Of a stretch of 64,000 bases of DNA, positions 1 through 64,000 are shown in pieces. The position numbers and the translations under genes are program-made. The notes beneath the pieces were generated by a model. It was not told the origin of the DNA, ran no database searches, and saw only the letters and a program-made list of their open reading frames with translations. Source of the DNA: Cryobacterium roopkundense (lineage in GTDB: Bacteria; Actinomycetota; Actinomycetes; Actinomycetales; Microbacteriaceae). The first letter of the stretch is position 1. Each line of letters begins with the position of its first letter. Location: the NCBI RefSeq assembly GCF_014200405.1, contig NZ_JACHBQ010000001.1, positions 4,092,001 to 4,156,000 on the forward strand, written 5' to 3'.

Positions 1-687
1 GTGGTGTCGATAGGCACCAGCGGCACCGTCTTTGCGAGTACGCAGGCGCGCATCGCGGATGCCTCTGGTTCCGTGGCCGGTTTCGCGGATGCCGCCGGCG
101 GCCAGTTACCCCTGCTTGCCACGATCAACGGCGCGCGCACGCTCGTGGCTACCGCGCAGATGCTCGGCGTCGACATCGAGCGTTTCGGTGCGCTCGCCGG
201 GCAATCCCCGATCGACGCCGACGGGCTGCTCATGCTGCCCTACCTCGACGGGGAGCGCACCCCCAACCTGCCCGATGCCACGGGATCGTTGACAGGCATG
301 CGCCGAGCCAATATGACGCCGGCGCACCTGGCGCAGGCATCCGTTCTCGGTGTGGTGTGCAGCCTCGCTGACGCCCTCGATTCCTTGCGTGGCCAGGGGG
401 TCGCGGTTCGCCAGGTGATCCTGATCGGCGGCGCCTCGCAGTCGCCCGCCATTCAGAAGATCGCGGCGGATGTCTTCGGCGTACCTGTCGTGCTGCCGGC
501 GCCCGGCGAATACGTGGCCCTCGGTGCGGCCCGCCAGGCGGCGTGGGCGCTCGACGGCGGCACTGACTTTCCTGACTGGCCGCGCGGCATCACCGCACGG
601 GAATTCGAGCCGGCCGCGGACCGCTCGTGGGCACAGGCGGTGCGGTCGAACTACGCGGCGCAGCGCCTGGCGCTCTATGGTGTGTGA
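1..687 (+). CDS. xylB: Xylulokinase, C-terminal part (cut by window edge)
   Basis: This is the C-terminal 228 residues of an FGGY-family sugar kinase, most like xylulokinase, which phosphorylates D-xylulose with ATP in the cytoplasm so that xylose carbon enters the pentose phosphate pathway. The visible part opens with the glycine loop GTSGTVF of the ASKHA nucleotide-binding fold, then LPYLDGERTPN, a segment characteristic of xylulokinases, and ends with the adenosine-binding motif GGASQSPAIQKIAADVFG near residue 145. Family members are about 460-500 residues, so roughly half lies upstream of the window. The GTG at base 1 is an internal codon, not a start. The gene converges with the epimerase-like gene downstream. 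Glycerol or ribulose kinase is a less likely alternative. Confidence 0.85.
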   Translation: MVSIGTSGTVFASTQARIADASGSVAGFADAAGGQLPLLATINGARTLVATAQMLGVDIERFGALAGQSPIDADGLLMLPYLDGERTPNLPDATGSLTGMRRANMTPAHLAQASVLGVVCSLADALDSLRGQGVAVRQVILIGGASQSPAIQKIAADVFGVPVVLPAPGEYVALGAARQAAWALDGGTDFPDWPRGITAREFEPAADRSWAQAVRSNYAAQRLALYGV

Positions 688-801
688 CCGGCCCGTCCCC
701 CTTCAGCGCAGCCTGTGGCGGTTGGCGCAGGGAGCGCTCTGCGCTGGCCTCCGCAGCCGGCGCAACGTTCCCCGCCTGCGCCCGTGTCCCCGACCTGCGC
801 G

Positions 802-1800
802 TCAGGCCGCGCAGGCGTCTTCCGCGGCGTAGCGAAACCAGTCGCGCTCGCCGCGCCGCGCCGCCGTGTGCGTGAAGACCTGCCGCCAGGTCTCGCCGCG
901 CTCCTGGGCCGCGGTCACAGCATCCGTTGCCCAGCGGATGTCTGCGGTCAGGCTGTCGAGGTAGCTCACGGCAGGCCGGTAGCCGAGCTGTTCCCTGGCG
1001 GCGCTCATGCTCAGCACCCCGGACTGCCAGTGATCCCAGGGGGTCGCGCCCACGCCGTTCACGGGTGGGCCCGCGAACGTGCGCACCTCGGCGTCGTGGC
1101 GCATCAGCTCGAAAATGGCCCGCCCGATCTCGGCGGGGGAGTGAGCGCCGTCGTCGACCGCGTTGAGCACCCGTCGCCCGGGCTGTTCAGCGCACAGCAG
1201 GATCAGCTGCGCCACGTTGGCCGCTGCCGAGGTGCTGAGGGGGCGGCCGCCGTCCTCGGCGAGCAGGGCGGTGCTGCGCCCGTCGAACACGCGCTTGATG
1301 AAGAACCATTCGCGTAACTCCGTCGTGTGCGGGCCGTGGATCGCGCCAGGGCGCAGGATGCTCACGGGCAGGTCGTGCACCCGAAACAGCGCCCGCTCCA
1401 GGCGCGCCTTGGCAGCCGGGTAGCTCATGCCCGCCCCGGCGATCACCGGGGCATCCTCGGCAAGCGGCGCCGCGTCCGGCGCGAGTTCGTAGAGCATTCC
1501 GGTGCTGATGACCACGAGGGATCCCACGTCGCCGGCGAGGCCCGCGAGCTGCGTGGCATTGTCGGCGTCGAAGGCCGCCGTGTCGAGCACGAGATCTTGC
1601 CCGCGGGCGGCCGCGAGCAGCGCCCCGGTGTCGGCGTGATCCAAGCGGATACTTCGCGTCGCGGTCGTCGCGCTCGTCGGGCCGGCCGGCGGCTGACCGC
1701 GGTGCGCCACGGTCACATCCCAGCCCGCGCGCGCGAGTCTGTTCGCGGCCGCCACCCCCAGCTGACCGGATCCCCCGATGACAAGCGCATTCTTGCCCAT
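802..1800 (-). CDS. NAD(P)-dependent epimerase/dehydratase family protein
   Basis: A 332-residue cytoplasmic Rossmann-fold protein of the extended short-chain dehydrogenase (NAD-dependent epimerase/dehydratase) family. The dinucleotide-binding glycine motif GGSGQLG is at residues 9-15, and SYPAAKARLE near residue 145 is the expected Y-x3-K catalytic pair of the family. Mid-protein text such as SILRPGAIHGP also fits nucleotide-sugar epimerase-like proteins. The substrate cannot be read from sequence. The ATG at 1800 is preceded, with exactly six bases between, by TACGGT, so the mRNA is probably leaderless and the start is well defined. The gene stands alone, converging with xylB on one side and separated by about 190 bases from the TauE-type permease. 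Confidence 0.8.
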   Translation of the reverse strand: MGKNALVIGGSGQLGVAAANRLARAGWDVTVAHRGQPPAGPTSATTATRSIRLDHADTGALLAAARGQDLVLDTAAFDADNATQLAGLAGDVGSLVVISTGMLYELAPDAAPLAEDAPVIAGAGMSYPAAKARLERALFRVHDLPVSILRPGAIHGPHTTELREWFFIKRVFDGRSTALLAEDGGRPLSTSAAANVAQLILLCAEQPGRRVLNAVDDGAHSPAEIGRAIFELMRHDAEVRTFAGPPVNGVGATPWDHWQSGVLSMSAAREQLGYRPAVSYLDSLTADIRWATDAVTAAQERGETWRQVFTHTAARRGERDWFRYAAEDACAA

Positions 1801-1806
1801 GCCACC

Positions 1807-1812
1807 ACCGTA
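1807..1812 (-). promoter_or_regulatory. -10 hexamer of a leaderless promoter (epimerase-like gene)
   Basis: TACGGT on the minus strand, followed by six bases and then the ATG at 1800. The spacing puts the expected transcription start on the A of the start codon. No clear -35 element is seen. Confidence 0.5.
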
Positions 1813-1843
1813 GGCGACCCCCTTCGTTCCCCCATCGCGGCGC

Positions 1844-1871
1844 GCGCGCTCACCCCCGTTCGGGGGCGCGC
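1844..1871. terminator. GC-rich stem-loop
   Basis: GCGCGC and CCCCCG pair with CGGGGG and CGCGC around a two-base turn, with a small mismatch on one side. It lies between the end of the leftward TauE-type gene and the start of the leftward epimerase-like gene. No T-run follows, so it could be a terminator or simply a structured spacer. Confidence 0.3.
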
Positions 1872-1993
1872 TGGCCGGTGACGGGACTTGGCCGTTCGCG
1901 CGCCCGGAAACGGCTCGGGCGGGCCGTATACCGGGGGCACGAGCCGGTTTTGGGCGCGCGACGTGCCGGATGTGGTCGGGGCCCGGGCCCGGG

Positions 1994-2731
1994 TCAAAGC
2001 TGGGTGAAGCCGCGGACGATGGTTCCGGCAGCTCCGACGTAGGCGATGACCACGAGCATCCGCCTGGCGACGTGCGGCTCGATCACCCGGGCGAGGAACT
2101 CGCCGAGTAGTAGCCCGGCCACGCACGCGGCCGCGATCAGCAGCCAGGTGAGGATGCCCAGCTGTGGGGGCTCTGCGCCGCCGAAAACGAGCTTCGCCAC
2201 GAGTGAGGCCACGCCGATGGTGAGGAAGTAGGGCTGCATGGTGGCCGCGAATCCGCGCTGGGACCAGTGCGTGGCCATCGCGTAGATGCTCACGGCCGGG
2301 CCGCCCACGCCGGCCGTCGCGTTCATGAACCCGCTCGCTGCGCCGGCCGCCGCCCGCACGCCCGGGCTGTCGCGAAGCGTGGCCCGGCGCAGGCTCACCG
2401 ACACCGTGAGCGCCGCAATGAGCAGCAGGCCGATGGAGACCTGCAGCCATGCGCCTGGCACGTGCTGCACGACCACGGCGCCGGGCACGATGCCGAGCAG
2501 CGCGAAGCCCGAGAGCACGGCGCAGCGTCGCCAGTCCACGTGCCGAAAGACGCGCGGCAGGATCAGCCCGGCGGTCAGCACGCCGCAGGCGTTCACGAGG
2601 ATGATCCCGTCAACGGGTCCGAGTAGCAGCACCAGGAAAGGCGCGGCCACGAGGGCGAAGCCCATGCCCGTGATCCGCTGCATGCTGGAGCCCACGAACA
2701 CCGCCACGAGCACCAAAATCGTTATCCACAT
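1994..2731 (-). CDS. Sulfite exporter TauE/SafE family permease
   Basis: A 245-residue integral membrane protein of the TauE/SafE (former DUF81) family, whose members move sulfite, sulfoacetate or related organic anions across the inner membrane. The sequence alternates hydrophobic helices with short loops and carries the family pattern of a helix-glycine rich first half (RITGMGFALVAAPFLVLLLG) and the central GFMNATAGVGGPAVSIYA motif, which repeats the same idea in the second half. The start at 2731 is chosen because AAAGAG lies nine bases upstream; a longer reading frame begins ten codons earlier without such a site. It is transcribed leftward as a single gene, separated from ybdD by a terminator hairpin. 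The substrate is unknown. Confidence 0.82.
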   Translation of the reverse strand: MWITILVLVAVFVGSSMQRITGMGFALVAAPFLVLLLGPVDGIILVNACGVLTAGLILPRVFRHVDWRRCAVLSGFALLGIVPGAVVVQHVPGAWLQVSIGLLLIAALTVSVSLRRATLRDSPGVRAAAGAASGFMNATAGVGGPAVSIYAMATHWSQRGFAATMQPYFLTIGVASLVAKLVFGGAEPPQLGILTWLLIAAACVAGLLLGEFLARVIEPHVARRMLVVIAYVGAAGTIVRGFTQL

Positions 2732-2759
2732 AGGGTTCAACTCTTTCACGAGCCGAAAC

Positions 2760-2798
2760 AACGGATGCCGACAACCCAGCGGGCGGTCGGCATCCGTT
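2760..2798 (-). terminator. Terminator hairpin of the cstA-ybdD unit
   Basis: A perfect 13-bp inverted repeat, AACGGATGCCGAC and GTCGGCATCCGTT, with a 13-base loop. It follows the stop of the small YbdD-type gene on the minus strand and is followed there by TTGTTT, a weak T-rich tail. It should separate cstA-ybdD from the TauE-type permease gene. Both arms contain the over-represented word GCATCCG. Confidence 0.65.
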
Positions 2799-2813
2799 AT
2801 CAGCGGTGCGCGG

Positions 2814-3023
2814 TCAGCAGCAGCGGCCCTGCGGGTTCTTGTCCTGGCGATCGGTCTGGTCGCGCCAGAACTCGCGCTCGGTCATGACCGGCTCGGCGCC
2901 CGGCAGGGCGTGAATCGACGCGTGATGCGCGGCGTACTTGTCGTAGGCGTCTTCCCCGAGCAGCGCCCGGAGGTACCAGGCCGCGGCTCGCACCCCCTTG
3001 CGCACGCCCTCGAGCACGGTCAT
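2814..3023 (-). CDS. YbdD/YjiX family small protein
   Basis: A 69-residue cytoplasmic protein of the YbdD/YjiX (DUF466) family. Its genes nearly always follow cstA or btsT, which encode peptide or pyruvate uptake transporters, and here too the ATG overlaps the cstA stop codon as TGATG, so translation is coupled. Family marks are YLRALLGEDAYDKYAAHH in the first half and MTEREFWRDQTDR in the second. The molecular role is not firmly established; it is thought to be needed for function of the partner transporter. The C-terminus ends in Gly-Arg-Cys-Cys, a typical ending in this family. Confidence 0.9.
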   Translation of the reverse strand: MTVLEGVRKGVRAAAWYLRALLGEDAYDKYAAHHASIHALPGAEPVMTEREFWRDQTDRQDKNPQGRCC

Positions 3024-5305
3024 CAGTGGCCCGTCTTCGCGGGCTTCTTATCGGCCGGCAGAGCGTTCCAGCGTGCGTCCAGCTCCTTCTCGGCCTTGGT
3101 CGGAACGAAGCCGGCCGGGCCGTAGATCAGGGACTGCACGGGCGGGTCTTCGCTGCTCGCGTTCGACCCTGTGCGGTATGCCTTCACCGTGGCCTGGATG
3201 GCGGTGAAGATCACGATGATGGCAAGCACCACGAATAGGATCGACAGGCAACCCTGAATCATCGTGTTGCGCACCACGGCCTCCATGGCCAGAACGGATG
3301 GAGCGGTGCCGAAGCTCGTCTCCCCGGCAGCCAGCGCATCCGCGAACGCCTTGTGATTCGCGAAGTACCCCACAGCCGGGACGGTCGAGAAGATCTTCAG
3401 GAACGAGGCGTAGATGGTGACCACGGCGGCGAAACCGAGCGGAACGGCGACAACCCACAGGTATCTGAACAGACCGCGCTTGGCCACGATGGCCATACAC
3501 ACCGCCAAGGCGATCGCGGCGAGCAGCTGATTGGCGATGCCGAATAGCGGGAACAGGGTGTTGATTCCGCCCAGAGGATCGGTGACTCCCATCAAGAGCA
3601 CCGCCCCCCATGCCGCGACCATGATGGCTGTGGCCACCCAGGCCCCCGGGCGCCAGCTGGTGTGCTTGAACTTCGGGAAGAAGTTGCCAAGCGTGTCCTG
3701 CAGCATGAAGCGGGCCACGCGGGTGCCGGCATCCACTGCCGTAAGGATGAAGAGCGCCTCGAACATGATGGCGAAGTGGTACCAGAAGCTCATCATGGCG
3801 GGTCCGCCGATGAGCTGCTGCATGATGTGGGCGAGACCCACAGCGAGGGTGGGGGCGCCACCGGTGCGGGAGACGATGCTTGCCTCTCCCACGTCCTTGG
3901 CGGTCTGGGTGAGCATCTCGGCCGTGAGGTTGACGCCGGTGAGGCCGAGGCTGTTCACGAAGGTGACGGCACCCTGAACGGTTCCACCCGTGAGGGCGGC
4001 CGAGGAGTTCATTGCGAAATAGATGCCGCGGTCGATCGACAGAGCGGCGACGAGCGCCATGATGGCCACAAAGGACTCCATCAGCATGCCGCCGTAGCCG
4101 ATGAAGCGGCTCTGGCGCTCCTTCTCAATGAGCTTCGGCGTGGTACCCGAGGCGATCAGCGCGTGGAAACCCGACAGGGCGCCGCAGGCGATGGTGACGA
4201 ACAGGAACGGGAACAGGCTTCCGCTCACGACGGGTCCGCCGTTGGCGGCGAACTCGCTCACGGCTGGTGCCGCAATCTCGGGGCGGATGATGACGATCGC
4301 CACGGCGAGCATGCCGATCGTGCCGATCTTCATGAACGTGGAAAGGTAGTCGCGCGGGGCGAGCAGCAGCCACACGGGCAGGATCGCGGCGATGAAACCG
4401 TAGATGATGATGCCCCAGGCGATGGTGACCTTGTCGAGGGTGAAGAACGCGGCACCCCACTCGGTGCCGGCGACCGCGCCGCCGCCGACGATCGCGGCGA
4501 TGAGCAGCACGAAGCCGATGATGGAGATCTCGGTGATCTTGCCGGGACGGAAGAACCGCAGGTAACAGCCCATGAACAGGGCGATCGGGATGGTCATGCC
4601 CACCGAGAAGACGCCCCACGGGCTCTCGGCGAGGGCGTTGGTCACCACAAGGGCGAGGATAGCCACGATGATGACCATGATCACGAGGGTGGCGATCAGG
4701 GCGGCGGTGCCGCCGATGAGGCCGAGTTCGTCGCGGGCCATCTGGCCGAGCGAGCGCCCGCCGCGGCGCATGGAGAAATAGAGGATGAGGTAATCCTGCA
4801 CGGCACCGGCGGCGATCACGCCGACGATGATCCAGATGGTTCCGGGGAGGTACCCCATCTGGGCGGCGAGGACGGGGCCCACGAGCGGGCCGGCGCCGGC
4901 GATGGCGGCGAAGTGGTGGCCGAAGAGCACGCGGCGGTCGGTGACAGCGAAGTCCTTGCCGTCTGCCTTGTACTCGGCGGGGGTGGCGCGGCGGTCATCG
5001 GGTTTGAGCAGGTGTTTCTCGATGAACTTCGAGTAGAAGCGGTAGCCGATGAGATAGGTGCAGATTGCCGCGAAGACGAACCAGATCGCGTTCACCGTCT
5101 CGCCGCGCACGATGGCGAGCATGGTCCAGCTCACCCCGCCGAGCAGCGAGATGGCGGCCCAGATGGCGATCTTGAGCGGGGTCCAGCCTCGGTCCTCCGC
5201 GTCGTGGACCTCGGTGTCGAGAGCGACCGGCAGGTCCCCCGGCACAAGTTCCAGCTTGTCGGCTTTTTCGGCTGAATCCTCTGACGTGCGGGGCAGGGCG
5301 CCCAT
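3023..5305 (-). CDS. cstA: Carbon starvation protein CstA
   Basis: A 760-residue polytopic membrane protein of the CstA family. Family members import pyruvate or peptides under carbon limitation (E. coli CstA and BtsT). A soluble acidic N-terminus of about 45 residues precedes the first helix near LKIAIWAAISLLGG. The conserved family core ATPAEYKADGKDF with GHHFAAIAGAGPLVGPVLAA lies around residues 105-150, and further conserved text is MMSFWYHFAIMFEALFILTA. The start at 5305 is preferred because GGGAG lies immediately upstream; an alternative GTG seven codons earlier lacks one. It forms a translationally coupled pair with the YbdD-type gene. It is divergent from glyQS, with about 135 bases between the two starts. 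Regulation cannot be read directly. Confidence 0.93.
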   Translation of the reverse strand: MGALPRTSEDSAEKADKLELVPGDLPVALDTEVHDAEDRGWTPLKIAIWAAISLLGGVSWTMLAIVRGETVNAIWFVFAAICTYLIGYRFYSKFIEKHLLKPDDRRATPAEYKADGKDFAVTDRRVLFGHHFAAIAGAGPLVGPVLAAQMGYLPGTIWIIVGVIAAGAVQDYLILYFSMRRGGRSLGQMARDELGLIGGTAALIATLVIMVIIVAILALVVTNALAESPWGVFSVGMTIPIALFMGCYLRFFRPGKITEISIIGFVLLIAAIVGGGAVAGTEWGAAFFTLDKVTIAWGIIIYGFIAAILPVWLLLAPRDYLSTFMKIGTIGMLAVAIVIIRPEIAAPAVSEFAANGGPVVSGSLFPFLFVTIACGALSGFHALIASGTTPKLIEKERQSRFIGYGGMLMESFVAIMALVAALSIDRGIYFAMNSSAALTGGTVQGAVTFVNSLGLTGVNLTAEMLTQTAKDVGEASIVSRTGGAPTLAVGLAHIMQQLIGGPAMMSFWYHFAIMFEALFILTAVDAGTRVARFMLQDTLGNFFPKFKHTSWRPGAWVATAIMVAAWGAVLLMGVTDPLGGINTLFPLFGIANQLLAAIALAVCMAIVAKRGLFRYLWVVAVPLGFAAVVTIYASFLKIFSTVPAVGYFANHKAFADALAAGETSFGTAPSVLAMEAVVRNTMIQGCLSILFVVLAIIVIFTAIQATVKAYRTGSNASSEDPPVQSLIYGPAGFVPTKAEKELDARWNALPADKKPAKTGH

Positions 5306-5381
5306 ATCTCTCCCTCGAGCAGCCACCGAGCGCAGCCGTGTTCCTTCTGTAACGGTAACAGGCAGTCCCCCTCCGAGCGCC

Positions 5382-5387
5382 TAAAAT
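5382..5387 (+). promoter_or_regulatory. -10 element of the glycyl-tRNA synthetase promoter
   Basis: TAAAAT is the only clear AT-rich hexamer between the divergent cstA and glyQS genes. A start of transcription about seven bases downstream would leave a leader of roughly 48 bases before the GTG at 5442, too short for a T-box riboswitch. Confidence 0.45.
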
Positions 5388-5441
5388 AGAGGGATTGCCT
5401 TCGGCATGCCCACATCCCCACCTTCGACCATTGGAGCCACC

Positions 5442-6827
5442 GTGGCCGCCCCCACTCATCTCGACGCCGTCATTGCCCTCGCCCGCCACCGCGGGTTCGT
5501 CTTCCAAGCCGGTGAAATCTACGGTGGATCCCGCTCGGCGTGGGACTACGGACCCCTCGGCGTGGAGCTCAAAGAGAACATCAAGAAGCAGTGGTGGCGT
5601 TCGATGGTCACGAGCCGCGACGACGTGGTTGGCCTCGATTCCAGCGTGATCCTGCCTCGCCAGGTCTGGGAGGCATCCGGTCACGTCGAGGTCTTCAGCG
5701 ACCCGCTGATCGAGTGCACGAGCTGCCACAAGCGTTTTCGCGCCGACCACCTCGAAGAGCAGTACGAGGAGAAGAAGGGCCGCCCGCCCGAGAACGGCCT
5801 CGACGACATCCCCTGCCCCAACTGCGGCAACCGCCACATCTGGACAGAGCCGCGCGCCTTCTCCGGCCTGCTGAAGACCTACCTCGGCCCGGTCGATGAC
5901 GAGGCCGGCATGCACTACCTGCGCCCGGAGACGGCGCAGGGCATCTTCGTGAACTTCGCCAACGTGCTGCAGGCCTCGCGCTCGAAGCCCCCGTTCGGCA
6001 TCGGCCAGATCGGCAAGAGCTTCCGCAACGAGATCACACCCGGAAACTTCATCTTCCGCACCCGCGAGTTCGAGCAGATGGAGATGGAATTCTTCGTCGA
6101 GCCCGGCACCGACGAGACCTGGCACCAGTACTGGATCGACACCCGCATGGCCTGGTACACCGGCCTCGGCATCCGCATCGAGAACCTGCGCCTGTTCGAA
6201 CACCCCGCAGAGAAGCTGTCCCACTACTCCAAGCGCACCGTCGACATCGAGTACCGCTTCGGCTTCGTGGGCAGCGAGTTCGGCGAGCTCGAGGGCGTGG
6301 CGAACCGCGGCGACTTCGACCTCACCACGCATGCCAAGGCATCCGGTAAGGACCTGTCATACTTCGACCAGACCAAGAACGAGCGCTGGACGCCCTACGT
6401 GATCGAGCCGGCCGCCGGCCTGACACGTTCCCTGATGGCCTTTCTGGTTGACGCGTACCACGAGGAAGAAGTGCCCAACGCGAAGGGCGGCGTGGACAAG
6501 CGCACGGTGCTCAAGCTCGATCCGCGCCTCGCGCCGGTGAAGGCCGCCATTCTGCCGCTGTCGCGCAACGAGAAGCTCTCGCCGATGGCCCGCGAGCTCG
6601 CGGCCCGCCTGCGTGAGTCGTGGAACGTGGACTTCGACGACGCCGGCGCGATCGGCCGTCGTTACCGTCGCCAGGACGAGATCGGAACCCCGTACTGCAT
6701 CACGGTGGACTTCGACTCGCTCGACGACCAGGCCGTCACGGTGCGCGACCGAGACACGATGCTGCAGGAGCGCGTGCCGCTCGCCGAGCTCGACGCGTAC
6801 CTCGCGGTGCGCCTGCGCGGCGCGTAG
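5442..6827 (+). CDS. glyQS: Glycine--tRNA ligase (single-chain class II type)
   Basis: A 461-residue class II aminoacyl-tRNA synthetase that charges tRNA-Gly with glycine in the cytoplasm. It is the homodimeric, eukaryote-like type used by Actinobacteria, not the alpha2-beta2 type. The N-terminus [13 protein letters not shown] block reads as [16 protein letters not shown], followed by [10 protein letters not shown], motif 1 of the family. [20 protein letters not shown] is motif 2 (near residue 200), and the C-terminal anticodon-binding domain begins around residue 365 ([11 protein letters not shown]). Two C-x2-C pairs, ECTSCHK and PCPNCGN, suggest a zinc-binding insert. I place the start at the GTG at 5442 because GGAG sits five bases upstream and this matches usual family N-termini; an in-frame ATG exists at 5406. 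It is a single-gene unit. Confidence 0.95.
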
Positions 6828-6839
6828 CTCCCTGTGAGT

Positions 6840-6931
6840 GCATAACTCCTGCAATTTGGGTTGAGCCGGCCGAGCATCCGCATGGTTCCGCGGCGGACGC
6901 CGGAAGCGGCCACGAATTGCAGGAGTTATGC
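6840..6931. repeat. 17-bp perfect inverted repeat with 58-base spacer
   Basis: GCATAACTCCTGCAATT at 6840-6856 is exactly matched in reverse complement at 6915-6931. The second arm covers the stop codon of the alcohol dehydrogenase gene. The repeat lies between two convergent genes (glyQS rightward, dehydrogenase leftward), so it may act as a bidirectional terminator, but the 58-base spacer is unusually long for one and there is no T-run. A short palindromic mobile or REP-like element is an alternative. Confidence 0.6.
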
Positions 6932-7984
6932 CCCGGGGGAGGTGAACTCGATCAGGGTGACACCGGCATGCTGATTGGGAGCCGACATCGCGGCGAGGGC
7001 TGCTGGCGCCTCGGCGAGCGGGATGCGGGCCGTGATCAGGTCCTGCGGGCGCAAGCGGCCGGAGACCACGAGCTCGAGCAGGTCAGGGTATTCGGCCGCC
7101 GCCATGCCGTGGCTGCCGAGAATGGTGAGTTCCTGCGCGATCACGAGGCCGAGCGGCAGGCGCGGATCTTCGTCGAGCAGACCAATCTGCACGTGACGAC
7201 CGCGAATGGCCAGTGAGCGGATGGCGATGGCCACAGTGTTGCCGCGGCCGAGGGCTTCGACGGCGACCTGCGCCCCCGAGCCATCGGTGGTGAGGGAGCG
7301 GATGCGCTCGATCACCTCGGCGTCATCGAGCCCGGCTGAGTTGACTGTATGCGTTGCGCCCACCCGGGAAGCCGCCTCGAGGGCGGACTCGCTGATGTCG
7401 ACGGCGATGACGGTTGCGCCGAGGGCACGCCCAATCATCACGGCGGACAGGCCGACACCGCCGCAGCCCACCACGACGAGGGTTTCATCGGCCTGCAGAC
7501 GAGCCTGTTTCACCACGCCGCGATACGAGGTGGCGAAGCGGCAACCGAGCAGGGCCGCCGCGCCGGAATCGAGGTCGTCTGGCACCGCTACGAGGTTGAA
7601 ATCGGCGTGGTGCAGCGCCACGCGCTCGGCGTAGGAACCCCAGTGAGTGAAGCCGGGCTGGGTCTGGTTGCGGCACACCTGACCGTTGCCACTGTCACAC
7701 TCAGGGCATTCGCCGCAGGCGCACACGAACGGCACCGTGACGCGCTGGCCCACCCGGAACCGGCGCACGAGCGGGCCGATCGCGTCGATGACGCCCACGA
7801 GCTCGTGCCCGGGCACGTGCGGCAGGGCGATGTCGGCGTCGTGGCCGAGCCAGCCGTGCCAGTCGCTGCGGCACAGGCCGGTGGCCTCCACGCGCACGAT
7901 CACGCCGGAGGCGCTGAGCACGGGTTCCGGCACATCGCGCACCACGGGACGTTCGCCGAACTCTTCGAAGTAGACCGCTTTCAT
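6926..7984 (-). CDS. Zinc-dependent alcohol dehydrogenase family protein
   Basis: A 352-residue cytoplasmic medium-chain dehydrogenase/reductase that oxidises an alcohol with NAD(P). The catalytic zinc ligands are visible in CRSDWHGW and in GHELVGVI, and the structural zinc lobe as CGECPECDSGNGQVC around residues 90-105. The cofactor-binding motif is VVGCGGVGLSAV near residue 170. The start at 7984 (MKAVYFEEFG) matches family N-termini; the open frame extends 64 codons further upstream but with no family similarity. It lies five bases after the stop of the RpiR-type regulator on the same strand, so it is probably the last gene of the M20 peptidase-regulator-dehydrogenase unit. The substrate is unknown. 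Confidence 0.88.
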   Translation of the reverse strand: MKAVYFEEFGERPVVRDVPEPVLSASGVIVRVEATGLCRSDWHGWLGHDADIALPHVPGHELVGVIDAIGPLVRRFRVGQRVTVPFVCACGECPECDSGNGQVCRNQTQPGFTHWGSYAERVALHHADFNLVAVPDDLDSGAAALLGCRFATSYRGVVKQARLQADETLVVVGCGGVGLSAVMIGRALGATVIAVDISESALEAASRVGATHTVNSAGLDDAEVIERIRSLTTDGSGAQVAVEALGRGNTVAIAIRSLAIRGRHVQIGLLDEDPRLPLGLVIAQELTILGSHGMAAAEYPDLLELVVSGRLRPQDLITARIPLAEAPAALAAMSAPNQHAGVTLIEFTSPGA

Positions 7985-7988
7985 ACAG

Positions 7989-8873
7989 TCAGTCTGCCTG
8001 ATCCGGCTGTTTGCGGGGTGTTTTCTTGCCGCGAACGGCCTGGCGCGTGGTCTCGAGTGCCTCGATCGTGGTCTCGTAGCTGCGCTGCGCCACTGCCACG
8101 AACATGCAGTCCACGAGGGCGAGCTGGGCGATGCGCGAGGCCATCGCTCCCGAGCGGAACGCGGTTTCGCGCACAACCGTGAACAGACTGTGGTCGGCCT
8201 GAACCGTGAGGGGAGACGAGCGGGCGTTGGTCACGGCGATGGTGGTGCCGCCGGCCTCCCGCGCCTTGCTGAGAAACTCAAGGGTCTCGGTGGTGCGGCC
8301 GCTATGCGAAAACGCGATGGCCACATCCGCTTGGCCCATCAGCGACGCGCCGATCAGGGCCTCGTGCGCGCTGTCGAACGAGTACGCCATGCGCCTAATG
8401 CGGAACAGCTTGTAGCGCAGGTCATCGGCGACGATGGCCCCGGCACCGACCCCGTAGATCAGGATGCGGGAGGCCTCATCGAGTGTTCGGGCCACCTCAT
8501 CGAGCACCGTCATATCGAGGCTGTCGAGGGTCTCCTCGATTCCCATCGTCTCGGTGAACCGCACCTTGGCGACGGCGTCGGCGAGGGAGTCGCCTCGGCC
8601 GAAGTCTTCCCCGAAGCGCCGCGCCCCGGGGGCGTTGGCGGCCTCCCGGCCGATTTCGGTGGCGAGCTCGAGGCGGAGCTGCACGTAGCCGGTGAGACCC
8701 ACCGTGCGGCAGAACCGCACCACTGAGGGTTCGGAGGTCGAGCAGGTGACGGCGAGCTCAGAGATGGTCTGGCGAAGCACAACGGCGGGGTCGGCGAGGA
8801 TGGCGTCGGCCACCCGCCGGATCGACGGCGACATCGACGGCAGCATCGAGTGGATCGTGGATTGGATGCTCAA
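7989..8873 (-). CDS. RpiR/MurR family transcriptional regulator
   Basis: A 294-residue regulator with the two-domain layout of the RpiR family: an N-terminal helix-turn-helix domain (residues 1-80; RRVADAILADPAVVLRQTI, then SELAVTCSTSEPSVVRFCR as the HTH) and a C-terminal SIS phosphosugar-binding domain (about 125-270; LIYGVGAGAIVADDL and AFSHSGRTTETLEF, the usual sugar-phosphate loop). Family members sense sugar phosphates such as MurNAc-6-phosphate (MurR) or glucosamine derivatives. It sits between the M20 peptidase and the dehydrogenase genes on the same strand, facing a divergent peptide ABC transporter operon with cell-wall peptide enzymes. A MurR-like role in cell-wall salvage is therefore a reasonable inference. 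A candidate operator is the direct repeat at 10270-10316. Confidence 0.88.
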   Translation of the reverse strand: MSIQSTIHSMLPSMSPSIRRVADAILADPAVVLRQTISELAVTCSTSEPSVVRFCRTVGLTGYVQLRLELATEIGREAANAPGARRFGEDFGRGDSLADAVAKVRFTETMGIEETLDSLDMTVLDEVARTLDEASRILIYGVGAGAIVADDLRYKLFRIRRMAYSFDSAHEALIGASLMGQADVAIAFSHSGRTTETLEFLSKAREAGGTTIAVTNARSSPLTVQADHSLFTVVRETAFRSGAMASRIAQLALVDCMFVAVAQRSYETTIEALETTRQAVRGKKTPRKQPDQAD

Positions 8874-8906
8874 TCGCTGCCTCCTGGGCGTGTTCGGTGG
8901 GCTGGG

Positions 8907-10217
8907 CTAGAGACTTGTCAGAAAATCCTGCAGGATGAGCTGGCCTCGACGCACGCTTTCCACCGGAACGCGCTCGTCCACACCGTGAACGCCCTGATGT
9001 ATTCTGCCATCCGGGTCGAGGCCCATTGGCGAGAAGCCGTAACAGTGTATGCCCAGCCGGGCGAACGCCTTCGCATCCGTTCCGCCGCCCATGCACATCG
9101 GCACGACCACGGCCTGTGGGTCCTGCCGCACCAGGGCGGCCTCCATCGCCGCGAACCACGTCGAGTCCATGGGCGATTCGACCGGCGACTGGTGCGAGAG
9201 AAACGTGCGCTCGACCTTCTCGCCGAGCAGCCGGTCGATCGTGGCCATGGTGTCGTCTTCGGTGCCGGGCAGGCAGCGGATGTCGATGTCCGCCTCCGCG
9301 ACACCGGGAATCACGTTCACCTTGTACCCGGCGCGCAGCACGGTGGGAGTGGCCGAGCAGCGGATGGTGGCTCTCGCCACAGTGCCGGCCTCTCCCATCG
9401 CGTCGATCGCGGCGTCGACCCCGGCCTCGGTGCAGAGGTCGACGGAGTGGCCGAGCGCCGCCGTGGTCTGCTCGAGGTAGGCGCGCACTGTGGGCGTCAG
9501 GACGAGCGGCCAGCGGTGCTCGCCCACCCGCTGCAGCGCCGGGATGAGGTTCATCACCGCGTTTTCGGGCACCGGACGTGAGCCGTGGCCGGACGTGCCC
9601 TCCGCGCGCACGCGGATGTGCAGGGTGCCGCGCTCCGCGGTGGCGATCGGGTAGACGCGCACGGTGTCGCCGGCGACACTGTCAAGCAGGATCGGGCTCC
9701 CACCGGATTCCCCGATCGCGGCCTCGACGCCCGCGAACAGCTCGGGGTGTTCGGCCACGAGCCAGAGGGCGCCGCGCTCGCCGGTGTCCTCCTCGTCGGC
9801 GACGAACGCCACCACGATGTCCCGGCGCGGCCGAATTCCGGCTTCCGCCCAGGCCAGCAGGGTAGCGAGTGTCATGGCCACCATGTCTTTCATGTCACAG
9901 GCGCCGCGCCCGTGGATGTAGCCGTCGGCCACTAGGCCGGAGAAGGGATCGAAGCTCCACTGCTCGGGTTCGGCCGGCACCACGTCGAGGTGCGCGTGCA
10001 CGAGGAAGCCCGGCAGGGAGCGGTCGTGGCCTTCGACGCGCACGACAACGGATGCCCGCTCCGGCTCTGGCCCAAGAATGACGGGCGAATAACCGGCTTC
10101 GGTGAGGAGCCGGCTGATGAATTCGGCGAGCGGGCGCTCGCCTGTGCTGTGCCCCTCGCCGTGGTTTGTCGTGTCGAAACGAATCAACTGGGCACACAGT
10201 TCGGCGACATCGATCAT
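8907..10217 (-). CDS. M20 family metallopeptidase (dipeptidase-like)
   Basis: A 436-residue zinc aminoacylase/carboxypeptidase-type peptidase of clan MH, expected in the cytoplasm. Metal-site motifs are GFLVHAHLDVVPAEP (His-x-Asp) near residue 75, GRGACDMKDM (bridging Asp) near 108, and ADEEDTGERGA (Glu-Glu) near 145. A dimerisation domain occupies the middle, and the C-terminus has GGTDAKAF. It ends 33 bases before the RpiR-type regulator. It is divergent from an ABC-type peptide importer, so it likely trims imported dipeptides. The start at 10217 (MIDVAELCAQL) is preferred over a TTG/GTG-led extension of 17 codons that has no family match. The exact substrate is not determinable. Confidence 0.88.
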   Translation of the reverse strand: MIDVAELCAQLIRFDTTNHGEGHSTGERPLAEFISRLLTEAGYSPVILGPEPERASVVVRVEGHDRSLPGFLVHAHLDVVPAEPEQWSFDPFSGLVADGYIHGRGACDMKDMVAMTLATLLAWAEAGIRPRRDIVVAFVADEEDTGERGALWLVAEHPELFAGVEAAIGESGGSPILLDSVAGDTVRVYPIATAERGTLHIRVRAEGTSGHGSRPVPENAVMNLIPALQRVGEHRWPLVLTPTVRAYLEQTTAALGHSVDLCTEAGVDAAIDAMGEAGTVARATIRCSATPTVLRAGYKVNVIPGVAEADIDIRCLPGTEDDTMATIDRLLGEKVERTFLSHQSPVESPMDSTWFAAMEAALVRQDPQAVVVPMCMGGGTDAKAFARLGIHCYGFSPMGLDPDGRIHQGVHGVDERVPVESVRRGQLILQDFLTSL

Positions 10218-10269
10218 CTTTCGGCACACTCTTTCTCGTTCCCCCGACGCTAGCCCAAACGACCGCAAT

Positions 10270-10316
10270 TCTGTAGATTATTTGCGGAATACGTCATAGA
10301 TCTGTAGGTTATTTAC
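10270..10316. promoter_or_regulatory. Direct repeat, candidate RpiR operator between divergent operons
   Basis: TCTGTAGATTATTTGC at 10270-10285 and TCTGTAGGTTATTTAC at 10301-10316 match at 14 of 16 positions and are 31 bases apart, about three helical turns, so a regulator could bind both on one face. They lie in an unusually AT-rich spacer between the M20 peptidase (leftward) and the solute-binding protein (rightward). Regulator assignment is inference. Confidence 0.5.
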
Positions 10317-10359
10317 AATTTGCTGGACCACTCGAACCACAAAGCAAGAATGGAAATCG

Positions 10360-12213
10360 ATGTCGCTGCGCCGCTCTGCTCCCCGTCCACGTTTGACTGC
10401 GCAGCGAAAGGTCGCGGCCGGGCTCCTCGCCGGCATCGTGGTGCTCGCCCCCGGCGCCCTGGCCTCCCCGGCGATCGCCGCGACGACACCTGCCGAAGCG
10501 CCGGCCGGCACCACGCTCAAACTCGCGCTCACGGCCGACATCGACTCCCTCAACCCCTTCAAGGCGATCCTCGCCTCGAGCACGAGCATCCTGGCCCTGC
10601 AGTACCAAAACCTCGTGGCGTACGGCTCGGAGAACAACGCGGAGGTCCCGGGCATGGCCGAGTCCTGGAAGACCAGCGACGACGGAACCGTCTGGACCTT
10701 CCACCTGCCGGCCGATCGCGAATGGTCCGACGGCGAGCCGATCACCGCGCAGGACGCGGAGTGGACGTTCCAGGCCATCCAGAACAACGATGAACTCAAG
10801 CAGGCGAACGGGGCGCTGCTCACGAGCGTTGAGAAGGTCGAGGCCACCGACGACGAGACCCTCGTGATGACCCTCGCCGAGCCGCAGGCGCCGAACCCCG
10901 GCACCCAGCTGCCGATCATGCCCGAACACGTGTGGTCCCAGGTCGACGACCCCGCCGCGTTCATGAATGACACGGATGCCGTGGGTTCCGGCCCGTTCAC
11001 CGTCGTGAACTACGACAAGACCGCGGGCGTCACGATGAAGGCGAATCCCAACTTCTGGCAGGGTGAGGCGAAGATCTCCGGCATCACCTTCGCGCCCTAC
11101 AAGAACAGCGACGCCGCTGTGCAGGCGCTGAAGACCGGCGAACTCGACGTGGTGAACGGCCTCACGCCGGCCCAGTTCCAAGCCCTCGAGAACGAACCCG
11201 GAATCACGACGAACGCCGGAACCGGCCGCCGCTACCAGGCGATCGCCATCAACCCTGGCACCGAGACCGCCGACGGAACAGCGATGGGCGACGGCAACGC
11301 GGCCCTGCACGACGTCGAGCTGCGCCGCGCCATCGCGATGGCGATCGATAGCGCCACCCTGCTCGAAAAGGTCATGCAGGGACTCGGCGAGGAGGCCACC
11401 GGCGAGGTGCCAGCGGCCTACCCGGTGTACCAGATGGACGACACGGACCTCTCACTCGCCTACGACCCCGAGGCGGCCAACGCCCTGCTCGATACGGCCG
11501 GCTACCCGATGGGGGCCGACGGGCTGCGGGTCGACAAGAACGGCACGCCTCTGGAACTGCGCCTGATGGGCCGCAACACCGACCCGATCCACCAGCAGAT
11601 GGCGGACTACGTGAAGCCCTGGCTCAAGGTGATCGGCATCGATGTCAGCACCGTCATGAAGGCATCCGCCCAGGTCAACGACGACTCGGTGCTCGGCAAC
11701 TACGACCTCTACTTCACCGGATGGGGCATGGGACCAGACCCTGACTTCCAGCTCTCCATGAACCAGTGCAGTTCGCGGCCGAATGCCGACGGCACGGGAG
11801 CCACGTCGGAGAACAACTTCTGCTCCGCCGACTTCGATGCTCTCTTCCTCGAGCAGCACTCCGAGCTCGATCAGGACACTCGCAGCGAGCTCGTGAACGA
11901 TGCGCAGCAGATGATCTACGACGCCGCGGTCAACAAGGTGCTGTACTACGCGAACGCTCTCGAGGCCTATCGCTCAGACCGCTTCGAGCCGTTCACCACC
12001 CAGCCGGCGCAGGGCGGCGTGATCACCGGCCAGAACGGGCCGTGGGGCTACTACAGCGCCACACCCGTTGGTCTCGCGTCCACCGGATCCGAGAGCGACG
12101 CGGGCGGGAACCCCTTCGTGGTCGGCGTGCCGATCGCACTCGCGGTGATCATCGGGGCGGGGGCGTTCCTGTTCATCCGTCGTCGCCGCTCCACCGCAGA
12201 CGAACGCGCCTGA
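10360..12213 (+). CDS. Peptide ABC transporter substrate-binding protein, C-terminally membrane anchored
   Basis: A 617-residue extracytoplasmic binding protein of family 5 (oligopeptide/dipeptide/nickel type). A Sec signal peptide with twin arginines far from the hydrophobic core ends at ASPAIA, with predicted cleavage after residue 40. There is no lipobox cysteine, unlike most Gram-positive binding proteins. Instead, the C-terminus has one membrane helix (VVGVPIALAVIIGAGAFLFI, about residues 585-605) followed by RRRR, so the protein is likely held by a C-terminal anchor facing outward. Family features include TLKLALTADIDSLNPF after the signal and VWTFHLPADREWSDGEPITA near residue 110. It starts a six-gene overlapping operon and is two bases from the first permease gene. 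Confidence 0.92.
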   Translation: MSLRRSAPRPRLTAQRKVAAGLLAGIVVLAPGALASPAIAATTPAEAPAGTTLKLALTADIDSLNPFKAILASSTSILALQYQNLVAYGSENNAEVPGMAESWKTSDDGTVWTFHLPADREWSDGEPITAQDAEWTFQAIQNNDELKQANGALLTSVEKVEATDDETLVMTLAEPQAPNPGTQLPIMPEHVWSQVDDPAAFMNDTDAVGSGPFTVVNYDKTAGVTMKANPNFWQGEAKISGITFAPYKNSDAAVQALKTGELDVVNGLTPAQFQALENEPGITTNAGTGRRYQAIAINPGTETADGTAMGDGNAALHDVELRRAIAMAIDSATLLEKVMQGLGEEATGEVPAAYPVYQMDDTDLSLAYDPEAANALLDTAGYPMGADGLRVDKNGTPLELRLMGRNTDPIHQQMADYVKPWLKVIGIDVSTVMKASAQVNDDSVLGNYDLYFTGWGMGPDPDFQLSMNQCSSRPNADGTGATSENNFCSADFDALFLEQHSELDQDTRSELVNDAQQMIYDAAVNKVLYYANALEAYRSDRFEPFTTQPAQGGVITGQNGPWGYYSATPVGLASTGSESDAGGNPFVVGVPIALAVIIGAGAFLFIRRRRSTADERA

Positions 12214-12214
12214 C

Positions 12215-13243
12215 ATGACGCAACTGCTCGTCGACGAGGCGGCGGCACCGGTGCGGGCGCCCCGCCGTGGCTCGTCGTGGCTGCGCTATATCGGGCTGAA
12301 GGCGGGCGGCGCCGCCGTCTCCCTCGTGATGGTGGTGATGCTCGGCTTCTTCGCCTTCCGCATTCTGCCGGGTGACCCCGTGCGCTCACTCGCCGACGGC
12401 CGCCAGGTCACGGCAGAGCAGATGGATATTCTGCGCCGGCAATACGGGCTCGACCAGCCGATGCTCGTGCAGTTCTGGCGCTACCTGACCGATCTCTTCC
12501 AGGGCAAGCTCGGCGAGTCCTACACCTACAACCGGCCGGTGATGGAGCTGATCCTGGACCGGATTGGCCCCACCCTGCTGCTCACCGGCACCGCGGCCCT
12601 GCTCTCCGTCGTTCTCGGCCTCTGGCTCGGGCAGCGGGCGGCCTGGCGTCGCGGCAGCGCCTTCGACAAGGCGCAGACCGGCATCGCGCTGGTGTTCTGG
12701 TCTGTGCCCACCTTCTGGCTCGGGCTGTTGCTCCTGCTGATCTTCGGCGGCGGCCTGCGTTGGTTCCCCACGGGCGGCATGGTGACGGCGGGGTCCACCG
12801 AAACGGGGCTGCCACTGATCTGGGACGTGGCCCGGCACTTGGTTTTGCCGGTGCTCACCCTCGTGGCGGTCGTCTACGCGCAGTACCTCATGGTGATGCG
12901 CGCCTCCCTGCTCGAAGAGATGACCTCGGCCTACCTGGTGACAGCGCGGGCCAAGGGCCTGCGCGAGGACGACGTGCGGCGGGGGCACGCCGTTCCCAAC
13001 GCGCTGCTACCCACGGTCACACTCATCTTCCTGACCCTGGGTGGACTCGTGGGCGGCGCCGTCACGGTGGAGACCGTGTTCTCGTGGCCGGGCCTGGGGT
13101 ATCTCACCTTCCAGGCGCTCTCCGCCCCCGACTACCCATTGCTGCAGGGCACCTTCGTGGTGTTCTCGGCAATCGTCGTGGTCATGAACTTCTTCGCCGA
13201 CGTGATGTACCGCGTCTTAGACCCGAGGCTGCGCACAGCATGA
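12215..13243 (+). CDS. Peptide ABC transporter permease (DppB/OppB type)
   Basis: A 342-residue inner-membrane permease of the DppB/OppB family. The first helix (SLVMVVMLGFFAFRILPGDP, residues 33-52) with the conserved RILPGDPV and LRRQYGLDQPMLVQFWRYL segment is diagnostic. The cytoplasmic EAA loop that contacts the ATPase reads TARAKGLREDDVRRGHAVPN near residue 245. It begins just after the binding-protein stop and overlaps the next permease by ATGA, so both permeases should be made in equal amounts. The transported ligand is probably short peptides; in this neighbourhood cell-wall peptides are plausible. Confidence 0.93.
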   Translation: MTQLLVDEAAAPVRAPRRGSSWLRYIGLKAGGAAVSLVMVVMLGFFAFRILPGDPVRSLADGRQVTAEQMDILRRQYGLDQPMLVQFWRYLTDLFQGKLGESYTYNRPVMELILDRIGPTLLLTGTAALLSVVLGLWLGQRAAWRRGSAFDKAQTGIALVFWSVPTFWLGLLLLLIFGGGLRWFPTGGMVTAGSTETGLPLIWDVARHLVLPVLTLVAVVYAQYLMVMRASLLEEMTSAYLVTARAKGLREDDVRRGHAVPNALLPTVTLIFLTLGGLVGGAVTVETVFSWPGLGYLTFQALSAPDYPLLQGTFVVFSAIVVVMNFFADVMYRVLDPRLRTA

Positions 13244-14151
13244 GCGACCAGACCCGCACGATCCCTCGAACCGTGAACGTTGCCGCCGCCCGCCGGCGCC
13301 AGCGCGCCCGCGAAGTCTGGAAGGAATTCGCCGAGAACCGCGCCGGCCTCGTGGGCCTCGTGGTGCTCCTCGCCGTTATCCTGCTCGCGGTGCTCGCGCC
13401 GCTGCTCGCGCCGCAGTCGACCCTCGACGTGACGCAGATCACCGCGCCGCAGAACGACCCGCCGAGCCTCGACAACCCGCTCGGAACCGACCCCGCCGGT
13501 CGCTCCGTGCTGGCCTTGCTCATCTGGGGTGCCAGGGTCTCGCTGCTGGTGGGTTTCTCAGCCACGCTCGTGTCGATGGTGATCGGCACCGTGATGGGTA
13601 TGGCCGCCGGGCATTTCACCGGCGTCGTTCAGGCCCTGCTGATGCGGGTGATCGACTTCTTCCTCGTGGTGCCGAGCCTCGTGCTCGCGATTGTCCTCTC
13701 GAGCGTGATCGGCCCCGGCGTGGTCACGATCGTTCTCGCGATCGGCATCACCTCGTGGGCCGGCACCGCCCGGCTGGTGCGATCCCAGACGCTCACCGTC
13801 GAGGCACGGCCCTACATCGAGCGCGCATGGGCGCTCGGGGCGTCGGACGCCCATGTGATCGGCAAGCACGTGCTGCCGGCCGTGATGCCGCTCGTGCTCG
13901 CGAACACCACTCTCACCGTGGGATCGGCGATCATCGCGGAGTCGACTCTGTCGTTCCTCGGCCTCGGTGACCCGAGCAACATCAGCTGGGGTTCGATGCT
14001 CAAGACCGCGCTCGACACCGGAGCGGCCACGGGAGGGTACTGGTGGTACGTGCTGCCGCCCGGCCTCGCCATCGTCGTGGTCGTTCTCTCCTTCACCCTG
14101 GTGGGCCGCGCCATGGAATCCGTGATCAACCCCACCCTGCGAGGTCGCTGA
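13240..14151 (+). CDS. Peptide ABC transporter permease (DppC/OppC type)
   Basis: A 303-residue inner-membrane permease, partner of the preceding DppB-type protein. After a basic N-terminus (AAARRRQRAREVWKEFAENR) comes the first helix (GLVGLVVLLAVILLAVLAPL, about residues 38-57) and the family signature HPLGTDxxGRD in the form NPLGTDPAGRSVLALLIWG near residue 85. The EAA loop is RAWALGASDAHVIGKHVLPA near residue 195. The ATG at 13240 overlaps the preceding stop (ATGA), and its own TGA overlaps the next ATG at 14151. A longer open frame upstream is only a shadow of the previous gene. Confidence 0.92.
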   Translation: MSDQTRTIPRTVNVAAARRRQRAREVWKEFAENRAGLVGLVVLLAVILLAVLAPLLAPQSTLDVTQITAPQNDPPSLDNPLGTDPAGRSVLALLIWGARVSLLVGFSATLVSMVIGTVMGMAAGHFTGVVQALLMRVIDFFLVVPSLVLAIVLSSVIGPGVVTIVLAIGITSWAGTARLVRSQTLTVEARPYIERAWALGASDAHVIGKHVLPAVMPLVLANTTLTVGSAIIAESTLSFLGLGDPSNISWGSMLKTALDTGAATGGYWWYVLPPGLAIVVVVLSFTLVGRAMESVINPTLRGR

Positions 14152-15788
14152 TGCCCCGGCTCGAATTCAAGGATTTCCGCGTGAGCTACGCGGTGCAGAC
14201 CGAGAACGGCCCGAGCGAGACAGTGGCCGTCAACGGCGTCAACCTCGTGGTCGAACCCGGGTCGACCGTGGGCATGGCCGGCGAGTCTGGCTGCGGAAAG
14301 TCCACCCTGGCCATGTCGGTGCTACGCCTGTTGCCCGGCAACGCCACCCTCGGCGGGCAGGTGCTGCTCGACGGCGAGGCGGTGAACGAGATGACGTGGG
14401 GACGCCTGCGCGCCGTGCGCTGGACCGAGGCTGCCATCGTGTTCCAGGGCGCGATGCACTCCCTCAACCCCGTGCGCCGCGTGCGGGACCAGATCGCCGA
14501 GGCGCTGTTCGTGCACGCCAAGGACCTCACGCCCGACTTTACGAAGGAGCCTACGCGCCTGGCCCGGGTCGCCGAGCTCCTCGCCCAGGTGGACCTGCCG
14601 GCGGCCAAGGGTAGCGCCTTCCCGCACGAGCTCTCCGGCGGACAGAAACAGCGCGTGATGATCGCCATGGCGTTGGCCTGCGACCCCGCCCTGATCATTG
14701 CCGACGAGCCCACAACCGCCCTGGATGTGATCGTGCAGGCCCAGGTGCTCGGCCTCCTCACCCGGCTCGTGCGCGAGCGCGGGCTGTCGCTCGTGCTGAT
14801 CAGCCACGACCTCTCGGTGCTCGCCGCCACGTGCGACCGCATCGTCGTGATGCAGAAGGGCAGCGTCGTCGAAGATGGCCCCTCAGCCGAGGTGATGCGC
14901 AACCCGCAGCACCCGCACACCCAGGCCCTCGCATCCGCTTTCCCGCTCGTGGGCGACCGGGCCTCGCGCCGCATTCTTCCCGGCTACGACGCGACGGATG
15001 CCGCCGGCCGCGCACCCGGCGACGTGGTGCTAGAGGCCCGCGACCTGTCGGTGCACTTCGCGAGCGGCACCACCTCGGTCGACCGGGTGAGCCTGAGCTG
15101 TCGGCGCGGCGAGATTGTGGCGCTTGTGGGGCAGTCCGGCTCGGGCAAGACGACGCTTGCCCGCACCCTGCTCGGGCTGCAGCAGGCGTCGAGCGGCGAC
15201 GTTCTCTTCGATGGCGCGTGCCTCGAGCGGAAGCGCGCGTCGCTCACCGCGTTCCGGCGCTGCGTGCAATTCGTGCTGCAGGACCCGACGGCCGCGCTCA
15301 ATCCCAAGCAGACGGTCTACGAGGCCGTCGCGGAGGGGGCGCGCATCCACCGGCTGCCAGGCGACGAACGCGAGCTGGTGTGCGCCGCGCTGCGGAAGGC
15401 CGGGCTGAACCCGCCCGAACGCTACCTGTCGGCGATTCCGCAGGAGCTCTCCGGGGGCGAGAGGCAGCGCGTGGTGATTGCCGGCGCCCTCGCCCTCGAC
15501 CCCGAGTTTCTGGTGGCCGACGAACCCGTGGCAAGCCTCGACGCGTCGGTGCGGGCCGAGATCCTCGCCCTGCTGCTGCGTCTGCGCAGCGAGCTCGGCC
15601 TCGGCGCACTCGTGATCACCCACGACCTTGGCCTGGCGTGGAACATCGCCGATCGGGTGGTGGTGATGTTCGAGGGCCGCATCGTGGAGGAGGGACCTGT
15701 CGAAGATGTGCTGCTCAACCCGCAGCACGAGTACACCAGGCGGCTGCTCAGCGTGGTGCCCACCCTCGACGCGGACCAGGTCTCGTGA
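14151..15788 (+). CDS. Peptide ABC transporter ATPase with two nucleotide-binding domains
   Basis: A 545-residue cytoplasmic protein that fuses the two ATPase subunits normally encoded as separate DppD and DppF genes. The first domain has Walker A GESGCGKST (near residue 44), signature LSGGQKQR and Walker B LIIADEPTTALD. The second has Walker A GQSGSGKTT (near 327), signature LSGGERQR and Walker B FLVADEPVASLD. Each domain also carries its H-loop histidine (LISHDLSVLA and VITHDLGLAW). Both sites look intact, so both should hydrolyse ATP. The start overlaps the preceding permease stop (TGATG) and its own TGA overlaps the GTG of the LD-carboxypeptidase gene. Confidence 0.94.
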   Translation: MPRLEFKDFRVSYAVQTENGPSETVAVNGVNLVVEPGSTVGMAGESGCGKSTLAMSVLRLLPGNATLGGQVLLDGEAVNEMTWGRLRAVRWTEAAIVFQGAMHSLNPVRRVRDQIAEALFVHAKDLTPDFTKEPTRLARVAELLAQVDLPAAKGSAFPHELSGGQKQRVMIAMALACDPALIIADEPTTALDVIVQAQVLGLLTRLVRERGLSLVLISHDLSVLAATCDRIVVMQKGSVVEDGPSAEVMRNPQHPHTQALASAFPLVGDRASRRILPGYDATDAAGRAPGDVVLEARDLSVHFASGTTSVDRVSLSCRRGEIVALVGQSGSGKTTLARTLLGLQQASSGDVLFDGACLERKRASLTAFRRCVQFVLQDPTAALNPKQTVYEAVAEGARIHRLPGDERELVCAALRKAGLNPPERYLSAIPQELSGGERQRVVIAGALALDPEFLVADEPVASLDASVRAEILALLLRLRSELGLGALVITHDLGLAWNIADRVVVMFEGRIVEEGPVEDVLLNPQHEYTRRLLSVVPTLDADQVS

Positions 15789-16720
15789 CAGGGCACCCCG
15801 AACTCGGCCCGCTGCGGCCCGGTGACCGGGTGGGCCTCGTTGCCACGTCCGGAGCGCCCAGCCCGCACAACCTCGCCGAGGCCGTGGCTGTCTTGAGCGG
15901 GTGGGGCCTCGTGCCCGTGCTCGGTCGGCACATCGGCGACAGACACCCGCGGGCCTCGTACCTGGCCGGAGCGGATGCCGACCGGGCGCGCGACCTGCAG
16001 GACGCCTGGTGCGACGACACCCTGCGGGCGGTCTTCGTGGTGCGCGGTGGCTACGGCGCCGTGCGCGTGCTCGACCTGCTGGACCCCGACCTGTTGCGTT
16101 CGGCGCGACCCAAGCCGCTGGTCGGGTCGTCGGACGTGACGGCGGTGCACGAGTACTGGGCCGAGCACCTCGGGCTTGCCACCTGGTTCACGCCGATGGC
16201 CGCGACGGGCGCGTTCCTCGATGACGAAACGGCCCGCGCCGGTGTGCGGGAAGCGCTCTTCGAACCCTTCCCCGGTCGCTCGTTGGGGTCGTTCGAGGCC
16301 GTCACCCTCGTTCCCGGAACAGCCACCGGCAGCCTGACCGGCGGTAATCTGAGCCTTTTGTCGATGACGCTCGGCGCCCGCGGCCGGCCGACGCCTGGCA
16401 TCATGGGCCGGAATGCGGGGCGCATCGCCCTACTCGAAGACGTGGGGGAGCCCGTCTACAAGATCGATGGCCTGCTGCACTCCCTGCTGCGTTCGGGCTG
16501 GTTCGAGGGCCTCTCCGGCATCGCCCTCGGGTCCTGGACGGACTGCGGCGAACCCGGAGAGGTACGCGCGCTCGTGGAGGAGGTGCTCGTGCCCCTCGGT
16601 GTTCCGCTCGTGTGGCAACTCGGCTTCGGTCACGGTTCCGCGGCGCTCAGCGTGCCGCTCGGCGTGCCGGCCACGCTGCATGCCGGGCCGGTTCCTCGAC
16701 TCGAACTTCACAGACCGTGA
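15785..16720 (+). CDS. LD-carboxypeptidase (peptidase family S66)
   Basis: A 311-residue serine peptidase of family S66. LdcA-type members cleave the L,D bond between diamino acid and terminal D-Ala in tetrapeptides from peptidoglycan; other S66 members (MccF) cleave peptide nucleotides. The nucleophile motif is GSSDVTA (Ser116, one change from the usual G-x-S-D). The catalytic Glu region is GSWTDCGEPGE near residue 255, and the His is in FGHGSAALSVPLG near 285. The N-terminus LRPGDRVGLVATSGAP fits the family. The GTG at 15785 overlaps the ATPase stop (GTGA). Position in a peptide importer operon, followed by a serine hydrolase and a dipeptide epimerase, supports a role in salvage of cell-wall peptides. 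Confidence 0.9.
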   Translation: MTGHPELGPLRPGDRVGLVATSGAPSPHNLAEAVAVLSGWGLVPVLGRHIGDRHPRASYLAGADADRARDLQDAWCDDTLRAVFVVRGGYGAVRVLDLLDPDLLRSARPKPLVGSSDVTAVHEYWAEHLGLATWFTPMAATGAFLDDETARAGVREALFEPFPGRSLGSFEAVTLVPGTATGSLTGGNLSLLSMTLGARGRPTPGIMGRNAGRIALLEDVGEPVYKIDGLLHSLLRSGWFEGLSGIALGSWTDCGEPGEVRALVEEVLVPLGVPLVWQLGFGHGSAALSVPLGVPATLHAGPVPRLELHRP

Positions 16721-17790
16721 CACTCCGGGCCCGGCTCGAAGGCCTGCTGACCGCGGCCGTTGCCGCGGGTGTCACTCCGTCAGCCTCGTGCGCGGTGTGG
16801 CGCGACGGTGCGGGCGGCGCGGCCGTTGTCGTCGGTGACGCCGTGCGTTTCGGGCCCAACGGCCGGGAGTTGGAGCCGGCCGAACGCACGCCCGCACACT
16901 CCGGCACACGTTACGACCTCGCATCCGTCACCAAGGTTGTCACCGCTGTCACGGCGCTCACCCTCGTGCGGGACGGCCTGCTGGCCCTCGACGTTTCGGT
17001 GGCGGAGTGGTTGCCCGCGTACCGATCGGACGACAAGCGCGCGGTCACCCTGCGGCACCTGCTCAGCCACACGGCAGGGCTGCCGCCCACCTGGGGCGGC
17101 TGGAAACGACCCCCGCCCGGAGGTCGCCCGGGGCTCGTGGCCGACCTGCTCGGGACGCGGCTCGTGTCGGCGCCCGGCACGGCCTTCGGGTATTCCTGCG
17201 TGGGCTACAACACAGTGATGGCGCTCGCCGAGGCGGTGACCGGTCAATCGTGGGCCGATCTGGTGGTCGGCAGGGTGCTCGGCGCCGGCAGCGGCCTGGG
17301 TTTCCACCCCGATGTTGGGGACTGTGCGGCGACCGAGTACCAGCCGGAGCTCGGGCGCGGCATGGTGCGCGGCATCGTGCACGACGAGAGCGCCTGGTCC
17401 CTCGGCGGCGTGGCGGGCAACGCGGGGCTGTTCGGCACGGCTGAGGCGCTGCTGGCCTTCGGCGAGCGGATGCGCGCGGGCCTGCCGGGCGTGCTGGCTG
17501 CCGAACTCGAGCAGGAGCTGTGGACGGACCAGCTGCCGCGCCTGCTCCCGCCAGGGGTGACAGGCGCCGGGTACGGCCAGGGGCTCGGCCTGAGAATCGG
17601 GCAGCAGCCCTGGATGGGCCGGCCCGAGGCCCGCGGGCACAACGGCTTCACCGGCACCTCGCTGCTGATGGATCGAGAGCGTGGGTTGTCGATCGTGCTG
17701 CTCACGAACCGGGTGCACCCGAGCCGCTCCCACTCCGACGTGGTCGGGCTGCGCGCCGCGGTGTCGAACGCGGTCTACGACGCGGGTTGA
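16717..17790 (+). CDS. Serine hydrolase, beta-lactamase/class C family
   Basis: A 357-residue penicillin-binding-protein-like hydrolase. The active-site S-x-x-K is seen as ASVTK (Ser70, Lys73). A second-motif tyrosine appears in FGYSCVGYN, where the usual Tyr-x-Asn reads Tyr-Ser-Cys. The third motif is HNGFTGTS near residue 308, with His-x-Gly in place of Lys-Thr-Gly. No signal peptide is visible, so a cytoplasmic peptidase or esterase acting on imported peptides is likely, not a secreted beta-lactamase. The GTG at 16717 overlaps the LD-carboxypeptidase stop (GTGA), placing it as the last gene of the transporter operon. D-aminopeptidase or esterase activity are both possible. Confidence 0.85.
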   Translation: MTLRARLEGLLTAAVAAGVTPSASCAVWRDGAGGAAVVVGDAVRFGPNGRELEPAERTPAHSGTRYDLASVTKVVTAVTALTLVRDGLLALDVSVAEWLPAYRSDDKRAVTLRHLLSHTAGLPPTWGGWKRPPPGGRPGLVADLLGTRLVSAPGTAFGYSCVGYNTVMALAEAVTGQSWADLVVGRVLGAGSGLGFHPDVGDCAATEYQPELGRGMVRGIVHDESAWSLGGVAGNAGLFGTAEALLAFGERMRAGLPGVLAAELEQELWTDQLPRLLPPGVTGAGYGQGLGLRIGQQPWMGRPEARGHNGFTGTSLLMDRERGLSIVLLTNRVHPSRSHSDVVGLRAAVSNAVYDAG

Positions 17791-17842
17791 ACCCGAGACC
17801 TCGCGGAGCGACGCGACGCCCGCGCCCTTGCCGCGGCTCGCG

Positions 17843-17879
17843 CGCGCTGTAGCCGCAGCGCGCCGCTACAGGGGCGCGG
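17843..17879. repeat. GC-palindrome repeat, copy 1
   Basis: A copy of a short family with the core GCCGCAGCGCGCCGCTAC followed by GGGGCGCGG. It is placed between the convergent serine hydrolase and dipeptide epimerase genes and just overlaps the end of the latter. Related copies are at 19575, 19645, 38830 and 54115, all at gene ends, so the family may serve as transcription terminators. Confidence 0.55.
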
Positions 17880-18960
17880 CCAGCCCCTCGATACCGAGGC
17901 CTGGGGAGTCCGCGAGCACGATCGAGTTCGAGTCGTAGTGTGCGCCGCCGCGAACGGGAGTGCCACGCAGCCACAGGCCGCCGTCGAGATCGAGGCCGTT
18001 ACTGCCGGGTGCGGTATCGGCGAGACTCGAGGCGGCGGCGAGGCTGGCGGCGGCCGCGATGCCCACGGTGCTTTCGAGCATGCAGCCGATCAGAACGCCG
18101 AGCCCCGCGCCCTGTGCCTCGGCCACGAGCTTGCGCGCCTCGTGCAGCCCGCCGGTCTTGGCGAGCTTGACGTTCACCATGGAAGCGGCCTCAAGCCGAA
18201 TGAGCGTGCGCAGGTCGGCGAGCGTCCACACCGATTCGTCGGCCATTACGGGCGTCTCGACCCGGGAGGTGACGAACGCAAGCCCCGCCCAATCGGCGGC
18301 GCCCACCGGCTGCTCCACGAGCTCGAGGCCGACCCCGGCGTCTTCGAGGGCGTGGATCACGTCGACGGCCCGTTCGGGCGAGAATGCCTGGTTGGCGTCG
18401 ACTCGCAGCACCACGTGGGGGCCGACCGCATCGCGCACGGCCCGGAGGCGCGCGACCTGGTCGCCGTCTGCGCCGAGTTTGATCTTGATGCACCGGAACC
18501 CCTCGGCAATGTGGGTGCGGGCCGCGGCCGCGAGGGCGGCGGGGTCGCCCACTGAGAGGGTCATGTCGGTCGTGATCGCGGGTACGTCGCCCCCGAGCAC
18601 GCGATAGAGCGGAAGCCCCGCCTGCTGTGCCGTGAGGTCGTGCAGGGCACAATCCACCGCCATGCGCGCGGTCGCAGGGGCGGGGCTGTGGCCGAGCTCC
18701 TCCGCCAGCGCGAACCAGTCGTCGAGGTTTCTGCCGAGCACGAGGCCACGCAGGCTGCCGTCGATGGCGGCGGTCACGTCATCCGTCGTCGACTTCGTCA
18801 CCCTGCTGATCGGAGCCTCACCCCAGCCGTGGCGCCCGTCGGAATCCGTGAGCTGCACGAGAACCGTCTCGAGCTCCGTGGCGCTGCGCACGGCGGTCGT
18901 GAACGGGCGCAGCAGCGGCACGCGCACCCTGTGCACCTCGAGCCGCGTGATGAGGGTCAT
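17866..18960 (-). CDS. Dipeptide epimerase (enolase superfamily), likely L-Ala-D/L-Glu epimerase type
   Basis: A 364-residue enolase-superfamily protein with the layout of dipeptide epimerases. The acid/base lysine pair is in CIKIKLGADGD (Lys-x-Lys) near residue 160 and the opposite lysine in NVKLAKTGGLHEA near 262. Metal ligands are Asp in LRVDANQAF, Glu in ELVEQPV and Asp in VMADESVW. Epimerases of this group convert L-Ala-D-Glu from cell-wall turnover into L-Ala-L-Glu for degradation. The neighbouring LD-carboxypeptidase and peptide importer agree with that. The start at 18960 lies one base after the GNAT gene stop on the same strand, so they are cotranscribed; the longer open frame is a shadow. 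Other dipeptide specificities are possible. Confidence 0.88.
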   Translation of the reverse strand: MTLITRLEVHRVRVPLLRPFTTAVRSATELETVLVQLTDSDGRHGWGEAPISRVTKSTTDDVTAAIDGSLRGLVLGRNLDDWFALAEELGHSPAPATARMAVDCALHDLTAQQAGLPLYRVLGGDVPAITTDMTLSVGDPAALAAAARTHIAEGFRCIKIKLGADGDQVARLRAVRDAVGPHVVLRVDANQAFSPERAVDVIHALEDAGVGLELVEQPVGAADWAGLAFVTSRVETPVMADESVWTLADLRTLIRLEAASMVNVKLAKTGGLHEARKLVAEAQGAGLGVLIGCMLESTVGIAAAASLAAASSLADTAPGSNGLDLDGGLWLRGTPVRGGAHYDSNSIVLADSPGLGIEGLAAPL

Positions 18961-18961
18961 G

Positions 18962-19537
18962 CTATTCGGGAGCCCACTCGCTACGCAGAATGGCGTAGAC
19001 GCACAGGCCGCTCCACTCGCCCTTGAAGAATTCGCTCTCCACGAAGGTGGCTTCGAGGCGCATGCCCAGACGCAGGCACAGGGCAACGGATGCCTCGTTG
19101 CGCGGGTCGACCTCGGCGAAGACCCGGTGGGCGCCGACCTCGTCGAAGGCGAAGGCCAGAGTGGCCCTCGCGGCCTCGGTGGCGAAGCCCCTGCCGTGAA
19201 AGTCGGGGTGGAACACCCAGCCGATGGCGACCTGCCGGTGCTCGACGCTCTTGAGGAACACGCTCATGTCGCCGATCACCCGGCCGGCGACGCCCCCACC
19301 GCCGGGCAGTTCCGCGGCGAGGATGAGCAGGTCGTCGTCGTTCTGTATGTGCGTGAAGCCGGCCCGTTTCAGGGTGTGCTCGCGGGACTCGGCGCGGTCG
19401 CGCACCGGCCACGGCAGATACCGCACGATCTCGGGGAGGGACTGGTATTCGTACACGTCCGCGGCATCCGCTTCGGTGAGCGGTCGCAGCAGCAGGCGCT
19501 CGGTGTGGATCGGGAGTGCCACGATCGGAAGAGTCAC
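18962..19537 (-). CDS. GNAT family N-acetyltransferase (RimJ/RimL-like)
   Basis: A 191-residue acetyltransferase of the GNAT superfamily, RimJ/RimL subgroup. It begins with the subgroup pattern IHTERLLLRPLTEADAADVY (residues 11-30). Acetyl-CoA-binding text is IGWVFHPDFHGRGFATEAAR near residue 125, with the Q/R-x-x-G-x-G/A loop as HGRGFA. RVFAEVDPRNEASVALCLRL follows. The substrate may be a protein N-terminus, an amino acid or a small amine; nothing in the sequence decides. The start is a GTG at 19537. It is the first gene of a two-gene unit with the dipeptide epimerase. Confidence 0.85.
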   Translation of the reverse strand: MTLPIVALPIHTERLLLRPLTEADAADVYEYQSLPEIVRYLPWPVRDRAESREHTLKRAGFTHIQNDDDLLILAAELPGGGGVAGRVIGDMSVFLKSVEHRQVAIGWVFHPDFHGRGFATEAARATLAFAFDEVGAHRVFAEVDPRNEASVALCLRLGMRLEATFVESEFFKGEWSGLCVYAILRSEWAPE

Positions 19538-19574
19538 GACGTCACCCGAGCGTCGCTCCGCTGTCGCGGCTTGC

Positions 19575-19613
19575 GCCCGCTACAGCGGCAGCGGCCCGCC
19601 ATACCGGCGCGGG
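19575..19613. repeat. GC-palindrome repeat, copy 2
   Basis: GCCCGCTACAGCGGCAGCGG followed by CCCGCCATACCGGCGCGGG. It lies in the 177-base spacer upstream of the GNAT gene and downstream of hemA and shares its core with four other copies in this window. Confidence 0.55.
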
Positions 19614-19644
19614 TTTCCTGTGCACCGCGCCGCTCGCGCGGTTT

Positions 19645-19684
19645 GCGCCCGCTATAGCGGCAGCGCGCGGCCGCAGCAGCGCGG
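19645..19684. repeat. GC-palindrome repeat, copy 3
   Basis: GCGCCCGCTATAGCGGCAGC followed by GCGCGGCCGCAGCAGCGCGG. Second copy in the same spacer, about 30 bases downstream of copy 2 and just past the hemA stop, where a terminator for the leftward hemA transcript would be expected. Confidence 0.55.
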
Positions 19685-19713
19685 CCAGCCCGAGCGGATG
19701 TCGTCACGAGGGG

Positions 19714-21087
19714 TCAGGACGCGGCGGGAGCGGCCGTGGGGGCGGCATCCGTTGCCGAGGCGGCGGCGGGAAGCTCGACCTGAACGCCGAAGAGGGCGTC
19801 GAGCCCGGTGAGGTAGGACTCCTGCTCTCCGGCGCGGGCGAGTTCGCGGGCGCGCACCATGGGAGTGTGCAGGAGCACACCCGTGAGATGGCGCAGCGCC
19901 TGTTCGGTCTGCTCACTCGAGTCGCCGCGGCTACGCGCCCTGGCAATCTCGGCGTCGCGCAGCTCGAAGATGTAGGTGCGCAGCGCCACGACGGCGGGGG
20001 CCAGGCTCTGCTCCTCGGCGACTGCGGAGAACTTGCGGGCGGCGCGGCCCACGAGCTCGCGGGCCTCGTCGGTGGCGTTGAGCTCTTCGAGGGGAGCGTG
20101 GATGCTGATGGTTTCGAGGTCGAGCAGCTCGACTCCGGTAACGTCGACGACGTTGGGTGCCACGTTGCGCGGCAGGCCCAGGTCGATGATGAGCTGCGGC
20201 GGCGCCTCGGGGGCGGCATCGGCGGGGCAGAGGCTCACGGTGTCGGAGGCGGTCGCGATGCTGCGGGCGTTTACGCCCACCTCGACGCGGCCCTGGAGGA
20301 TGAGGTCGGCGTCGATCACGTGGTCTTCGGCGAGGGTGCAGGTGACCACAACATCCGCGCGGGCCACCTCGCCAGCGAAGTCGTCGACGCCGACGGCCTC
20401 GATGCCGTGCGACGACGCGAACTTCAGGGCGCGGCCGGACGGGGAGTAGACGCGCACGTTTTCGGCGCCGCGGTCGCGGAGCGCGGCGAGGGAGGCGCCG
20501 GCGTAACGGCCGGTGCCCACGAGCAGCACCCGGGCCTCTGCCCAGTCGCTGACGCGGCTTTCGGCGAGTTCGAGGGCGAGGCGCACCAGTGAGCGGCCGG
20601 CCGAACCGATGCCGGTACGGTTCTTCACACCGCGGGAGGTCTGGGAGGCGCGCTGGAACAGTCTCTCGAGCTCGGGGCTCGTGGTGCCGGCGGCGCGGGC
20701 CTGCTCGAGGGCGCGGCGCACCTGGCCGGCGATCTCACCCTCGCCCACGACAACGGATTCGAGGCCGCTCGTCACGGCGAAGAGGTGCTCGGCCACGCCG
20801 TTGCCGTGCAGCAGGGTGAGGGTGTCGCGCAGCATGTCTTCCGACACGCCGGTGTTCGCGCTCACGGCTTCGATCGCCGCGTACACGGCGGGAAGCGGCG
20901 AGACCCCGTATGGCTCGTCGAGGTCGAGGTACGCCTCGAAGCGGTTGCAGGTGGCCACGATCACGGCGCCGGTGAGCGCGTCGTGCTTGGCGACCATGTG
21001 ACTGGCCGTTTCGCCGCCGCCCACAGAAAGCATCTCCAGCACGTCGAAGCTGGAGTTCTTGTGGCTTGCGGACAGCAAAATTAGCAC
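19714..21087 (-). CDS. hemA: Glutamyl-tRNA reductase
   Basis: A 457-residue cytoplasmic enzyme that reduces glutamyl-tRNA(Glu) with NADPH to glutamate-1-semialdehyde, the committed step of the C5 heme pathway; HemL, encoded in this window, takes the product. The nucleophilic cysteine is Cys47 in [12 protein letters not shown]. The [20 protein letters not shown] block follows, then the NADPH domain ([20 protein letters not shown] near residue 188) and a C-terminal dimerisation helix region. The start GTG at 21087 is six bases downstream of TAGAAT, so the transcript is probably leaderless. It is divergent from hemE. Confidence 0.95.
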
Positions 21088-21093
21088 GATTGA

Positions 21094-21099
21094 ATTCTA
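21094..21099 (-). promoter_or_regulatory. -10 hexamer of a leaderless hemA promoter
   Basis: TAGAAT on the minus strand followed by TCAATC and the GTG start at 21087. A weak -35-like TCGAAG sits 17 bases further upstream. No ribosome binding site precedes the GTG. Confidence 0.6.
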
Positions 21100-21159
21100 G
21101 AGCGTGTGGCTGGGAGCTTCGACTCGCCGGTTTCAGGGATATTTGAGAGAATGTACCCG

Positions 21160-22269
21160 ATGATCCTCGACGCGCAGCACCCTCTGTCCTCCGGCGTGAC
21201 TGCCGGCTCCCGCCTGATTCGGGCCTACCAGGGAACCCGCCCCGACGTGACGCCCGTGTGGTTCATGCGTCAGGCCGGCCGTTCGCTACCCGAGTACCGC
21301 GATCTGCGGGTGGGAACTCGCATGCTCGACGTGTGCCTCGACCCCGAACTCGCGAGCGAGATCACCCTGCAGCCGGTGCGTCGCCACGGAGTGGACGCGG
21401 GCATCTTCTTCAGCGATATCGTGGTGCCGCTCAAGCTCGTCGGCGTCGACGTGGAGATTGTTCCCGGTAAGGGCCCGGTGCTCGGTAAAGCCGTGCGCAC
21501 GCCAGCAGATGTCGCCGAGCTCGTGGCCCTCGACCCTGCCGTTCTCGACGAGGCCCTCGAACCCATCCGCCGGGCCGTTGGACTCGCCGTCTCACAGCTC
21601 GGCTCGACGCCGCTGATCGGCTTCGCCGGCGCCCCGTTCACGCTCGCCGCGTACCTCGTGGAGGGTGGCCCGTCGAAAGACCACATCCACGCCCGCACGC
21701 TCATGCACTCCGCGCCCGAGGCGTGGGAGCAGCTGATGAACTGGACCGCCGACGTGACGGGGCGCTTCCTGCGCGCCCAGGTCGTGGCCGGCGCGAGCGC
21801 CGCCCAGCTGTTCGACTCCTGGGCCGGGGCGCTCTCGCTCGCCGACTATGCGGCATCCGTTGCCCCCGCGTCCACGAAGGCGATCGCCCACGTGCGTGAC
21901 CTCGGCTACACCGAGGCCGACGGCACCGAACGTAATGTGCCGATCGTGCACTTCGGGGTGGGGACCGGCGAACTGCTCAAGGAAATGCACAACATCGGCG
22001 CCGACGTGGTGGGCGTGGACTACCGCGTTCCCCTCGACGAGGCCAACCGGCGCCTCGGCGGGCGCGTACCGGTGCAGGGCAACGTCGACCCGGCGCTGCT
22101 CTCGGCACCCTGGCCCGTGCTCGAGGCCCACGTGCGCGATGTTCTCGAACGCGGCCGCACGGCGCCGGCCCACGTGCTCAACCTCGGCCACGGCGTGCCG
22201 CCGGAGACCGACCCCGACGTGCTCACCCGCCTCGTGTCGCTCGTGCACGACGTGAGCGCCGAGAACTAA
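21160..22269 (+). CDS. hemE: Uroporphyrinogen decarboxylase
   Basis: A 369-residue cytoplasmic TIM-barrel enzyme that decarboxylates the four acetate side chains of uroporphyrinogen III to give coproporphyrinogen III. The substrate-binding motif WFMRQAGRSLPEYR is near residue 30, the second family motif GFAGAPFTLAAYLVEGG is near residue 153, and QGNVDPALL near 305. ATG 21160 is chosen because GAGAGA ends nine bases upstream; another ATG at 21151 is nearly on top of that site and a GTG at 21106 is also open. It heads a rightward run followed 167 bases later by hemY, which encodes the next enzyme. Confidence 0.94.
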   Translation: MILDAQHPLSSGVTAGSRLIRAYQGTRPDVTPVWFMRQAGRSLPEYRDLRVGTRMLDVCLDPELASEITLQPVRRHGVDAGIFFSDIVVPLKLVGVDVEIVPGKGPVLGKAVRTPADVAELVALDPAVLDEALEPIRRAVGLAVSQLGSTPLIGFAGAPFTLAAYLVEGGPSKDHIHARTLMHSAPEAWEQLMNWTADVTGRFLRAQVVAGASAAQLFDSWAGALSLADYAASVAPASTKAIAHVRDLGYTEADGTERNVPIVHFGVGTGELLKEMHNIGADVVGVDYRVPLDEANRRLGGRVPVQGNVDPALLSAPWPVLEAHVRDVLERGRTAPAHVLNLGHGVPPETDPDVLTRLVSLVHDVSAEN

Positions 22270-22299
22270 CCCCTCCCGGGAATTTGCCGAGACTTCCAG

Positions 22300-22382
22300 T
22301 GGCCGATTCAGGAGAAGTTCGGGATTATCGGCGATATCCGCCCGAGGCGCAGGCTTTCGCGGCGGATTTCCTGAATTGGCCA
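22300..22382. repeat. 14-bp imperfect inverted repeat between hemE and hemY
   Basis: TGGCCGATTCAGGA at 22300-22313 and TCCTGAATTGGCCA at 22369-22382 pair at 13 of 14 positions across a 55-base spacer. The arrangement resembles the long-spacer inverted repeat at 6840-6931. It could fold in RNA between hemE and hemY and reduce read-through, or be a small mobile palindrome. Confidence 0.5.
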
Positions 22383-22436
22383 CGGGCAGGGCGCTGCTGA
22401 GGCCGGGGTGCGCCCCGTGATCGAAAGGATTCTCAT

Positions 22437-23921
22437 ATGACCGACGTCATCGTGATCGGCGGGGGCGTGGCGGGCCTCGTGGCCGCACGCGCCTGCGCCC
22501 GGCTGGGCCTCAGCGTGAGCATCATCGAGGCAACGGATGCCGTGGGCGGGCCGGTCGCCGGCCACGACCTCGCCGGCCTGCACCTCGACAGCGGCACGGA
22601 GAGCTTCGCCGTACGCGGCGGAACCGTGGCCGCCTTCATCGAGGAACTCGGCCTCACCGACGAGATCGTCGCCCCCAACCCGGCCGGTGCCTGGCTGCAC
22701 CTGCCCGCTCTCGGCGGCAAGCCCGGCTCGGTGAGCGTTCCGCTGCCGAAGGCCGGCGTGCTCGGGATTCCCGGCTCGCCGCTCGCGGACGACGTTCGTC
22801 GCGTCGTGGGCTGGAGTGGCTCCCTGCGCGCCTATGTCGACCGGTTGATGCCTGTGCTCACGATCGGCCGGGAGCACAGCCTGGGCGACCTTGTGGCCAA
22901 GCGGATGGGTCGCCGCGTGCTCGAACGACTCGTGGAACCGGTGGCCTCCGGCGTGTATACGACCTCGTCCCGCGACCTCGAGATCGACGTGGTCGCCCCC
23001 GGGCTCAACCGCGCGCTTACGACGGCGGGCTCCCTCTCGGGCGCCGTCTCCGCCCTGCGCGATGCCGCCCCGGCCGGCTCGGCCATCGGTGGGCTGCGCG
23101 GCGGCATGTCGAGGCTTCCCGCCGCGCTCGTGGCCGACCTGACGCACTTCGGCGCCACGATCGAAACCGGGCGCATGGCGACCGCGCTCCTGCGTACGGG
23201 CGCCACCGAAGAGCCGCGCTGGGTCGTCACCCTCGCCGAACCGGCGGACACGCCCGAGGACGGCGCCGAGGCATCCGCTTCGGCCGGTGACACGTCACGC
23301 GAGGCGCGCTTCGTGATAGTGGCGACACAGGGTGCCCAGGCCCTGCGCCTGCTCGCACCCCTTGGCGAGGCGCACGACGCGTTGAGCGAGCTTGAGTGGC
23401 CGGGCCCGACCGCTGTCACCCTCGTCACCCTCGTGCTCGACGCGCCAGCCCTGAATGCGCACCCGCGTGGCACCGGCGCGCTCGTGGGCGTCGACACCCC
23501 CGGCGTGACGGCAAAGGCCCTCACCCACGTCACCGCAAAGTGGTCGTGGGTGGCCGCTGCGGCGGGTGCCGACCGACACGTCGTGCGGCTCTCCTACGGT
23601 CGCGCGGGCGAACCGAGCCCCACCGAGCGGCTGGGCGACGATGAACTGCAGGCGCTGGCACTCCGCGACGCGAGCGCCATTCTGGGCCTCGAGCTGAACG
23701 AGCGGATGCTGCGCGGGTTCGCTCGAACGGAGTGGCGCGACGCACTTTCCCCGGCCACACTCGGCGCACCCGAACGCGTCGCGAAGGTGCGCGAGGTGCT
23801 CGCCGACACTCCCGGGATCGATGTGACGGGGGCCTGGCTGGCGGGCACAGGGCTGGCCTCCGTCATTCCGGACGCCCTCGCCGCTGCAGGCCGGATCCGG
23901 CAGGCTTCGCTCGGCCTCTGA
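22437..23921 (+). CDS. hemY: Coproporphyrinogen III oxidase, HemY/CgoX type
   Basis: A 494-residue FAD enzyme of the protoporphyrinogen oxidase family. In Actinobacteria and Firmicutes this type oxidises coproporphyrinogen III to coproporphyrin III, feeding the coproporphyrin-dependent heme branch; presence of hemQ in this window supports that use. The FAD-binding N-terminus is VIVIGGGVAGLVAARACARL, and GGMSRLPAALV near residue 222 is also typical. The C-terminal FAD segment is GAWLAGTGLASVIPDALAAG-like text (near 465-485). ATG 22437 has an AAAGGA ribosome site seven bases upstream. It is likely membrane-associated. It is followed by small membrane-protein genes. Confidence 0.9.
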   Translation: MTDVIVIGGGVAGLVAARACARLGLSVSIIEATDAVGGPVAGHDLAGLHLDSGTESFAVRGGTVAAFIEELGLTDEIVAPNPAGAWLHLPALGGKPGSVSVPLPKAGVLGIPGSPLADDVRRVVGWSGSLRAYVDRLMPVLTIGREHSLGDLVAKRMGRRVLERLVEPVASGVYTTSSRDLEIDVVAPGLNRALTTAGSLSGAVSALRDAAPAGSAIGGLRGGMSRLPAALVADLTHFGATIETGRMATALLRTGATEEPRWVVTLAEPADTPEDGAEASASAGDTSREARFVIVATQGAQALRLLAPLGEAHDALSELEWPGPTAVTLVTLVLDAPALNAHPRGTGALVGVDTPGVTAKALTHVTAKWSWVAAAAGADRHVVRLSYGRAGEPSPTERLGDDELQALALRDASAILGLELNERMLRGFARTEWRDALSPATLGAPERVAKVREVLADTPGIDVTGAWLAGTGLASVIPDALAAAGRIRQASLGL

Positions 23922-24030
23922 CCGGCCGCCAAGCACGGTTGTGCGACGATTCGGCCTGATCCGCCGTGCATTCACAGCCGCAACCGGGTTACTCTATGGG
24001 TTACCTGAACCTCGAAGAATTGGAGTCTCA

Positions 24031-24408
24031 ATGCGCGGAAAGCTTCTGTTCATCACGGGTGGACTCGTCGGTTATGTGCTCGGCGCGCGTGCCGGCCGCA
24101 AACGTTACGACCAGATCGCCTCCGCTGCGAATGACCTCTGGAACGCTCCTCCCGTGCAACGGCGGGTGAACGAGGCACGCGACTTCGGTCTCGAGCTCGT
24201 GGGCGACATTCCGGGCGTGCTTCTCGATGCCGGCAAGAAGATTTTCTCCTCCGTTTCGAGCAAGGCGACGCAGGGCAAAACGTCCAGTACGGCGAAGACC
24301 GGAGACAAGCCCACGGCAGCTCGCACGGCGGCGACCAAGGCTGCCACGACCAAGGCTGCCACGACCAAGGCTGCCGCCGCCAAGTCTGAATCCACCAGCT
24401 CGGACTGA
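24031..24408 (+). CDS. YtxH-like membrane-linked protein with Lys/Ala-rich tail
   Basis: A 125-residue protein beginning MRGKLLFITGGLVGYVLGAR, one membrane segment whose GGLVGYVLGARAGR pattern resembles YtxH-type small membrane proteins. The C-terminal 45 residues are rich in Thr, Lys and Ala and include three tandem 15-base DNA units (24334 onward) encoding KAATT repeats; this basic tail resembles histone H1-like sequences. ATG 24031 has GGAG six bases upstream, and an earlier in-frame GTG at 23941 is not supported. It is the first of three small membrane-protein genes between hemY and hemQ. Function unknown. Confidence 0.75.
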   Translation: MRGKLLFITGGLVGYVLGARAGRKRYDQIASAANDLWNAPPVQRRVNEARDFGLELVGDIPGVLLDAGKKIFSSVSSKATQGKTSSTAKTGDKPTAARTAATKAATTKAATTKAAAAKSESTSSD

Positions 24409-24548
24409 CGGGCTTCAGCCCGGAGCGTGGCTAACCACGAGAGCGTGTGTAACATCTGTGTCAGCCGGGTCACCTCAGAAACCGTGTCACTGCATTCACC
24501 ACAACGCCGTTCAAAGACTGCGTCCAATAGCGCTGGGAAGGGTCACTC

Positions 24549-24965
24549 GTGACTACTAGTGGATTCAACCCGAAGAGCAAGCGCTCACTGATCGCGCTGC
24601 TCTCGGAACTTCCGGGTCAGATCAGCGATCTGGTGCGCGCCGAGCTGGAGGCCTTTAAGGCTGAATTCGCGAGCAAGGCGAAGAATTTCGGCGTGGGCGC
24701 CGCGCTCTTCATCCTGGCGGCCGCGATCGGCTTCTTCGCCCTGGGCGTTCTCGTGGCGTTGCTCATCATCGTGTTCGCGCTGTTTCTGCCTCTGTGGCTC
24801 GCCACTCTCATCGTGCTCGTACTGCTGCTGGCGATGGCCGCGATTCTCGTGCTGATCGGGGTCAACCGGGTCAAGGCGGCTACCGCCCCCGACCCGGAAG
24901 GCGTGCACGCGAGTCTCCGTAACGACGTCGACGCATTCAAAGGGGTAGGCCGCTATGAAAACTGA
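24549..24965 (+). CDS. Phage holin family protein (superfamily III type membrane protein)
   Basis: A 138-residue protein matching the Pfam group often labelled phage holin superfamily III. The N-terminal amphipathic part (LIALLSELPGQISDLVRAEL) is followed by two strong membrane helices, about residues 50-75 (GAALFILAAAIGFFALGVLV) and 80-105. In Actinobacteria these are chromosomal proteins in a conserved small-gene neighbourhood, not signs of a prophage. The GTG at 24549 follows a GAAGGG ribosome site. The stop overlaps the next gene start by eleven bases, so it is coupled to the DUF3618 gene. Function unknown; a role in membrane or cell-envelope organisation is a guess. Confidence 0.85.
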   Translation: MTTSGFNPKSKRSLIALLSELPGQISDLVRAELEAFKAEFASKAKNFGVGAALFILAAAIGFFALGVLVALLIIVFALFLPLWLATLIVLVLLLAMAAILVLIGVNRVKAATAPDPEGVHASLRNDVDAFKGVGRYEN

Positions 24966-25251
24966 CAAGACCCACGACGAATCCGCGGCCAACGAGCCGC
25001 ACGGCAAGGCCGAGCTGCGGGCCGAGGCGATGCACGCCCGTGCCCAACTCGCGAGCACCCTTGATGCCATTGAGTACAAGCTCAATGTTCCGAAACAGCT
25101 GAGAATAACCAAGCGGCGCATCCGCCTGGCCATGATCCGTCTCGGCGACGACAACCCGGCGGCTCTCGCCGGGATCGCCCTGACTGCGGCAGTGTCGGTG
25201 GGTACCGTCGTCTGGCTGGGCGCGCGGGCCGTGCTGACGACGCGCCGCTAG
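24955..25251 (+). CDS. DUF3618 domain protein
   Basis: A 98-residue small protein with the DUF3618 pattern: a soluble N-terminal part (AELRAEAMHARAQLASTLDA, residues 20-39) that resembles a short helical, ladder-like region, and one C-terminal membrane helix (GIALTAAVSVGTVVWLGARA, about 75-94). It overlaps the preceding holin-type gene and is followed by hemQ 79 bases later. The three small membrane-protein genes (YtxH-like, holin-type, DUF3618) recur together in Actinobacteria according to my general knowledge, but no function has been assigned. Confidence 0.82.
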   Translation: MKTDKTHDESAANEPHGKAELRAEAMHARAQLASTLDAIEYKLNVPKQLRITKRRIRLAMIRLGDDNPAALAGIALTAAVSVGTVVWLGARAVLTTRR

Positions 25252-25330
25252 GCATCCGTCGCCCGGTCTGGGGCAGGCGGCGACCGCGGTGCATTTTGCT
25301 GCGGGACCCTTTTGAGAGCAGACTAGGGTT

Positions 25331-26083
25331 ATGACTCACCCGGCTGCCGGAGAGGCAGTAGACCCTACCAAGACCGCACCTTCCACCAATGCCGAGGTCC
25401 CCGAAGCCTCGCCACAGGGATACACCCTTTTCACCGTTTCGCGAAGAGACCCGCACAACCCCGACGACCTCGACGGTCGTGATGTTCCGAAGGCCGTGAA
25501 CGAGCTCGACGACATCATCGCACTCGTTGAAGCCGAGGGCGTGACCGTGCGCGGCTTCTACGACGTATCCGGCCTCAAGGCCGACGCCGACGTGATGATT
25601 TGGACCCATGCGGAGAACGCGGAGACCCTGCAGTGGGCCAACCGCGAGCTGCGCCGCAGCCGGCTGCTCAAGAGCCTGCTGCCCACCTGGAACGCAATGG
25701 GCGTGCACCGCGACGCCGAATTCAATAAAAGCCACGTGCCCGGCTTTCTGCGCGGCGAGGCGCCTCGCGCCTGGCTCACGGTCTACCCCTTCGTGCGCAG
25801 TTTTGAATGGTACCTGCTTCCCGACGCCGAACGCAGCAGCATGCTCGCCGACCACGGCCGTAAGGGTGCCGCCTACCGCGGAGCTCTCGCCAACACGGTC
25901 TCCGCCTTCGCCCTCGGCGACTACGAGTGGCTGCTGCCAATCGAGAGCGACGAACTCACCGAGCTTGTCGACCTGATGCGCGGCCTTCGCGACACCGAAG
26001 CGCGACGCCACGTGCGCGAGGAGATCCCGTTCTTCACCGGGCGCCGCATCTCCACCGCCGAACTGGTCGAGGTGCTGCAGTAA
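25331..26083 (+). CDS. hemQ: Hydrogen peroxide-dependent heme synthase (coproheme decarboxylase)
   Basis: A 250-residue cytoplasmic member of the chlorite-dismutase fold family that decarboxylates coproheme to heme b with hydrogen peroxide, the last step of the coproporphyrin-dependent branch. The N-terminal half contains YTLFTVSRRDP and the C-terminal half the conserved WYLLPDAERSSMLADHGRKG, with the His of ADHGRKG as probable axial heme ligand, and SAFALGDYEW. ATG 25331 has no obvious ribosome site; CAGACT ends six bases before it, so a leaderless start is possible but the hexamer is weak. Stop and the hemH start overlap by one base (TAATG), and hemC and hemD follow in the same overlapping series. 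Confidence 0.93.
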   Translation: MTHPAAGEAVDPTKTAPSTNAEVPEASPQGYTLFTVSRRDPHNPDDLDGRDVPKAVNELDDIIALVEAEGVTVRGFYDVSGLKADADVMIWTHAENAETLQWANRELRRSRLLKSLLPTWNAMGVHRDAEFNKSHVPGFLRGEAPRAWLTVYPFVRSFEWYLLPDAERSSMLADHGRKGAAYRGALANTVSAFALGDYEWLLPIESDELTELVDLMRGLRDTEARRHVREEIPFFTGRRISTAELVEVLQ

Positions 26084-27177
26084 TGACCGCATACGACGCA
26101 ATCCTGCTCGCCGGTTTCGGTGGGCCAGAAGGCCAGGACGACGTGATTCCGTTCCTGCGCAACGTCACGCGCGGCCGCGGAATCCCCGAGGAACGCCTCG
26201 AGGCCGTCGCCACGCACTATCGTCATTTCGGCGGCGTGAGCCCCATTAACGACCAGAACCGCGTGCTTAAGGCTGCCCTTCAGGCCGAGCTCGATCGGCG
26301 TGGCATCGACCTGCCCGTGATCTGGGGCAACCGTAACTGGGCGCCGTACCTCAGTGACACCATCAGCGAGGCGCACGACGCCGGCCGGAACAACCTGCTA
26401 GCGATTGCCACGAGCGCCTACAGCTCATACTCCGGTTGTCGCCAGTACCGTGAGGACTTCGCGGCGGCCCTCACCACCACGAACCTCGAGGGAGTGGTGC
26501 ACATCGACAAGATCCGCCAGTTCTTCGATCACCCCGGTTTCGTCATGCCCTTCGTGACGGGCGTCACGCAGGGGCTGGCGGATGTCGCGGCGGCTATTCC
26601 CGGCATCGACCTCGACACCGAAGTGGAGATTCTGTTCTCCACGCACTCCATCCCCATGACCGACGCCAACAAGAGCGGCCCGTCCGAGCGAGGCTTCGGG
26701 GAGGGTGGCGCTTACGCGGCGCAGCACATGGCCGTGGCCCAGGTGGTCATGAACGGCCACAAGACCCCCTGGCAGCTCGTCTTCCAGTCGCGCAGCGGCC
26801 CGCCCAGCATGCCGTGGCTTGAGCCCGACATCAACGATGCCATCGCCCTGCTGCCCGAGCGCGGCATCCGTGCGGTGGTCATCGTGCCGCTCGGCTTCGT
26901 GAGTGACCACATGGAGGTCATGTGGGACCTCGACAACGAGGCGATGGAGACGAGCGAGAAGCACGGAATTTTCGCCGTGCGCGTTCCCACGCCCGGAGTG
27001 TCCCCCGACTTCGTCGCCGGCCTGATCGACCTCGTAGAGGAGCGCCTCAACGACACCGCCGCTGAGGATCGCCCCGCGATGACCGAGCTCGGCCCCTGGT
27101 ACGACGTGTGCCGCCCCGGGTGCTGCGAGAACGTGCGACTCGGCTTCAAGCCCGCGGTTGCCGGGATGGCACCGTGA
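26083..27177 (+). CDS. hemH: Coproporphyrin ferrochelatase
   Basis: A 364-residue enzyme that inserts Fe2+ into coproporphyrin III in the coproporphyrin-dependent heme branch. The N-terminus is AILLAGFGGPEGQDDVIPFL. The metal-entry histidine lies in LFSTHSIPM near residue 190, and GLVPLGF-like text appears as VIVPLGFVSDHMEV. Cysteines in YSGCRQY and the C-terminal CRPGCCENVR fit the [2Fe-2S] cluster known from actinobacterial ferrochelatases. The start overlaps hemQ (TAATG) and the stop overlaps hemC (GTGA). Confidence 0.94.
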   Translation: MTAYDAILLAGFGGPEGQDDVIPFLRNVTRGRGIPEERLEAVATHYRHFGGVSPINDQNRVLKAALQAELDRRGIDLPVIWGNRNWAPYLSDTISEAHDAGRNNLLAIATSAYSSYSGCRQYREDFAAALTTTNLEGVVHIDKIRQFFDHPGFVMPFVTGVTQGLADVAAAIPGIDLDTEVEILFSTHSIPMTDANKSGPSERGFGEGGAYAAQHMAVAQVVMNGHKTPWQLVFQSRSGPPSMPWLEPDINDAIALLPERGIRAVVIVPLGFVSDHMEVMWDLDNEAMETSEKHGIFAVRVPTPGVSPDFVAGLIDLVEERLNDTAAEDRPAMTELGPWYDVCRPGCCENVRLGFKPAVAGMAP

Positions 27178-28127
27178 GCGTCATCCGTGTGGGCACGCGC
27201 AGCAGCGCGCTCGCCTTGGCGCAGACCACCACGATCGCCAACCGTATCGCGGCGTCCTCGGGCGCTGAGGTCGAGATCGTGCCCATCGTCACGCACGGCG
27301 ACACGTCGACCGACTCCCTGTCGAGTCTCGGGGGCACCGGGGTGTTCGCGAGTGCCCTGCGGGAGGCCCTGCTGAACGACGAGTGCGACCTCGTCGTGCA
27401 CTCGCTCAAGGACCTGCCCACGGACGTCTACCCCGGTCTCGTCATCGGTGCCACGCCCAAGCGAGCAGATGCTCGTGACGCCCTGTGTGCGCGCAATGCC
27501 TGGACCCTCGAGACCCTGCCGGAGGGCGCGAAGGTCGGCACCGGCTCGCCGCGCCGAATGGCGCAGCTGCGCGAGATCCGTCCCGACCTCACAGTCGTCG
27601 ACATCCGCGGCAATATCGACACACGCCTCGGTCGCCTCGTCGAGGGCGACCTCGATGCGGTTGTACTCGCCGCGGCGGGTCTCGGCCGTCTCGGCCGCCT
27701 CGACGGAGCCTGCACCGAACTGCTCGAGATCTCCGACTGGCCGACCGCGCCCGGGCAGGGCGCCCTCGCCATCGAGGTGCGAGAGGGAAAGCTCGACCGA
27801 GTGCTGGCATCCGCTCTCGCCGCAATCAACCACGCCACGACCGAGGCCGTCACCACGGCCGAGCGGCTCGTGCTCGCCCGGCTCGAGGCCGGCTGTGCCG
27901 CCCCGATCGGCGCCACCGCTGTGATCGACACCGGGCTGTTCTTTCTCACCGCAACCGTTTACAGCCCCGACGGCACCCGCAAGATCACCAGCTCGCACGC
28001 GGCGACTCCGGAATCGCACTCCGTGCGCGACCTCCTCGACGCGGCACACGACATCGCTGAACGCGTCGCCACCGACCTCCTGGCCGGCGGCGCGGCCGAA
28101 TTCGCACCGCTGAAAGTGAACAAGTGA
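27174..28127 (+). CDS. hemC: Hydroxymethylbilane synthase (porphobilinogen deaminase)
   Basis: A 317-residue cytoplasmic enzyme that joins four porphobilinogens into the linear tetrapyrrole hydroxymethylbilane. The N-terminus VIRVGTRSSALALAQ is diagnostic; KDLPTD with the preceding HSLKD is the substrate-binding region near residue 80, and the dipyrromethane-carrying cysteine is in LEAGCAAPIGA near residue 241. The GTG at 27174 overlaps the hemH stop (GTGA) and the hemC stop overlaps the hemD GTG in the same way, so hemQ-hemH-hemC-hemD is one coupled unit. Confidence 0.95.
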   Translation: MSVIRVGTRSSALALAQTTTIANRIAASSGAEVEIVPIVTHGDTSTDSLSSLGGTGVFASALREALLNDECDLVVHSLKDLPTDVYPGLVIGATPKRADARDALCARNAWTLETLPEGAKVGTGSPRRMAQLREIRPDLTVVDIRGNIDTRLGRLVEGDLDAVVLAAAGLGRLGRLDGACTELLEISDWPTAPGQGALAIEVREGKLDRVLASALAAINHATTEAVTTAERLVLARLEAGCAAPIGATAVIDTGLFFLTATVYSPDGTRKITSSHAATPESHSVRDLLDAAHDIAERVATDLLAGGAAEFAPLKVNK

Positions 28128-28903
28128 CCTCTCGACATCCCCTGCCCAAGCCGCTCGCCGGTTGGCGTGTTCTCGTTCCGCGCGGCGGGCCGTGGGGCGA
28201 CCAGGTGGCCGCCAGCTTGCGTGCGAAGGGTGCTCTGCCGATCGTGGCCCCCATGATCAACTTCGCCGCGACCGACGACGCTCCCGCCCTCAACGAGGCG
28301 CTCACCCGCCTCGCCGCGGGCGATTTCGACTGGATGACGATCACGAGCGCGACGACCGTCGACGTCTTATCGTCGCACCGCGCGGTCGTTGCCCCCGGTA
28401 CGCGCATTGCGGCCGTCGGCGAAACTACCGCGGCGGCGCTCATCGCCGCCGGCTACCACGTGGACATCGTGCCCTCGGAGGACAACTCCGCGCGCGGACT
28501 GCTCGAGGAATGGGAGACGGCCACCGCCGGCGTCATCCCGTTGCGGGTGCTCACTCTGCGCAGTGAGATTGCCAAGCCGCTGCTCACCGAGGGGCTGCGA
28601 CGCATCGGCCACGACGTGGAATCGGTCGTGGCGTATCGCACGATCGGTGTTCCGGTCAGCGACCGGGTGGTCGCCGACGTCACGGCCGGACTTGTGCAGG
28701 CGGTGCTCGTAACGAGTGGCAGCGTCGCGCGCCAGGTGCGAGACCAGTTCGGCGACATTCCCGAGAACACCCTCGTGGCGTGCATCGGGCCGCAGACAGC
28801 GAAGGACGCTCGGGCCATGGGGCTGCGCGTCGACGTGATCGCCGCCGAGCGCAGCTCCGAAGCGCTCATCGCGGCCCTCGTGCGAGCCGCGGAAGAGCGC
28901 TAA
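28124..28903 (+). CDS. hemD: Uroporphyrinogen-III synthase
   Basis: A 259-residue cytoplasmic enzyme that closes hydroxymethylbilane to uroporphyrinogen III with inversion of ring D. The family is poorly conserved; supporting features are the N-terminal LAGWRVLVPRGGPWGDQVAA, the first-domain DWMTITSATTVDVL, and the second-domain VLVTSGSVARQV with LVACIGPQTAKDARAMGLRV near the end. The start GTG overlaps hemC (GTGA), and the position directly after hemC agrees with the call. It is the last gene of this part of the heme cluster; a palindromic repeat and the convergent ABC1 kinase gene follow. Confidence 0.9.
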   Translation: MTSRHPLPKPLAGWRVLVPRGGPWGDQVAASLRAKGALPIVAPMINFAATDDAPALNEALTRLAAGDFDWMTITSATTVDVLSSHRAVVAPGTRIAAVGETTAAALIAAGYHVDIVPSEDNSARGLLEEWETATAGVIPLRVLTLRSEIAKPLLTEGLRRIGHDVESVVAYRTIGVPVSDRVVADVTAGLVQAVLVTSGSVARQVRDQFGDIPENTLVACIGPQTAKDARAMGLRVDVIAAERSSEALIAALVRAAEER

Positions 28904-28940
28904 CCGCTAACCCCGCCGGTCGAGCCGCCGTCCCGTCTCC

Positions 28941-29048
28941 GTTGGTCGAGCAGCGCCGTCTACGGCGCGTGTCGAGACCGCATGGGCCTGACCTGCGGAT
29001 CGCCGTGCGGGGTCTTGATCGCTCCTTCGTAGCGCCTCGACCAGCGAG
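28941..29048. repeat. Degenerate copy of the GGTCTCGATCGCTC palindromic repeat
   Basis: Starts GTTGGTCGAGCAGCGCCG and ends inverted as GCGCCTCGACCAGCG, with GGGGTCTTGATCGCTCCTTC internally. It resembles the 123-bp elements at 34244 and 57685 but is more diverged and about 15 bases shorter. It lies between the convergent hemD and ABC1 kinase genes. Confidence 0.5.
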
Positions 29049-29056
29049 GCGCGAAC

Positions 29057-30775
29057 TCAGAGTCCTCGGCGACTCGGCACCAGGGCGTTCAGCAGCGGGA
29101 CGACCGACGCGACCATCAGCACGGTACCGAGCGAAGCGTCATCCGCTCGCAGCAGCACGCCCGCGATGAGCAGGGCACCGAACACGAGCGCCGAGATCGT
29201 CTGCCGCGCGGTGCGCTCGAGTCTGGCGACCCGTTTCTCCAGACCGGGGTTGGCCACGGCGACGGTCCCGTCTTCGAACCGCGTAATGAGCTCATCGAGC
29301 CGCTTGGGCAGGCGAAAGACGATGCCGGCCGTCGCCATCGCCTGCTTCGCAACGTCCTGCACGAGGTTGCCGCTCTCGTCACGGAGTAGCTGCGCGGCGT
29401 AGGGCTCCACGGAGTCCCACAGGTTGAAGGCGGGGTCAAGAGCGCTGGATACCCCGGAGGTGAGCGACATGGCCCGGATGATGAGCAAGAAGTTCTCGGG
29501 AAGCTGGAACGGCAAGGAGCGCACCACGTCACCGAACTGAATCGCGAAGTCGCGGAATTCCCTCGGGTCGACCTCTCGCAGCTCGGCGAACCCCATGCCG
29601 CCGAACCGGGCGAACAGCGTTGTCATGGCGCGTTCGAGTTCCGTCGTCTCTGCTGAGGCCAGAAGTACGCCCACGTCGTTCATGGCGTTGACGAGTCCGC
29701 GCCCGTCACGGGACGCGGCGGCGATCAGCATCTTGCGCAGCCCCGTGCGGGTGCTGGTGGGAACTTCGCCCATCATGCCGAAGTCGATGAAGGTCAGCTT
29801 CCACGGGGGTGCGCCGTCACCGTCCAAGACGGGGGTCACGAAGATGTTCCCGGGATGCGGGTCGGCGTGAAAGAAGCCCATGGTGAACATTTGGTCGAAC
29901 ATGATCTCGGCGAAGACGGGGGCCACGTCTGCCGGGTCGATGCCCGCCGCGCGGAGCCCATCCACGTCGGTGATCTTGATCGCCGTGACGTCTTCCATGG
30001 TGAGCACACGCCGGGTGGTTCGTTCCCAGACGACGATGGGCACGGCCACCCGGGCGTCATCGGCGAAGGCAGCGGCGAAGCGTTCTGAGCTGACGGCCTC
30101 GTGAAGGTAATCGATCTCCTCGAGGCTCGTCTGGGCGAACTCCTCGACGAGGGCGGGCATATCGACGCGGTTTGAAACCAGCCTCACATGGCTGAGCCAG
30201 CCGCCCACCTTGCGCAGAGCAGCCAGGTCGACGTCGATGATCTCGTCGATGCCCGGTCGCTGCACCTTGATGATCACGTTGTCGAGACCGGTGTCGGCGG
30301 CATCGCGAGAGGAAAGCCGGGCGCGGTGTGCCTGCCCGAGGGATGCTGCCGCAACCGGAGTCTCGTCGACCATCACAAAAGCCTGCTCGAGAGTGACACC
30401 CAGCTCGGCCTCGACGGCCCTGCGGATCGCGGCGAACGACACCGGGGCGACCTCGTCCTGCAAACCCGCGAGTTCGGCGGTGATCTCGGGCGGCAATACG
30501 TCCAAGCGCGATGACATGAACTGTCCGACCTTGATCATGAGGCCGCCGAGGTCCGCAGCCAGCACGTGGAAACTCCGCGCAATGCGTCGCATCCGTTTTG
30601 ATCGCGTGCGTTCCGCGATCTTGATGAGCCCGATGCGGGGCAGAAACAGCTCGTACCACCACGTTACGGCGAGATTCCAGCCGGCGAAACGCAGAATGCG
30701 GCGATAACGGGCACGCATGTTGCCTGCGTCCGAGTCCGAGTCCGAGTCGTTTCCACCCCGTCGAGCCGATGGCAC
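29057..30775 (-). CDS. ABC1/UbiB (AarF) family kinase-like protein
   Basis: A 572-residue membrane-associated atypical kinase of the ABC1/UbiB group; relatives support quinone synthesis or lipid handling. Visible are the group-specific LMIKVGQFMSSR (the KxGQ motif) near residue 80, the alanine-rich loop AAASLGQAHRA, VIIKVQRPG (the VAIK-like lysine), FFHADPHPGN (catalytic loop) and FIDFGMMG (the DFG). Two hydrophobic helices close the protein (ISALVFGALLIAGVLL). GTG 30775 has AGGA eight bases upstream and lies four bases after the PadR stop; ATG 30718 is the alternative and would drop an acidic NDSDSDSD segment made by a hexamer repeat. It shares a unit with the PadR regulator. Confidence 0.85.
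   Translation of the reverse strand: MPSARRGGNDSDSDSDAGNMRARYRRILRFAGWNLAVTWWYELFLPRIGLIKIAERTRSKRMRRIARSFHVLAADLGGLMIKVGQFMSSRLDVLPPEITAELAGLQDEVAPVSFAAIRRAVEAELGVTLEQAFVMVDETPVAAASLGQAHRARLSSRDAADTGLDNVIIKVQRPGIDEIIDVDLAALRKVGGWLSHVRLVSNRVDMPALVEEFAQTSLEEIDYLHEAVSSERFAAAFADDARVAVPIVVWERTTRRVLTMEDVTAIKITDVDGLRAAGIDPADVAPVFAEIMFDQMFTMGFFHADPHPGNIFVTPVLDGDGAPPWKLTFIDFGMMGEVPTSTRTGLRKMLIAAASRDGRGLVNAMNDVGVLLASAETTELERAMTTLFARFGGMGFAELREVDPREFRDFAIQFGDVVRSLPFQLPENFLLIIRAMSLTSGVSSALDPAFNLWDSVEPYAAQLLRDESGNLVQDVAKQAMATAGIVFRLPKRLDELITRFEDGTVAVANPGLEKRVARLERTARQTISALVFGALLIAGVLLRADDASLGTVLMVASVVPLLNALVPSRRGL
30731..30748. repeat. Three tandem CGAGTC hexamers
   Basis: CGAGTC repeated three times; on the minus strand the repeat encodes the Ser-Asp run at the N-terminus of the ABC1 kinase if translation starts at 30775. 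Gain or loss of units would keep the frame. Confidence 0.5.
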
Positions 30776-30779
30776 CCCG

Positions 30780-31325
30780 TCAGTCCTGGGCGAGGATCGA
30801 GTACAGGCGGCGACGAGCGTCGTCGAGAACCGTGACGGCCTGCTGGATTTGCTCCGGGGTGCCGGTGCGGCCCACCTGGGCAGCCGCCTGAGCGAGTTCG
30901 ATGCCGGCCTTGGGCAAGGCGGCGTGGCCGTGGCCGGCAGCCCCGCCGGCGGACTCCCACGGCGCTGTCGTGTCGGCGTCGGCAACGGCCTCGCGGCCCT
31001 CTTCGGTGAGTGAGTAGATCTTGCGGCCGTTGGATTCCTCGGCGCTGATCAGGCCCTCATCTGCCAGAAGTTGCAGCGTGGGATAGACGGAGCCAGCGCT
31101 GGGCTTCCAGCTTCCGCCGCTGCGTTCCTCGATCTCGTGGATGATCTGGTATCCGTGCATCGGCTCCTCGGCGAGAAGCGCGAGCACCGCCGTGCGCACC
31201 TCCCCGCGACCGGCTCTGGTGCCGGTCTGCTTCTCGAACCTCGAACGGAACTGCTCCATCGCCTGCCAAATCCCGTCGATGTTTGGGCCGGCGCCGAACC
31301 CGCCGGTGGGGAATGAACTTGCCAT
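30780..31325 (-). CDS. PadR family transcriptional regulator
   Basis: A 181-residue regulator with a PadR winged helix-turn-helix (about residues 45-115: LALLAEEPMHGYQIIHEIEE, then the wing GSVYPTLQLLADEGLI) and a C-terminal helical dimerisation part (about 130-180) with AGIELAQAAAQVGRTG. PadR proteins are usually repressors of adjacent genes, often membrane proteins, and of themselves. It lies four bases upstream of the ABC1 kinase gene. Two adjacent ATGs exist; the second at 31325 has AGGAGG five bases upstream and is preferred. Four decamer repeats just upstream (31341-31380) are the likely operator. Confidence 0.9.
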   Translation of the reverse strand: MASSFPTGGFGAGPNIDGIWQAMEQFRSRFEKQTGTRAGRGEVRTAVLALLAEEPMHGYQIIHEIEERSGGSWKPSAGSVYPTLQLLADEGLISAEESNGRKIYSLTEEGREAVADADTTAPWESAGGAAGHGHAALPKAGIELAQAAAQVGRTGTPEQIQQAVTVLDDARRRLYSILAQD

Positions 31326-31340
31326 CATGACCTCCTGTGT

Positions 31341-31380
31341 GAGTACGAACGATATACAACGATACTCAACGATACACAGC
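31341..31380. promoter_or_regulatory. Four decamer direct repeats, candidate PadR operator
   Basis: Consecutive ten-base units GAGTACGAAC, GATATACAAC, GATACTCAAC and GATACACAGC, in register with one helical turn. They begin 16 bases upstream of the PadR start and span where a promoter should lie. The AT-rich composition is unlike the surrounding DNA. Binding by the adjacent PadR protein is inference. Confidence 0.55.
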
Positions 31381-31405
31381 GATGCCTTCGAGCGATAGTG
31401 GGCTT

Positions 31406-32221
31406 TTAGCGCGGCTGCCCCTCGTGCAGGAACGATTGCAGGAGTGAAACCCACCGGTCGAAGGCGTCCAGATGGGCGTCATGCGAGGCCTCGTCAACGT
31501 CGATGCGCTGTGCGTGCTGGCCTCGGCGCACGAACTCTGCCTTGTCTTCCTCGGAGAAGATGCCACCGTTGGCGTAGACGACCAGGGTGGCGACCGACAC
31601 GCTCTCCCATTCCCCCCATCTCGGCACGGCAACCGCGTCAATGATCTGCACCATGACATCTGGATCAAACCGCGGGTGGAGTCCGTCGTGCCGATTCTCC
31701 AAATCGGCAACCCAGGCCCGCTCAAGTGGCCCATCGCCCAGGTGCGCTCGCGCGGCGCTTGCGTCGATGAACGGAATCGGCCACGACCGAAAGAAGTCGC
31801 CCAGCCGGGCGTTCTCGGCCCGGTCGCCTGACCCTGCTCCTCCTTCGAGGAGCACGAGTCGTTCCACGAGGTCCGGGCGAGCGGCCGCCACCATCAAGGC
31901 CGTGTGAGCACCCATCGACTGACCGACCAGCGAAACAGGACCGTGTGCCTCGGCCTCGATGACGCGCACGATATCGGCCACAAACGCGGCTCGGGAGGTG
32001 TCTCCCGGCACGCGGGTGCTGTGGCCGTGCCCGCGTTGGTCGACCAAGAGTGCCCGAAAATCGGAAAGCGATTCTGCGGTCGGGATGAACTCCACGGCGC
32101 TGCCAGCCAGACCGTGCAGGATGACTACTGTGGGCCCCGGGCCGCCGGAGTCGAGGTAGCTGATTGTGACACCCTCACTGTCAACTGCACGTCGCGAAAG
32201 GGTCACCCTCCATGGTGCCAT
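31406..32221 (-). CDS. Alpha/beta hydrolase
   Basis: A 271-residue alpha/beta-hydrolase fold protein, probably cytoplasmic since no signal peptide is seen. The oxyanion region is VILHGLAG (near residue 34), the nucleophile elbow GQSMGA with Ser102, and the likely catalytic His is in EASHDAHLDAF near residue 245. The DQRGHGHS motif after strand 4 is typical of the haloalkane dehalogenase/epoxide hydrolase/esterase group. ATG 32221 has GAGG nine bases upstream. The start lies only 82 bases from the left end of the IS element, so the insertion could have changed its promoter. The substrate is unknown. Confidence 0.85.
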   Translation of the reverse strand: MAPWRVTLSRRAVDSEGVTISYLDSGGPGPTVVILHGLAGSAVEFIPTAESLSDFRALLVDQRGHGHSTRVPGDTSRAAFVADIVRVIEAEAHGPVSLVGQSMGAHTALMVAAARPDLVERLVLLEGGAGSGDRAENARLGDFFRSWPIPFIDASAARAHLGDGPLERAWVADLENRHDGLHPRFDPDVMVQIIDAVAVPRWGEWESVSVATLVVYANGGIFSEEDKAEFVRRGQHAQRIDVDEASHDAHLDAFDRWVSLLQSFLHEGQPR

Positions 32222-32303
32222 GTTCGAATGCCTCAGGCTCGACTTATATGGCGAGGTCCTGGCTGTGAGAACAGGGGACTGTGCCACCGGCCCTAGTGCC
32301 TAG

Positions 32304-34087
32304 GAGCGTGTGTCAGTAACGCCTATTCGACCTTGGTGTGAGGAATTGCCGTTCAGGACCGTCTGTGCGGTCGGGGGTTTCTTGTCCGGTGGTTGAGTCG
32401 TTCGGGTTGGCGTTGTTCGTGTGCCGACTGAAAATAGGGCCAGTGCTGCGTTGACGGCGCAGGCCGGGGCCGTTGCCGCCCGCCGGGGCAGTCCCGCCTT
32501 GATGTTTAGGTGGCCGTTCGGGCTGTTAGGGCGCTTGGCGCGGCCAGCAGCGCTTTAGTTTGCATGGTGTGTAGCTTCATCAGGTTGTGGCAAGCCGCGA
32601 TCAGGTCCCATTCGTGGGCGGCTTGCTCCAACCCGCGCAGCAACACGAATTTGCCTTGCCGAGTGTGGATCTGACCGAACACGGGCTCCACGATCGCTTT
32701 GCGCCGCGCATAAACGGCGCGGCCTTTCTTCGTCTTGAGCTTCCGCGCCATGCGTTCCCGCAGCGTCGCATTGGCCGGGATCCGGCCCCGAGGAACTTCA
32801 GGAACACGCTCGCCGTGCTTGACCCGGCCGGTCGCGATGAAAAACTCGGTCCGGCCGTCGCTGCCATCTTCAACAGTCTTCGCGTAGTCCAGATTTGTTG
32901 CGGAACAATACCCGGCATCCGCCAGGACCTGCCGGGGCAGGACGCCGGTCGTGGCGTGGAGTTTCTCGACCAGCGGCACGACCTGTTCAACATCCACGCC
33001 AATATTCGTCAGCGTCGTCGCGACGATGATCTGATGGTCGGCATCAACGATGGCCTGTGCGTTGTAGGCGTAGTGGAACGATCCGTCGGCGGTCTTCATG
33101 ATCCGTGAATCCGGGTCGGTGAAGTTGCGTTGAGCCTTCGGAGCAACAACGGCGTTCTTCGCCGCGTCGTCACCCTTCTGCGCCACAGTATCGTCATCGT
33201 CGCCCTTGTCCCTGGCCTTCTTCTCCGCGTCTTTCCGCGCCCGCGCCGCTGCAGCTGCCTCCAAGCCAGCGCGCGCTTCGGCCAGTTTCACCAAGCGTGA
33301 CTCCCGCCGGGCAAGCTCCGGCGGCAACTCATCACCGCGTTTGTCCTTTCCGAAACGAGCGTCCTCCGCGTCATCGATCGCGTCCGCCTCCGCCAGCAGC
33401 GCAGAGACTTCGTCGGCGAGGACTTTCTGCTTCTCCGTCAGGCGGGCGTAACTCATCGCCTTGCGCCGAGAGGCATTCGCGCGCACTTTCGTGCCGTCCA
33501 ACGCGACCTGCCCGAGCGAGACCATTCCGGCCGCACGGCACAGTTCCAACGCCTGCAAGAACACGTTCCCCAGACTGGAGAGGTGGCGTTTTCGGAACCG
33601 GGCGATGGAACGAAAATCAGGTGCCTGCTGCGCCGCCAACCAGCGAAACGCGACCACGTCCACGCACACCCGCTCCAACTCCCGTGACGAGCGAACTCCG
33701 ACACAATACCCGTAAAGGAGCACCCGGACCATCAACCGTGGGTCATAGGGCGGCTGCCCCTTCGACTTCGCGTAAGAGGCGTAGAACTTCTTCAGATCCA
33801 GCTGAGTTTCAACGATATCCGCGATGAACCGAGACAGGTGATTCTGCGGCAACCACTCATCCAACGACGGCGGCACCAACATCACCGCCGCCGGCTCAAA
33901 TGCCCGGAACCGTTTGTTCACACCGGCCCCCGCCTCAACACCGTCATCCACGACCACGTCAACGTGCTCAAGTTCCGTCGCGGGGAAGAGGCCATCAGAA
34001 TCGCTCATACGCAATTTTCCCAGACCAACACCCCAAGCCCGGGAAATCGACCGGCGTTTTAAACTTTGGTGTTACTGACCCACGCTC
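32304..34087. mobile_element. IS1182-family insertion sequence with CTAG target duplication
   Basis: A 1784-bp element. Terminal inverted repeats are GAGCGTGTGTCAGTAACGCC at the left (32304-32323) and GAGCGTGGGTCAGTAACACC read inward from the right end at 34087; they match at 18 of 20 positions. The four bases CTAG directly flank both ends (32300-32303 and 34088-34091), so the target was the palindrome CTAG. One intact leftward transposase gene fills most of the element. Noncoding ends are about 200 bases on the left and 80 on the right. Nothing suggests decay. Confidence 0.9.
32506..34008 (-). CDS. IS1182 family transposase
   Basis: A 500-residue DDE transposase. The N-terminal DUF772-type domain includes PPSLDEWLPQNHLSRFIADI (residues 47-66) and KSKGQPPYDPRLMVRVLLYG. 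The catalytic residues sit in VALDGTKVRANAS (Asp171), VLADAGYCSA (second Asp, about 345) and VEPVFGQIHTRQGK (Glu, about 440). A charged, low-complexity stretch of about 60 residues lies before the second Asp, as usual in the family. ATG 34008 is preferred; TTG 34014 is two codons earlier. The reading frame is intact, so transposition activity is plausible. Confidence 0.93.
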   Translation of the reverse strand: MSDSDGLFPATELEHVDVVVDDGVEAGAGVNKRFRAFEPAAVMLVPPSLDEWLPQNHLSRFIADIVETQLDLKKFYASYAKSKGQPPYDPRLMVRVLLYGYCVGVRSSRELERVCVDVVAFRWLAAQQAPDFRSIARFRKRHLSSLGNVFLQALELCRAAGMVSLGQVALDGTKVRANASRRKAMSYARLTEKQKVLADEVSALLAEADAIDDAEDARFGKDKRGDELPPELARRESRLVKLAEARAGLEAAAAARARKDAEKKARDKGDDDDTVAQKGDDAAKNAVVAPKAQRNFTDPDSRIMKTADGSFHYAYNAQAIVDADHQIIVATTLTNIGVDVEQVVPLVEKLHATTGVLPRQVLADAGYCSATNLDYAKTVEDGSDGRTEFFIATGRVKHGERVPEVPRGRIPANATLRERMARKLKTKKGRAVYARRKAIVEPVFGQIHTRQGKFVLLRGLEQAAHEWDLIAACHNLMKLHTMQTKALLAAPSALTARTAT

Positions 34088-34243
34088 CTAGGGAATTGGC
34101 GGCGGATGCCGTTGCTCGTCGAAAAGCGTTGGCTGACGAGCATAAAGGTCAGCGCCAAGGTCGGGAGCGCCGAGCCGAGGGTCAGCAGGTCGAAACCGCC
34201 CCGCTTGGCAGGCCCGGTGGCCCACCCTCGCGCCTCGACCCTC
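34088..34243 (-). pseudogene. Possible gene remnant (membrane protein C-terminus)
   Basis: In one minus-strand frame this stretch reads GGFDLLTLGSALPTLALTFM followed by LVSQRFSTSNGIRRQFP, a hydrophobic segment followed by a basic tail. In the uninterrupted site the frame would end two codons later at a TAG. There is no start codon within reach, and the 123-bp repeat at 34244 cuts it. I do not recognise the family. It may be the last part of a gene lost during repeat and IS insertion, or a chance open frame. Confidence 0.25.
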
Positions 34244-34366
34244 CCGCTGGTCGAGGCGCGAGGTACGAGCGATCGAGGCCACGCGAGACGCTCCTCAGAC
34301 CCTAGTGCGGTCCGAGGGTCGGGTCGCGGGGTCTCGAGCGCTCCTTCGTCGCGCCTCGACCGGCGG
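34244..34366. repeat. 123-bp MITE-like element, copy 1
   Basis: Begins CCGCTGGTCGAGGCGCG and ends CGCGCCTCGACCGGCGG, with 37-bp imperfect terminal inverted repeats. Its reverse complement matches the element at 57685-57807 without gaps and with about 10 mismatches by hand alignment. The 390-base spacer between the IS and the DUF222/HNH gene holds this element, the possible remnant at 34088-34243, and about 110 unremarkable bases before the HNH start. Confidence 0.75.
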
Positions 34367-34476
34367 AGAGTGGTGTCTCCTCCACAGGCAAAGATCTTTG
34401 GGAGTTTTTCACAGAATGCCCCGATCAGGGCCGTTTAGGGCCCGTGAATGTCGGTGGTCGCTGGGAAAATTAGGCC

Positions 34477-35904
34477 ATGACCACCTCAACGGACCTCCTC
34501 ATCGAGAGTACGGCGGCACTCGCCGACACGTACTCTCACTCCCTGGGGGGTGGAGTCTGTTCGGAGGAGGAACCCGACGCAGGGTTGGACATGCAGCGGA
34601 TGACGAACGCGGGCCTCATGGCCGTCGCGGCGGCGAACTTCACTGTTGTGCGACAGGCGCAGGCACTTTTGGTTCAGGCCGCGGGCGAACTCAATGACAG
34701 GTTCGAACACGACACCGGCATCGCCGCCCAGACCGGCAACCGAAATGCCGCCGCCGCCCTCACGGACATCGGTCACATCTCGATGGCGGAGGCCGGGCGG
34801 TTGGTGAGGGTGGGGAAGGCGACGAAGCCCCGGATGAGCCTGATCGGTGAGCACCTGCCACCGGAGTATCCGGAGGTCGCGAACGCCGTCAATGCCGGGG
34901 CGCTGCCAGTGGATTCGGCGCTGTACATCACGGCGAACCTCGAGCAGGCCGCCCCTCGGGCGACGACCGAAGACCTCGACGCGGCGGAGAAAGAGCTGGT
35001 GGAGTTCGCGGTAACCAACCCGGTCGATTCGGTGCGGAAGCTGTCGATTCGGTACCGGGACGCCCTCGACGTGGATGGGGTGGAACCCCGTGAAGAGGTA
35101 CTCGTGTCGCGGCGGGGGTTGAAGCGGATGGTGCTGCCCAACGGCATGAAACGCTACGTTCTCGATGCCGACCCGGTGTCGGCGGCGTTCCTGGACACGG
35201 CGATCGACGGGATGACCAGCGCGGAGCTGCGCAAGCCCCGGTTTGAAGCCATGGAAGACCCTGACGGGTGTGGTGACAACCACGACATCATCGGCGATGG
35301 CCGCACGATGCCGCAACTGAACTTCGATGCCTTCATCGACATCGTGCGTCACGCCCTCTCCTGCAAGGAGGGGATCGGGGCTCTCGATCACACGACGATC
35401 ATCGTGAGGATGAGTCTCGAATCCCTGCAGACCGGGCTCGGCGAGGCCCAACTCGACGGGGTCGAACAGCCGATCTCCGCCGGAACGGCCCGAAGGATGG
35501 CGGCGGAGGCGTGTTTGATCCCGATGGTCCTCGGTGGCAAGAGCGAGGTTCTCGACTTCGGCCTCCGAAAACGGCTCTTTACGACGGCGCAGAAGCTCGC
35601 GGCCATCGAGAGGGACGGCGGGTGCGCCACGGCGGGCTGTAACAGGCCGCCGAGCTATGCGGAGGGGCATCACATTCGTTGGTACAAAGCGCATGACGGA
35701 CCGACAAATCAAGCCAACTGCGTGATGCTGTGTAGTGCGTGCCATCATCGGATCCACCGCGAAGGCTGGGACGTGGTCGTGAAGGATAACGTGGTGTACT
35801 TCATCCCTCCGGCCAGTGTCGATCCGAGGAGAACTCCGCGCAGAGGCGGCCGACCACCGGTCCCGACACCGAAAGGACACGACGGGCCGCACTACACGCG
35901 GTAA
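34477..35904 (+). CDS. DUF222 domain-containing HNH endonuclease
   Basis: A 475-residue protein with an N-terminal DUF222 (13E12 repeat family) region, about residues 40-330, and a C-terminal HNH nuclease motif. The HNH runs CATAGCNRPPSYAEGHHIRW, then NCVMLCSACHHRIHREGW (about residues 385-435), with both cysteine pairs and all three histidines present. Such genes are multicopy in many Actinobacteria, and the related REP13E12 repeats of mycobacteria serve as phage attachment sites. The element at 34244 lies upstream and a degenerate copy at 35921 just downstream. Its role is not established; a selfish nuclease or a defence role are both possible. It carries no neighbouring toxin or methylase. 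Confidence 0.88.
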   Translation: MTTSTDLLIESTAALADTYSHSLGGGVCSEEEPDAGLDMQRMTNAGLMAVAAANFTVVRQAQALLVQAAGELNDRFEHDTGIAAQTGNRNAAAALTDIGHISMAEAGRLVRVGKATKPRMSLIGEHLPPEYPEVANAVNAGALPVDSALYITANLEQAAPRATTEDLDAAEKELVEFAVTNPVDSVRKLSIRYRDALDVDGVEPREEVLVSRRGLKRMVLPNGMKRYVLDADPVSAAFLDTAIDGMTSAELRKPRFEAMEDPDGCGDNHDIIGDGRTMPQLNFDAFIDIVRHALSCKEGIGALDHTTIIVRMSLESLQTGLGEAQLDGVEQPISAGTARRMAAEACLIPMVLGGKSEVLDFGLRKRLFTTAQKLAAIERDGGCATAGCNRPPSYAEGHHIRWYKAHDGPTNQANCVMLCSACHHRIHREGWDVVVKDNVVYFIPPASVDPRRTPRRGGRPPVPTPKGHDGPHYTR

Positions 35905-35920
35905 CCGGCGGCACGTGCGG

Positions 35921-36009
35921 GGTGGTCGAGCGGGCGCGTCGGCTTACGGGGCCTACTAGGGAAAAGCGGTGCCTCTCACCATCTCTCTGATCGAGACACG
36001 ACCAGCGGG
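35921..36009. repeat. Degenerate copy of the GGTCTCGATCGCTC palindromic repeat
   Basis: Starts GGTGGTCGAGCGGGCGCG and ends GATCGAGACACGACCAGCGG. It resembles the ends of the 123-bp element but with a short and diverged centre. It lies between the DUF222/HNH gene and the convergent VOC-family gene. Confidence 0.45.
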
Positions 36010-36054
36010 GGGCGGCCGGGCCGCTGGTTGCGGAGCGGACCTTGACTCGGGGCG

Positions 36055-36426
36055 TCAGTCCAGGCAGAATTCGTTGCCTTCGATGTCCTGCATCACGAGG
36101 CACGACTCGTTCTCGTCGTCGGCCGGGAGGAGTTGCACACGAACCGCCCCAAGTGTCACCAATCGTGCACATTCATTCTCCAACTTGGCGAGGCGCTCCG
36201 CCCCGACAAGCCCAGAGCCGGCGCGAACGTCCAAGTGCACCCTATTCTTGACAGTTTTGAGCTCGGGAACGCGCTGGAAGTACAGGCGCGGCCCCGTACC
36301 TGTGGGGTCTACGCACACGACGCCGGAATCTTCGACGACATACCCCAACACATGGCCCCAGAACGCGGCGACGCGTCGGGGGTCTTCGCAGTCGAAGGTG
36401 ACCTGGAACTCCGTGACTGACATCAT
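36055..36426 (-). CDS. VOC family protein (glyoxalase-like)
   Basis: A 123-residue protein with the paired beta-alpha-beta-beta-beta units of the vicinal oxygen chelate superfamily, in the small single-chain form related to glyoxalase/bleomycin-resistance proteins. Recognisable stretches are VTFDCEDPRRVAAFWGHVLG at residues 7-26, VHLDVRAG in the middle and VMQDIEGNEFCLD at the end, the last two carrying the usual metal-site positions (His and Glu). The substrate is unknown. ATG 36426 lies six bases after TATGCT, indicating a leaderless transcript; a second ATG follows directly. It is divergent from hemB. Confidence 0.85.
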   Translation of the reverse strand: MMSVTEFQVTFDCEDPRRVAAFWGHVLGYVVEDSGVVCVDPTGTGPRLYFQRVPELKTVKNRVHLDVRAGSGLVGAERLAKLENECARLVTLGAVRVQLLPADDENESCLVMQDIEGNEFCLD

Positions 36427-36432
36427 CGGCCC

Positions 36433-36438
36433 AGCATA
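36433..36438 (-). promoter_or_regulatory. -10 hexamer of a leaderless promoter (VOC gene)
   Basis: TATGCT on the minus strand, six bases (GGGCCG) before the ATG at 36426. It faces the hemB promoter about 60 bases away. Confidence 0.5.
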
Positions 36439-36497
36439 GTAATTTGCGCTCCACAACAGGTTAGGCGTTGGCGCAGGGGGCGTGCAGGGTGGCGGCG

Positions 36498-36503
36498 TAG
36501 GGT
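36498..36503 (+). promoter_or_regulatory. -10 hexamer of a leaderless hemB promoter
   Basis: TAGGGT followed by TAGGGC and then the GTG start at 36510. The geometry is the same as at hemA; no ribosome site precedes the GTG. Confidence 0.55.
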
Positions 36504-36509
36504 TAGGGC

Positions 36510-37493
36510 GTGAGTAACCCCGTTATTCGCCCGCGACGACTGCGCACTACTCCCGCGCTTCGTCGCCTGGCGAGCGAAATCCGTGTCCACCCCGCCGAGC
36601 TCGTTCTTCCCATGTTCGTGCGGGAAGGCGATGCAACGATGCCCATCCAGTCGATGCCGGGCGTCGTGCAGCACAGCATCGACAGCGCCCGTCGCGCTGT
36701 CGTGGCGGCGGCGGAAGCCGGCATCGGCGGTGTCATGCTCTTCGGCGTGCCCGAGGTTCGCGACGCGACAGGAACGGGAGCGACCGACCCCAACGGCATC
36801 CTCAACCTGGCCACCCGAGCCCTCGTCGACGAAATCGGCGACGCACTCGTGGTGCAGACAGACCTCTGCCTCGACGAGTTCACCGACCACGGCCACTGCG
36901 GCGTGCTGGCGTCCGACGGTCGCGTCGACAACGACGCCACCCTGCTGCGCTACCGGGACATGGCCCTAGCCCAGGCGAACGCCGGCTCCGCGCTGCTCGG
37001 CCTTAGTGGAATGATGGACGGCCAGGTCGCCGCCGTGCGCGAGACCCTCGACGGAGCCGGTTACGAAGACACCGCCGTGCTCGCCTATTCGGCGAAGTAC
37101 GCATCCGCTTACTACGGTCCGTTCCGCGAGGCCGTGGCGTCGACCCTCACGGGCAACCGCCGCACCTACCAGCTTGACCCCGCCAACCGCCGCGAGGGCG
37201 TGCGCGAGGCGCAGATCGACATCGACGAGGTCGCCGACATCGTGATGGTCAAGCCCGCGGGCAGCTACCTCGATGTGCTCGCCGAGGTCGCCGGCATGAG
37301 CCCGGTCCCGGTGTGGGCCTACCAGGTGTCCGGCGAGTATTCCATGATCGAGGCCGCCGCCGCGCAGGGTTGGATCGACCGCCGCCGTGCCGTCGAAGAG
37401 TCGGTGCTGAGCATCCGTCGGGCCGGCGCTGACGCCGTGCTCACCTACTGGGCCGTCGAGCTCGCCACCTGGCTGAAAGAGGAACGCGCATGA
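36510..37493 (+). CDS. hemB: Porphobilinogen synthase (delta-aminolevulinate dehydratase)
   Basis: A 327-residue cytoplasmic TIM-barrel enzyme that condenses two 5-aminolevulinate molecules to porphobilinogen. The two active-site lysines are in [16 protein letters not shown] (near residue 197) and [14 protein letters not shown] (near 250). The metal region reads [14 protein letters not shown], where the middle cysteine of the zinc-type motif is Asp, so the enzyme is unlikely to be a classical three-cysteine zinc form. The GTG start is leaderless. The ATG of hemL overlaps its stop (ATGA). It is separated from hemD by a 7.6 kb insert. Confidence 0.95.
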
Positions 37494-38806
37494 CACACAA
37501 CGACGAACTGTTCGCCCGCGCCCAGGAGGCCATCCCCGGCGGCGTTAACTCGCCCGTGCGGGCGTTCCGCTCGGTGGGCGGCACCCCGTTGTTTCTTGTG
37601 AAGGCGCAGGGCGCCCACGTAACGGATGCCGATGGCCGCGACTACGTTGACCTCGTGAGCTCCTGGGGCCCCGCGATTCTCGGCCACGCACACCCCGATG
37701 TCGTGAAGGCCGTGCAGGACGCGGCGGCCCTCGGACTGTCGTTCGGCGCCTCCACGCCGGCCGAGACGGAGCTAGCCGAGCTCGTGAAGGAGCGCGTCGG
37801 CGCCGTGGAGAAGCTGCGCCTGGTCTCCACCGGCACCGAGGCCACCATGACGGCGATCCGCCTCGCCCGCGGGTTCACCGGTCGGGACCTGCTGATCAAG
37901 TTCGCCGGGCACTATCACGGCCACTCAGACGGGCTGCTAGCCGAGGCCGGATCCGGGCTCGCCACCCTCGCGCTGCCGGGCTCCGCGGGTGTCACCGCAG
38001 CCACGGCCGCGCAGACACTCGTGTTGCCGTACAACGACATTGAGGCCGTGCGGGCGGCGTTCGTGGCGCACCCCGGGCGCATCGCCGCGGTGATCACCGA
38101 GGCCGCCGCCGCGAACATGGGCGTCGTTGCCCCCGACCGCGGGTTCAACGCCGCCCTCGCCGCCCTCGTACACGAGGAGGGCGCGCTCCTCGTCATGGAC
38201 GAGGTGCTCACGGGCTTCCGCGTGGGACCGGCCGGATACTGGGGCCTGGAGAATGCCACCGACGCGCGCTACAAGCCCGATTTGCTCACCTTCGGCAAGA
38301 TCATCGGCGGAGGCCTACCCGTGGCTGCGCTCGGCGGACGCGCCGAGGTGATGGACTACCTCGCCCCCCTCGGGCCGGTTTACCAGGCCGGAACGCTTTC
38401 GGGCAACCCGGTCGCCGTCGCCGCAGGCATCGCGACCCTGAAGGCCCTCGACGCCGCCGTGTACGAGCACGTCGACGCCACCGCCCTGCTCCTGTCGGAG
38501 GCCGTCTCGGCCTCATTGGCGGCCGAGGGCGTGGCCCACAGTGTGCAGCGCGCCGGCAATCTCTTCAGCTTCGTGTTCGGCGCAGAGGCGCAGGCCACCC
38601 CACCGCGCACCTACGCCGAGGTGCAGCGTCAGGAGACCTTCCGGTACGGGCCGTTCTTCCACGCCATGCTCGACGGTGGCGTCTCGTTGCCGCCCTCGGT
38701 GTTTGAGGCCTGGTTCGTGTCGAACGCACACGACGAGAACGCCCTCGGGCGCATCTTCGAGGCGCTGCCCGCCGCTGCGAAGGCCGCCGCCGCGGCGACC
38801 GCCTAA
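37490..38806 (+). CDS. hemL: Glutamate-1-semialdehyde 2,1-aminomutase
   Basis: A 438-residue PLP enzyme of aminotransferase fold I that converts glutamate-1-semialdehyde (product of HemA) to 5-aminolevulinate (substrate of HemB). The N-terminal [17 protein letters not shown] is diagnostic. Further marks are [20 protein letters not shown] (residues about 106-125), the cofactor aspartate region [12 protein letters not shown] and the Schiff-base lysine in [13 protein letters not shown] near residue 267. The gene is translationally coupled to hemB. A GC-palindrome repeat follows the stop. Confidence 0.95.
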
Positions 38807-38829
38807 CCCGCGCGTCTGTGACGCGGCAC

Positions 38830-38870
38830 GCGGCCGCTGGAGCGGTAGCGCGCCGCGGGAGGGGCGCGGG
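38830..38870. repeat. GC-palindrome repeat, copy 4
   Basis: GCGGCCGCTGGAGCGGTAGC followed by GCGCCGCGGGAGGGGCGCGGG, 24 bases after the hemL stop. It shares the core GCGGTAGCGCGCCGCG with the other copies and could end the hemB-hemL transcript. Confidence 0.5.
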
Positions 38871-38949
38871 CATAACGTTCCGCACGCGATTCGGGGGCTT
38901 GAGCGATTCTCGGGCAGCGGATGCCCGCTCGACGGGGCACACTAGACAC

Positions 38950-39303
38950 ATGGCTTCATTGAGTGTTCACCCCGATCGGCTTGAGATCCATCTGACCCGC
39001 ACCGAGAGAACGTTCGCGGTCAGGCGGGACTCCATCGTGGTGAAGCGCGAGAACATCCGCTCGGTGATCATTGCGGAGGATCCGTGGATCTGGCTGCGCG
39101 GCATCCGCTCCCCGGGAACCTTCATTCCGCTCGTTCTAGCGGCCGGCACCTGGAAGTTTCACGGGGGCAAGGACTTCGTATCGATCAAGCGGCAGCGTCA
39201 GGCCGTGGTGATCGACCTCGTCGACGAGGAATTCTCCCGCCTCATTCTCACGAGCCAGCATGCGCCCGACCTGATCGCGTCGCTCAAGCTCCCCGCCGTC
39301 TGA
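38950..39303 (+). CDS. Hypothetical protein, PH-like beta-rich
   Basis: A 117-residue protein I cannot assign to a named family. It alternates beta-type strands (LEIHLTRTERTFAVRRDSIV, residues 11-30) with one more hydrophobic section (RSPGTFIPLVLAAGTWKFHG, about 54-73) and ends with a short helix (HAPDLIASLKLPAV). The pattern resembles small bacterial PH-like or YdbS-type domains without membrane segments. ATG 38950 is chosen because the upstream part of the open frame consists of repeat DNA. It lies downstream of hemL but after a repeat, so it may have its own promoter. Confidence 0.6.
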   Translation: MASLSVHPDRLEIHLTRTERTFAVRRDSIVVKRENIRSVIIAEDPWIWLRGIRSPGTFIPLVLAAGTWKFHGGKDFVSIKRQRQAVVIDLVDEEFSRLILTSQHAPDLIASLKLPAV

Positions 39304-39379
39304 CCTCAATCTCGACCAGCGCCTGGATCGAGCCCGTCTGGATTGGGGGCGTTGCGGAGGCCGGAGGACGTGGGAGAGG

Positions 39380-39772
39380 TCAGGCGGTGACCAGGGCGAC
39401 CACGAGCAGTACGAGCCCGATCAGGGGAAACGAGCCCTGGATCAGCGCAGCGCGCCTGTACTGCGTTCCGCGCGAGAGCAGCACGACGGCCGCGAGCACC
39501 ATGCAGGCCGTCGAGAAGAGGATGAGCGTGACGCCGGGTACCTGGAGGCCGCCGAAGAGAAGGCCCAGTCCGAAGACCGCGCCAACGCCGAGGAACAGGT
39601 TGTAGAAGCCTTGGTTGTAGGCCATCGGCTTGATCGCGTCGGCCGTGGCCTGATTGGCCACGCCGAAGCGCTTCCAGATCTGTGGGCGCGACCACCAGAA
39701 GCTCTCCATGAAGAAGATAAGCCCGTGCAGCAGTGCGGCGAGCATGACGAAGAAAGCAGCGATGTAGGCCAT
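39380..39772 (-). CDS. DUF1304 family membrane protein
   Basis: A 130-residue protein with four membrane helices and the DUF1304 pattern. The first helix is AAFFVMLAALLHGLIFFMES (residues 5-24), next comes FGVANQATADAIKPMAYNQG (a conserved loop containing the family Asn-Gln-Gly), then GVGAVFGLGLLFGG and two more helices. ATG 39772 is six bases after TAGGCT, indicating a leaderless transcript. Function unknown. It converges with the hypothetical gene and lies 52 bases past the end of the flavin monooxygenase gene, so it is transcribed separately. Confidence 0.85.
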   Translation of the reverse strand: MAYIAAFFVMLAALLHGLIFFMESFWWSRPQIWKRFGVANQATADAIKPMAYNQGFYNLFLGVGAVFGLGLLFGGLQVPGVTLILFSTACMVLAAVVLLSRGTQYRRAALIQGSFPLIGLVLLVVALVTA

Positions 39773-39778
39773 GGGCTC

Positions 39779-39784
39779 AGCCTA
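39779..39784 (-). promoter_or_regulatory. -10 hexamer of a leaderless promoter (DUF1304 gene)
   Basis: TAGGCT on the minus strand followed by GAGCCC and the ATG at 39772. Confidence 0.55.
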
Positions 39785-39824
39785 CCGAGGCCCACACCCG
39801 CCGCCGTGCCGCCCGGGGCCGTGC

Positions 39825-41210
39825 CTACCGTGCAGCCACGCTCGTCTCTACGCGGTAGCCGGCGCCGCGGTGCTCGGTAGGCAGCCTGTCGCCGCGCCCG
39901 TGCAGCTTGTTGCGCAAGCTCCCCTCGGCGTAGGCCTCCGGGTACGCGCCGCGCTTGCGCAGCTCGGGAATGACGAACTCGATCACGTCCTCAAACGTGC
40001 CCGGGGTGATCGCGTAGGCGAGATTGAAGCCGTCCACGTCGGTGTCGGCCACCCAGTCCTGCAGGTGGTCCGCCACCTCCGCTCCCGAACCGACGACGAT
40101 GGGGCCGAGGCCGCCGATGGCACCCTGGCGTGCGATGTCGCGCACCGTCCACTCCTTGCCCTCTCCGCCGGCGCCCTGCACGTTGGACACCGCGGATTGG
40201 ATGGCGTTGCTCTTCACGTTGCCGATCGGCTCGTCGAGGTCGTAGGTGGACAGGTCGATACCCATCCAACCCGACATGAAGACGAGCGCGCCCTCCTCGC
40301 TCGCGTAGGAGAGGTAATCCTGATACTTGGCCTGGGCCTTCTCGGACGACGCGTCCGTGATGATCGTGAGTAGCGTATAGATCTTCGCGGCGTAGCGGTC
40401 CCGACCTTCGGCCTCGAGCGCGTCGCGGATCTTCTTCACGGTGGCCGTGAGCTGCGGCTTGGTCGACGCGGCGACGAAGATCGCCTCGGCGTTCTCTGCC
40501 GCGAATGTGATGCCGCGCGGCGAGGCTCCGGCCTGATAGATCACCGGGCTGCGCTGCGTAGACGGTTCGGCGAGGTGGATGCCGGGCACCGTGAAGTGTT
40601 TGCCGTGGTGGCCGATCTCGTGCACCTTGCTCGGATCGGTGAAGATGCCCGCCTCGCGGTCGCGCACCACGGCATCGTCTTCCCAAGAGCCCTCCCAGAG
40701 CTTGTAGAGCACCTCGAGGTACTCGTCCGCCACGTCATACCTGTCGTCGTGCTCTAGCTGGTCGTCGTGCCCCATGTTGCGTGCCGCAGAAGGCAGGTAG
40801 CCGGTGACGACGTTCCAGCCGACGCGACCGTTTGTCAGGTGGTCGAGCGTGGACATCCGTCGGGCGAAGGGATACGGGTGCTCGTAGGAGGTTCCGGCGG
40901 TGATGCCGAAGCCGAGGTTCTCCGTGACACTCGCCATGGCGGAGACCAGCAGGATGGGGTCGCCGACCGGAACCTGCGCGCCGTGCCGGATCGCCGCCTC
41001 GTTGCTGCCGCCGTACACGTCGTAGGTGCCGAGCACATCCGCGATGAAGATGCCGTCGAACGTGCCGGCCTCGAGCAGTTTGGCGAGGTCGGTCCAGTAG
41101 CGGAGGTCCTTGTAGCGCCATCCCTGGTCGTCGGGGTGGCGCCACAAACCGGCCGACTGGTGGGCGACGCAGTTCATGTCGAAGGCATTAAAACGAATCT
41201 GTCTGGGCAT
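39825..41210 (-). CDS. LLM class flavin-dependent monooxygenase, NtaA/SnaA/SoxA type
   Basis: A 461-residue flavin monooxygenase of the luciferase-like superfamily, NtaA/SnaA/DszA subgroup. Members use FMNH2 from a separate reductase to oxidise N- or S-containing substrates such as nitrilotriacetate or dibenzothiophene sulfone. Seen are RYWTDLAKLLEAGTFDGIFI near the start, the subgroup text SYEHPYPFARRMSTLDHLTN and GRVGWNVVTGYLPSAARNMG, and SPVIYQAGASPRGITFAAEN. No reductase gene is nearby. It is the last gene of a leftward unit with two amidohydrolases and two membrane proteins, so an N-containing substrate is likely. The start at 41210 (MPRQIRFNAFDMN) matches family N-termini; the longer frame does not. 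Confidence 0.9.
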   Translation of the reverse strand: MPRQIRFNAFDMNCVAHQSAGLWRHPDDQGWRYKDLRYWTDLAKLLEAGTFDGIFIADVLGTYDVYGGSNEAAIRHGAQVPVGDPILLVSAMASVTENLGFGITAGTSYEHPYPFARRMSTLDHLTNGRVGWNVVTGYLPSAARNMGHDDQLEHDDRYDVADEYLEVLYKLWEGSWEDDAVVRDREAGIFTDPSKVHEIGHHGKHFTVPGIHLAEPSTQRSPVIYQAGASPRGITFAAENAEAIFVAASTKPQLTATVKKIRDALEAEGRDRYAAKIYTLLTIITDASSEKAQAKYQDYLSYASEEGALVFMSGWMGIDLSTYDLDEPIGNVKSNAIQSAVSNVQGAGGEGKEWTVRDIARQGAIGGLGPIVVGSGAEVADHLQDWVADTDVDGFNLAYAITPGTFEDVIEFVIPELRKRGAYPEAYAEGSLRNKLHGRGDRLPTEHRGAGYRVETSVAAR

Positions 41211-41265
41211 GTGCCCATGATGCGCCTCGGGCGGGTGCCGTCGCATCCCGAGGTGCAACAAACCG

Positions 41266-42525
41266 TTACACGGCGCGGCCGAGTCGGAGGAGCGTGTCGA
41301 GCAGCACGTTCGCGCCGTTCTCCACATCCGGCCAGGCGGTGTTTTCCTCGGGACAGTGGCTTCTGCCCCCGATACTCGGCACGAAAATCATGCCGGTGGG
41401 AGCCAGTCGCGCCATGTTCTGCGAATCGTGTCCGGCTCCGGAGGGAAGTGAGCTGAACGTGAGGCCGCGGGCCGCGGCGGCCTCGGCAATGATCGATTGA
41501 ATGTCGGTATCGAGCCCGGTAGGAGGGATGGTGATCTCGAAATCCATCACGACCTCGAGGTCATACCGCGCCGCGATCGCCCGGGACTCGAGCACTATGG
41601 CCGCTTCCAGTGCGGCGACTCGATCGGCCCGCGCTTCGCGAAAGTCCACCGTCACCCGGGCAACCGCCGGCACCACATTCGCGCTCCCCGGCTCCACGGC
41701 CACGATCCCGGAGGTGATGACAGCCTGGTCGCTGACCGCAGCCGCGAGTTCCGGCAGGGCCACGAGTAACGCCCCGGCCCCGGTCAGGGCATTCTGGCGC
41801 CGCGTCATGGGAGTTGTCCCGGCGTGGTCGGCGCGCCCCACAAACGACACCACGCCCCCGCCGAGGGCAACGATTCCAGTGACGACCCCGATCTGGTGCT
41901 CGCGTTCCTCCAGTAGGGGCCCCTGTTCGATGTGCAGTTCCACGGTGGAGTGCAGCGTCGAGGGGTCAAGCCGGGTCGCGGCGGCGGCGTCGAGGTCGCC
42001 GCCGGCCGCCGCAAACGTCTCGGCGAAGCGATCACCGTCACGACCGGTGAGCGCCTCGAGTTCGGCGCGCGAGAACCCGCGTGCGAGCGCACTCGACCCG
42101 AACAGGTGTGCGTAGTTGCCTTCCTCGTCTGTGTAGACGACCAGGCGCACGGGCCGCGCGAGTTCGAGGTTTTCCTCCTGAATGCGCCGCACGCACTCGA
42201 GGGCGGCAAGCACGCCCAGGGTGCCGTCGAACGCGCCTCCGTTGGGAACGGTGTCGATGTGCGATCCCGACCAAACAGCCGGCAGCGCCTCGATGTTCTC
42301 TGCGAACACCGGCGACACGATCAGGTTTCCGATCCCGTCGGCCGTCACCGTGAGCCCGGCCTCGGCGCACCGGGCGAGCAACCACGCGCGGGCCTCGCCA
42401 TCCGCTGCCGAGAAGGATGTGCGATCGATGCCTCCGCCGGGGCCGCGCCCGATGCGGCCCAGGGCCTGCAGGTCGGCGATGAGTCGAGGGCCGTTCACGG
42501 CGAGCCGGCCGGGGCGCGCGCTCAA
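41266..42525 (-). CDS. Zn-dependent hydrolase, allantoate amidohydrolase/N-carbamoylase type
   Basis: A 419-residue M20-clan metal hydrolase of the hydantoinase/carbamoylase group, which hydrolyses N-carbamoyl amino acids, allantoate or ureidoglycolate. Metal-site motifs: SGSHIDTVPNGGAFDG (near 95), VVYTDEEGNYAHLF (near 130), ELHIEQGPLLEE (near 195), GHDSQNM and SRSHCPEE-like text as GGRSHCPEENT (near 400). The AGTTPMTRRQNAL stretch is typical of the dimerisation domain. The start is a TTG overlapping the upstream stop (TTGA); a GTG nine codons in is an alternative. It works in a unit with M20D amidohydrolase and a flavin monooxygenase. The true substrate is unknown. Confidence 0.87.
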   Translation of the reverse strand: MSARPGRLAVNGPRLIADLQALGRIGRGPGGGIDRTSFSAADGEARAWLLARCAEAGLTVTADGIGNLIVSPVFAENIEALPAVWSGSHIDTVPNGGAFDGTLGVLAALECVRRIQEENLELARPVRLVVYTDEEGNYAHLFGSSALARGFSRAELEALTGRDGDRFAETFAAAGGDLDAAAATRLDPSTLHSTVELHIEQGPLLEEREHQIGVVTGIVALGGGVVSFVGRADHAGTTPMTRRQNALTGAGALLVALPELAAAVSDQAVITSGIVAVEPGSANVVPAVARVTVDFREARADRVAALEAAIVLESRAIAARYDLEVVMDFEITIPPTGLDTDIQSIIAEAAAARGLTFSSLPSGAGHDSQNMARLAPTGMIFVPSIGGRSHCPEENTAWPDVENGANVLLDTLLRLGRAV

Positions 42526-43760
42526 GCGGCACCGCCCGTCGTGCCGACCTTCGACAGGATGGCCGTGAGGGCGGCCGTCAGGCCCGCCGCAAGGGCCGGC
42601 TCCGGGTCTGGCGCGAAATGCGGCGAGTGATTGCCGGCAACACTGTCAACAGAGTCGATGCTCTGCTGGGAATATCCACCGAACATCCAGTACACGGACG
42701 GCACGCCGATCGCCTCGGCGAGCAGGCCGAAGTCTTCGCTGCCCATAACCGGGGGCACCTCAAAGATGGCATCTTCCCCGAGGGAGTGGCTGAGTGCGGC
42801 GATCAACTTCTCGGTGGCCGCTGGGTCGTTGTAGCAGCGCGGGAAGGTCGACAGCACCTCGATTGTCGGTTCGGGCGCAGCGGATGCCTGCGCTTCCGCC
42901 GCGATGATACGCCGCACTGAATCGAGAACCCTGGTGCGAACCCCGAGGTCGAAGGTGCGCATGTTGATCGTGAACTCGGCGGTGGCGGGAATGATGTTTT
43001 CCTTCAGCCCGCCGTGGAAGGTGCCGACGGTAACAACGGCTGATTTCATGGGGTGAACCTCGCGCGCGACGACGGTTTGCAGGCGCACGACCATGTGCGC
43101 CCCGAGCACGATCGGGTCAATCGACTGGTCGGGCTGAGAACCGTGGGCCTGGCGCCCGTGCACTGTGACCTTCCAGGAATCGGCCATCGCCATGGCTACG
43201 CCGCTGCTGATATCGATGGTCCCGGCGAGTCCCGGCCACACGTGCTGGCCGTAGATGATCTCCGGGTGCGGTGCGCGGTCCCACAGGCCGTCCTCGACCA
43301 TGGCGCGTGCTCCTGCGCCGGTTTCTTCGCCGGGCTGGAAGATGAAGACCAGGGTGCCTGCCCAGTCGGCCCGGTTGTCGACGAGGTGTTCGGCGGCGGT
43401 GAGAGCCACGGCCATATGAGTGTCGTGGCCGCAGCCGTGCATCGCCGGCACGTCGGTTCCGTCGGCGAGGGTGCCCCGCGCCACGCTGGCGTAGGCGAGA
43501 CCGGTCTCCTCGGCGATGGGCAGCCCATCGGTGTCGGCGCGGAAGCCGATGGTCGGTCCGGCCCCGTTGCGCAGCACGCCCACCACTCCGGTGCCGCCGC
43601 AGCGGAAGGTCTCCAGGCCCAGAGCGTCGAGACGCGTGGCGATGAAGTCGGCGGTGGCCGATTCCTGCATGGACAGCTCGGGGTGGGCGTGCAAAAACCT
43701 GTACAGCTCGTGCATCTTCCGGGCGGTCACATCAGTATTCTGCGGGATGGTCAGTGTCAT
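42522..43760 (-). CDS. M20D amidohydrolase (hippurate hydrolase type)
   Basis: A 412-residue M20D metal hydrolase that cleaves N-acyl amino acids (hippurate hydrolase, N-acetyl-diaminopimelate deacetylase, IAA-amino acid hydrolase relatives). GFRADTDGLPIAEETGLAYA, MHGCGHDTHMAVALTA and VFIFQPGEETGAGARAMVED (near 75, 115 and 145) carry the metal ligands, with GHDTH and PGEE. The dimerisation domain begins near VTVHGRQAHGSQP and the C-terminal metal histidine is near NHSPHFAPD. It overlaps the preceding membrane-protein gene by ATGA and the following hydrolase by TTGA, so products are made in fixed ratio. Acyl specificity is unknown. Confidence 0.88.
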   Translation of the reverse strand: MTLTIPQNTDVTARKMHELYRFLHAHPELSMQESATADFIATRLDALGLETFRCGGTGVVGVLRNGAGPTIGFRADTDGLPIAEETGLAYASVARGTLADGTDVPAMHGCGHDTHMAVALTAAEHLVDNRADWAGTLVFIFQPGEETGAGARAMVEDGLWDRAPHPEIIYGQHVWPGLAGTIDISSGVAMAMADSWKVTVHGRQAHGSQPDQSIDPIVLGAHMVVRLQTVVAREVHPMKSAVVTVGTFHGGLKENIIPATAEFTINMRTFDLGVRTRVLDSVRRIIAAEAQASAAPEPTIEVLSTFPRCYNDPAATEKLIAALSHSLGEDAIFEVPPVMGSEDFGLLAEAIGVPSVYWMFGGYSQQSIDSVDSVAGNHSPHFAPDPEPALAAGLTAALTAILSKVGTTGGAA

Positions 43761-44482
43761 GATGTCTCTTTCGTGGATTCGGGTTGGGACTTTTTTCGGA
43801 GGAACCAGGCCAGGATGGCCGTGGCGACGACGGTAATGCCGGTGGCGAGATTGGCCACTGCTGGAACGGCGGGAATGATCACAAAGAACACGACGGCCGC
43901 CGTGGCGATCGCGATGAACGTGATGCGGGCCTGTTTCAGGGAGACCACCAGCTGCACGACGACCGCGCCGATGATGCTGGGGAAAATATAGAGGCGGGCC
44001 ACGTCGGTGACGTCTGCCGGCACAATGCTCACGAGCCAGGACCCCAGCACGCCCACGAAGACGAGCATGAAGAACACGTGCACCATTGCGGCGCCGCAGA
44101 TGGCCATCAGCGCGGAAAACTCACCCCGTTTTGTTCCGGCCTTGGCGCCGATCGACGCCTGCGCGACGAGGGCGGAGGGCAGCAGCTTGTTGGCGATATT
44201 GCCGATCATGAAGGCCTGGTACATCGTGGCAGGCCCGAGGATCGGGTAGTAGGTGATGGGTTCGACGACCCACAAGACGGAGAAGACCGCGGCGACGGCG
44301 AAGAACGCGGTCCACACCTGCACCTGGGTGATGCCGAGGTCGGCGAAGAGCACGAGGTACAGCGGTGCCGCGAGGGACATGATCAGCGCCGCGATCATGG
44401 TGAGGCGTCCCCACCGGGACGTCGTGCGATCGAACACCGCCAAATCGGCGGACTGTGCGGAAGTCACTGTTGTGGAGGACAT
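43757..44482 (-). CDS. Unnamed membrane protein, partner of DUF5058 protein
   Basis: A 241-residue integral membrane protein that I cannot place in a characterised family. A soluble N-terminal stretch of about 30 residues is followed by about seven hydrophobic segments; the clearest motif is PILGPATMYQAFMIGNIANK (residues 83-102), continued by LLPSALVAQASIGAKAGTKR, a conserved-looking, polar-lined loop. It lies 28 bases after the DUF5058 gene and its stop overlaps the M20D start (ATGA). The pairing with another membrane protein and with two cytoplasmic amidohydrolases suggests that the two form a small transporter for the substrate of these enzymes; this is inference. Confidence 0.75.
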   Translation of the reverse strand: MSSTTVTSAQSADLAVFDRTTSRWGRLTMIAALIMSLAAPLYLVLFADLGITQVQVWTAFFAVAAVFSVLWVVEPITYYPILGPATMYQAFMIGNIANKLLPSALVAQASIGAKAGTKRGEFSALMAICGAAMVHVFFMLVFVGVLGSWLVSIVPADVTDVARLYIFPSIIGAVVVQLVVSLKQARITFIAIATAAVVFFVIIPAVPAVANLATGITVVATAILAWFLRKKSQPESTKETS

Positions 44483-44510
44483 GCTGGCCTTTCTCGGAGT
44501 CGGAGGGGAA

Positions 44511-45266
44511 TCAGGCGATCGGCGCGAGGCCGCTGCTGTGGGCGGCGTACGCCACAATCAGGCCGATCACGATCGAGAATCCGAGGCCCCATTCGCGGAG
44601 CCAGCCCTGCTGGAATCGGTGGGCCGCGAGCAGGCACACGCCCATGACCACTGCAGAGGTGAGCACGGTGAGAACGTGGATGGGAGTCTTGCCGAGTTCG
44701 GCGATTCCGAGGCTGGCAAAGGCCCCCAGTAGCGCCGCCGCGGGAATGATAGCCATGAGCGCGGGGTTCACGGTGCGCAAGCGGGAGTCACCGCGCTTGA
44801 GAAGCGGAGTGAGAACGAGGGTGGCGATCATCCACATCGCCCCGGAGAGGCTCATCGCCATGAAGGCAACCGCGAAGACGGCCTGCGTGTAGCTCGCGTC
44901 GCCGAGGGCCGCGCCCATGGTGGACGCCGCGATGCTGGCTGAGGCGGTTTCGGTTGCCGCCGAACCCACCAGGCCCACCCGCACCAGCACTGCCGGGCCG
45001 CCGAACAGGCTGAGCAGCGCAACGCTGACAAGCACCACGGCCAGGGACGGTCCGATCGCGGCGACGGCGCCCGCCCGAAAGGAGGTCCTGAGTTCGGCCT
45101 GGGTGATTCCGGCCGCCGGGGCGGCGATCCGTGCGGCGCGCATATAGATGACCGTCTGCAGGATGATGGCCGCGAAGATGCCGACCGCGAAAATCCACAG
45201 AATCGGCGCGTTGGCGATCGACAGGATGTCGGTTGAATCGGGGTCACCGGGAAGAGCTGACGGCAT
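44511..45266 (-). CDS. DUF5058 family membrane protein
   Basis: A 251-residue membrane protein recognised as DUF5058: the opening DILSIANAPILWIFAVGIFA and the RTSFRAGAVAAIGPSLAVVL block (near residue 62) are typical. It shows about seven membrane helices, some rich in small residues (SASIAASTMGAALGDASYTQ), as in transporters. The ATG is preceded by AGGAGG four bases upstream. It is the first gene of the leftward unit with the second membrane protein, two amidohydrolases and the flavin monooxygenase, and is divergent from the tandem AsnC regulator. No member of the family has an established function as far as I know. Confidence 0.82.
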   Translation of the reverse strand: MPSALPGDPDSTDILSIANAPILWIFAVGIFAAIILQTVIYMRAARIAAPAAGITQAELRTSFRAGAVAAIGPSLAVVLVSVALLSLFGGPAVLVRVGLVGSAATETASASIAASTMGAALGDASYTQAVFAVAFMAMSLSGAMWMIATLVLTPLLKRGDSRLRTVNPALMAIIPAAALLGAFASLGIAELGKTPIHVLTVLTSAVVMGVCLLAAHRFQQGWLREWGLGFSIVIGLIVAYAAHSSGLAPIA

Positions 45267-45371
45267 GGTGCCTCCTGGGCTGGAATGCGGGTGGGATCGG
45301 ACGTGCTGGTAGGTTCGGCGCTAGGAACGACGCGTTTCCCAGCGGAATTCACGGACGAAACGGAGTGGTTT

Positions 45372-46331
45372 GTGCGGCTACTTGACCCCCTGGAGCGGCG
45401 GATCGTGGCAGCCCTGCAGTTGGACGGGCGAAGCCCGTGGCGCAGGATCGCCGAGGTGTTGAACGAGCCGGAACGCACGGTCGCTCGCCGGGGCACCGAA
45501 CTTCTCGACGCCAAGCTCGTGCAGGTTGCCGCGCTGCGTCCGCAAGCCACCTCCGTGATTCTGCGCGTGCAGAGCGCGCCGGGCACGACTCGCGCCGCCG
45601 CGAACGCCCTCGCCCAGCGCCGTGATTCGACCTTCGCCTATACGATGACCGGCGGGGTCGACTGCGTGGCCGAGATCCTCACCCGGCGCGAGCGGATGCC
45701 TGCCCTGCTCACCGACGAGGTCCCAGGGACCGTGGGGCTGGTGCGGGCGGTGAGTTACCCCGTGCTGCGGTACTTCCGCACCATTCGTGGCTGGCAACCG
45801 GATCTGCTGACGCACGTCGAGGCGAGCGCCCTGAGTGCAGGCGTGACAAACGACACCTGGACTTTGCAGCCTCCCCTGCGGCTGAGTACGGTGGACAACG
45901 AAATTGTCGGCGCCCTCTGCCGGGATGGACGGGTGTCGTGTGAACGCCTGGCCCGGCTCGCCGGGGTGTCGAACGCCACCGCACGCCGCCGCACCGACTG
46001 GCTGCTGCAGAACAACCACGTTTACATTCGCGCCGTGGTCGAACCGGCGAGCGTGGGTCTTCCGGTCGAGGCTTTTCTGTGGATCAGAAGCGAACCCCAC
46101 AAGGTCGAGGCCGTGGGCCGGGAACTCGCAGCGTCGCCCCTGGTGAGGTACGCGGCGGCGGTCGCCGGCGATTACCAGATCGTGGCGAACGTCACCGCGA
46201 AAGACTCCGCAGCCCTGTACGCCTGTGTCACATCGGCACCCTGGGTCGCCCACACTAAATCGATCGACATCAGCTTGCTGCTGGGGGCATTCAAGCGAGG
46301 CGGTCGGGTGCTGAACCCGGCACACGCGTGA
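45372..46331 (+). CDS. Tandem Lrp/AsnC-type transcriptional regulator
   Basis: A 319-residue regulator that contains two copies of the AsnC layout (HTH plus RAM-type ligand domain) in one chain. The first HTH is LDPLERRIVAALQLDGRSPW (residues 3-22) with RIAEVLNEPERTVARRGTEL following. The second begins near LSTVDNEIVGALCRDGRVSC with ERLARLAGVSNATARRRTDW. The two RAM-like domains are weaker. GTG 45372 is chosen because GGAG lies six bases upstream; an in-frame start 29 codons earlier (45285) would leave only 18 bases to the divergent DUF5058 gene. It likely controls that operon and perhaps the convergent amidase, sensing an amino acid or amide. Single-domain Lrp proteins are about half this size. 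Confidence 0.85.
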   Translation: MRLLDPLERRIVAALQLDGRSPWRRIAEVLNEPERTVARRGTELLDAKLVQVAALRPQATSVILRVQSAPGTTRAAANALAQRRDSTFAYTMTGGVDCVAEILTRRERMPALLTDEVPGTVGLVRAVSYPVLRYFRTIRGWQPDLLTHVEASALSAGVTNDTWTLQPPLRLSTVDNEIVGALCRDGRVSCERLARLAGVSNATARRRTDWLLQNNHVYIRAVVEPASVGLPVEAFLWIRSEPHKVEAVGRELAASPLVRYAAAVAGDYQIVANVTAKDSAALYACVTSAPWVAHTKSIDISLLLGAFKRGGRVLNPAHA

Positions 46332-46347
46332 GGGCATCCGGCTCATC

Positions 46348-47775
46348 TCAGCGGCCGACGCTCAGCAGTTCGGGTGCCCGGCGAGCATGGTGTGTCGCCT
46401 GCTCGTACGCGAACCCAACCTGCAGCAGGTTGACGTCGCGGCCGTGGTTCATGGCCAGCTGCATGCCCACCGGGAGCCCGCTGTCGCTGAAGCCCGCGGG
46501 CATGCACAGGGCAGGAATCCCCATTGCGGACACGACGCACGCCGATCGCATCCACTCGAGGTAGGTGTCGAATTCGATCCCCTTGACGGTTCGCGGGTAG
46601 CGCCAGCTGGCGTCGAAGGGCAGCAGTTGCGCGGCGGGGCTGGCGAACACGTCGAACCGGGTGAAGAAGTGCCGGGTAGCCGCCGCGAGTCTGGTGCGCG
46701 CCAGCGCCGATTCCACGACATCCGCTCCCGTAAGTGCGAGGCCCCGCGCCACGTTCCACCGCACCTCTGCCTTGATGTCCTCGGCGTGGTCGGCAACGAG
46801 GTCGCCGTACGCCAGCGCGAAGTCGAGCGAACGCACCGTGTCGAAGACGACGTCGGCGTCCCGCAGATCGGGGGAGGCCTCCTCTACTATCGCGCCCAGG
46901 TCTTCAAAGACGCGCAGCTGGCCCTCGAGCACCCGCAACACTTCCTTCTGCACCGGAATCCCGAGCCCGAAGTCTGGCGACCAGCCGATCCGCAGGCCGG
47001 TGAGATCGCGCTCGAGCGGTTCGCGAAAACTGGACGCCGGCACCGGGCAGTGGAAGGGTGTCGACGCATCCGTACCGGTCAGAACGCTCATCGCCAGCGC
47101 CACGTCGGTGACCTCTCTGGCCATGGGGCCCGTGCGAGCGAGCCAGCCCCAGGCATTGCGCGAGGGGGCTAGCGGGATCATGCCCAGGGATGGGCGGAAG
47201 CCCACCACGTTGCAGAAGGAAGCCGGAATACGCAACGACCCACCCATATCGCTGCCGTCGCCGATCGACTGGATGCGCGCGGCCAGGGCCGCTGCCACGC
47301 CTCCACTGCTACCGCCCGCGCTCAACCGGGGATCGTAGGGGTTGGTGGTGGTACCGAAGACCTCGTTGAAGGTGTGCGATCCGGCCGCGAATTCCGGAAC
47401 GTTGCTCTTGCCCGTGGTGACCACGCCCGCGGCCTTGAAGCGGGCCACGATGAGGTCATCGTGGTCTGGCACGTTGTCGGCGAACAGCGGGGAACCGAAG
47501 GTCGTGCGCAGCCCGGCCGTGCTGTGGGTGTCTTTGTGGGTCATGGGAACGCCGTGCAGGGGTGGCAGTACGGCGCCGCTCCGGGTCAGGGCGTCGGCCG
47601 CCTCCGCCTGTCGGGCGGCGCCTGCCCTGTCCAGGGTGACGATCGCGTTGATGCGGGGATTGACCCTGTCGATCTGGTCCATGTGCGCCTCGAGCGCCTC
47701 TCGCGCCGAGAGCTCGCGCGCACGTATGAGCCGTGACACATCGGATGCCGACAGTGCGGTGATCTCCTCGTTCAC
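46348..47775 (-). CDS. Amidase (amidase signature family)
   Basis: A 475-residue cytoplasmic amidase of the amidase signature family with the Ser-cisSer-Lys triad. The lysine is in PMTHKDTHSTAG (near residue 80), the middle serine in LSAGGSSGGVAAALAAR (near 155) and the nucleophile in GSDMGGSLRIPASFCNVVGF (near 178). Specificity between aliphatic amides, aryl acetamides or Glu-tRNA amide transfer cannot be read, but no gatB is near, so a small-molecule amidase is likely. The GTG at 47775 follows GGGGGAAG. It is convergent with the tandem AsnC regulator and may belong to the same catabolic block. Confidence 0.9.
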   Translation of the reverse strand: MNEEITALSASDVSRLIRARELSAREALEAHMDQIDRVNPRINAIVTLDRAGAARQAEAADALTRSGAVLPPLHGVPMTHKDTHSTAGLRTTFGSPLFADNVPDHDDLIVARFKAAGVVTTGKSNVPEFAAGSHTFNEVFGTTTNPYDPRLSAGGSSGGVAAALAARIQSIGDGSDMGGSLRIPASFCNVVGFRPSLGMIPLAPSRNAWGWLARTGPMAREVTDVALAMSVLTGTDASTPFHCPVPASSFREPLERDLTGLRIGWSPDFGLGIPVQKEVLRVLEGQLRVFEDLGAIVEEASPDLRDADVVFDTVRSLDFALAYGDLVADHAEDIKAEVRWNVARGLALTGADVVESALARTRLAAATRHFFTRFDVFASPAAQLLPFDASWRYPRTVKGIEFDTYLEWMRSACVVSAMGIPALCMPAGFSDSGLPVGMQLAMNHGRDVNLLQVGFAYEQATHHARRAPELLSVGR

Positions 47776-47792
47776 GTCTTCCCCCTGGTTGC

Positions 47793-47810
47793 GACTCGTG
47801 ACTATGAGTC
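47793..47810. promoter_or_regulatory. Imperfect dyad upstream of the amidase gene
   Basis: GACTCGTGACTATGAGTC has five-base inverted ends (GACTC and GAGTC) and weaker inner symmetry. It is 18 bases upstream of the amidase start, a usual operator position; the tandem AsnC protein is a possible binder. The rest of the 171-base spacer to the ABC permease gene shows no clear signal. Confidence 0.3.
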
Positions 47811-47946
47811 TCGTTGCCGGGGCGGGACCGGGTTAGTGCGCCGGGCCAATCGCATCCGCTTCTGTGGTTACGGCCACGAAAGTGGCTGATTTCTTCACGA
47901 ATGACAGGGTGCGTGTGCGATTTCGTCGGGCGGGGTTCGACCGCCG

Positions 47947-48783
47947 CTATGTGACGTCCTTCTTCCAGCTCACGAAATAGCCGCCAACCGTGAAGACCAC
48001 GGCGTAGCCGAGCAGCACGAGCCCGCCCTGCCACCACTCGAGCGAGGCGGCGCCGGCGCCGACGGGGCTCATCATGGAGTAGAAACTCGCGCCCACGAGG
48101 GCGTCGGAGGCCGCGCCCGGCAGGAACTTTCCGATGTTCGCGGTGACGTCGATGAACATCGCCGCGAGACGCAGCAGCGGTTCGATGAACTGGGTGAACG
48201 CGAGCACGATCACGATAGCCGCGACCTGGCTGGGCACGAGCACACCGAGCCCGACGCCCACGATCGCCCAGAGGGCCATCGCGAGCACGAGTCGGCCCAC
48301 GAGCGCCCAGGTGTCGCTGTCGCCGAGCAGCGGGTCGACGCCGAAAGTCGACATGGTGAGGGCGCCGGTGCCCACGGATGCCAGCACCGCCACGAGCCCG
48401 AAGACCGCACCCACCACGAACAGCGCGATCGACTTCGCGGCGAGTACGCTTGCCCGGCGTGGATTGGCGAGAAAGGTGGGCGTGAGCGTCTGGTGCCGGA
48501 ACTCACCGGTCGTGGCCAGAGCTCCGATCAACACAGGGAACACATAGCCGAGGGTGGCCCCGAAGCTGTAGACGAGCGGCGGGAGGCCGGCGCCCGAGGG
48601 GGTTCCTGCGCCCCCGGTACCCGCCACCTCTGCGGGGATCGCGCCACTGGCGATGCCGCCGAAGAGGGCCGCGAGGCCGCTCGCGAGCATCGCAATGTAT
48701 GCGAACAGCACAATGAGCAGGATCCACCACATGCGGGTGGTGAGAATCTTGGTGAATTCGGCGGCGACGCCGCGCAGCAGCAT
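47947..48783 (-). CDS. ABC transporter permease (ABC-2 type)
   Basis: A 278-residue membrane protein with six predicted helices, in the layout of ABC-2 type permeases that pair with BcrA/YxlF-like ATPases. The first helix follows LRGVAAEFTKILTTRMWWIL (residues 3-22), and EFRHQTLTPTFLANPRRAS near residue 95 is the cytoplasmic loop typical of the family. Then follow LVLAMALWAIVGVGLGVLVP and IVIVLAFTQFIEPLLRLAAM. The likely start ATG 48783 is two bases after the ATPase stop; a GTG two codons earlier overlaps that stop. Function is probably export or self-protection against lipids or antimicrobial peptides; the substrate is unknown. Confidence 0.85.
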   Translation of the reverse strand: MLLRGVAAEFTKILTTRMWWILLIVLFAYIAMLASGLAALFGGIASGAIPAEVAGTGGAGTPSGAGLPPLVYSFGATLGYVFPVLIGALATTGEFRHQTLTPTFLANPRRASVLAAKSIALFVVGAVFGLVAVLASVGTGALTMSTFGVDPLLGDSDTWALVGRLVLAMALWAIVGVGLGVLVPSQVAAIVIVLAFTQFIEPLLRLAAMFIDVTANIGKFLPGAASDALVGASFYSMMSPVGAGAASLEWWQGGLVLLGYAVVFTVGGYFVSWKKDVT

Positions 48784-48785
48784 TG

Positions 48786-49688
48786 TCACAGCGACCGCCC
48801 CCCGCCCACGAGCGCGAGGAACGACTCTTCGAGGCCGACCTTTTGGCGATGCAGCACGCTCAGCTCCACTCCGGCCGCGAAGGCCACGTGTCCCACCTGC
48901 CCGGGGTCGGGTGCCGCGGCGAGCAGGCCCGTGCGGCCGGCCACGAACGAGATTCCGGCGGCCGCGAGGGCGGAGGAGAGCGCCTCTCGGTTCGGGGAAT
49001 CCACGACAACCTGCGGGGCGGTGTCCGTGTCGAGGCTCGAGAGCGGGCCGAGGTGCACGAGCTCGCCGCGGGCGATGATCACCACGTCGTCGACGCTCTG
49101 CTGCACCTCGGAGAGCAGGTGCGAACTCACGAGCACGGTGCGACCCTCGGCGGCCAGCTGGCGCAGAAAGCCACGAATCCACTTGATGCCTTCAGGGTCG
49201 AGACCGTTGATCGGCTCGTCGAGAACCAGCACGCCAGGGTCGCCGAGCAGGGCGTAGGCGAGGCCGAGGCGCTGGCGCATGCCCAGCGAGTACCCGCCCA
49301 CGCGCTGGCCGGCGTGCTCGCCGAGGCCCACTAGGGTGAGCACCTCCATCACGCGCGTGCGGGTGAGCCCTGCCGCGATCGCATAGACGTTGAGGTGGCT
49401 GCGGGCGGTGCGTCCGGGGTGGAAGCTCGCCGCTTCGAGGGCTGCGCCCACCGTCTGGAGCGGATGCGGGAGGTCGCGATAGGCGAGGCCGCCGAACGTG
49501 GCAGTGCCCCGCGTGGGCGTGACGAGGCCGAGCAGCATGCGCAGGCTTGTGGTCTTGCCGGCGCCGTTCGGCCCCAGGAAGCCGGTGACCCGGCCCGGCT
49601 CGACGGTGAAAGACAGATCGTTGACCGCGGTGGCGGCGCCGAATCTCTTGGTGATGCTGCTGAACTCTATGACAGCGCCCGTTGGCAT
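48786..49688 (-). CDS. ABC transporter ATP-binding protein
   Basis: A 300-residue cytoplasmic ATPase. Walker A is GPNGAGKTT near residue 40, the Q-loop region LGLVTPTRG follows, the signature YSLGMRQRLGLAYAL is near residue 135, and Walker B VLVLDEPINGLDPEG is near 155. The H-loop is VLVSSHLLSEVQ. A C-terminal accessory part of about 80 residues is typical of the BcrA/NatA group. The ATG at 49688 follows GGAGGGG at a good distance. Translation runs on into the permease gene two bases later, so the two form a dedicated exporter. Confidence 0.92.
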   Translation of the reverse strand: MPTGAVIEFSSITKRFGAATAVNDLSFTVEPGRVTGFLGPNGAGKTTSLRMLLGLVTPTRGTATFGGLAYRDLPHPLQTVGAALEAASFHPGRTARSHLNVYAIAAGLTRTRVMEVLTLVGLGEHAGQRVGGYSLGMRQRLGLAYALLGDPGVLVLDEPINGLDPEGIKWIRGFLRQLAAEGRTVLVSSHLLSEVQQSVDDVVIIARGELVHLGPLSSLDTDTAPQVVVDSPNREALSSALAAAGISFVAGRTGLLAAAPDPGQVGHVAFAAGVELSVLHRQKVGLEESFLALVGGGRSL

Positions 49689-49765
49689 GGTGTCCCCTCC
49701 GTCGGTGACACCAGCCTATTGCCACCCATGGAAATTTGTAGCCCTTTTGAGGGCCGATCAGCCTT

Positions 49766-51004
49766 TTATGCGGCGAGGAATTCCTCGAGGAACACCAGGA
49801 GACGCTCCACATCGGCCGCCGTGTTGTACGGAGCGAGACCGATGCGCAGCCCGCCTTCGTCGCCGAGGCCGAGGTGACGACTAGCTTCGATTGCGTAAAA
49901 CGACCCCGCCGGGGCCAGGATCTTGCGCTCGAATAGCGCGTGCGAGGCGTCGGCCGCGCTCTTTCCTGCGAAGGTGAGCAAGAGCGTGGGCGTTCTCTCG
50001 GCGGCCCGGGACCACACTGTGACCCCGGGCAGCTCGGCGAGGCGGGATTCGAGCAGCTCAAGCAGCTGCTTCTCGTGCCGTTCGAGGGCGAGTGACGATC
50101 GCACGAGACCGTCGCGGCGGGTGGGCGCCGGTGCAGCGGGGTCTGTCATGTCGGCGGGCACGAGCGCGGCGAGGAAGTCCACCGCAGCCGTGACGCCGGC
50201 GAGCGTCTCGTAGGGCAGGGTGCCGAACTCGAAACGCTCGGGTACGGCATCCGTTGAGGGCAGCAGCTTGTCGGGGTGGATGGTGTCGAGCAGCTCGGGG
50301 GAGGCAGCGAGCACGCCGCAGTGCGGGCCGAGAAACTTGTAAGGCGAGCACACGAAGAAGTCCGCGCCGAGGGCTTCAAGGTCGACGCTCGCGTGCGGCA
50401 CGTAGTGCACGCCGTCCACCCAGAGCAGCGCGCCGACGCCGTGGGTGATCCGGGCGATCTCGGCGATGGGCGGGCGGGTTCCGATCAGGTTGCTCGCCGC
50501 GGTCACGGCCACGAGCTGGGTGTTGTCGTTCACCTGCGCGGCGACGGCCTCGGCGGAAAGCTCACCGGTCTCGGGATCGAAATCGACCCAGCGCACGGTG
50601 GCCCCGGCGCGCTCGGCGGCCTGCACCCAGGGGCGGATGTTGGCGTCGTGGTCCAGTCGCGTCACCACGATTTCGTCGCCGGGGCCCCAGCCGTGGGACA
50701 GGTGCCGGGAAAAGTCGTAGGTGAGGGCGGTGGCGCTTCGGCCGTAGACGATCCCGAGCGGATCAGTGTTCAACAGGTCGGCGCACGCCTGTCGAAAGCA
50801 CGTGACGGCGTCATCCGCGTTGCGCTCGGGGAGGCTGCGGGTGCCGCGGTTCGACAGCGGCCGGGTGAGGGTGAGCGCGATGGCAGCACCCACCTGGCGC
50901 GGGGTCTGGGTGCCGCCCGGGCCGTCGAAGTGGGCGATGCCGGTGGCGAGGGCGGGAAAGTGGGAGCGGACAGCCGGTGCGTTGTAGGTCACCCCAGAAT
51001 CCAA
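49766..51004 (-). CDS. Cysteine desulfurase-like protein (class V aminotransferase)
   Basis: A 412-residue PLP enzyme of fold type I related to NifS/CsdA, in the cysteine-desulfurase-like subgroup that lacks firm functional data. The conserved aspartate is in LLWVDGVHYVPHASVDLEAL near residue 190, and the Schiff-base lysine in FFVCSPYKFLGPHCGVL near 220. The N-terminus HFPALATGIAHFDGPGGTQT is subgroup-typical. No clear cysteine loop of classical desulfurases is seen. The open frame begins at a TTG (51004); the GTG at 50992 is equally possible. It follows trhO on the same strand after 38 bases, so sulfur-related tRNA chemistry is conceivable but unproven. Confidence 0.85.
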   Translation of the reverse strand: MDSGVTYNAPAVRSHFPALATGIAHFDGPGGTQTPRQVGAAIALTLTRPLSNRGTRSLPERNADDAVTCFRQACADLLNTDPLGIVYGRSATALTYDFSRHLSHGWGPGDEIVVTRLDHDANIRPWVQAAERAGATVRWVDFDPETGELSAEAVAAQVNDNTQLVAVTAASNLIGTRPPIAEIARITHGVGALLWVDGVHYVPHASVDLEALGADFFVCSPYKFLGPHCGVLAASPELLDTIHPDKLLPSTDAVPERFEFGTLPYETLAGVTAAVDFLAALVPADMTDPAAPAPTRRDGLVRSSLALERHEKQLLELLESRLAELPGVTVWSRAAERTPTLLLTFAGKSAADASHALFERKILAPAGSFYAIEASRHLGLGDEGGLRIGLAPYNTAADVERLLVFLEEFLAA

Positions 51005-51042
51005 TCACAGTGACGGTGGGCTTGGCGCGCCGGGCGGACAGG

Positions 51043-51939
51043 TCAGGCGTGCGCGTCGCAGGCCGGAGCTGCGAGGGCAACGCATGGCTCGCATGCCACG
51101 AGCTGCTCGCGGCAGGACACCTCGCGGCAGTTGAGCATGTGGCGGGTCGGCTCGTCGCACACCCTGCAGTGCCCGACCACCGCCGTGTGGTCGCTGAAAT
51201 CGAGCGACATGCGTCGGTCGAACACATAGAGCGAGCCGTCCCACAGCCCGTCGTCGCCGTAGGCCTCGCCGTAGCGCACGATGCCGCCCTCGAGCTGATA
51301 GACCTCGCCGAAACCACGCGACTTCATCAGGCCGCTCAGCACCTCACAACGGATGCCGCCCGTGCAGTAGGTGACCACGGGTTTGCCCTTGAGATGGTCG
51401 TACCTGCCGCTGTCGAGCTCGGCCACGAACTCCCGCGTGTTGGACACGTCGGGCACGACGGCGCCGCGGAACCGGCCGATTTCGGCCTCGAAGGCGTTGC
51501 GGCCGTCGAAAAACACCACGTCGTCCCCACGTTGCTCCACGAGTTCGTGCAGTGCGGCGGGGTCGAGCCGGGTTCCCCCGCCGACGACGCCATCGGCATC
51601 CACTGTCAACTCGCCTGGCGCACCGAAGCTTACGATTTCGTCGCGCACCTTCACCGCGAGTTTGGGGAAATCGAGGCTGAGACCGGCCGCGTCGAGCCCG
51701 GTGCCCTCGCTCCACTTGAAGTCGATGTTGCGGAAGGCCGGGTAATCGTGGGTCTTGCGAATGTAGCGCTTGAGGGCCGGCAGATCTCCGCCGAGAGTGC
51801 CGTTGAGGCCGTCGGCGGAGATGAGAATGCGGCCGCGCAGGCCGAGAGCCTCGCAGAGGTCGCGCTGCCAGAGCCGCACCGCGTCGGGGTCGGCGAGCGG
51901 CGTGAAGACGTAATAGAGCAGGATCTTCGGAATAGCCAC
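51043..51939 (-). CDS. trhO: tRNA uridine(34) hydroxylase TrhO (rhodanese-related)
   Basis: A 298-residue cytoplasmic protein of the TrhO/YceA family, which installs 5-hydroxyuridine at position 34 of certain tRNAs. An N-terminal acylphosphatase-like domain (residues 1-95) contains [20 protein letters not shown]. The rhodanese domain (about 115-215) has the active cysteine in [19 protein letters not shown] near residue 190. A C-terminal cysteine-rich tail ([22 protein letters not shown]) probably binds a metal. The GTG at 51939 is six bases after TAAAAT, so the transcript looks leaderless. It faces away from the PEBP-like gene. Confidence 0.93.
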
Positions 51940-51945
51940 CCAGTT

Positions 51946-51951
51946 ATTTTA
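51946..51951 (-). promoter_or_regulatory. -10 hexamer of a leaderless trhO promoter
   Basis: TAAAAT on the minus strand followed by AACTGG and the GTG at 51939. This is one of the clearest examples of the pattern in the window. Confidence 0.6.
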
Positions 51952-51964
51952 CGTGCAGGACGCC

Positions 51965-51970
51965 TAGGCT
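51965..51970 (+). promoter_or_regulatory. -10 hexamer upstream of the PEBP-like gene
   Basis: TAGGCT 21 bases upstream of the ATG at 51992, which also has GGAG four bases before it. Unlike its neighbours, this gene therefore has a conventional leader. Confidence 0.4.
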
Positions 51971-51991
51971 CTGGTCAACCATTGGAGCCCC

Positions 51992-52531
51992 ATGACGCAA
52001 GACCCGCTCGCCCGTTTCGGCGAAGTGCCGCAATTCACCCTCACGAGCACCGACATGACGGATGGACACCCTCTCTTGGCGCCGCAATACGGCGCGGGTG
52101 CCGGCGGGGCGGACGTCTCCCCCGAGCTGTCCTGGTCGGGATTCCCGGCCGAAACGAAGAGCTTCGCGGTCACGATGTACGACCCTGACGCCCCCACCGG
52201 CTCGGGATTCTGGCACTGGGCCGTCTGCAACCTGCCGGCATCCGTCACCTCGCTCGAGGCCGGCGCCGGAGCCCCAGGCGGTGCCTCGCTTCCCGCTGAG
52301 GCGCTTGTGCTGCCCAATGAAACGCGCCAGAGCGCTTTTGCGGGCGCCGGCCCGCCTCCCGGAACCGGCACGCACCGCTACCAGTTCGTGGTGCACGCCG
52401 TCGACATGGAGCTCCTCGACCTCGACCCGCGATCCACGCCGGGCGTGCTTGGCTTCAACCTGCATTTCCACACCCTGGCCCGGGCCGTTCTCGAGGCCAC
52501 CGGAGTAGCGGGCGGCGCGACAGTCGGATGA
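51992..52531 (+). CDS. YbhB/YbcL family Raf kinase inhibitor-like protein
   Basis: A 179-residue cytoplasmic protein of the phosphatidylethanolamine-binding (PEBP) fold, YbhB/YbcL branch. The family core is seen as VSPELSWSGFPAETKSFAVT (residues about 42-61), MYDPDAPTGSGFWHWAVCNL (62-81), with the ligand-pocket residues Asp-Pro-Asp-Ala and the His of WHW, then GTHRYQFVVHAVDMELLDL near 127. Bacterial relatives have no well-defined role. The ATG has GGAG upstream. It is a single-gene unit. Confidence 0.9.
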   Translation: MTQDPLARFGEVPQFTLTSTDMTDGHPLLAPQYGAGAGGADVSPELSWSGFPAETKSFAVTMYDPDAPTGSGFWHWAVCNLPASVTSLEAGAGAPGGASLPAEALVLPNETRQSAFAGAGPPPGTGTHRYQFVVHAVDMELLDLDPRSTPGVLGFNLHFHTLARAVLEATGVAGGATVG

Positions 52532-52639
52532 CGACAGTTCGGCCCTTGTTGGCGACCACCCGGCACCGCTTGTCCCCCAAATGGGGGTATTCACAGTGTT
52601 TGGGCGGGTGCCTCCCAGCGCCCCCACACACTGCGGAGT

Positions 52640-52645
52640 TAACCT
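52640..52645 (+). promoter_or_regulatory. -10 hexamer of a leaderless promoter (esterase gene)
   Basis: TAACCT followed by CAGTTC and the GTG at 52652. Confidence 0.5.
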
Positions 52646-52651
52646 CAGTTC

Positions 52652-53689
52652 GTGAGAAAGCCCCGCAATTCCACCAAAGAAACCGGCCTCTCCCGGGTTC
52701 CGGTCTGGGTGTGGCGGGCTCTCATGCTGCGCCTGCCCGAGAATGACGCCACGCGCGTTCGGGCTAAGTCGATCGACACTGTGGAGTATCACCTCGACAT
52801 CGACTACGTGGGCGACGAAAAACGCGATCACCGCCTCGACGTGATGGTGCCGCACGATAGCACCGAGTCTCTTCCCGTGTACATCTACTTTCACGGCGGC
52901 GGCTGGACCTCCGGCGACAAGGCCCCGCTCACCAAATACTGCGCGAGCCAGGCCAGGGAAGGCATGGTGGTCGTGAACGCGAACTACCGGATGGCGCCCC
53001 GGGTGCAGCTTTCACACATGATGCAGGACGGCAACGACGTGCTCGACTGGGTCGTACGCAACATCACGGAATTCGGCGGCGACCCCTCCCGCATCGTGCT
53101 CGGTGGCGATTCCGCGGGCGGCCACATCGCGGCTCTGCTCACAGCCTCGGCTTTCGAGCCCGAACTCGCCAAGTACTACGGCATCGAGCCGCACGTGGAC
53201 CGCACGAACCTGCTCGGGCTCGTGCAGCACTGCAGCATTGCCGACTTCTCGGTGATGTTCGAGCGCGGTTTCGTGCTGAGCCTCAACTTTCTGCGCATGC
53301 TGCTGCCCGAGAACGGCCGCGGCCTGCACCTGCGCAGCGCCGCCCGGTTCATGTCGCCGATCGAATGGCTCGACGGCGGGTTCCCTCCTGTGTTCATCAC
53401 GACCTCGGAACGCGACTATTTCTACCGCGCCAACCTCAACTTCATTGACGCCCTGCGCAGCAAGTCGATCCTCGTCGACACCCTGATTTACGCGCGCAAC
53501 CGGGTGAATACCCGTCACACCTGGCAACAGGACTCCAAGCATCCCGAGTCGCAGGAGGTCTACCGCCGCCTCGGCGACTTCGTGCGCAGGGTCGCACCGC
53601 GCCCGGTGGCAGCGGTGGCCGCCGTCGCGGCCGTGCTTCCCGCACTCCCCGCGCTCGTTGCGGACACGCTCGTTCCCCGGGCCCTGTAG
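52652..53689 (+). CDS. Alpha/beta hydrolase fold esterase (HSL-like)
   Basis: A 345-residue esterase-type hydrolase of the hormone-sensitive lipase/acetyl esterase group. The oxyanion motif is VYIYFHGGGWTSGDKAP near residue 70, and the nucleophile elbow is LGGDSAGGHIAAL near residue 152. A likely catalytic His is in NTRHTWQQDSKHPESQEV near residue 295. No signal peptide is seen. The substrate is probably a short acyl ester. The GTG at 52652 is leaderless by spacing to TAACCT. The last 25 residues are a hydrophobic Val/Ala/Pro stretch of unclear role. It is followed after 18 bases by the DUF2809 gene. Confidence 0.87.
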   Translation: MRKPRNSTKETGLSRVPVWVWRALMLRLPENDATRVRAKSIDTVEYHLDIDYVGDEKRDHRLDVMVPHDSTESLPVYIYFHGGGWTSGDKAPLTKYCASQAREGMVVVNANYRMAPRVQLSHMMQDGNDVLDWVVRNITEFGGDPSRIVLGGDSAGGHIAALLTASAFEPELAKYYGIEPHVDRTNLLGLVQHCSIADFSVMFERGFVLSLNFLRMLLPENGRGLHLRSAARFMSPIEWLDGGFPPVFITTSERDYFYRANLNFIDALRSKSILVDTLIYARNRVNTRHTWQQDSKHPESQEVYRRLGDFVRRVAPRPVAAVAAVAAVLPALPALVADTLVPRAL

Positions 53690-53695
53690 CCCCGG

Positions 53696-53701
53696 TAGGG
53701 T
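53696..53701 (+). promoter_or_regulatory. -10 hexamer of a leaderless promoter (DUF2809 gene)
   Basis: TAGGGT followed by TCACGT and the GTG at 53708. It starts only seven bases after the esterase stop. Confidence 0.5.
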
Positions 53702-53707
53702 TCACGT

Positions 53708-54130
53708 GTGCAACGTGAATGGGTGAGACAGCGGATCGCGCGGCGCCGGCTTGCCCTGTTCGCCGCCGGTGCGCTCGTGGTCGCGGTCGGTCTGGCCGTC
53801 CACTTCCAGGCCGGCGGGACCGCGGCGAGCCTCGCGGCCGACGCCCTGTATGCCGCGTTGGTCTACCTGATCGTGGCGTTCCTCGCGCCGCGCTCGGCGC
53901 CTGTGCGCGTCGCCGCGACGGCGGCGGGGTTGTGCGTCGTCGTGGAACTGTTCCAGCTCACCGGTGTGCCGAGCCTTCTGGCCGAGGCCTGGCCGCCAAC
54001 GGCACTCGTGCTCGGCACGACTTTCGTGGCCTGGGACCTCGTGGCTTACCTCGTCGGTGCAGCCCTCGCCGGGCTCGCTGACCGCATGGTGTCGTCGTGC
54101 GCTACCGTGAGGGCCGCGCGCGGGCGCTAA
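53708..54130 (+). CDS. DUF2809 family membrane protein
   Basis: A 140-residue protein with about four membrane helices and the DUF2809 pattern: GDALYAALVYLIVAFLAPR-like text (AADALYAALVYLIVAFLAPR, residues 44-63), VVVELFQLTGVPSLLAEAWP (near 78) and TFVAWDLVAYLVGAALAGL (near 100). The function is unknown. The GTG at 53708 is leaderless. The end overlaps the start of a GC-palindrome repeat, and the gene converges with the LysE-type exporter gene. Confidence 0.82.
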   Translation: MQREWVRQRIARRRLALFAAGALVVAVGLAVHFQAGGTAASLAADALYAALVYLIVAFLAPRSAPVRVAATAAGLCVVVELFQLTGVPSLLAEAWPPTALVLGTTFVAWDLVAYLVGAALAGLADRMVSSCATVRAARGR

Positions 54131-54159
54131 TGCGGCAGCGCGGCGCGATACCGGCGCGG
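54115..54159. repeat. GC-palindrome repeat, copy 5
   Basis: GCGCGCGGGCGCTAATGCGG followed by CAGCGCGGCGCGATACCGGC and GCGG. It covers the stop of the DUF2809 gene and lies between two convergent genes, as the other copies lie at gene ends. Confidence 0.5.
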
Positions 54160-54180
54160 CATTGCTACGACCGGGGCCGA

Positions 54181-54819
54181 TCAGCTCTGGGATCCGGTGA
54201 CGGCGAGCACGCCGCCGAGACCGATCATCATGGCGCCGCCCGTTGCCGACAGACCTTCGACACGCTTGGGGGACTTCGCGAACCAGTGGCGGGCCGCGCC
54301 GGCCGCGAGAGCCCAGGTACTGTCGCCGATGAAGGCGAGCACCACGAACACCAGGCCGAGGGTCAGCAGTTGCAGCACGACAGAGCCCGCGCCGTAGTCC
54401 ACGAACTGCGGTAGCACGGCCACGAAGAACACGAGCGACTTGGGGTTGCTCACCCCCACGACGAAGCCCTCCGCGAGCAGCCGCCGGCGCGACTTGTGCG
54501 CCAGGCTCACGCCCGACGCACCCATGGCCGAACGGCGATGCCGGATGGCCTGGATGCCGAGGTACACAATGTACGCGGCGCCGGCAAACTTGATGATCGT
54601 GAACACGACCACGGACTGCGCCACGATCGCGCCGAGACCGAGGGCGACGGCCAAGATGACCGGGATTAATCCGAGGGCGTTGCCGGCCACACTCAGAATG
54701 CCACCCCGGCGCCCGAGGGCCAGCGACCGCCCGATCACGAAGAGAACCGTGGGCCCCGGCAGGGCGATCAGCGCCACGGATGCGAGCGAGAAGGCCAGCA
54801 GATGAGGGAGGGAAACCAT
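54181..54819 (-). CDS. LysE family translocator
   Basis: A 212-residue membrane protein of the LysE/RhtB exporter family, which excretes amino acids or homoserine lactone. The first helix ends in ALIALPGPTVLFVIGRSLAL (residues 15-34), with the family GPTV core, and GRRGGILSVAGNALGL follows. Another family element is EGFVVGVSNPKSLVFFVAVL near residue 115. ATG 54819 is chosen because its spacing to TAACAT (five bases) suits a leaderless promoter, and earlier codons fall outside the family pattern. It is divergent from prpD. Confidence 0.9.
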   Translation of the reverse strand: MVSLPHLLAFSLASVALIALPGPTVLFVIGRSLALGRRGGILSVAGNALGLIPVILAVALGLGAIVAQSVVVFTIIKFAGAAYIVYLGIQAIRHRRSAMGASGVSLAHKSRRRLLAEGFVVGVSNPKSLVFFVAVLPQFVDYGAGSVVLQLLTLGLVFVVLAFIGDSTWALAAGAARHWFAKSPKRVEGLSATGGAMMIGLGGVLAVTGSQS

Positions 54820-54891
54820 ACTGAATGTTAGGCCTCCCGGCGGCTGCGCGTTGCACGAAAAATCCATGAACAATTCTCAGCTTCAACCGAG

Positions 54892-54897
54892 TAGATT
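54892..54897 (+). promoter_or_regulatory. -10 hexamer of a leaderless prpD promoter
   Basis: TAGATT followed by CTCTGT and the GTG at 54904. No ribosome site is seen. Confidence 0.55.
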
Positions 54898-54903
54898 CTC
54901 TGT

Positions 54904-56442
54904 GTGAAGTTTCACGAAGTTCGTGTACATCGAAGTGACGAGCATCTGGCCAGAGAGGGCCAGCTCGCCTGGAAGATCGCTCAGGTCGCGACCGACCCGG
55001 TACCGGTCACCCCTGCGGTCGCCGAGATGGTGATCAACCGCATCATCGACAACGCCGCGGTGGCCACGGCCTCGATCGTGCGCGACCCCGTCGTGGCAGC
55101 CAGGGCCCAGGCGCTCAGCCACCCGCGCTCCACCGGCGGCGACGGCGCCAACATCTTCGGAACGGATGCCGCCATCCGCGTGTCGCCGGAATGGGCGGCG
55201 TGGGCCAACGGCGTGGCCGTGCGCGAGCTCGACTTCCATGACACCTTCCTGGCCGCGGAGTACTCACACCCCGGGGACAACATCCCACCGATCCTGGCCG
55301 TGGCCCAGCACCTCGCGGCCACCCGCGGGCTCGGCGGCGGAGACCTGTTGCGCGGCATCGCCACCGGCTACGAGATCCAGATCGACCTCGTGAAGGCGAT
55401 CAACCTGCACGAGCACAAGATCGACCATGTCGCCCACCTCGGACCGTCGATGGCCGCCGGCATCGGCACCGTCCTTGGCCTCGACGAGCAGATCATCTAC
55501 CAGGCCGTCGGCCAGGCGTTGCACACCACCACAGCTACCCGGCAGTCCCGCAAGGGTGAGATCTCAAGTTGGAAGGCCTACGCCCCCGCGTTCGCCGGCA
55601 AGCTGGCGATCGAGGCTATCGACCGGGCCATGCGCGGCCAGACCAGCCCGACGCCCATCTACGAGGGGGAAGACGGCGTAATCGCCTGGCTCCTCGACGG
55701 CCCCGAGCACGTCTACGCTGTGGGCCTGCCCGACGCCGGCGAGGCGAAGCTCGCCATCCTCGACAGCTATACCAAGGAGTATTCGGCCGAATACCAGGCG
55801 CAGGCGTGGATCGACCTGGCCCGTCGGCTGCACCGCGACTACCCCGAAATCGCGGAGAACACCGACACGGTGGCATCCGTTGTGTTGTATACCTCGCATC
55901 ACACCCACGTGGTGATCGGCTCGGGCGCCCACGACCCGCAGAAGTACAACCCCGACGCGAGCCGGGAGACCCTCGACCATTCCATTCCCTATATTTTCGC
56001 GGTGGCCCTGCAAGACGGATGCTGGCACCAGGTCGATTCGTACGCCCCGGAGCGCGCCCACCGCCCCGACACCGTTGCGCTGTGGAACTGCGTCACGACC
56101 GTGGAAGACCCTGAATGGACCCGCCGCTACCATTCCACCGACATGAACGAGAAGGCCTTCGGGGGGCGGGTGGTGATCACCCTCGCCGACGGACGCACGA
56201 TCACGGACGAGATCGCGGTGGCGGACGCGCATCCGCTCGGGGCCCGGCCGTTCGCGCGCGCGCAGTACGTGGCCAAGTTCCGCGCGCTCGCCGATGACGT
56301 TCTCGAACCCGACGAGATCGAGAGATTCCTCGAGACGGCCCAGCGCCTGCCCGACCTCAGTGGGCCGGAGCTTCGCGGCCTCACCATCACCGCCCGGCGT
56401 GGTCTCGTGCACCCCGCCACGGACCCCAAAGGCTTGTTCTAA
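54904..56442 (+). CDS. prpD: 2-methylcitrate dehydratase PrpD (MmgE/PrpD family)
   Basis: A 512-residue cytoplasmic enzyme of the MmgE/PrpD family, which dehydrates 2-methylcitrate to 2-methyl-cis-aconitate in propionate breakdown. Family text: [20 protein letters not shown] (near residue 105), [40 protein letters not shown] (near 195) and [20 protein letters not shown]. The start GTG is leaderless. It is followed after 47 bases by prpC, but prpB, which usually completes the set, is not here. A GTGAAGTTTCAC near-palindrome covers the first codons and could be a regulator site. Confidence 0.92.
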
Positions 56443-56489
56443 CACGACCCAATCCGGCCCCACCTTGCCGCACCGCCGAAGGGAGCATC

Positions 56490-57620
56490 ATGAGCGACTC
56501 AGCCACCACCGAGCCTCGCATTTTCAAGGGGCTGGCCGGGGTCCCGGTCGATGTCACGGCCATCTCGATGGTCAACTCCGACACGAATTCGTTGCTCTAT
56601 CGGGGGTACCCGGTGCAGCAGCTCGCCACGCGCTGCAGCGTGGAGCAGGTGGCGCTGCTGCTCTGGGACGGCGAGCTGCCCACGCCCGAGCGGCTGGCCG
56701 AGTTCCAGCTGGAAGAACGTTCGAACCGTGCGCTCGCGCCCAACGTGCTGCGCGCAGTGGATGACCTGCCGCTGACAACGCATCCGATGGACGTCTGCCG
56801 CACAGCCGTGAGCATCCTCGGCGCCAACGATATGGACGCCGGCAGCAATTCCACCGCACACAACCTGCGCAAGGCACGGCACCTGTTCGCGCAGCTGCCG
56901 GCGATCGTGGCGTACGACCAGCGCCGTCGCCACGGGCTGGCCCTCGTGGAGCCGCGAAATGACCTCGACTACACCGAGAATTTTCTGTACATGACCTTCG
57001 GAGCGGTGCCGGAGCCCGAGGTGGTCGCGGCTTTCCGCACGTCGCTCGTGCTCTACGCCGAGCACTCCTTCAACGCCTCCACCTTTGCCGCGCGGGTGAT
57101 CGCGTCCACGCTCTCCGACATGCACTCGGCTGTCACGGGCGCGATCGGCGCCCTCAAGGGACCGCTGCACGGCGGTGCCAACGAGGCCGTGATGTACACC
57201 TTTGACGAGATCGGAACGCCCGACCGGGTGGCTGCCTGGCTCGACGAGACGCTCGCGAGCAAACGCAAGGTGATGGGTTTCGGGCACCGCGTCTACAAGC
57301 ACGGCGACTCCAGGGTGCCCACCATGCGGGCCGCGATGGTGACGATGCTCGAGCACTTCGACAGGCCGGACCTGCTCGAGATGTACATGAACCTTGAGGA
57401 GGCGATGGCGGCGCGCACGGGCATTCTGCCGAACGTGGACTACCCCACGGGCCCCGCCTACCACGTGATGGGCTTCGACACCGAGACGTTCACGCCCATC
57501 TTCGTGGCCGCGCGCGTCATCGGCTGGACCGCCCACGTGTCGGAGCAGCTCGCCGCGAATGCGCTCATCCGCCCGCTGTCGGTCTACGTCGGGGCCGCCC
57601 AGCGCGATCTGCCCGCCTAG
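56490..57620 (+). CDS. prpC: 2-methylcitrate synthase/citrate synthase
   Basis: A 376-residue cytoplasmic citrate-synthase-fold enzyme that joins propionyl-CoA and oxaloacetate to 2-methylcitrate. Catalytic sites are GPLHGGANEAVMYTFDEIG (first His, near residue 230) and KVMGFGHRVYKHGDSRVP (second His, near 265), with the catalytic Asp in FDTETFTPIFVAARVIGW-like text near 330. The length and the N-terminal KGLAGVPVDVTAISMV fit the methylcitrate-synthase/short citrate-synthase group. Its position after prpD gives the name; it may also use acetyl-CoA. Some 240 bases of repeat-bearing DNA follow. Confidence 0.92.
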   Translation: MSDSATTEPRIFKGLAGVPVDVTAISMVNSDTNSLLYRGYPVQQLATRCSVEQVALLLWDGELPTPERLAEFQLEERSNRALAPNVLRAVDDLPLTTHPMDVCRTAVSILGANDMDAGSNSTAHNLRKARHLFAQLPAIVAYDQRRRHGLALVEPRNDLDYTENFLYMTFGAVPEPEVVAAFRTSLVLYAEHSFNASTFAARVIASTLSDMHSAVTGAIGALKGPLHGGANEAVMYTFDEIGTPDRVAAWLDETLASKRKVMGFGHRVYKHGDSRVPTMRAAMVTMLEHFDRPDLLEMYMNLEEAMAARTGILPNVDYPTGPAYHVMGFDTETFTPIFVAARVIGWTAHVSEQLAANALIRPLSVYVGAAQRDLPA

Positions 57621-57684
57621 GGAGTGTCTCACGGGGTCTGCTCAGCTTCCCCCTCCCGCTTCCCGCTGGTGTTCCGCTCGTCTT

Positions 57685-57807
57685 CCGCTGGTCGAGGCGC
57701 GACGAAGGAGCGATCGAGACCCCGCGACCCGAACCTCGGACCGCACTCGGGTCTGAGGAACGTCTCGCCAGGTCTCGATCGCTCGTGCCTCGCGCCTCGA
57801 CCGGCGG
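57685..57807. repeat. 123-bp MITE-like element, copy 2
   Basis: Begins CCGCTGGTCGAGGCGCG and ends CGCGCCTCGACCGGCGG, with 37-bp terminal inverted repeats matching at about 33 positions. It is the inverted counterpart of the element at 34244-34366, same length, with about 10 differences. It fills the spacer between prpC and the thioesterase gene. A 28-base unit at its right end is duplicated (57781-57838). Confidence 0.75.
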
Positions 57808-57838
57808 GGTGCTCGTGCCTCGCGCCTCGACCGGCGGG
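57781..57838. repeat. Tandem duplication of a 28-base unit
   Basis: GCTCGTGCCTCGCGCCTCGA plus CCGGCGGG occurs at 57781-57808 and again, unchanged, at 57811-57838, period 30. The unit is the right inverted-repeat end of the 123-bp element; duplication of only one end suggests replication slippage. Confidence 0.7.
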
Positions 57839-57845
57839 TCGCCGA

Positions 57846-57851
57846 TAGCAT
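57846..57851 (+). promoter_or_regulatory. -10 hexamer of a leaderless promoter (thioesterase gene)
   Basis: TAGCAT followed by CGCAGC and the ATG at 57858. The promoter begins just past the repeat, so the repeat has not displaced it. Confidence 0.5.
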
Positions 57852-57857
57852 CGCAGC

Positions 57858-58418
57858 ATGCATATGTTCTTTCGTACTCTCTTGCACTCCCTGCTGTCCC
57901 GCTTCGGCCCGAGGCTCGGCCACTACGACGTGGCGCGCACCCGCTTCATCACGTCTCCGACCGACCTCGATATTCTGCGCCATATGAACAACGGCGTGTA
58001 CCTGTCGATTATGGATGTGGCCCGCTTCGACATGCTGCACCGCACGGGGGTCTGGAAGATCTTCGTCGAGCGAGGCTGGTACCCGGTGGTCGTGGCCGAA
58101 ACGATGAGCTTTCGCAAGTCCCTCACCGTGGGGCAGCGGTTTACCGTGGAGTCGCGCATCCTCGGTTTCGACGCGAAGGCCGTCTATGTGGAGCAGCGCT
58201 TTGTTCGACCGGATGCCGCGGGCGAGCCCGAGATTTACGCACACGGGTTCATCCGTGGTCGCTTTCTCAAGCGCACCGGCGGCGTGGTTCCCATGGAAGA
58301 GCTGCTGGAGGCGGTGGGAATGCCCGAGAACGTCACCGTTCCCGCCTGGCTGCTGGAGTGGAGCGACGACGTGGCCATGCCGGCCACCCGCGCCCCGGCC
58401 CCGAGCATCTGGGAGTAG
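57858..58418 (+). CDS. Acyl-CoA thioesterase (hotdog fold)
   Basis: A 186-residue cytoplasmic protein of the 4HBT/hotdog group. The core reads TRFITSPTDLDILRHMNNGV near residue 32 (Asp, His and Asn at usual active-site positions), YLSIMDVARFDMLHRTG and SFRKSLTVGQRFTVESRILG. FVRPDAAGEPEIYAHGFIRG precedes the C-terminal helix. Actinobacterial relatives hydrolyse acyl-CoA thioesters. ATG 57858 has a leaderless-type spacing; a second ATG two codons later is an alternative. It converges with the SRPBCC gene. Confidence 0.85.
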   Translation: MHMFFRTLLHSLLSRFGPRLGHYDVARTRFITSPTDLDILRHMNNGVYLSIMDVARFDMLHRTGVWKIFVERGWYPVVVAETMSFRKSLTVGQRFTVESRILGFDAKAVYVEQRFVRPDAAGEPEIYAHGFIRGRFLKRTGGVVPMEELLEAVGMPENVTVPAWLLEWSDDVAMPATRAPAPSIWE

Positions 58419-58430
58419 CCCGCGAGCTGC

Positions 58431-58937
58431 CTACCGCGTGCGGGCGGGCAGGATCATGTCCTTGTAGGCCTGCGCGAGCGCGGGATAGTAGCCGTCCCAG
58501 GTGGGCAGCGGGCGTCCGGCCCGGTAGGCGACGAGTCGGTCGAGGTAGTAGTCCCAACCCGGGCCGACGGTGGCGGCCTCTGCCGGATTGCGGAGTCGTT
58601 GCCCGAAGGTGAGGGTGGTCATTCCGTTGCCCTCGACCAGGTGGAACAGGGCGCGCCAGGCGTCTTCGCCCTCGCCGAAGTCGCCGAGGAACCGGTGCGG
58701 TGCGCTGCATTCGAGAATCGTCACGTACTGGGCCTGCGCCTCGGGCTCGGCCGACATGCGAAACTTGGCGGCGCCGGTGTTGGGGGCGCCCGTGAGCGTG
58801 CCGATCCACTTCTCGAGCTCGGCCGGCCGGGTCATGGTGGCCCACACGTCGTCCGGGATCGCCGTGAACAGTCGATCCATCATGAGATACAGTCCGTCGT
58901 CGCGATGGACGAGCCGTCCGGTGGCCTTGCCTGTCAT
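58431..58937 (-). CDS. SRPBCC domain-containing protein (AHSA1-like)
   Basis: A 168-residue protein with the START/Bet-v-1 fold of the AHSA1-like group. The opening LVHRDDGLYLMMDRLFTAIP leads to DDVWATMTRPAELEKWIGTL (residues 29-48), the usual ligand-cavity start. FRMSAEPEAQAQYVTILECS, then HRFLGDFGEGEDAWRALFHL follow, and GPGWDYYLDRLVAYRAG near the end. Such proteins bind hydrophobic ligands or act as chaperone-like factors; nothing specific can be said. ATG 58937 follows GGGAGGAA. It lies 85 bases downstream of the oxidoreductase stop on the same strand, so the two may share a transcript. Confidence 0.85.
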   Translation of the reverse strand: MTGKATGRLVHRDDGLYLMMDRLFTAIPDDVWATMTRPAELEKWIGTLTGAPNTGAAKFRMSAEPEAQAQYVTILECSAPHRFLGDFGEGEDAWRALFHLVEGNGMTTLTFGQRLRNPAEAATVGPGWDYYLDRLVAYRAGRPLPTWDGYYPALAQAYKDMILPARTR

Positions 58938-59022
58938 GATTTCCTCCCAGCTGAGTGACACACGATCTTTCCCACAGGCTAGGCCCCTTTCCGCTTCACT
59001 GCCAGCATCGTTTGTGGGGGCG

Positions 59023-60594
59023 TCAGCCCTCCAGCACCGCCATGGCCGCATTGTGCCCGCCGATGCCGCTCACGCCGCCGCCGCGTCGCGCGCCGGCTCC
59101 GCACACCAGAATTCGCGGATGCGTGGTGGCCACGCCCCAGCGCTCGGCCGCCGTCGTGCGCGGGGCGTCGTCTTCGAGGAACGGCCAGGACAGCGCCCCG
59201 TGAAAGATGTTGCCGCCGGGCAGGTTCAGGGCGAGTTCGAGGTCTCGGGTGGTCTTGGTTTCGATGCACGGGCGACCCGAGGCATCCGTCAGCAGCAGGT
59301 CTTCGATCGGTTCGGCGAGCACCGAGTTGAGCGACGCGAGCACGGCGGCCTGCAGGGTCTCGCGCAGGGCGTCGTTGCCGGCATAGCCGTTGTGCGGGTC
59401 GACCCAGCGGTCGGGGGTGTGCAGGCCGAAGACCGTGAGGGTGTGTACCCCGGCCTCGCGGAGCTCGGGCGAGAGGATGCTCGGGTCGGTGAGCGAGTGA
59501 CAGTAGATCTCGCACGGCAGGCGCTCGCCGAGTTCGCCCTGCAGCGCGGCGGCGAAGGCTCCCTCGAGCTGGGTATATGTCTCGTTGATGTGGAACGTGC
59601 CCCCGAACGCGGCCGCGGGCGGGACTGACCCGTCACGCAGCCGCGGCAGCCGGGAAAGCAGCAGGTTCACCTTCACCTGGGCGCCCTCGGGCTTGGGCGT
59701 GCCCGCGCGGTCGTGGCCGAGCAGGCCGTCGAGCACCCAGGGGGCCACGTTGCTGAGCACGTACTCGGCCGTCACAGTGTGCCGCTGTCCATCGTGCAGG
59801 TAGGCGACGGCACCGTCTGGCGTGATCGACGTGACGGTCGCGCCGGTTTCGAGCCGAGCGCCGGAAGCCAGGGCCGCCTGCTCGAGCGCGCCGGAGACGG
59901 CGCCCATGCCGCCGATCGGCACGTCCCAGTCACCGGTCTCCTGGCCGATCACGTGGTACAGAAAGCAGCGGTTCGCGTGGAGGTCGTCGCCGTCGAGCGA
60001 GGCGAATGTGCCGATCAGGCCGTCGGTCGCCACCACGCCGCGCACCAGGTCGCTCTCGAACGTGTCGCGAATCGTGGTGCCAAGCGGATGCTCGATGAAC
60101 GCGTTCCACAGGGCGTCATCGGCCACGAGCAGCCGCGCCTCCGTGCGGGTGAGCAGCGGTTCGCAGACGGTGGGGAACAGTGCACGGGCCAGCACGCCGG
60201 TGCCGTCATAGAAGGCGTTCCATGCTGCGAAATCGGCCGGGGCGACCCGGCCGAAGGAGGCCTGGGTGGCGGCGGGGTCTCCGTGGTCGACGAGCAGCCC
60301 CTGCACCGGATCGGTGGGATCGGGCGTGTACGACGAGTATCGACGCCGAGCGAGCTCAAGGTCGAGCCCGAGCTCATCCCTGATGCGCTGCGGCAGCAGG
60401 CTTACGAGGTAGGAGTAGCGCGAGAGCCGAACGTCCTGGCCGGGGAAGGCATCCGCTGACACCGCCGCACCCCCCAGATGGTCGTCACGTTCGAGCAGCA
60501 AAACTGTCTTGCCGGCCAGGGCGAGGTAGGCGGCCGCGGTGAGCCCGTTGTGTCCGCCGCCCACAATCACCACGTCAAACTCAGTTTCGGTCAT
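59023..60594 (-). CDS. Phytoene desaturase-like FAD-dependent oxidoreductase
   Basis: A 523-residue flavoprotein of the phytoene desaturase/CrtI-like group, related to PYROXD2. FAD-binding residues are FDVVIVGGGHNGLTAAAYLA (residues 6-25). GGMGAVSGALEQAALASGAR (near 215) is the family internal motif, and the C-terminal FAD segment is ILVCGAGARRGGGVSGIGGH near residue 495. The substrate cannot be read; no phytoene synthase or other carotenoid gene is present, so a carotenoid role is not supported. ATG 60594 is six bases after TAGGCT, indicating a leaderless transcript. It is divergent from the secreted cell-wall protein gene. Confidence 0.88.
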   Translation of the reverse strand: MTETEFDVVIVGGGHNGLTAAAYLALAGKTVLLLERDDHLGGAAVSADAFPGQDVRLSRYSYLVSLLPQRIRDELGLDLELARRRYSSYTPDPTDPVQGLLVDHGDPAATQASFGRVAPADFAAWNAFYDGTGVLARALFPTVCEPLLTRTEARLLVADDALWNAFIEHPLGTTIRDTFESDLVRGVVATDGLIGTFASLDGDDLHANRCFLYHVIGQETGDWDVPIGGMGAVSGALEQAALASGARLETGATVTSITPDGAVAYLHDGQRHTVTAEYVLSNVAPWVLDGLLGHDRAGTPKPEGAQVKVNLLLSRLPRLRDGSVPPAAAFGGTFHINETYTQLEGAFAAALQGELGERLPCEIYCHSLTDPSILSPELREAGVHTLTVFGLHTPDRWVDPHNGYAGNDALRETLQAAVLASLNSVLAEPIEDLLLTDASGRPCIETKTTRDLELALNLPGGNIFHGALSWPFLEDDAPRTTAAERWGVATTHPRILVCGAGARRGGGVSGIGGHNAAMAVLEG

Positions 60595-60600
60595 GACCCG

Positions 60601-60606
60601 AGCCTA
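60601..60606 (-). promoter_or_regulatory. -10 hexamer of a leaderless promoter (oxidoreductase gene)
   Basis: TAGGCT on the minus strand followed by CGGGTC and the ATG at 60594. Confidence 0.55.
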
Positions 60607-60710
60607 CGGCCGGGGCCATCGCCCGGACACGTCCCGTTCACCCGCGCGCCACGTGACCCCCTTAGACAGGAGTCACAGTAACCGCTTGCACCGCACCAGG
60701 GGGACCCCGC

Positions 60711-62624
60711 ATGAAAGCTTTCACTCCGTACCGTTTGCTTCCACGGACGGCCCTCGCGCTGGGCCTTGGGGCCGTGCTGGCCTGCGGGTTGGCTGCGCCC
60801 GCGGCATCCGCTGCCATTGTGGACGCACCCATCTCGTACTCCAGCGACACCGCGGCTCTCACGCTGTCGGCGCTCGGCAGCTACGAAACCGGAACGTTCG
60901 ACGCCTCGGCGGCCGAGATCGTCACGTACTTCGGTGGTCGGCTCTTCGTGGTGAACGCAGCCCAGGGGGCCGTAGATGTGCTCACGATTGAGGATCCCGC
61001 CAGCCCCGCCAAGCTCTATGCCCTCGCCGCCGAGGGCGCGCCTCTCAGTGCGGGTGGTGCGGTTCCGGCCGGCGCCACCGCCAACTCGGTGGCCGTGCGC
61101 GGCGACGGCCTCGGCGTGATGGCGATCGAATCTCCCACCAAGACGGATGCGGGCTGGCTCGTCTTCTTTGACGCCAACGCCGCCGTCGCGACGGTTCTCG
61201 GTGCCGTCGAGGTGGGCGCGTTGCCCGACATGGTGAGCATCTCGGCTGACGGTTCTTACGCCGTATCCGCCAATGAGGGCGAGCCGAACGACGATTTCAC
61301 CATCGACCCTGAGGGATCGGTCAGCGTCGTGACGCTGCCCGACGGCGTCTCGGCGCCGGCGCAGTCCGCCGTCAGAACGGCAGACTTCCACGATTTCGAG
61401 GCGGGTGGCAGTAAAACCCTGCCCGAGGATGTGCGCGTCTTCGGCCCCCACCTCGGCGGCAACCGGGTCTCCACCAACCTCGAGCCCGAGTACGTGGCGA
61501 TCGACGCGAACGGCCTCGTGGCCTACGTGGCGCTGCAGGAAGCCAACGCTGTGGCCGTGGTGGACCTGGCCACGGCAGAGATCACGCAGATCTGGCCGCT
61601 CGGGTTTCAGGACCACGGGGTCGAGGGCAAGGGAATCGACGCCTCCGACCGTGACCCTGAAGACGCGCCGACGGTGAACATTCAGACCTACCCAGGGCTG
61701 AAGGGAATGTATATGCCGGACGGCATGAACTCCTACACGGCCAATGAGGCAACATATCTGGTGACAGCGAACGAGGGCGATGCCCGTGAGTGGGGTGCCT
61801 ACGCAGAGGCAGTGCGCGTGAAAGACCTTGGCGCCGGCGGCCTCCTGCCCGTGTGTGCGGACAGCGCGCTCGCCGCTCTCACAGGCGACGCCGATCTCGG
61901 TCGCCTCACCGTCACCACCGAGAACGGCCTCAACGCTGGCGCAACCTGCTACGAGGAGCTCTATTCCTTCGGCTCGCGTTCATTCTCGATCTGGAATACA
62001 GATGGAACTCAGGTCTTCGACTCCGGCGACGACTTCGAACGCATCACCGCTGCGGCCAACCCCGCTTACTTCAACTCGAACCACAGCGAGTCGAATCTCG
62101 AGGGCCGCAGCGACGACAAGGGACCGGAGCCCGAAAACCTCGCCATCGGCGACGTGAACGGCCGGACCTACGCGTTCATCGGACTCGAGCGCGTGGGCGG
62201 CATCATGGTCTACGACATCGAAGACCCTGCCTCGGCCGAATTCGTGACGTACATCAACAACCGCGACTTCGCGGTGTCGATGGAGGCCTCAGTCGACGCC
62301 GGCACCGGCGCCGCCGACCTGCCCGCAGCGGGCGATCTCGGCCCCGAGGGCGTGGCCTTCATTGCCGCGAGTGACTCCGCGAGTGGTGTTCCGATGCTCG
62401 CGGTGGGTAATGAGGTCTCCGGCACCACGACGCTCTTCGCGATCGCTGCCTCCGCGGCTGCGGCCGTGCCCGGCGCCGATGGAGTTCTGGCCGAGACGGG
62501 TGCGGGCGACATGCTGGCTGCGACCGGATCAGAGCTGGCCCCGGCCGGACTGCTTGCCACCCTGCTGGTGCTCGCGGGCGCCGTGCTCGCGTTCATGTTC
62601 CGCCGCCGGGGCATCCGCTCCTAA
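60711..62624 (+). CDS. Choice-of-anchor I domain surface protein with LAxTG sorting signal
   Basis: A 637-residue secreted protein. A signal peptide ends at about residue 34 (LAAPAASA). A large seven-bladed-propeller-like region (about 50-590) with repeated strand patterns, for example VNAAQGAVDVLTIEDPASPA, LVTANEGDAREWGAYAEAVR and RVGGIMVYDIEDPASAEFV, fits the choice-of-anchor I family, related to esterase-like phytase domains. The C-terminus has LAETG and LAATG pentapeptides (about 593-597 and 602-606), a hydrophobic helix and RRR, the arrangement of sortase substrates; LAxTG is the class E motif. A 16-bp terminator follows the stop. Possibly a phosphate or sugar-phosphate binding or hydrolysing protein at the wall; this is inference. 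Confidence 0.87.
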   Translation: MKAFTPYRLLPRTALALGLGAVLACGLAAPAASAAIVDAPISYSSDTAALTLSALGSYETGTFDASAAEIVTYFGGRLFVVNAAQGAVDVLTIEDPASPAKLYALAAEGAPLSAGGAVPAGATANSVAVRGDGLGVMAIESPTKTDAGWLVFFDANAAVATVLGAVEVGALPDMVSISADGSYAVSANEGEPNDDFTIDPEGSVSVVTLPDGVSAPAQSAVRTADFHDFEAGGSKTLPEDVRVFGPHLGGNRVSTNLEPEYVAIDANGLVAYVALQEANAVAVVDLATAEITQIWPLGFQDHGVEGKGIDASDRDPEDAPTVNIQTYPGLKGMYMPDGMNSYTANEATYLVTANEGDAREWGAYAEAVRVKDLGAGGLLPVCADSALAALTGDADLGRLTVTTENGLNAGATCYEELYSFGSRSFSIWNTDGTQVFDSGDDFERITAAANPAYFNSNHSESNLEGRSDDKGPEPENLAIGDVNGRTYAFIGLERVGGIMVYDIEDPASAEFVTYINNRDFAVSMEASVDAGTGAADLPAAGDLGPEGVAFIAASDSASGVPMLAVGNEVSGTTTLFAIAASAAAAVPGADGVLAETGAGDMLAATGSELAPAGLLATLLVLAGAVLAFMFRRRGIRS

Positions 62625-62631
62625 CGACGCG

Positions 62632-62676
62632 CAAACGGATACCCCTGGCGAAGACCTCGTCAGGGGTATCCGTTTG
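62632..62676 (+). terminator. Strong terminator hairpin
   Basis: CAAACGGATACCCCTG (62632-62647) is a perfect inverted match to CAGGGGTATCCGTTTG (62661-62676), giving a 16-bp stem with a 13-base loop. It lies just past the stop of the cell-wall protein gene, and the convergent CNNM gene ends nearby. It probably works in both directions. Confidence 0.8.
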
Positions 62677-62734
62677 TCCGCGCTCGGCCGGCTCAAGCCG
62701 GTGTCAGCTCTTGCGTTCGTCTGCACACACCCGA

Positions 62735-63769
62735 TCAACCGACTGGTGACGGCACCGCGCCGTCGGCGTGCGGGAGAAGTCGCGGGAGCACGTCGGATAG
62801 GGTCACCACCCCTAGGAACCGACCGTCGTCGACCACCACCACGAGCTGCTGGCTCGTCGCGCGCATCTGGGCGAGGGCCTCGTAGACCGGGGTCTCCCCC
62901 GAGAGCGTGAGGGCGGATCGCACGAACGGAGCGGCGGGGGCATCGAGCGGGGCGAGCAGCGTATCCCTCACGTGGATGACGCCGGGAATGCCGAGGCCCG
63001 GGTCGCCGACGAGGATGCGCATGTGGCCGGACTGCGCAGCCGCGCGCTGCACGGCGCCGACAGTTGCATCATGGGCTACGACGGTGGGCGTCGCGCTGAT
63101 GTCAACGAGTGCGTCGAGACGCAGGGTCTCGAGTTCGATAGCGGCCTCGAGCTGGTCCTGGAAGGAACTGTCGAGCATGCCTGTGCGGGCCGAGAGTTCC
63201 ACGAGGTGGCGGATCGTCTCGGCGTTCTGGCCACCGACAGCGGCGCTCTCCACGGGGACTACACCTGACGCCCTGACCAGCTTGTTGGCGATGCTGTTGA
63301 TCCACAGGAGCAGGGGGCGGAACGGCCAAATGAAGATGCGGGACGGGATGCCGATTGCCTTGGCCGCTGTTTCGGGGTGAGCAATGGCCCATGATTTCGG
63401 CGCCATCTCGCCCACGACGAGGTGCAGGAACGTGACGATGAGAAGGGACAGAGTGAAGGCCAGCACACCCGCGGCCCACTCCGGAAGCCCCCACGCCGAG
63501 AAGACGGGCCCGAGCCAGGAATCGAGCGCGGGCTTGGTGACGGCGCCGAGGGCGAACGTGCAGGCGGTGATGCCCAGTTGCGCGCCAGCGAGCATCAGGG
63601 TGAGTTCGTTGACGCCCCTGAGGGCAGCACGGGCAGAGCGATCCGTCGCCGCTGTCACCTCGAGGCGGTGACGTCGCGCGCCCAGCAGCGCGAATTCGAT
63701 GACCACGAAGAACGCGCTGAGCGCGATCAGGATGACGGTGGCGATCGCCACGACAAGACCATCACTCAT
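62735..63769 (-). CDS. Hemolysin family protein (CNNM/CBS), short form
   Basis: A 344-residue membrane protein with an N-terminal CNNM (DUF21) transmembrane domain (residues 1-190, four helices; AGAQLGITACTFALGAVTKP is typical) and a C-terminal tandem CBS region (about 215-335) with ATPTVVAHDATVGAVQR and VVVVDDGRFLGVVTLSDVLP. Relatives such as CorC/YhdP handle Mg2+ or Co2+ export. The word hemolysin is historical and no toxin is implied. It overlaps the upstream gene of the same family (ATGA), so the two are coexpressed. No transporter-associated HCC domain follows the CBS part. Confidence 0.87.
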   Translation of the reverse strand: MSDGLVVAIATVILIALSAFFVVIEFALLGARRHRLEVTAATDRSARAALRGVNELTLMLAGAQLGITACTFALGAVTKPALDSWLGPVFSAWGLPEWAAGVLAFTLSLLIVTFLHLVVGEMAPKSWAIAHPETAAKAIGIPSRIFIWPFRPLLLWINSIANKLVRASGVVPVESAAVGGQNAETIRHLVELSARTGMLDSSFQDQLEAAIELETLRLDALVDISATPTVVAHDATVGAVQRAAAQSGHMRILVGDPGLGIPGVIHVRDTLLAPLDAPAAPFVRSALTLSGETPVYEALAQMRATSQQLVVVVDDGRFLGVVTLSDVLPRLLPHADGAVPSPVG

Positions 63770-64000
63770 CGTTTGGCCTCCGCCGTGTCGTCGGATCCCG
63801 GTTCGGATCCTTTCTGCGCTTCCTCGTCGTCCCCCACCGTTTCGAGGAGCCTCACGCGCACCTCGTGCGGAACGTGGCGTTCGATGCTGAGCACCTCGAT
63901 TTCGAGTGACCTGTGAACTTCGTCGTTTCGGACGAGGTCGGCAGGGTCATCGGGCAGCACGATGCGGATGGTGTCGCCGGCGACGGGCAGGCCTCCGCGC
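63766..64000 (-). CDS. Hemolysin family protein (CNNM/CBS), C-terminal part (cut by window edge)
   Basis: The last 77 or so residues of a second CNNM/CBS-type protein that continues beyond the window. The visible text RGGLPVAGDTIRIV followed by EIEVLSIERHVPHEVRVRLL is the C-terminal transporter-associated (CorC_HlyC) domain of the family. An acidic tail rich in Glu and Asp ends the protein. Its stop overlaps the ATG of the shorter family member, a common pair in Actinobacteria. Confidence 0.82.
   Translation of the reverse strand, partial: RGGLPVAGDTIRIVLPDDPADLVRNDEVHRSLEIEVLSIERHVPHEVRVRLLETVGDDEEAQKGSEPGSDDTAEAKR

Follow-up and report, generated by a model that had tools for sequence, protein, structure and literature searches.

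The Locus and Its Genes

The window analysed here is the whole 64,000-nucleotide stretch of Cryobacterium roopkundense DNA, taken from a genome of 4.53 Mb in two contigs. It holds a block of six genes in the order F-R-A-B-C-D (41,266-47,775), with a seventh gene, E, beside D (Table 1). All seven genes reported by the first-pass annotation exist, and profile matches place them in the families that it had named; protein A has its closest named relatives in Cryobacterium. The most likely start of E is the ATG at 41,210, since 18 of 20 orthologues have an ATG at this position, and with this start E follows D after a 55-bp gap and does not overlap it. The stop/start overlaps that had been described for the leftward genes are present, at four bases each, between B and C (43,757-43,760) and between C and D (42,522-42,525), but neither between D and E nor between A and B, which are 28 bp apart. 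The amidase gene F was correctly described as convergent with R, the two being separated by 16 bp. A foreign origin of the block was considered from base composition and discarded, as there was no signal (block GC 0.671; mean 0.675, sd 0.015, for 6.5-kb stretches of the window).

For R, the GTG at 45,372 is the most likely start, and not position 45,285. Distant relatives of R align only from about 45,372, and an ATG stands at the proposed start position in two of seven aligned loci (L010 and L039). This start sets the limits of the divergent control region between A and R. An inverted-repeat search of that region found no clear operator, and a sigma-70 promoter scan returned 0 sites.

Table 1. 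Genes and other features of the locus, with positions in the window and the matches that identify them.
Feature	Position	Strand	Basis
F: amidase-signature hydrolase, 475 aa	46348..47775	-	Pfam Amidase 312.9 bits; NCBIfam NF005686 485.7 bits, cut-off 465
R: double-AsnC/Lrp-type regulator, 319 aa from proposed start	45372..46331 (ORF from 45,285)	+	two HTH_AsnC stretches and AsnC ligand domain
A/R divergent control region	about 45267..45371	.	partly conserved in Cryobacterium (alignment of 7 loci)
A: DUF5058 membrane protein, 251 aa	44511..45266	-	PF16481 195.3 bits, cut-off 28.2
B: unnamed membrane protein, 241 aa	43757..44482	-	constant partner of A
C: M20D aminoacylase-type hydrolase, 412 aa	42522..43760	-	TIGR01891 261 bits, cut-off 153.75
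D: hydantoinase/carbamoylase-family hydrolase, 419 aa	41266..42525	-	TIGR01879 318 bits, cut-off 204
E: DmoA/LadA-like FMN-dependent monooxygenase, 461 aa	39825..41210	-	TIGR03860 553 bits, cut-off 279.7
Conserved element upstream of E	41253..41271	-	about 60 bp upstream of E, overlaps D stop codon

Conservation of the Block

We gathered 52 loci holding A and tallied the 50 that were non-redundant, having dropped L044 and L096 as duplicates of L011 and L034, respectively. Twenty-six of the 52 came from named genomes, through peptide patterns built on the window's own A; six came from a family search, which matched 7 of 398 genomes including that of the window itself; and 20 were picked for spread from 45 places listed in a search of the order (42 of 396 genomes matched). 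A further locus, L123, was found later and stands outside the tally. The flanks covered at most about 10 kb, and neighbouring genes were annotated for some loci only.

B lies directly after A on the same strand in 50/50 loci, and B is followed by an M20D gene in 45 (42 of the type of C and three, in L041, L103 and L104, of a second M20D type). The five loci without an M20D gene are L030-L033 and L094. F adjoins the block in 25 loci, and in 11 of these it stands in line after C (L014, L015, L016, L029, L088 and six loci of a single genus, g323). R-like genes with at least 34% identity lie beside A in 19 loci, and a further four, at 23-28%, are situated within 4.3 kb; these genes were counted by tblastn only, which missed a double-AsnC gene recognised by Pfam in L093. 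D-type genes, placed after C, occur in five loci, namely all the Cryobacterium ones, and a different carbamoylase, 37-38% identical to D, lies upstream of A in five others (L014, L015, L016, L029 and L088). The carbamoylase of L014, from Arthrobacter, is ErtE-like and scores 489.7 bits, below the NF058540 cut-off of 520. Neither F nor a carbamoylase is essential, since F is missing from half of the loci and a carbamoylase from most. E adjoins the block in none of the 50 loci, although in L010 the contig stops inside D and the site after D is not visible; in L012 and L013 a 33% relative of E is found more than 7 kb off, on the opposite strand.

A-B-C is therefore the conserved core, D is a lineage-specific addition and E lies outside the unit, so that the leftward unit of five genes proposed by the first-pass annotation is not a conserved one. 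The conservation in distant genera that it had named as its own check was found for A-B-C and in part for F and R, but not for E.

The same genome carries a second copy of the locus (L039). R and F are intact there, whereas A breaks off after about 29 codons, and the 20 kb examined contain nothing that matches B, C or D. Over its 2.7 kb, the L039 DNA is 88% identical to L009, to which the window block is 76% identical. The R and F genes of L039 share 93.8% and 87.6% identity with their L011 counterparts, above the 85% of hemL in the L011 genome (G141), and the broken copy may thus be a recent arrival.

The Neighbouring Monooxygenase Gene

E exceeds the cut-off of the NtaA/DmoA family (TIGR03860), and its matches to characterised enzymes are DmoA (6ak1) at 576 bits and LadA at 474 bits, both over the whole length, and nitrilotriacetate monooxygenase at 201 bits. 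Among the single binding positions named in the accessible part of PMC9259527, 15 of 17 agree in E, with differences at 137 and 231. The same part of that paper reports that no methanethiol was detected with recombinant DmoA fractions, and the DmoA label consequently leaves the substrate of E unfixed. By sequence, E is nearest to DmoA (dimethyl sulfide monooxygenase) and LadA, a resemblance that does not fix dimethyl sulfide oxidation as its activity and that concerns this neighbour only, not the block.

With a cut-off of E <= 1e-100, which still lets in homologues of only about 40% identity, E-like genes are found in 90 of 150 genomes of the family; at 1e-80 they are found in 19 of 41 genomes of the genus, in which A is present in 6 of 41. 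None of the block genes A, B, C, D, F and R lies within 1.5 kb of E orthologues at any of 11 loci. Genome G1169 has a 95% identical E at the corresponding position, next to hemB, hemL and DUF1304, but no block there (L114); its block lies about 160 kb from this E (L123). In G1168 and G1181, DUF1304 adjoins an ABC-2 permease, without E or the block (L115, L116), and in L117 and L118 neither a block gene nor E lies between the hem genes and the permease. Similarity of the window to other Cryobacterium blocks extends from 41,274 to 47,775 or 47,776, and the part that resembles L114 stops at 41,272 in blastn and at about 41,279 in local alignment; the two boundaries indicate that the block segment and the E segment meet within about 10 bases of the D stop codon. 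G1169 also lacks the ABC-2 genes at its E site, so that a deletion there is possible, if less likely. With the G1169 block at another address, separate histories of E and the block are the simpler reading.

A 19-bp stretch upstream of E (41,253-41,271) is shared without change by L114 and has a single occurrence in the window at up to three mismatches. The pattern TGTGACGNNNTGTNNCG was derived from the first 14 sequences upstream of E, so that a count on those 14 would be circular and 20 fresh orthologues served as the test. Its best match fell at -56 to -63 in 16 of the 20, the exceptions being L142, L143, L144 and L146; in 500 shuffles, which preserve base make-up only, at most 6 of 20 did so. 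The mean number of mismatches over the fresh set, in which 14 sequences come from the same genus, was 1.45, and the lowest mean among the shuffles was 4.3. Since E orthologues share ancestry, the element is evidence of conservation, not of function, and as a conserved sequence it appears to mark E as a separate unit.

Judged by these comparisons, E is a separate gene that adjoins the block by chance. We rejected it as a pathway member, given that it adjoins the block in 0/50 loci, is separable from it in G1169 and has its own upstream element. The earlier suggestion that it oxidises an N-containing compound or heterocycle is not implied by a separable gene with its own element whose nearest relatives are DmoA and LadA and whose match to nitrilotriacetate monooxygenase is much weaker.

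The Membrane Pair

Six clear hydrophobic segments are present in A and likewise in B. The only family match of A is DUF5058, a domain of unknown function and not a transport family; B has no Pfam or NCBIfam match at 0.001, with 681 relatives found. Profile comparison of A and B with solved structures gave no match, and no homology was seen between A and B themselves. The joint encoding of two membrane proteins, which we used as a criterion for a transporter, is found in 50/50 loci; in L123, outside these 50, B is interrupted. The association of A-B with two M20D types is consistent with a permease for the substrates of these enzymes. We regard A and B as a putative two-protein permease that could plausibly import N-acyl or N-carbamoyl amino acids or amides. 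Other transporters occur near some copies: L017 has one of the GntP type, L094 an amino acid permease and L041 an oligopeptide ABC system. Apart from the putative pair A-B, no transporter was constant among the neighbours that were annotated.

The Hydrolases

C exceeds the curated cut-off of TIGR01891 and carries the motifs HGCGHD at 108, PGEE at 143, GQHV at 171 and GNHSP at 376; we take the HxCGHD-, PGEE- and NH-type motifs to be ligands of the M20D metal site. The solved structure that C matches best is 6slf, an N-alpha-acyl-glutamine aminoacylase, at 306 bits vs 165 for the next. C is thus nearest to this enzyme, and cleavage of N-acyl-glutamine is predicted from the resemblance. The second M20D type has as its nearest solved relatives HmrA, Xaa-Arg dipeptidase and aminobenzoyl-glutamate hydrolase, and both it and C are weak matches to 3io1.

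D scores above the NF006771 cut-off (409.8 vs 399 bits), and its best solved match is 3n5f, an L-carbamoylase. It is not identified as an allantoate deiminase, falling below the AllC equivalog TIGR03176 (236.3 vs 597.75 bits), nor as an N-carbamyl-L-glutamate amidohydrolase, falling below the ErtE equivalog NF058540 (340.5 vs 520 bits). No hydantoinase was found among the block genes with Pfam and NCBIfam, and the genome's one D-hydantoinase above a curated cut-off lies about 365 kb from the block, which accordingly does not classify as a hydantoin-utilisation cluster. F belongs to the amidase-signature family by a Pfam Amidase score that exceeds the cut-off and by its motifs HKD, GGSSGG and GSDMGGS at 80, 154 and 174, presumably the Lys-Ser-Ser motifs of that family.

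Proposed Function and Alternatives

From the gene content, family membership and conserved neighbourhood described above, we infer a substrate class, an import step, an order of steps and a mode of regulation. The genes F-R-A-B-C-D may work as one regulated module that scavenges N-blocked amino acids, a proposal for which we see the case as evenly balanced. A and B would import N-acyl- or N-carbamoyl-amino acids or their amides; C would cut the N-acyl bond, D would take off the N-carbamoyl group and F would hydrolyse the carboxamide. The AsnC-type ligand domain of R would detect either the substrate or the amino acid released from it, and R would control the divergent A-D operon. The best hint for N-carbamoyl substrates is that carbamoylases were recruited twice, at opposite ends of the operon. 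Of the gene set put forward in the first-pass annotation, the membrane pair, the M20 hydrolase(s), the amidase and the AsnC-type regulator hold up as a conserved module, plausibly for N-substituted amino acids, and the monooxygenase drops out.

The dipeptidase-like relatives of the second M20D type, HmrA and Xaa-Arg dipeptidase together with the aminobenzoyl-glutamate hydrolase, make dipeptides possible substrates. A and B might then import dipeptides or short peptides, with C acting as a dipeptidase-like enzyme and the carbamoylase and amidase as accessories, and the beta-aspartyl-peptidase-like gene that stands beside A-B in place of the M20D gene in L033 would agree with this. We consider peptide scavenging unlikely, because 42 of the 50 loci carry the type of C, whose best solved relative is the N-acyl-glutamine aminoacylase, and because carbamoylases were recruited in 10 of the 50. 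It is similarly doubtful that A and B are no importer at all and serve product export or another membrane role beside the hydrolases. The lack of any transport-family match or solved relative for either protein would allow such a role, but nothing else in the locus is as constant as A-B, no other constant transporter appears among the annotated neighbours, and catabolic hydrolases would presumably require their substrate inside the cell.

That the five leftward genes act jointly, with E oxidising the imported N-substituted compound before hydrolysis, is highly improbable. E does share the strand of D and follows it at a distance of 55 bp, with no terminator-like site listed between them, and read-through from D into E is thus possible in this one genome. 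Against a shared pathway stand the 50 relatives, none of which has E adjoining the block (with the L010 contig ending inside D), the 11 E orthologue loci without a block gene within 1.5 kb, and the distance of 160 kb between E and the block in G1169, together with the conserved element of E's own. We thus retain the scavenging module without E as the preferred reading.

Comparison With Known Systems

Arthrobacter hyu (hydantoin-utilisation) clusters combine an L-carbamoylase with a dedicated transporter. The block resembles them in having a carbamoylase of the same superfamily and a membrane transport gene, here putative, and differs in that it has no hydantoinase and that its membrane proteins lack a transporter-family match. 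The abgAB-abgT system for aminobenzoyl-glutamate utilisation likewise pairs an M20D hydrolase with its own transporter, as the block would with its putative one; the block has instead a two-protein pair, whose only Pfam match is DUF5058 (in A), another regulator and extra hydrolases. The layout of E. coli yjiH-yjiG-iadA (L108), a membrane pair followed by an amidohydrolase (a dipeptidase), is the same, but no sequence similarity was seen in the comparisons of A with YjiH, B with YjiH and B with YjiG, which used shallow alignments (Neff <2). The Corynebacterium N-alpha-acyl-glutamine aminoacylase releases odour acids from glutamine conjugates, as stated in the accessible part of PMC7692034. C is alike to this enzyme (6slf) over nearly the whole length, with motifs of the M20D metal-site type. 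The block has a DUF5058 pair, an amidase and a regulator, none of which is described with the aminoacylase in that part of PMC7692034.

Implications

DUF5058 and B may constitute a new two-subunit transporter family dedicated to N-acyl/N-carbamoyl amino acids, and would then supply the transport function of a scavenging module, itself undescribed, that is common to several actinobacterial families; this wider proposal is tentative, and we would call it possible but not yet probable. A search for DUF5058 and related phrases in full text found none in open-licence PubMed Central, the library for which "undescribed" holds. The analysis corrects the operon call and removes a spurious oxidation step. 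If the proposed role is true, it would assign a function to DUF5058 and to the unnamed membrane family of B, whose members number in the hundreds, would provide acyl-glutamine-type aminoacylases with a transporter and a regulator, and would hint at how Cryobacterium, Arthrobacter and their relatives harvest N-blocked amino acids.

Variable surroundings and composition of the block

The site between the DUF1304 gene and the ABC-2 permease gene, where the window carries both the DmoA/LadA-like monooxygenase gene E and the block, holds no insert in two relative loci (L115 and L116); in a third, L114, E stands alone at the DUF1304 site and the ABC-2 genes are missing. A 33% relative of E lies on the opposite strand about 7 kb from the block in L012 and L013, and in L012 the space between the two holds an ABC permease gene and one for a binding protein of the NMT1/THI5 type.

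The second copy in the window's own genome retains intact the double-AsnC regulator R and the amidase F, while B, C and D are absent and the DUF5058 gene (A) is truncated, with about 29 codons left before a cut point adjoined by two zinc carboxypeptidase (M14) genes. In L123, an insertion of about 1.6 kb divides the membrane protein gene B into two parts and encodes a 464-aa ORF that, judged by eye rather than by family search, looks like a transposase.

Alongside the divergent A-B pairs (identity 38-44%) there is a divergent AsnC-like gene, and their M20D gene is of the second type; each of the genomes concerned also carries an ordinary A. The Brevibacterium pair has a gene resembling tyramine oxidase subunit B on one side and one resembling beta-aspartyl-peptidase on the other, and possibly represents the same A-B pair serving another substrate.

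Coordinates of the compared features
Feature	Coordinates	Genome
Variable site, DUF1304 to ABC-2 permease	window 39,789-47,947	
Decayed second copy of block	L039:8444-11038 = G000:C1, about 1,744,443-1,747,037	same as window
Split gene B	L123:6672-9048	G1169
33% relative of E near the block	L012:14550-18504; L013:17633-18901	
Divergent A-B pairs	L103:5869-10094; L104:7937-12178	G1073 and G823
A-B pair without M20D gene	L033:8652-12680	Brevibacterium
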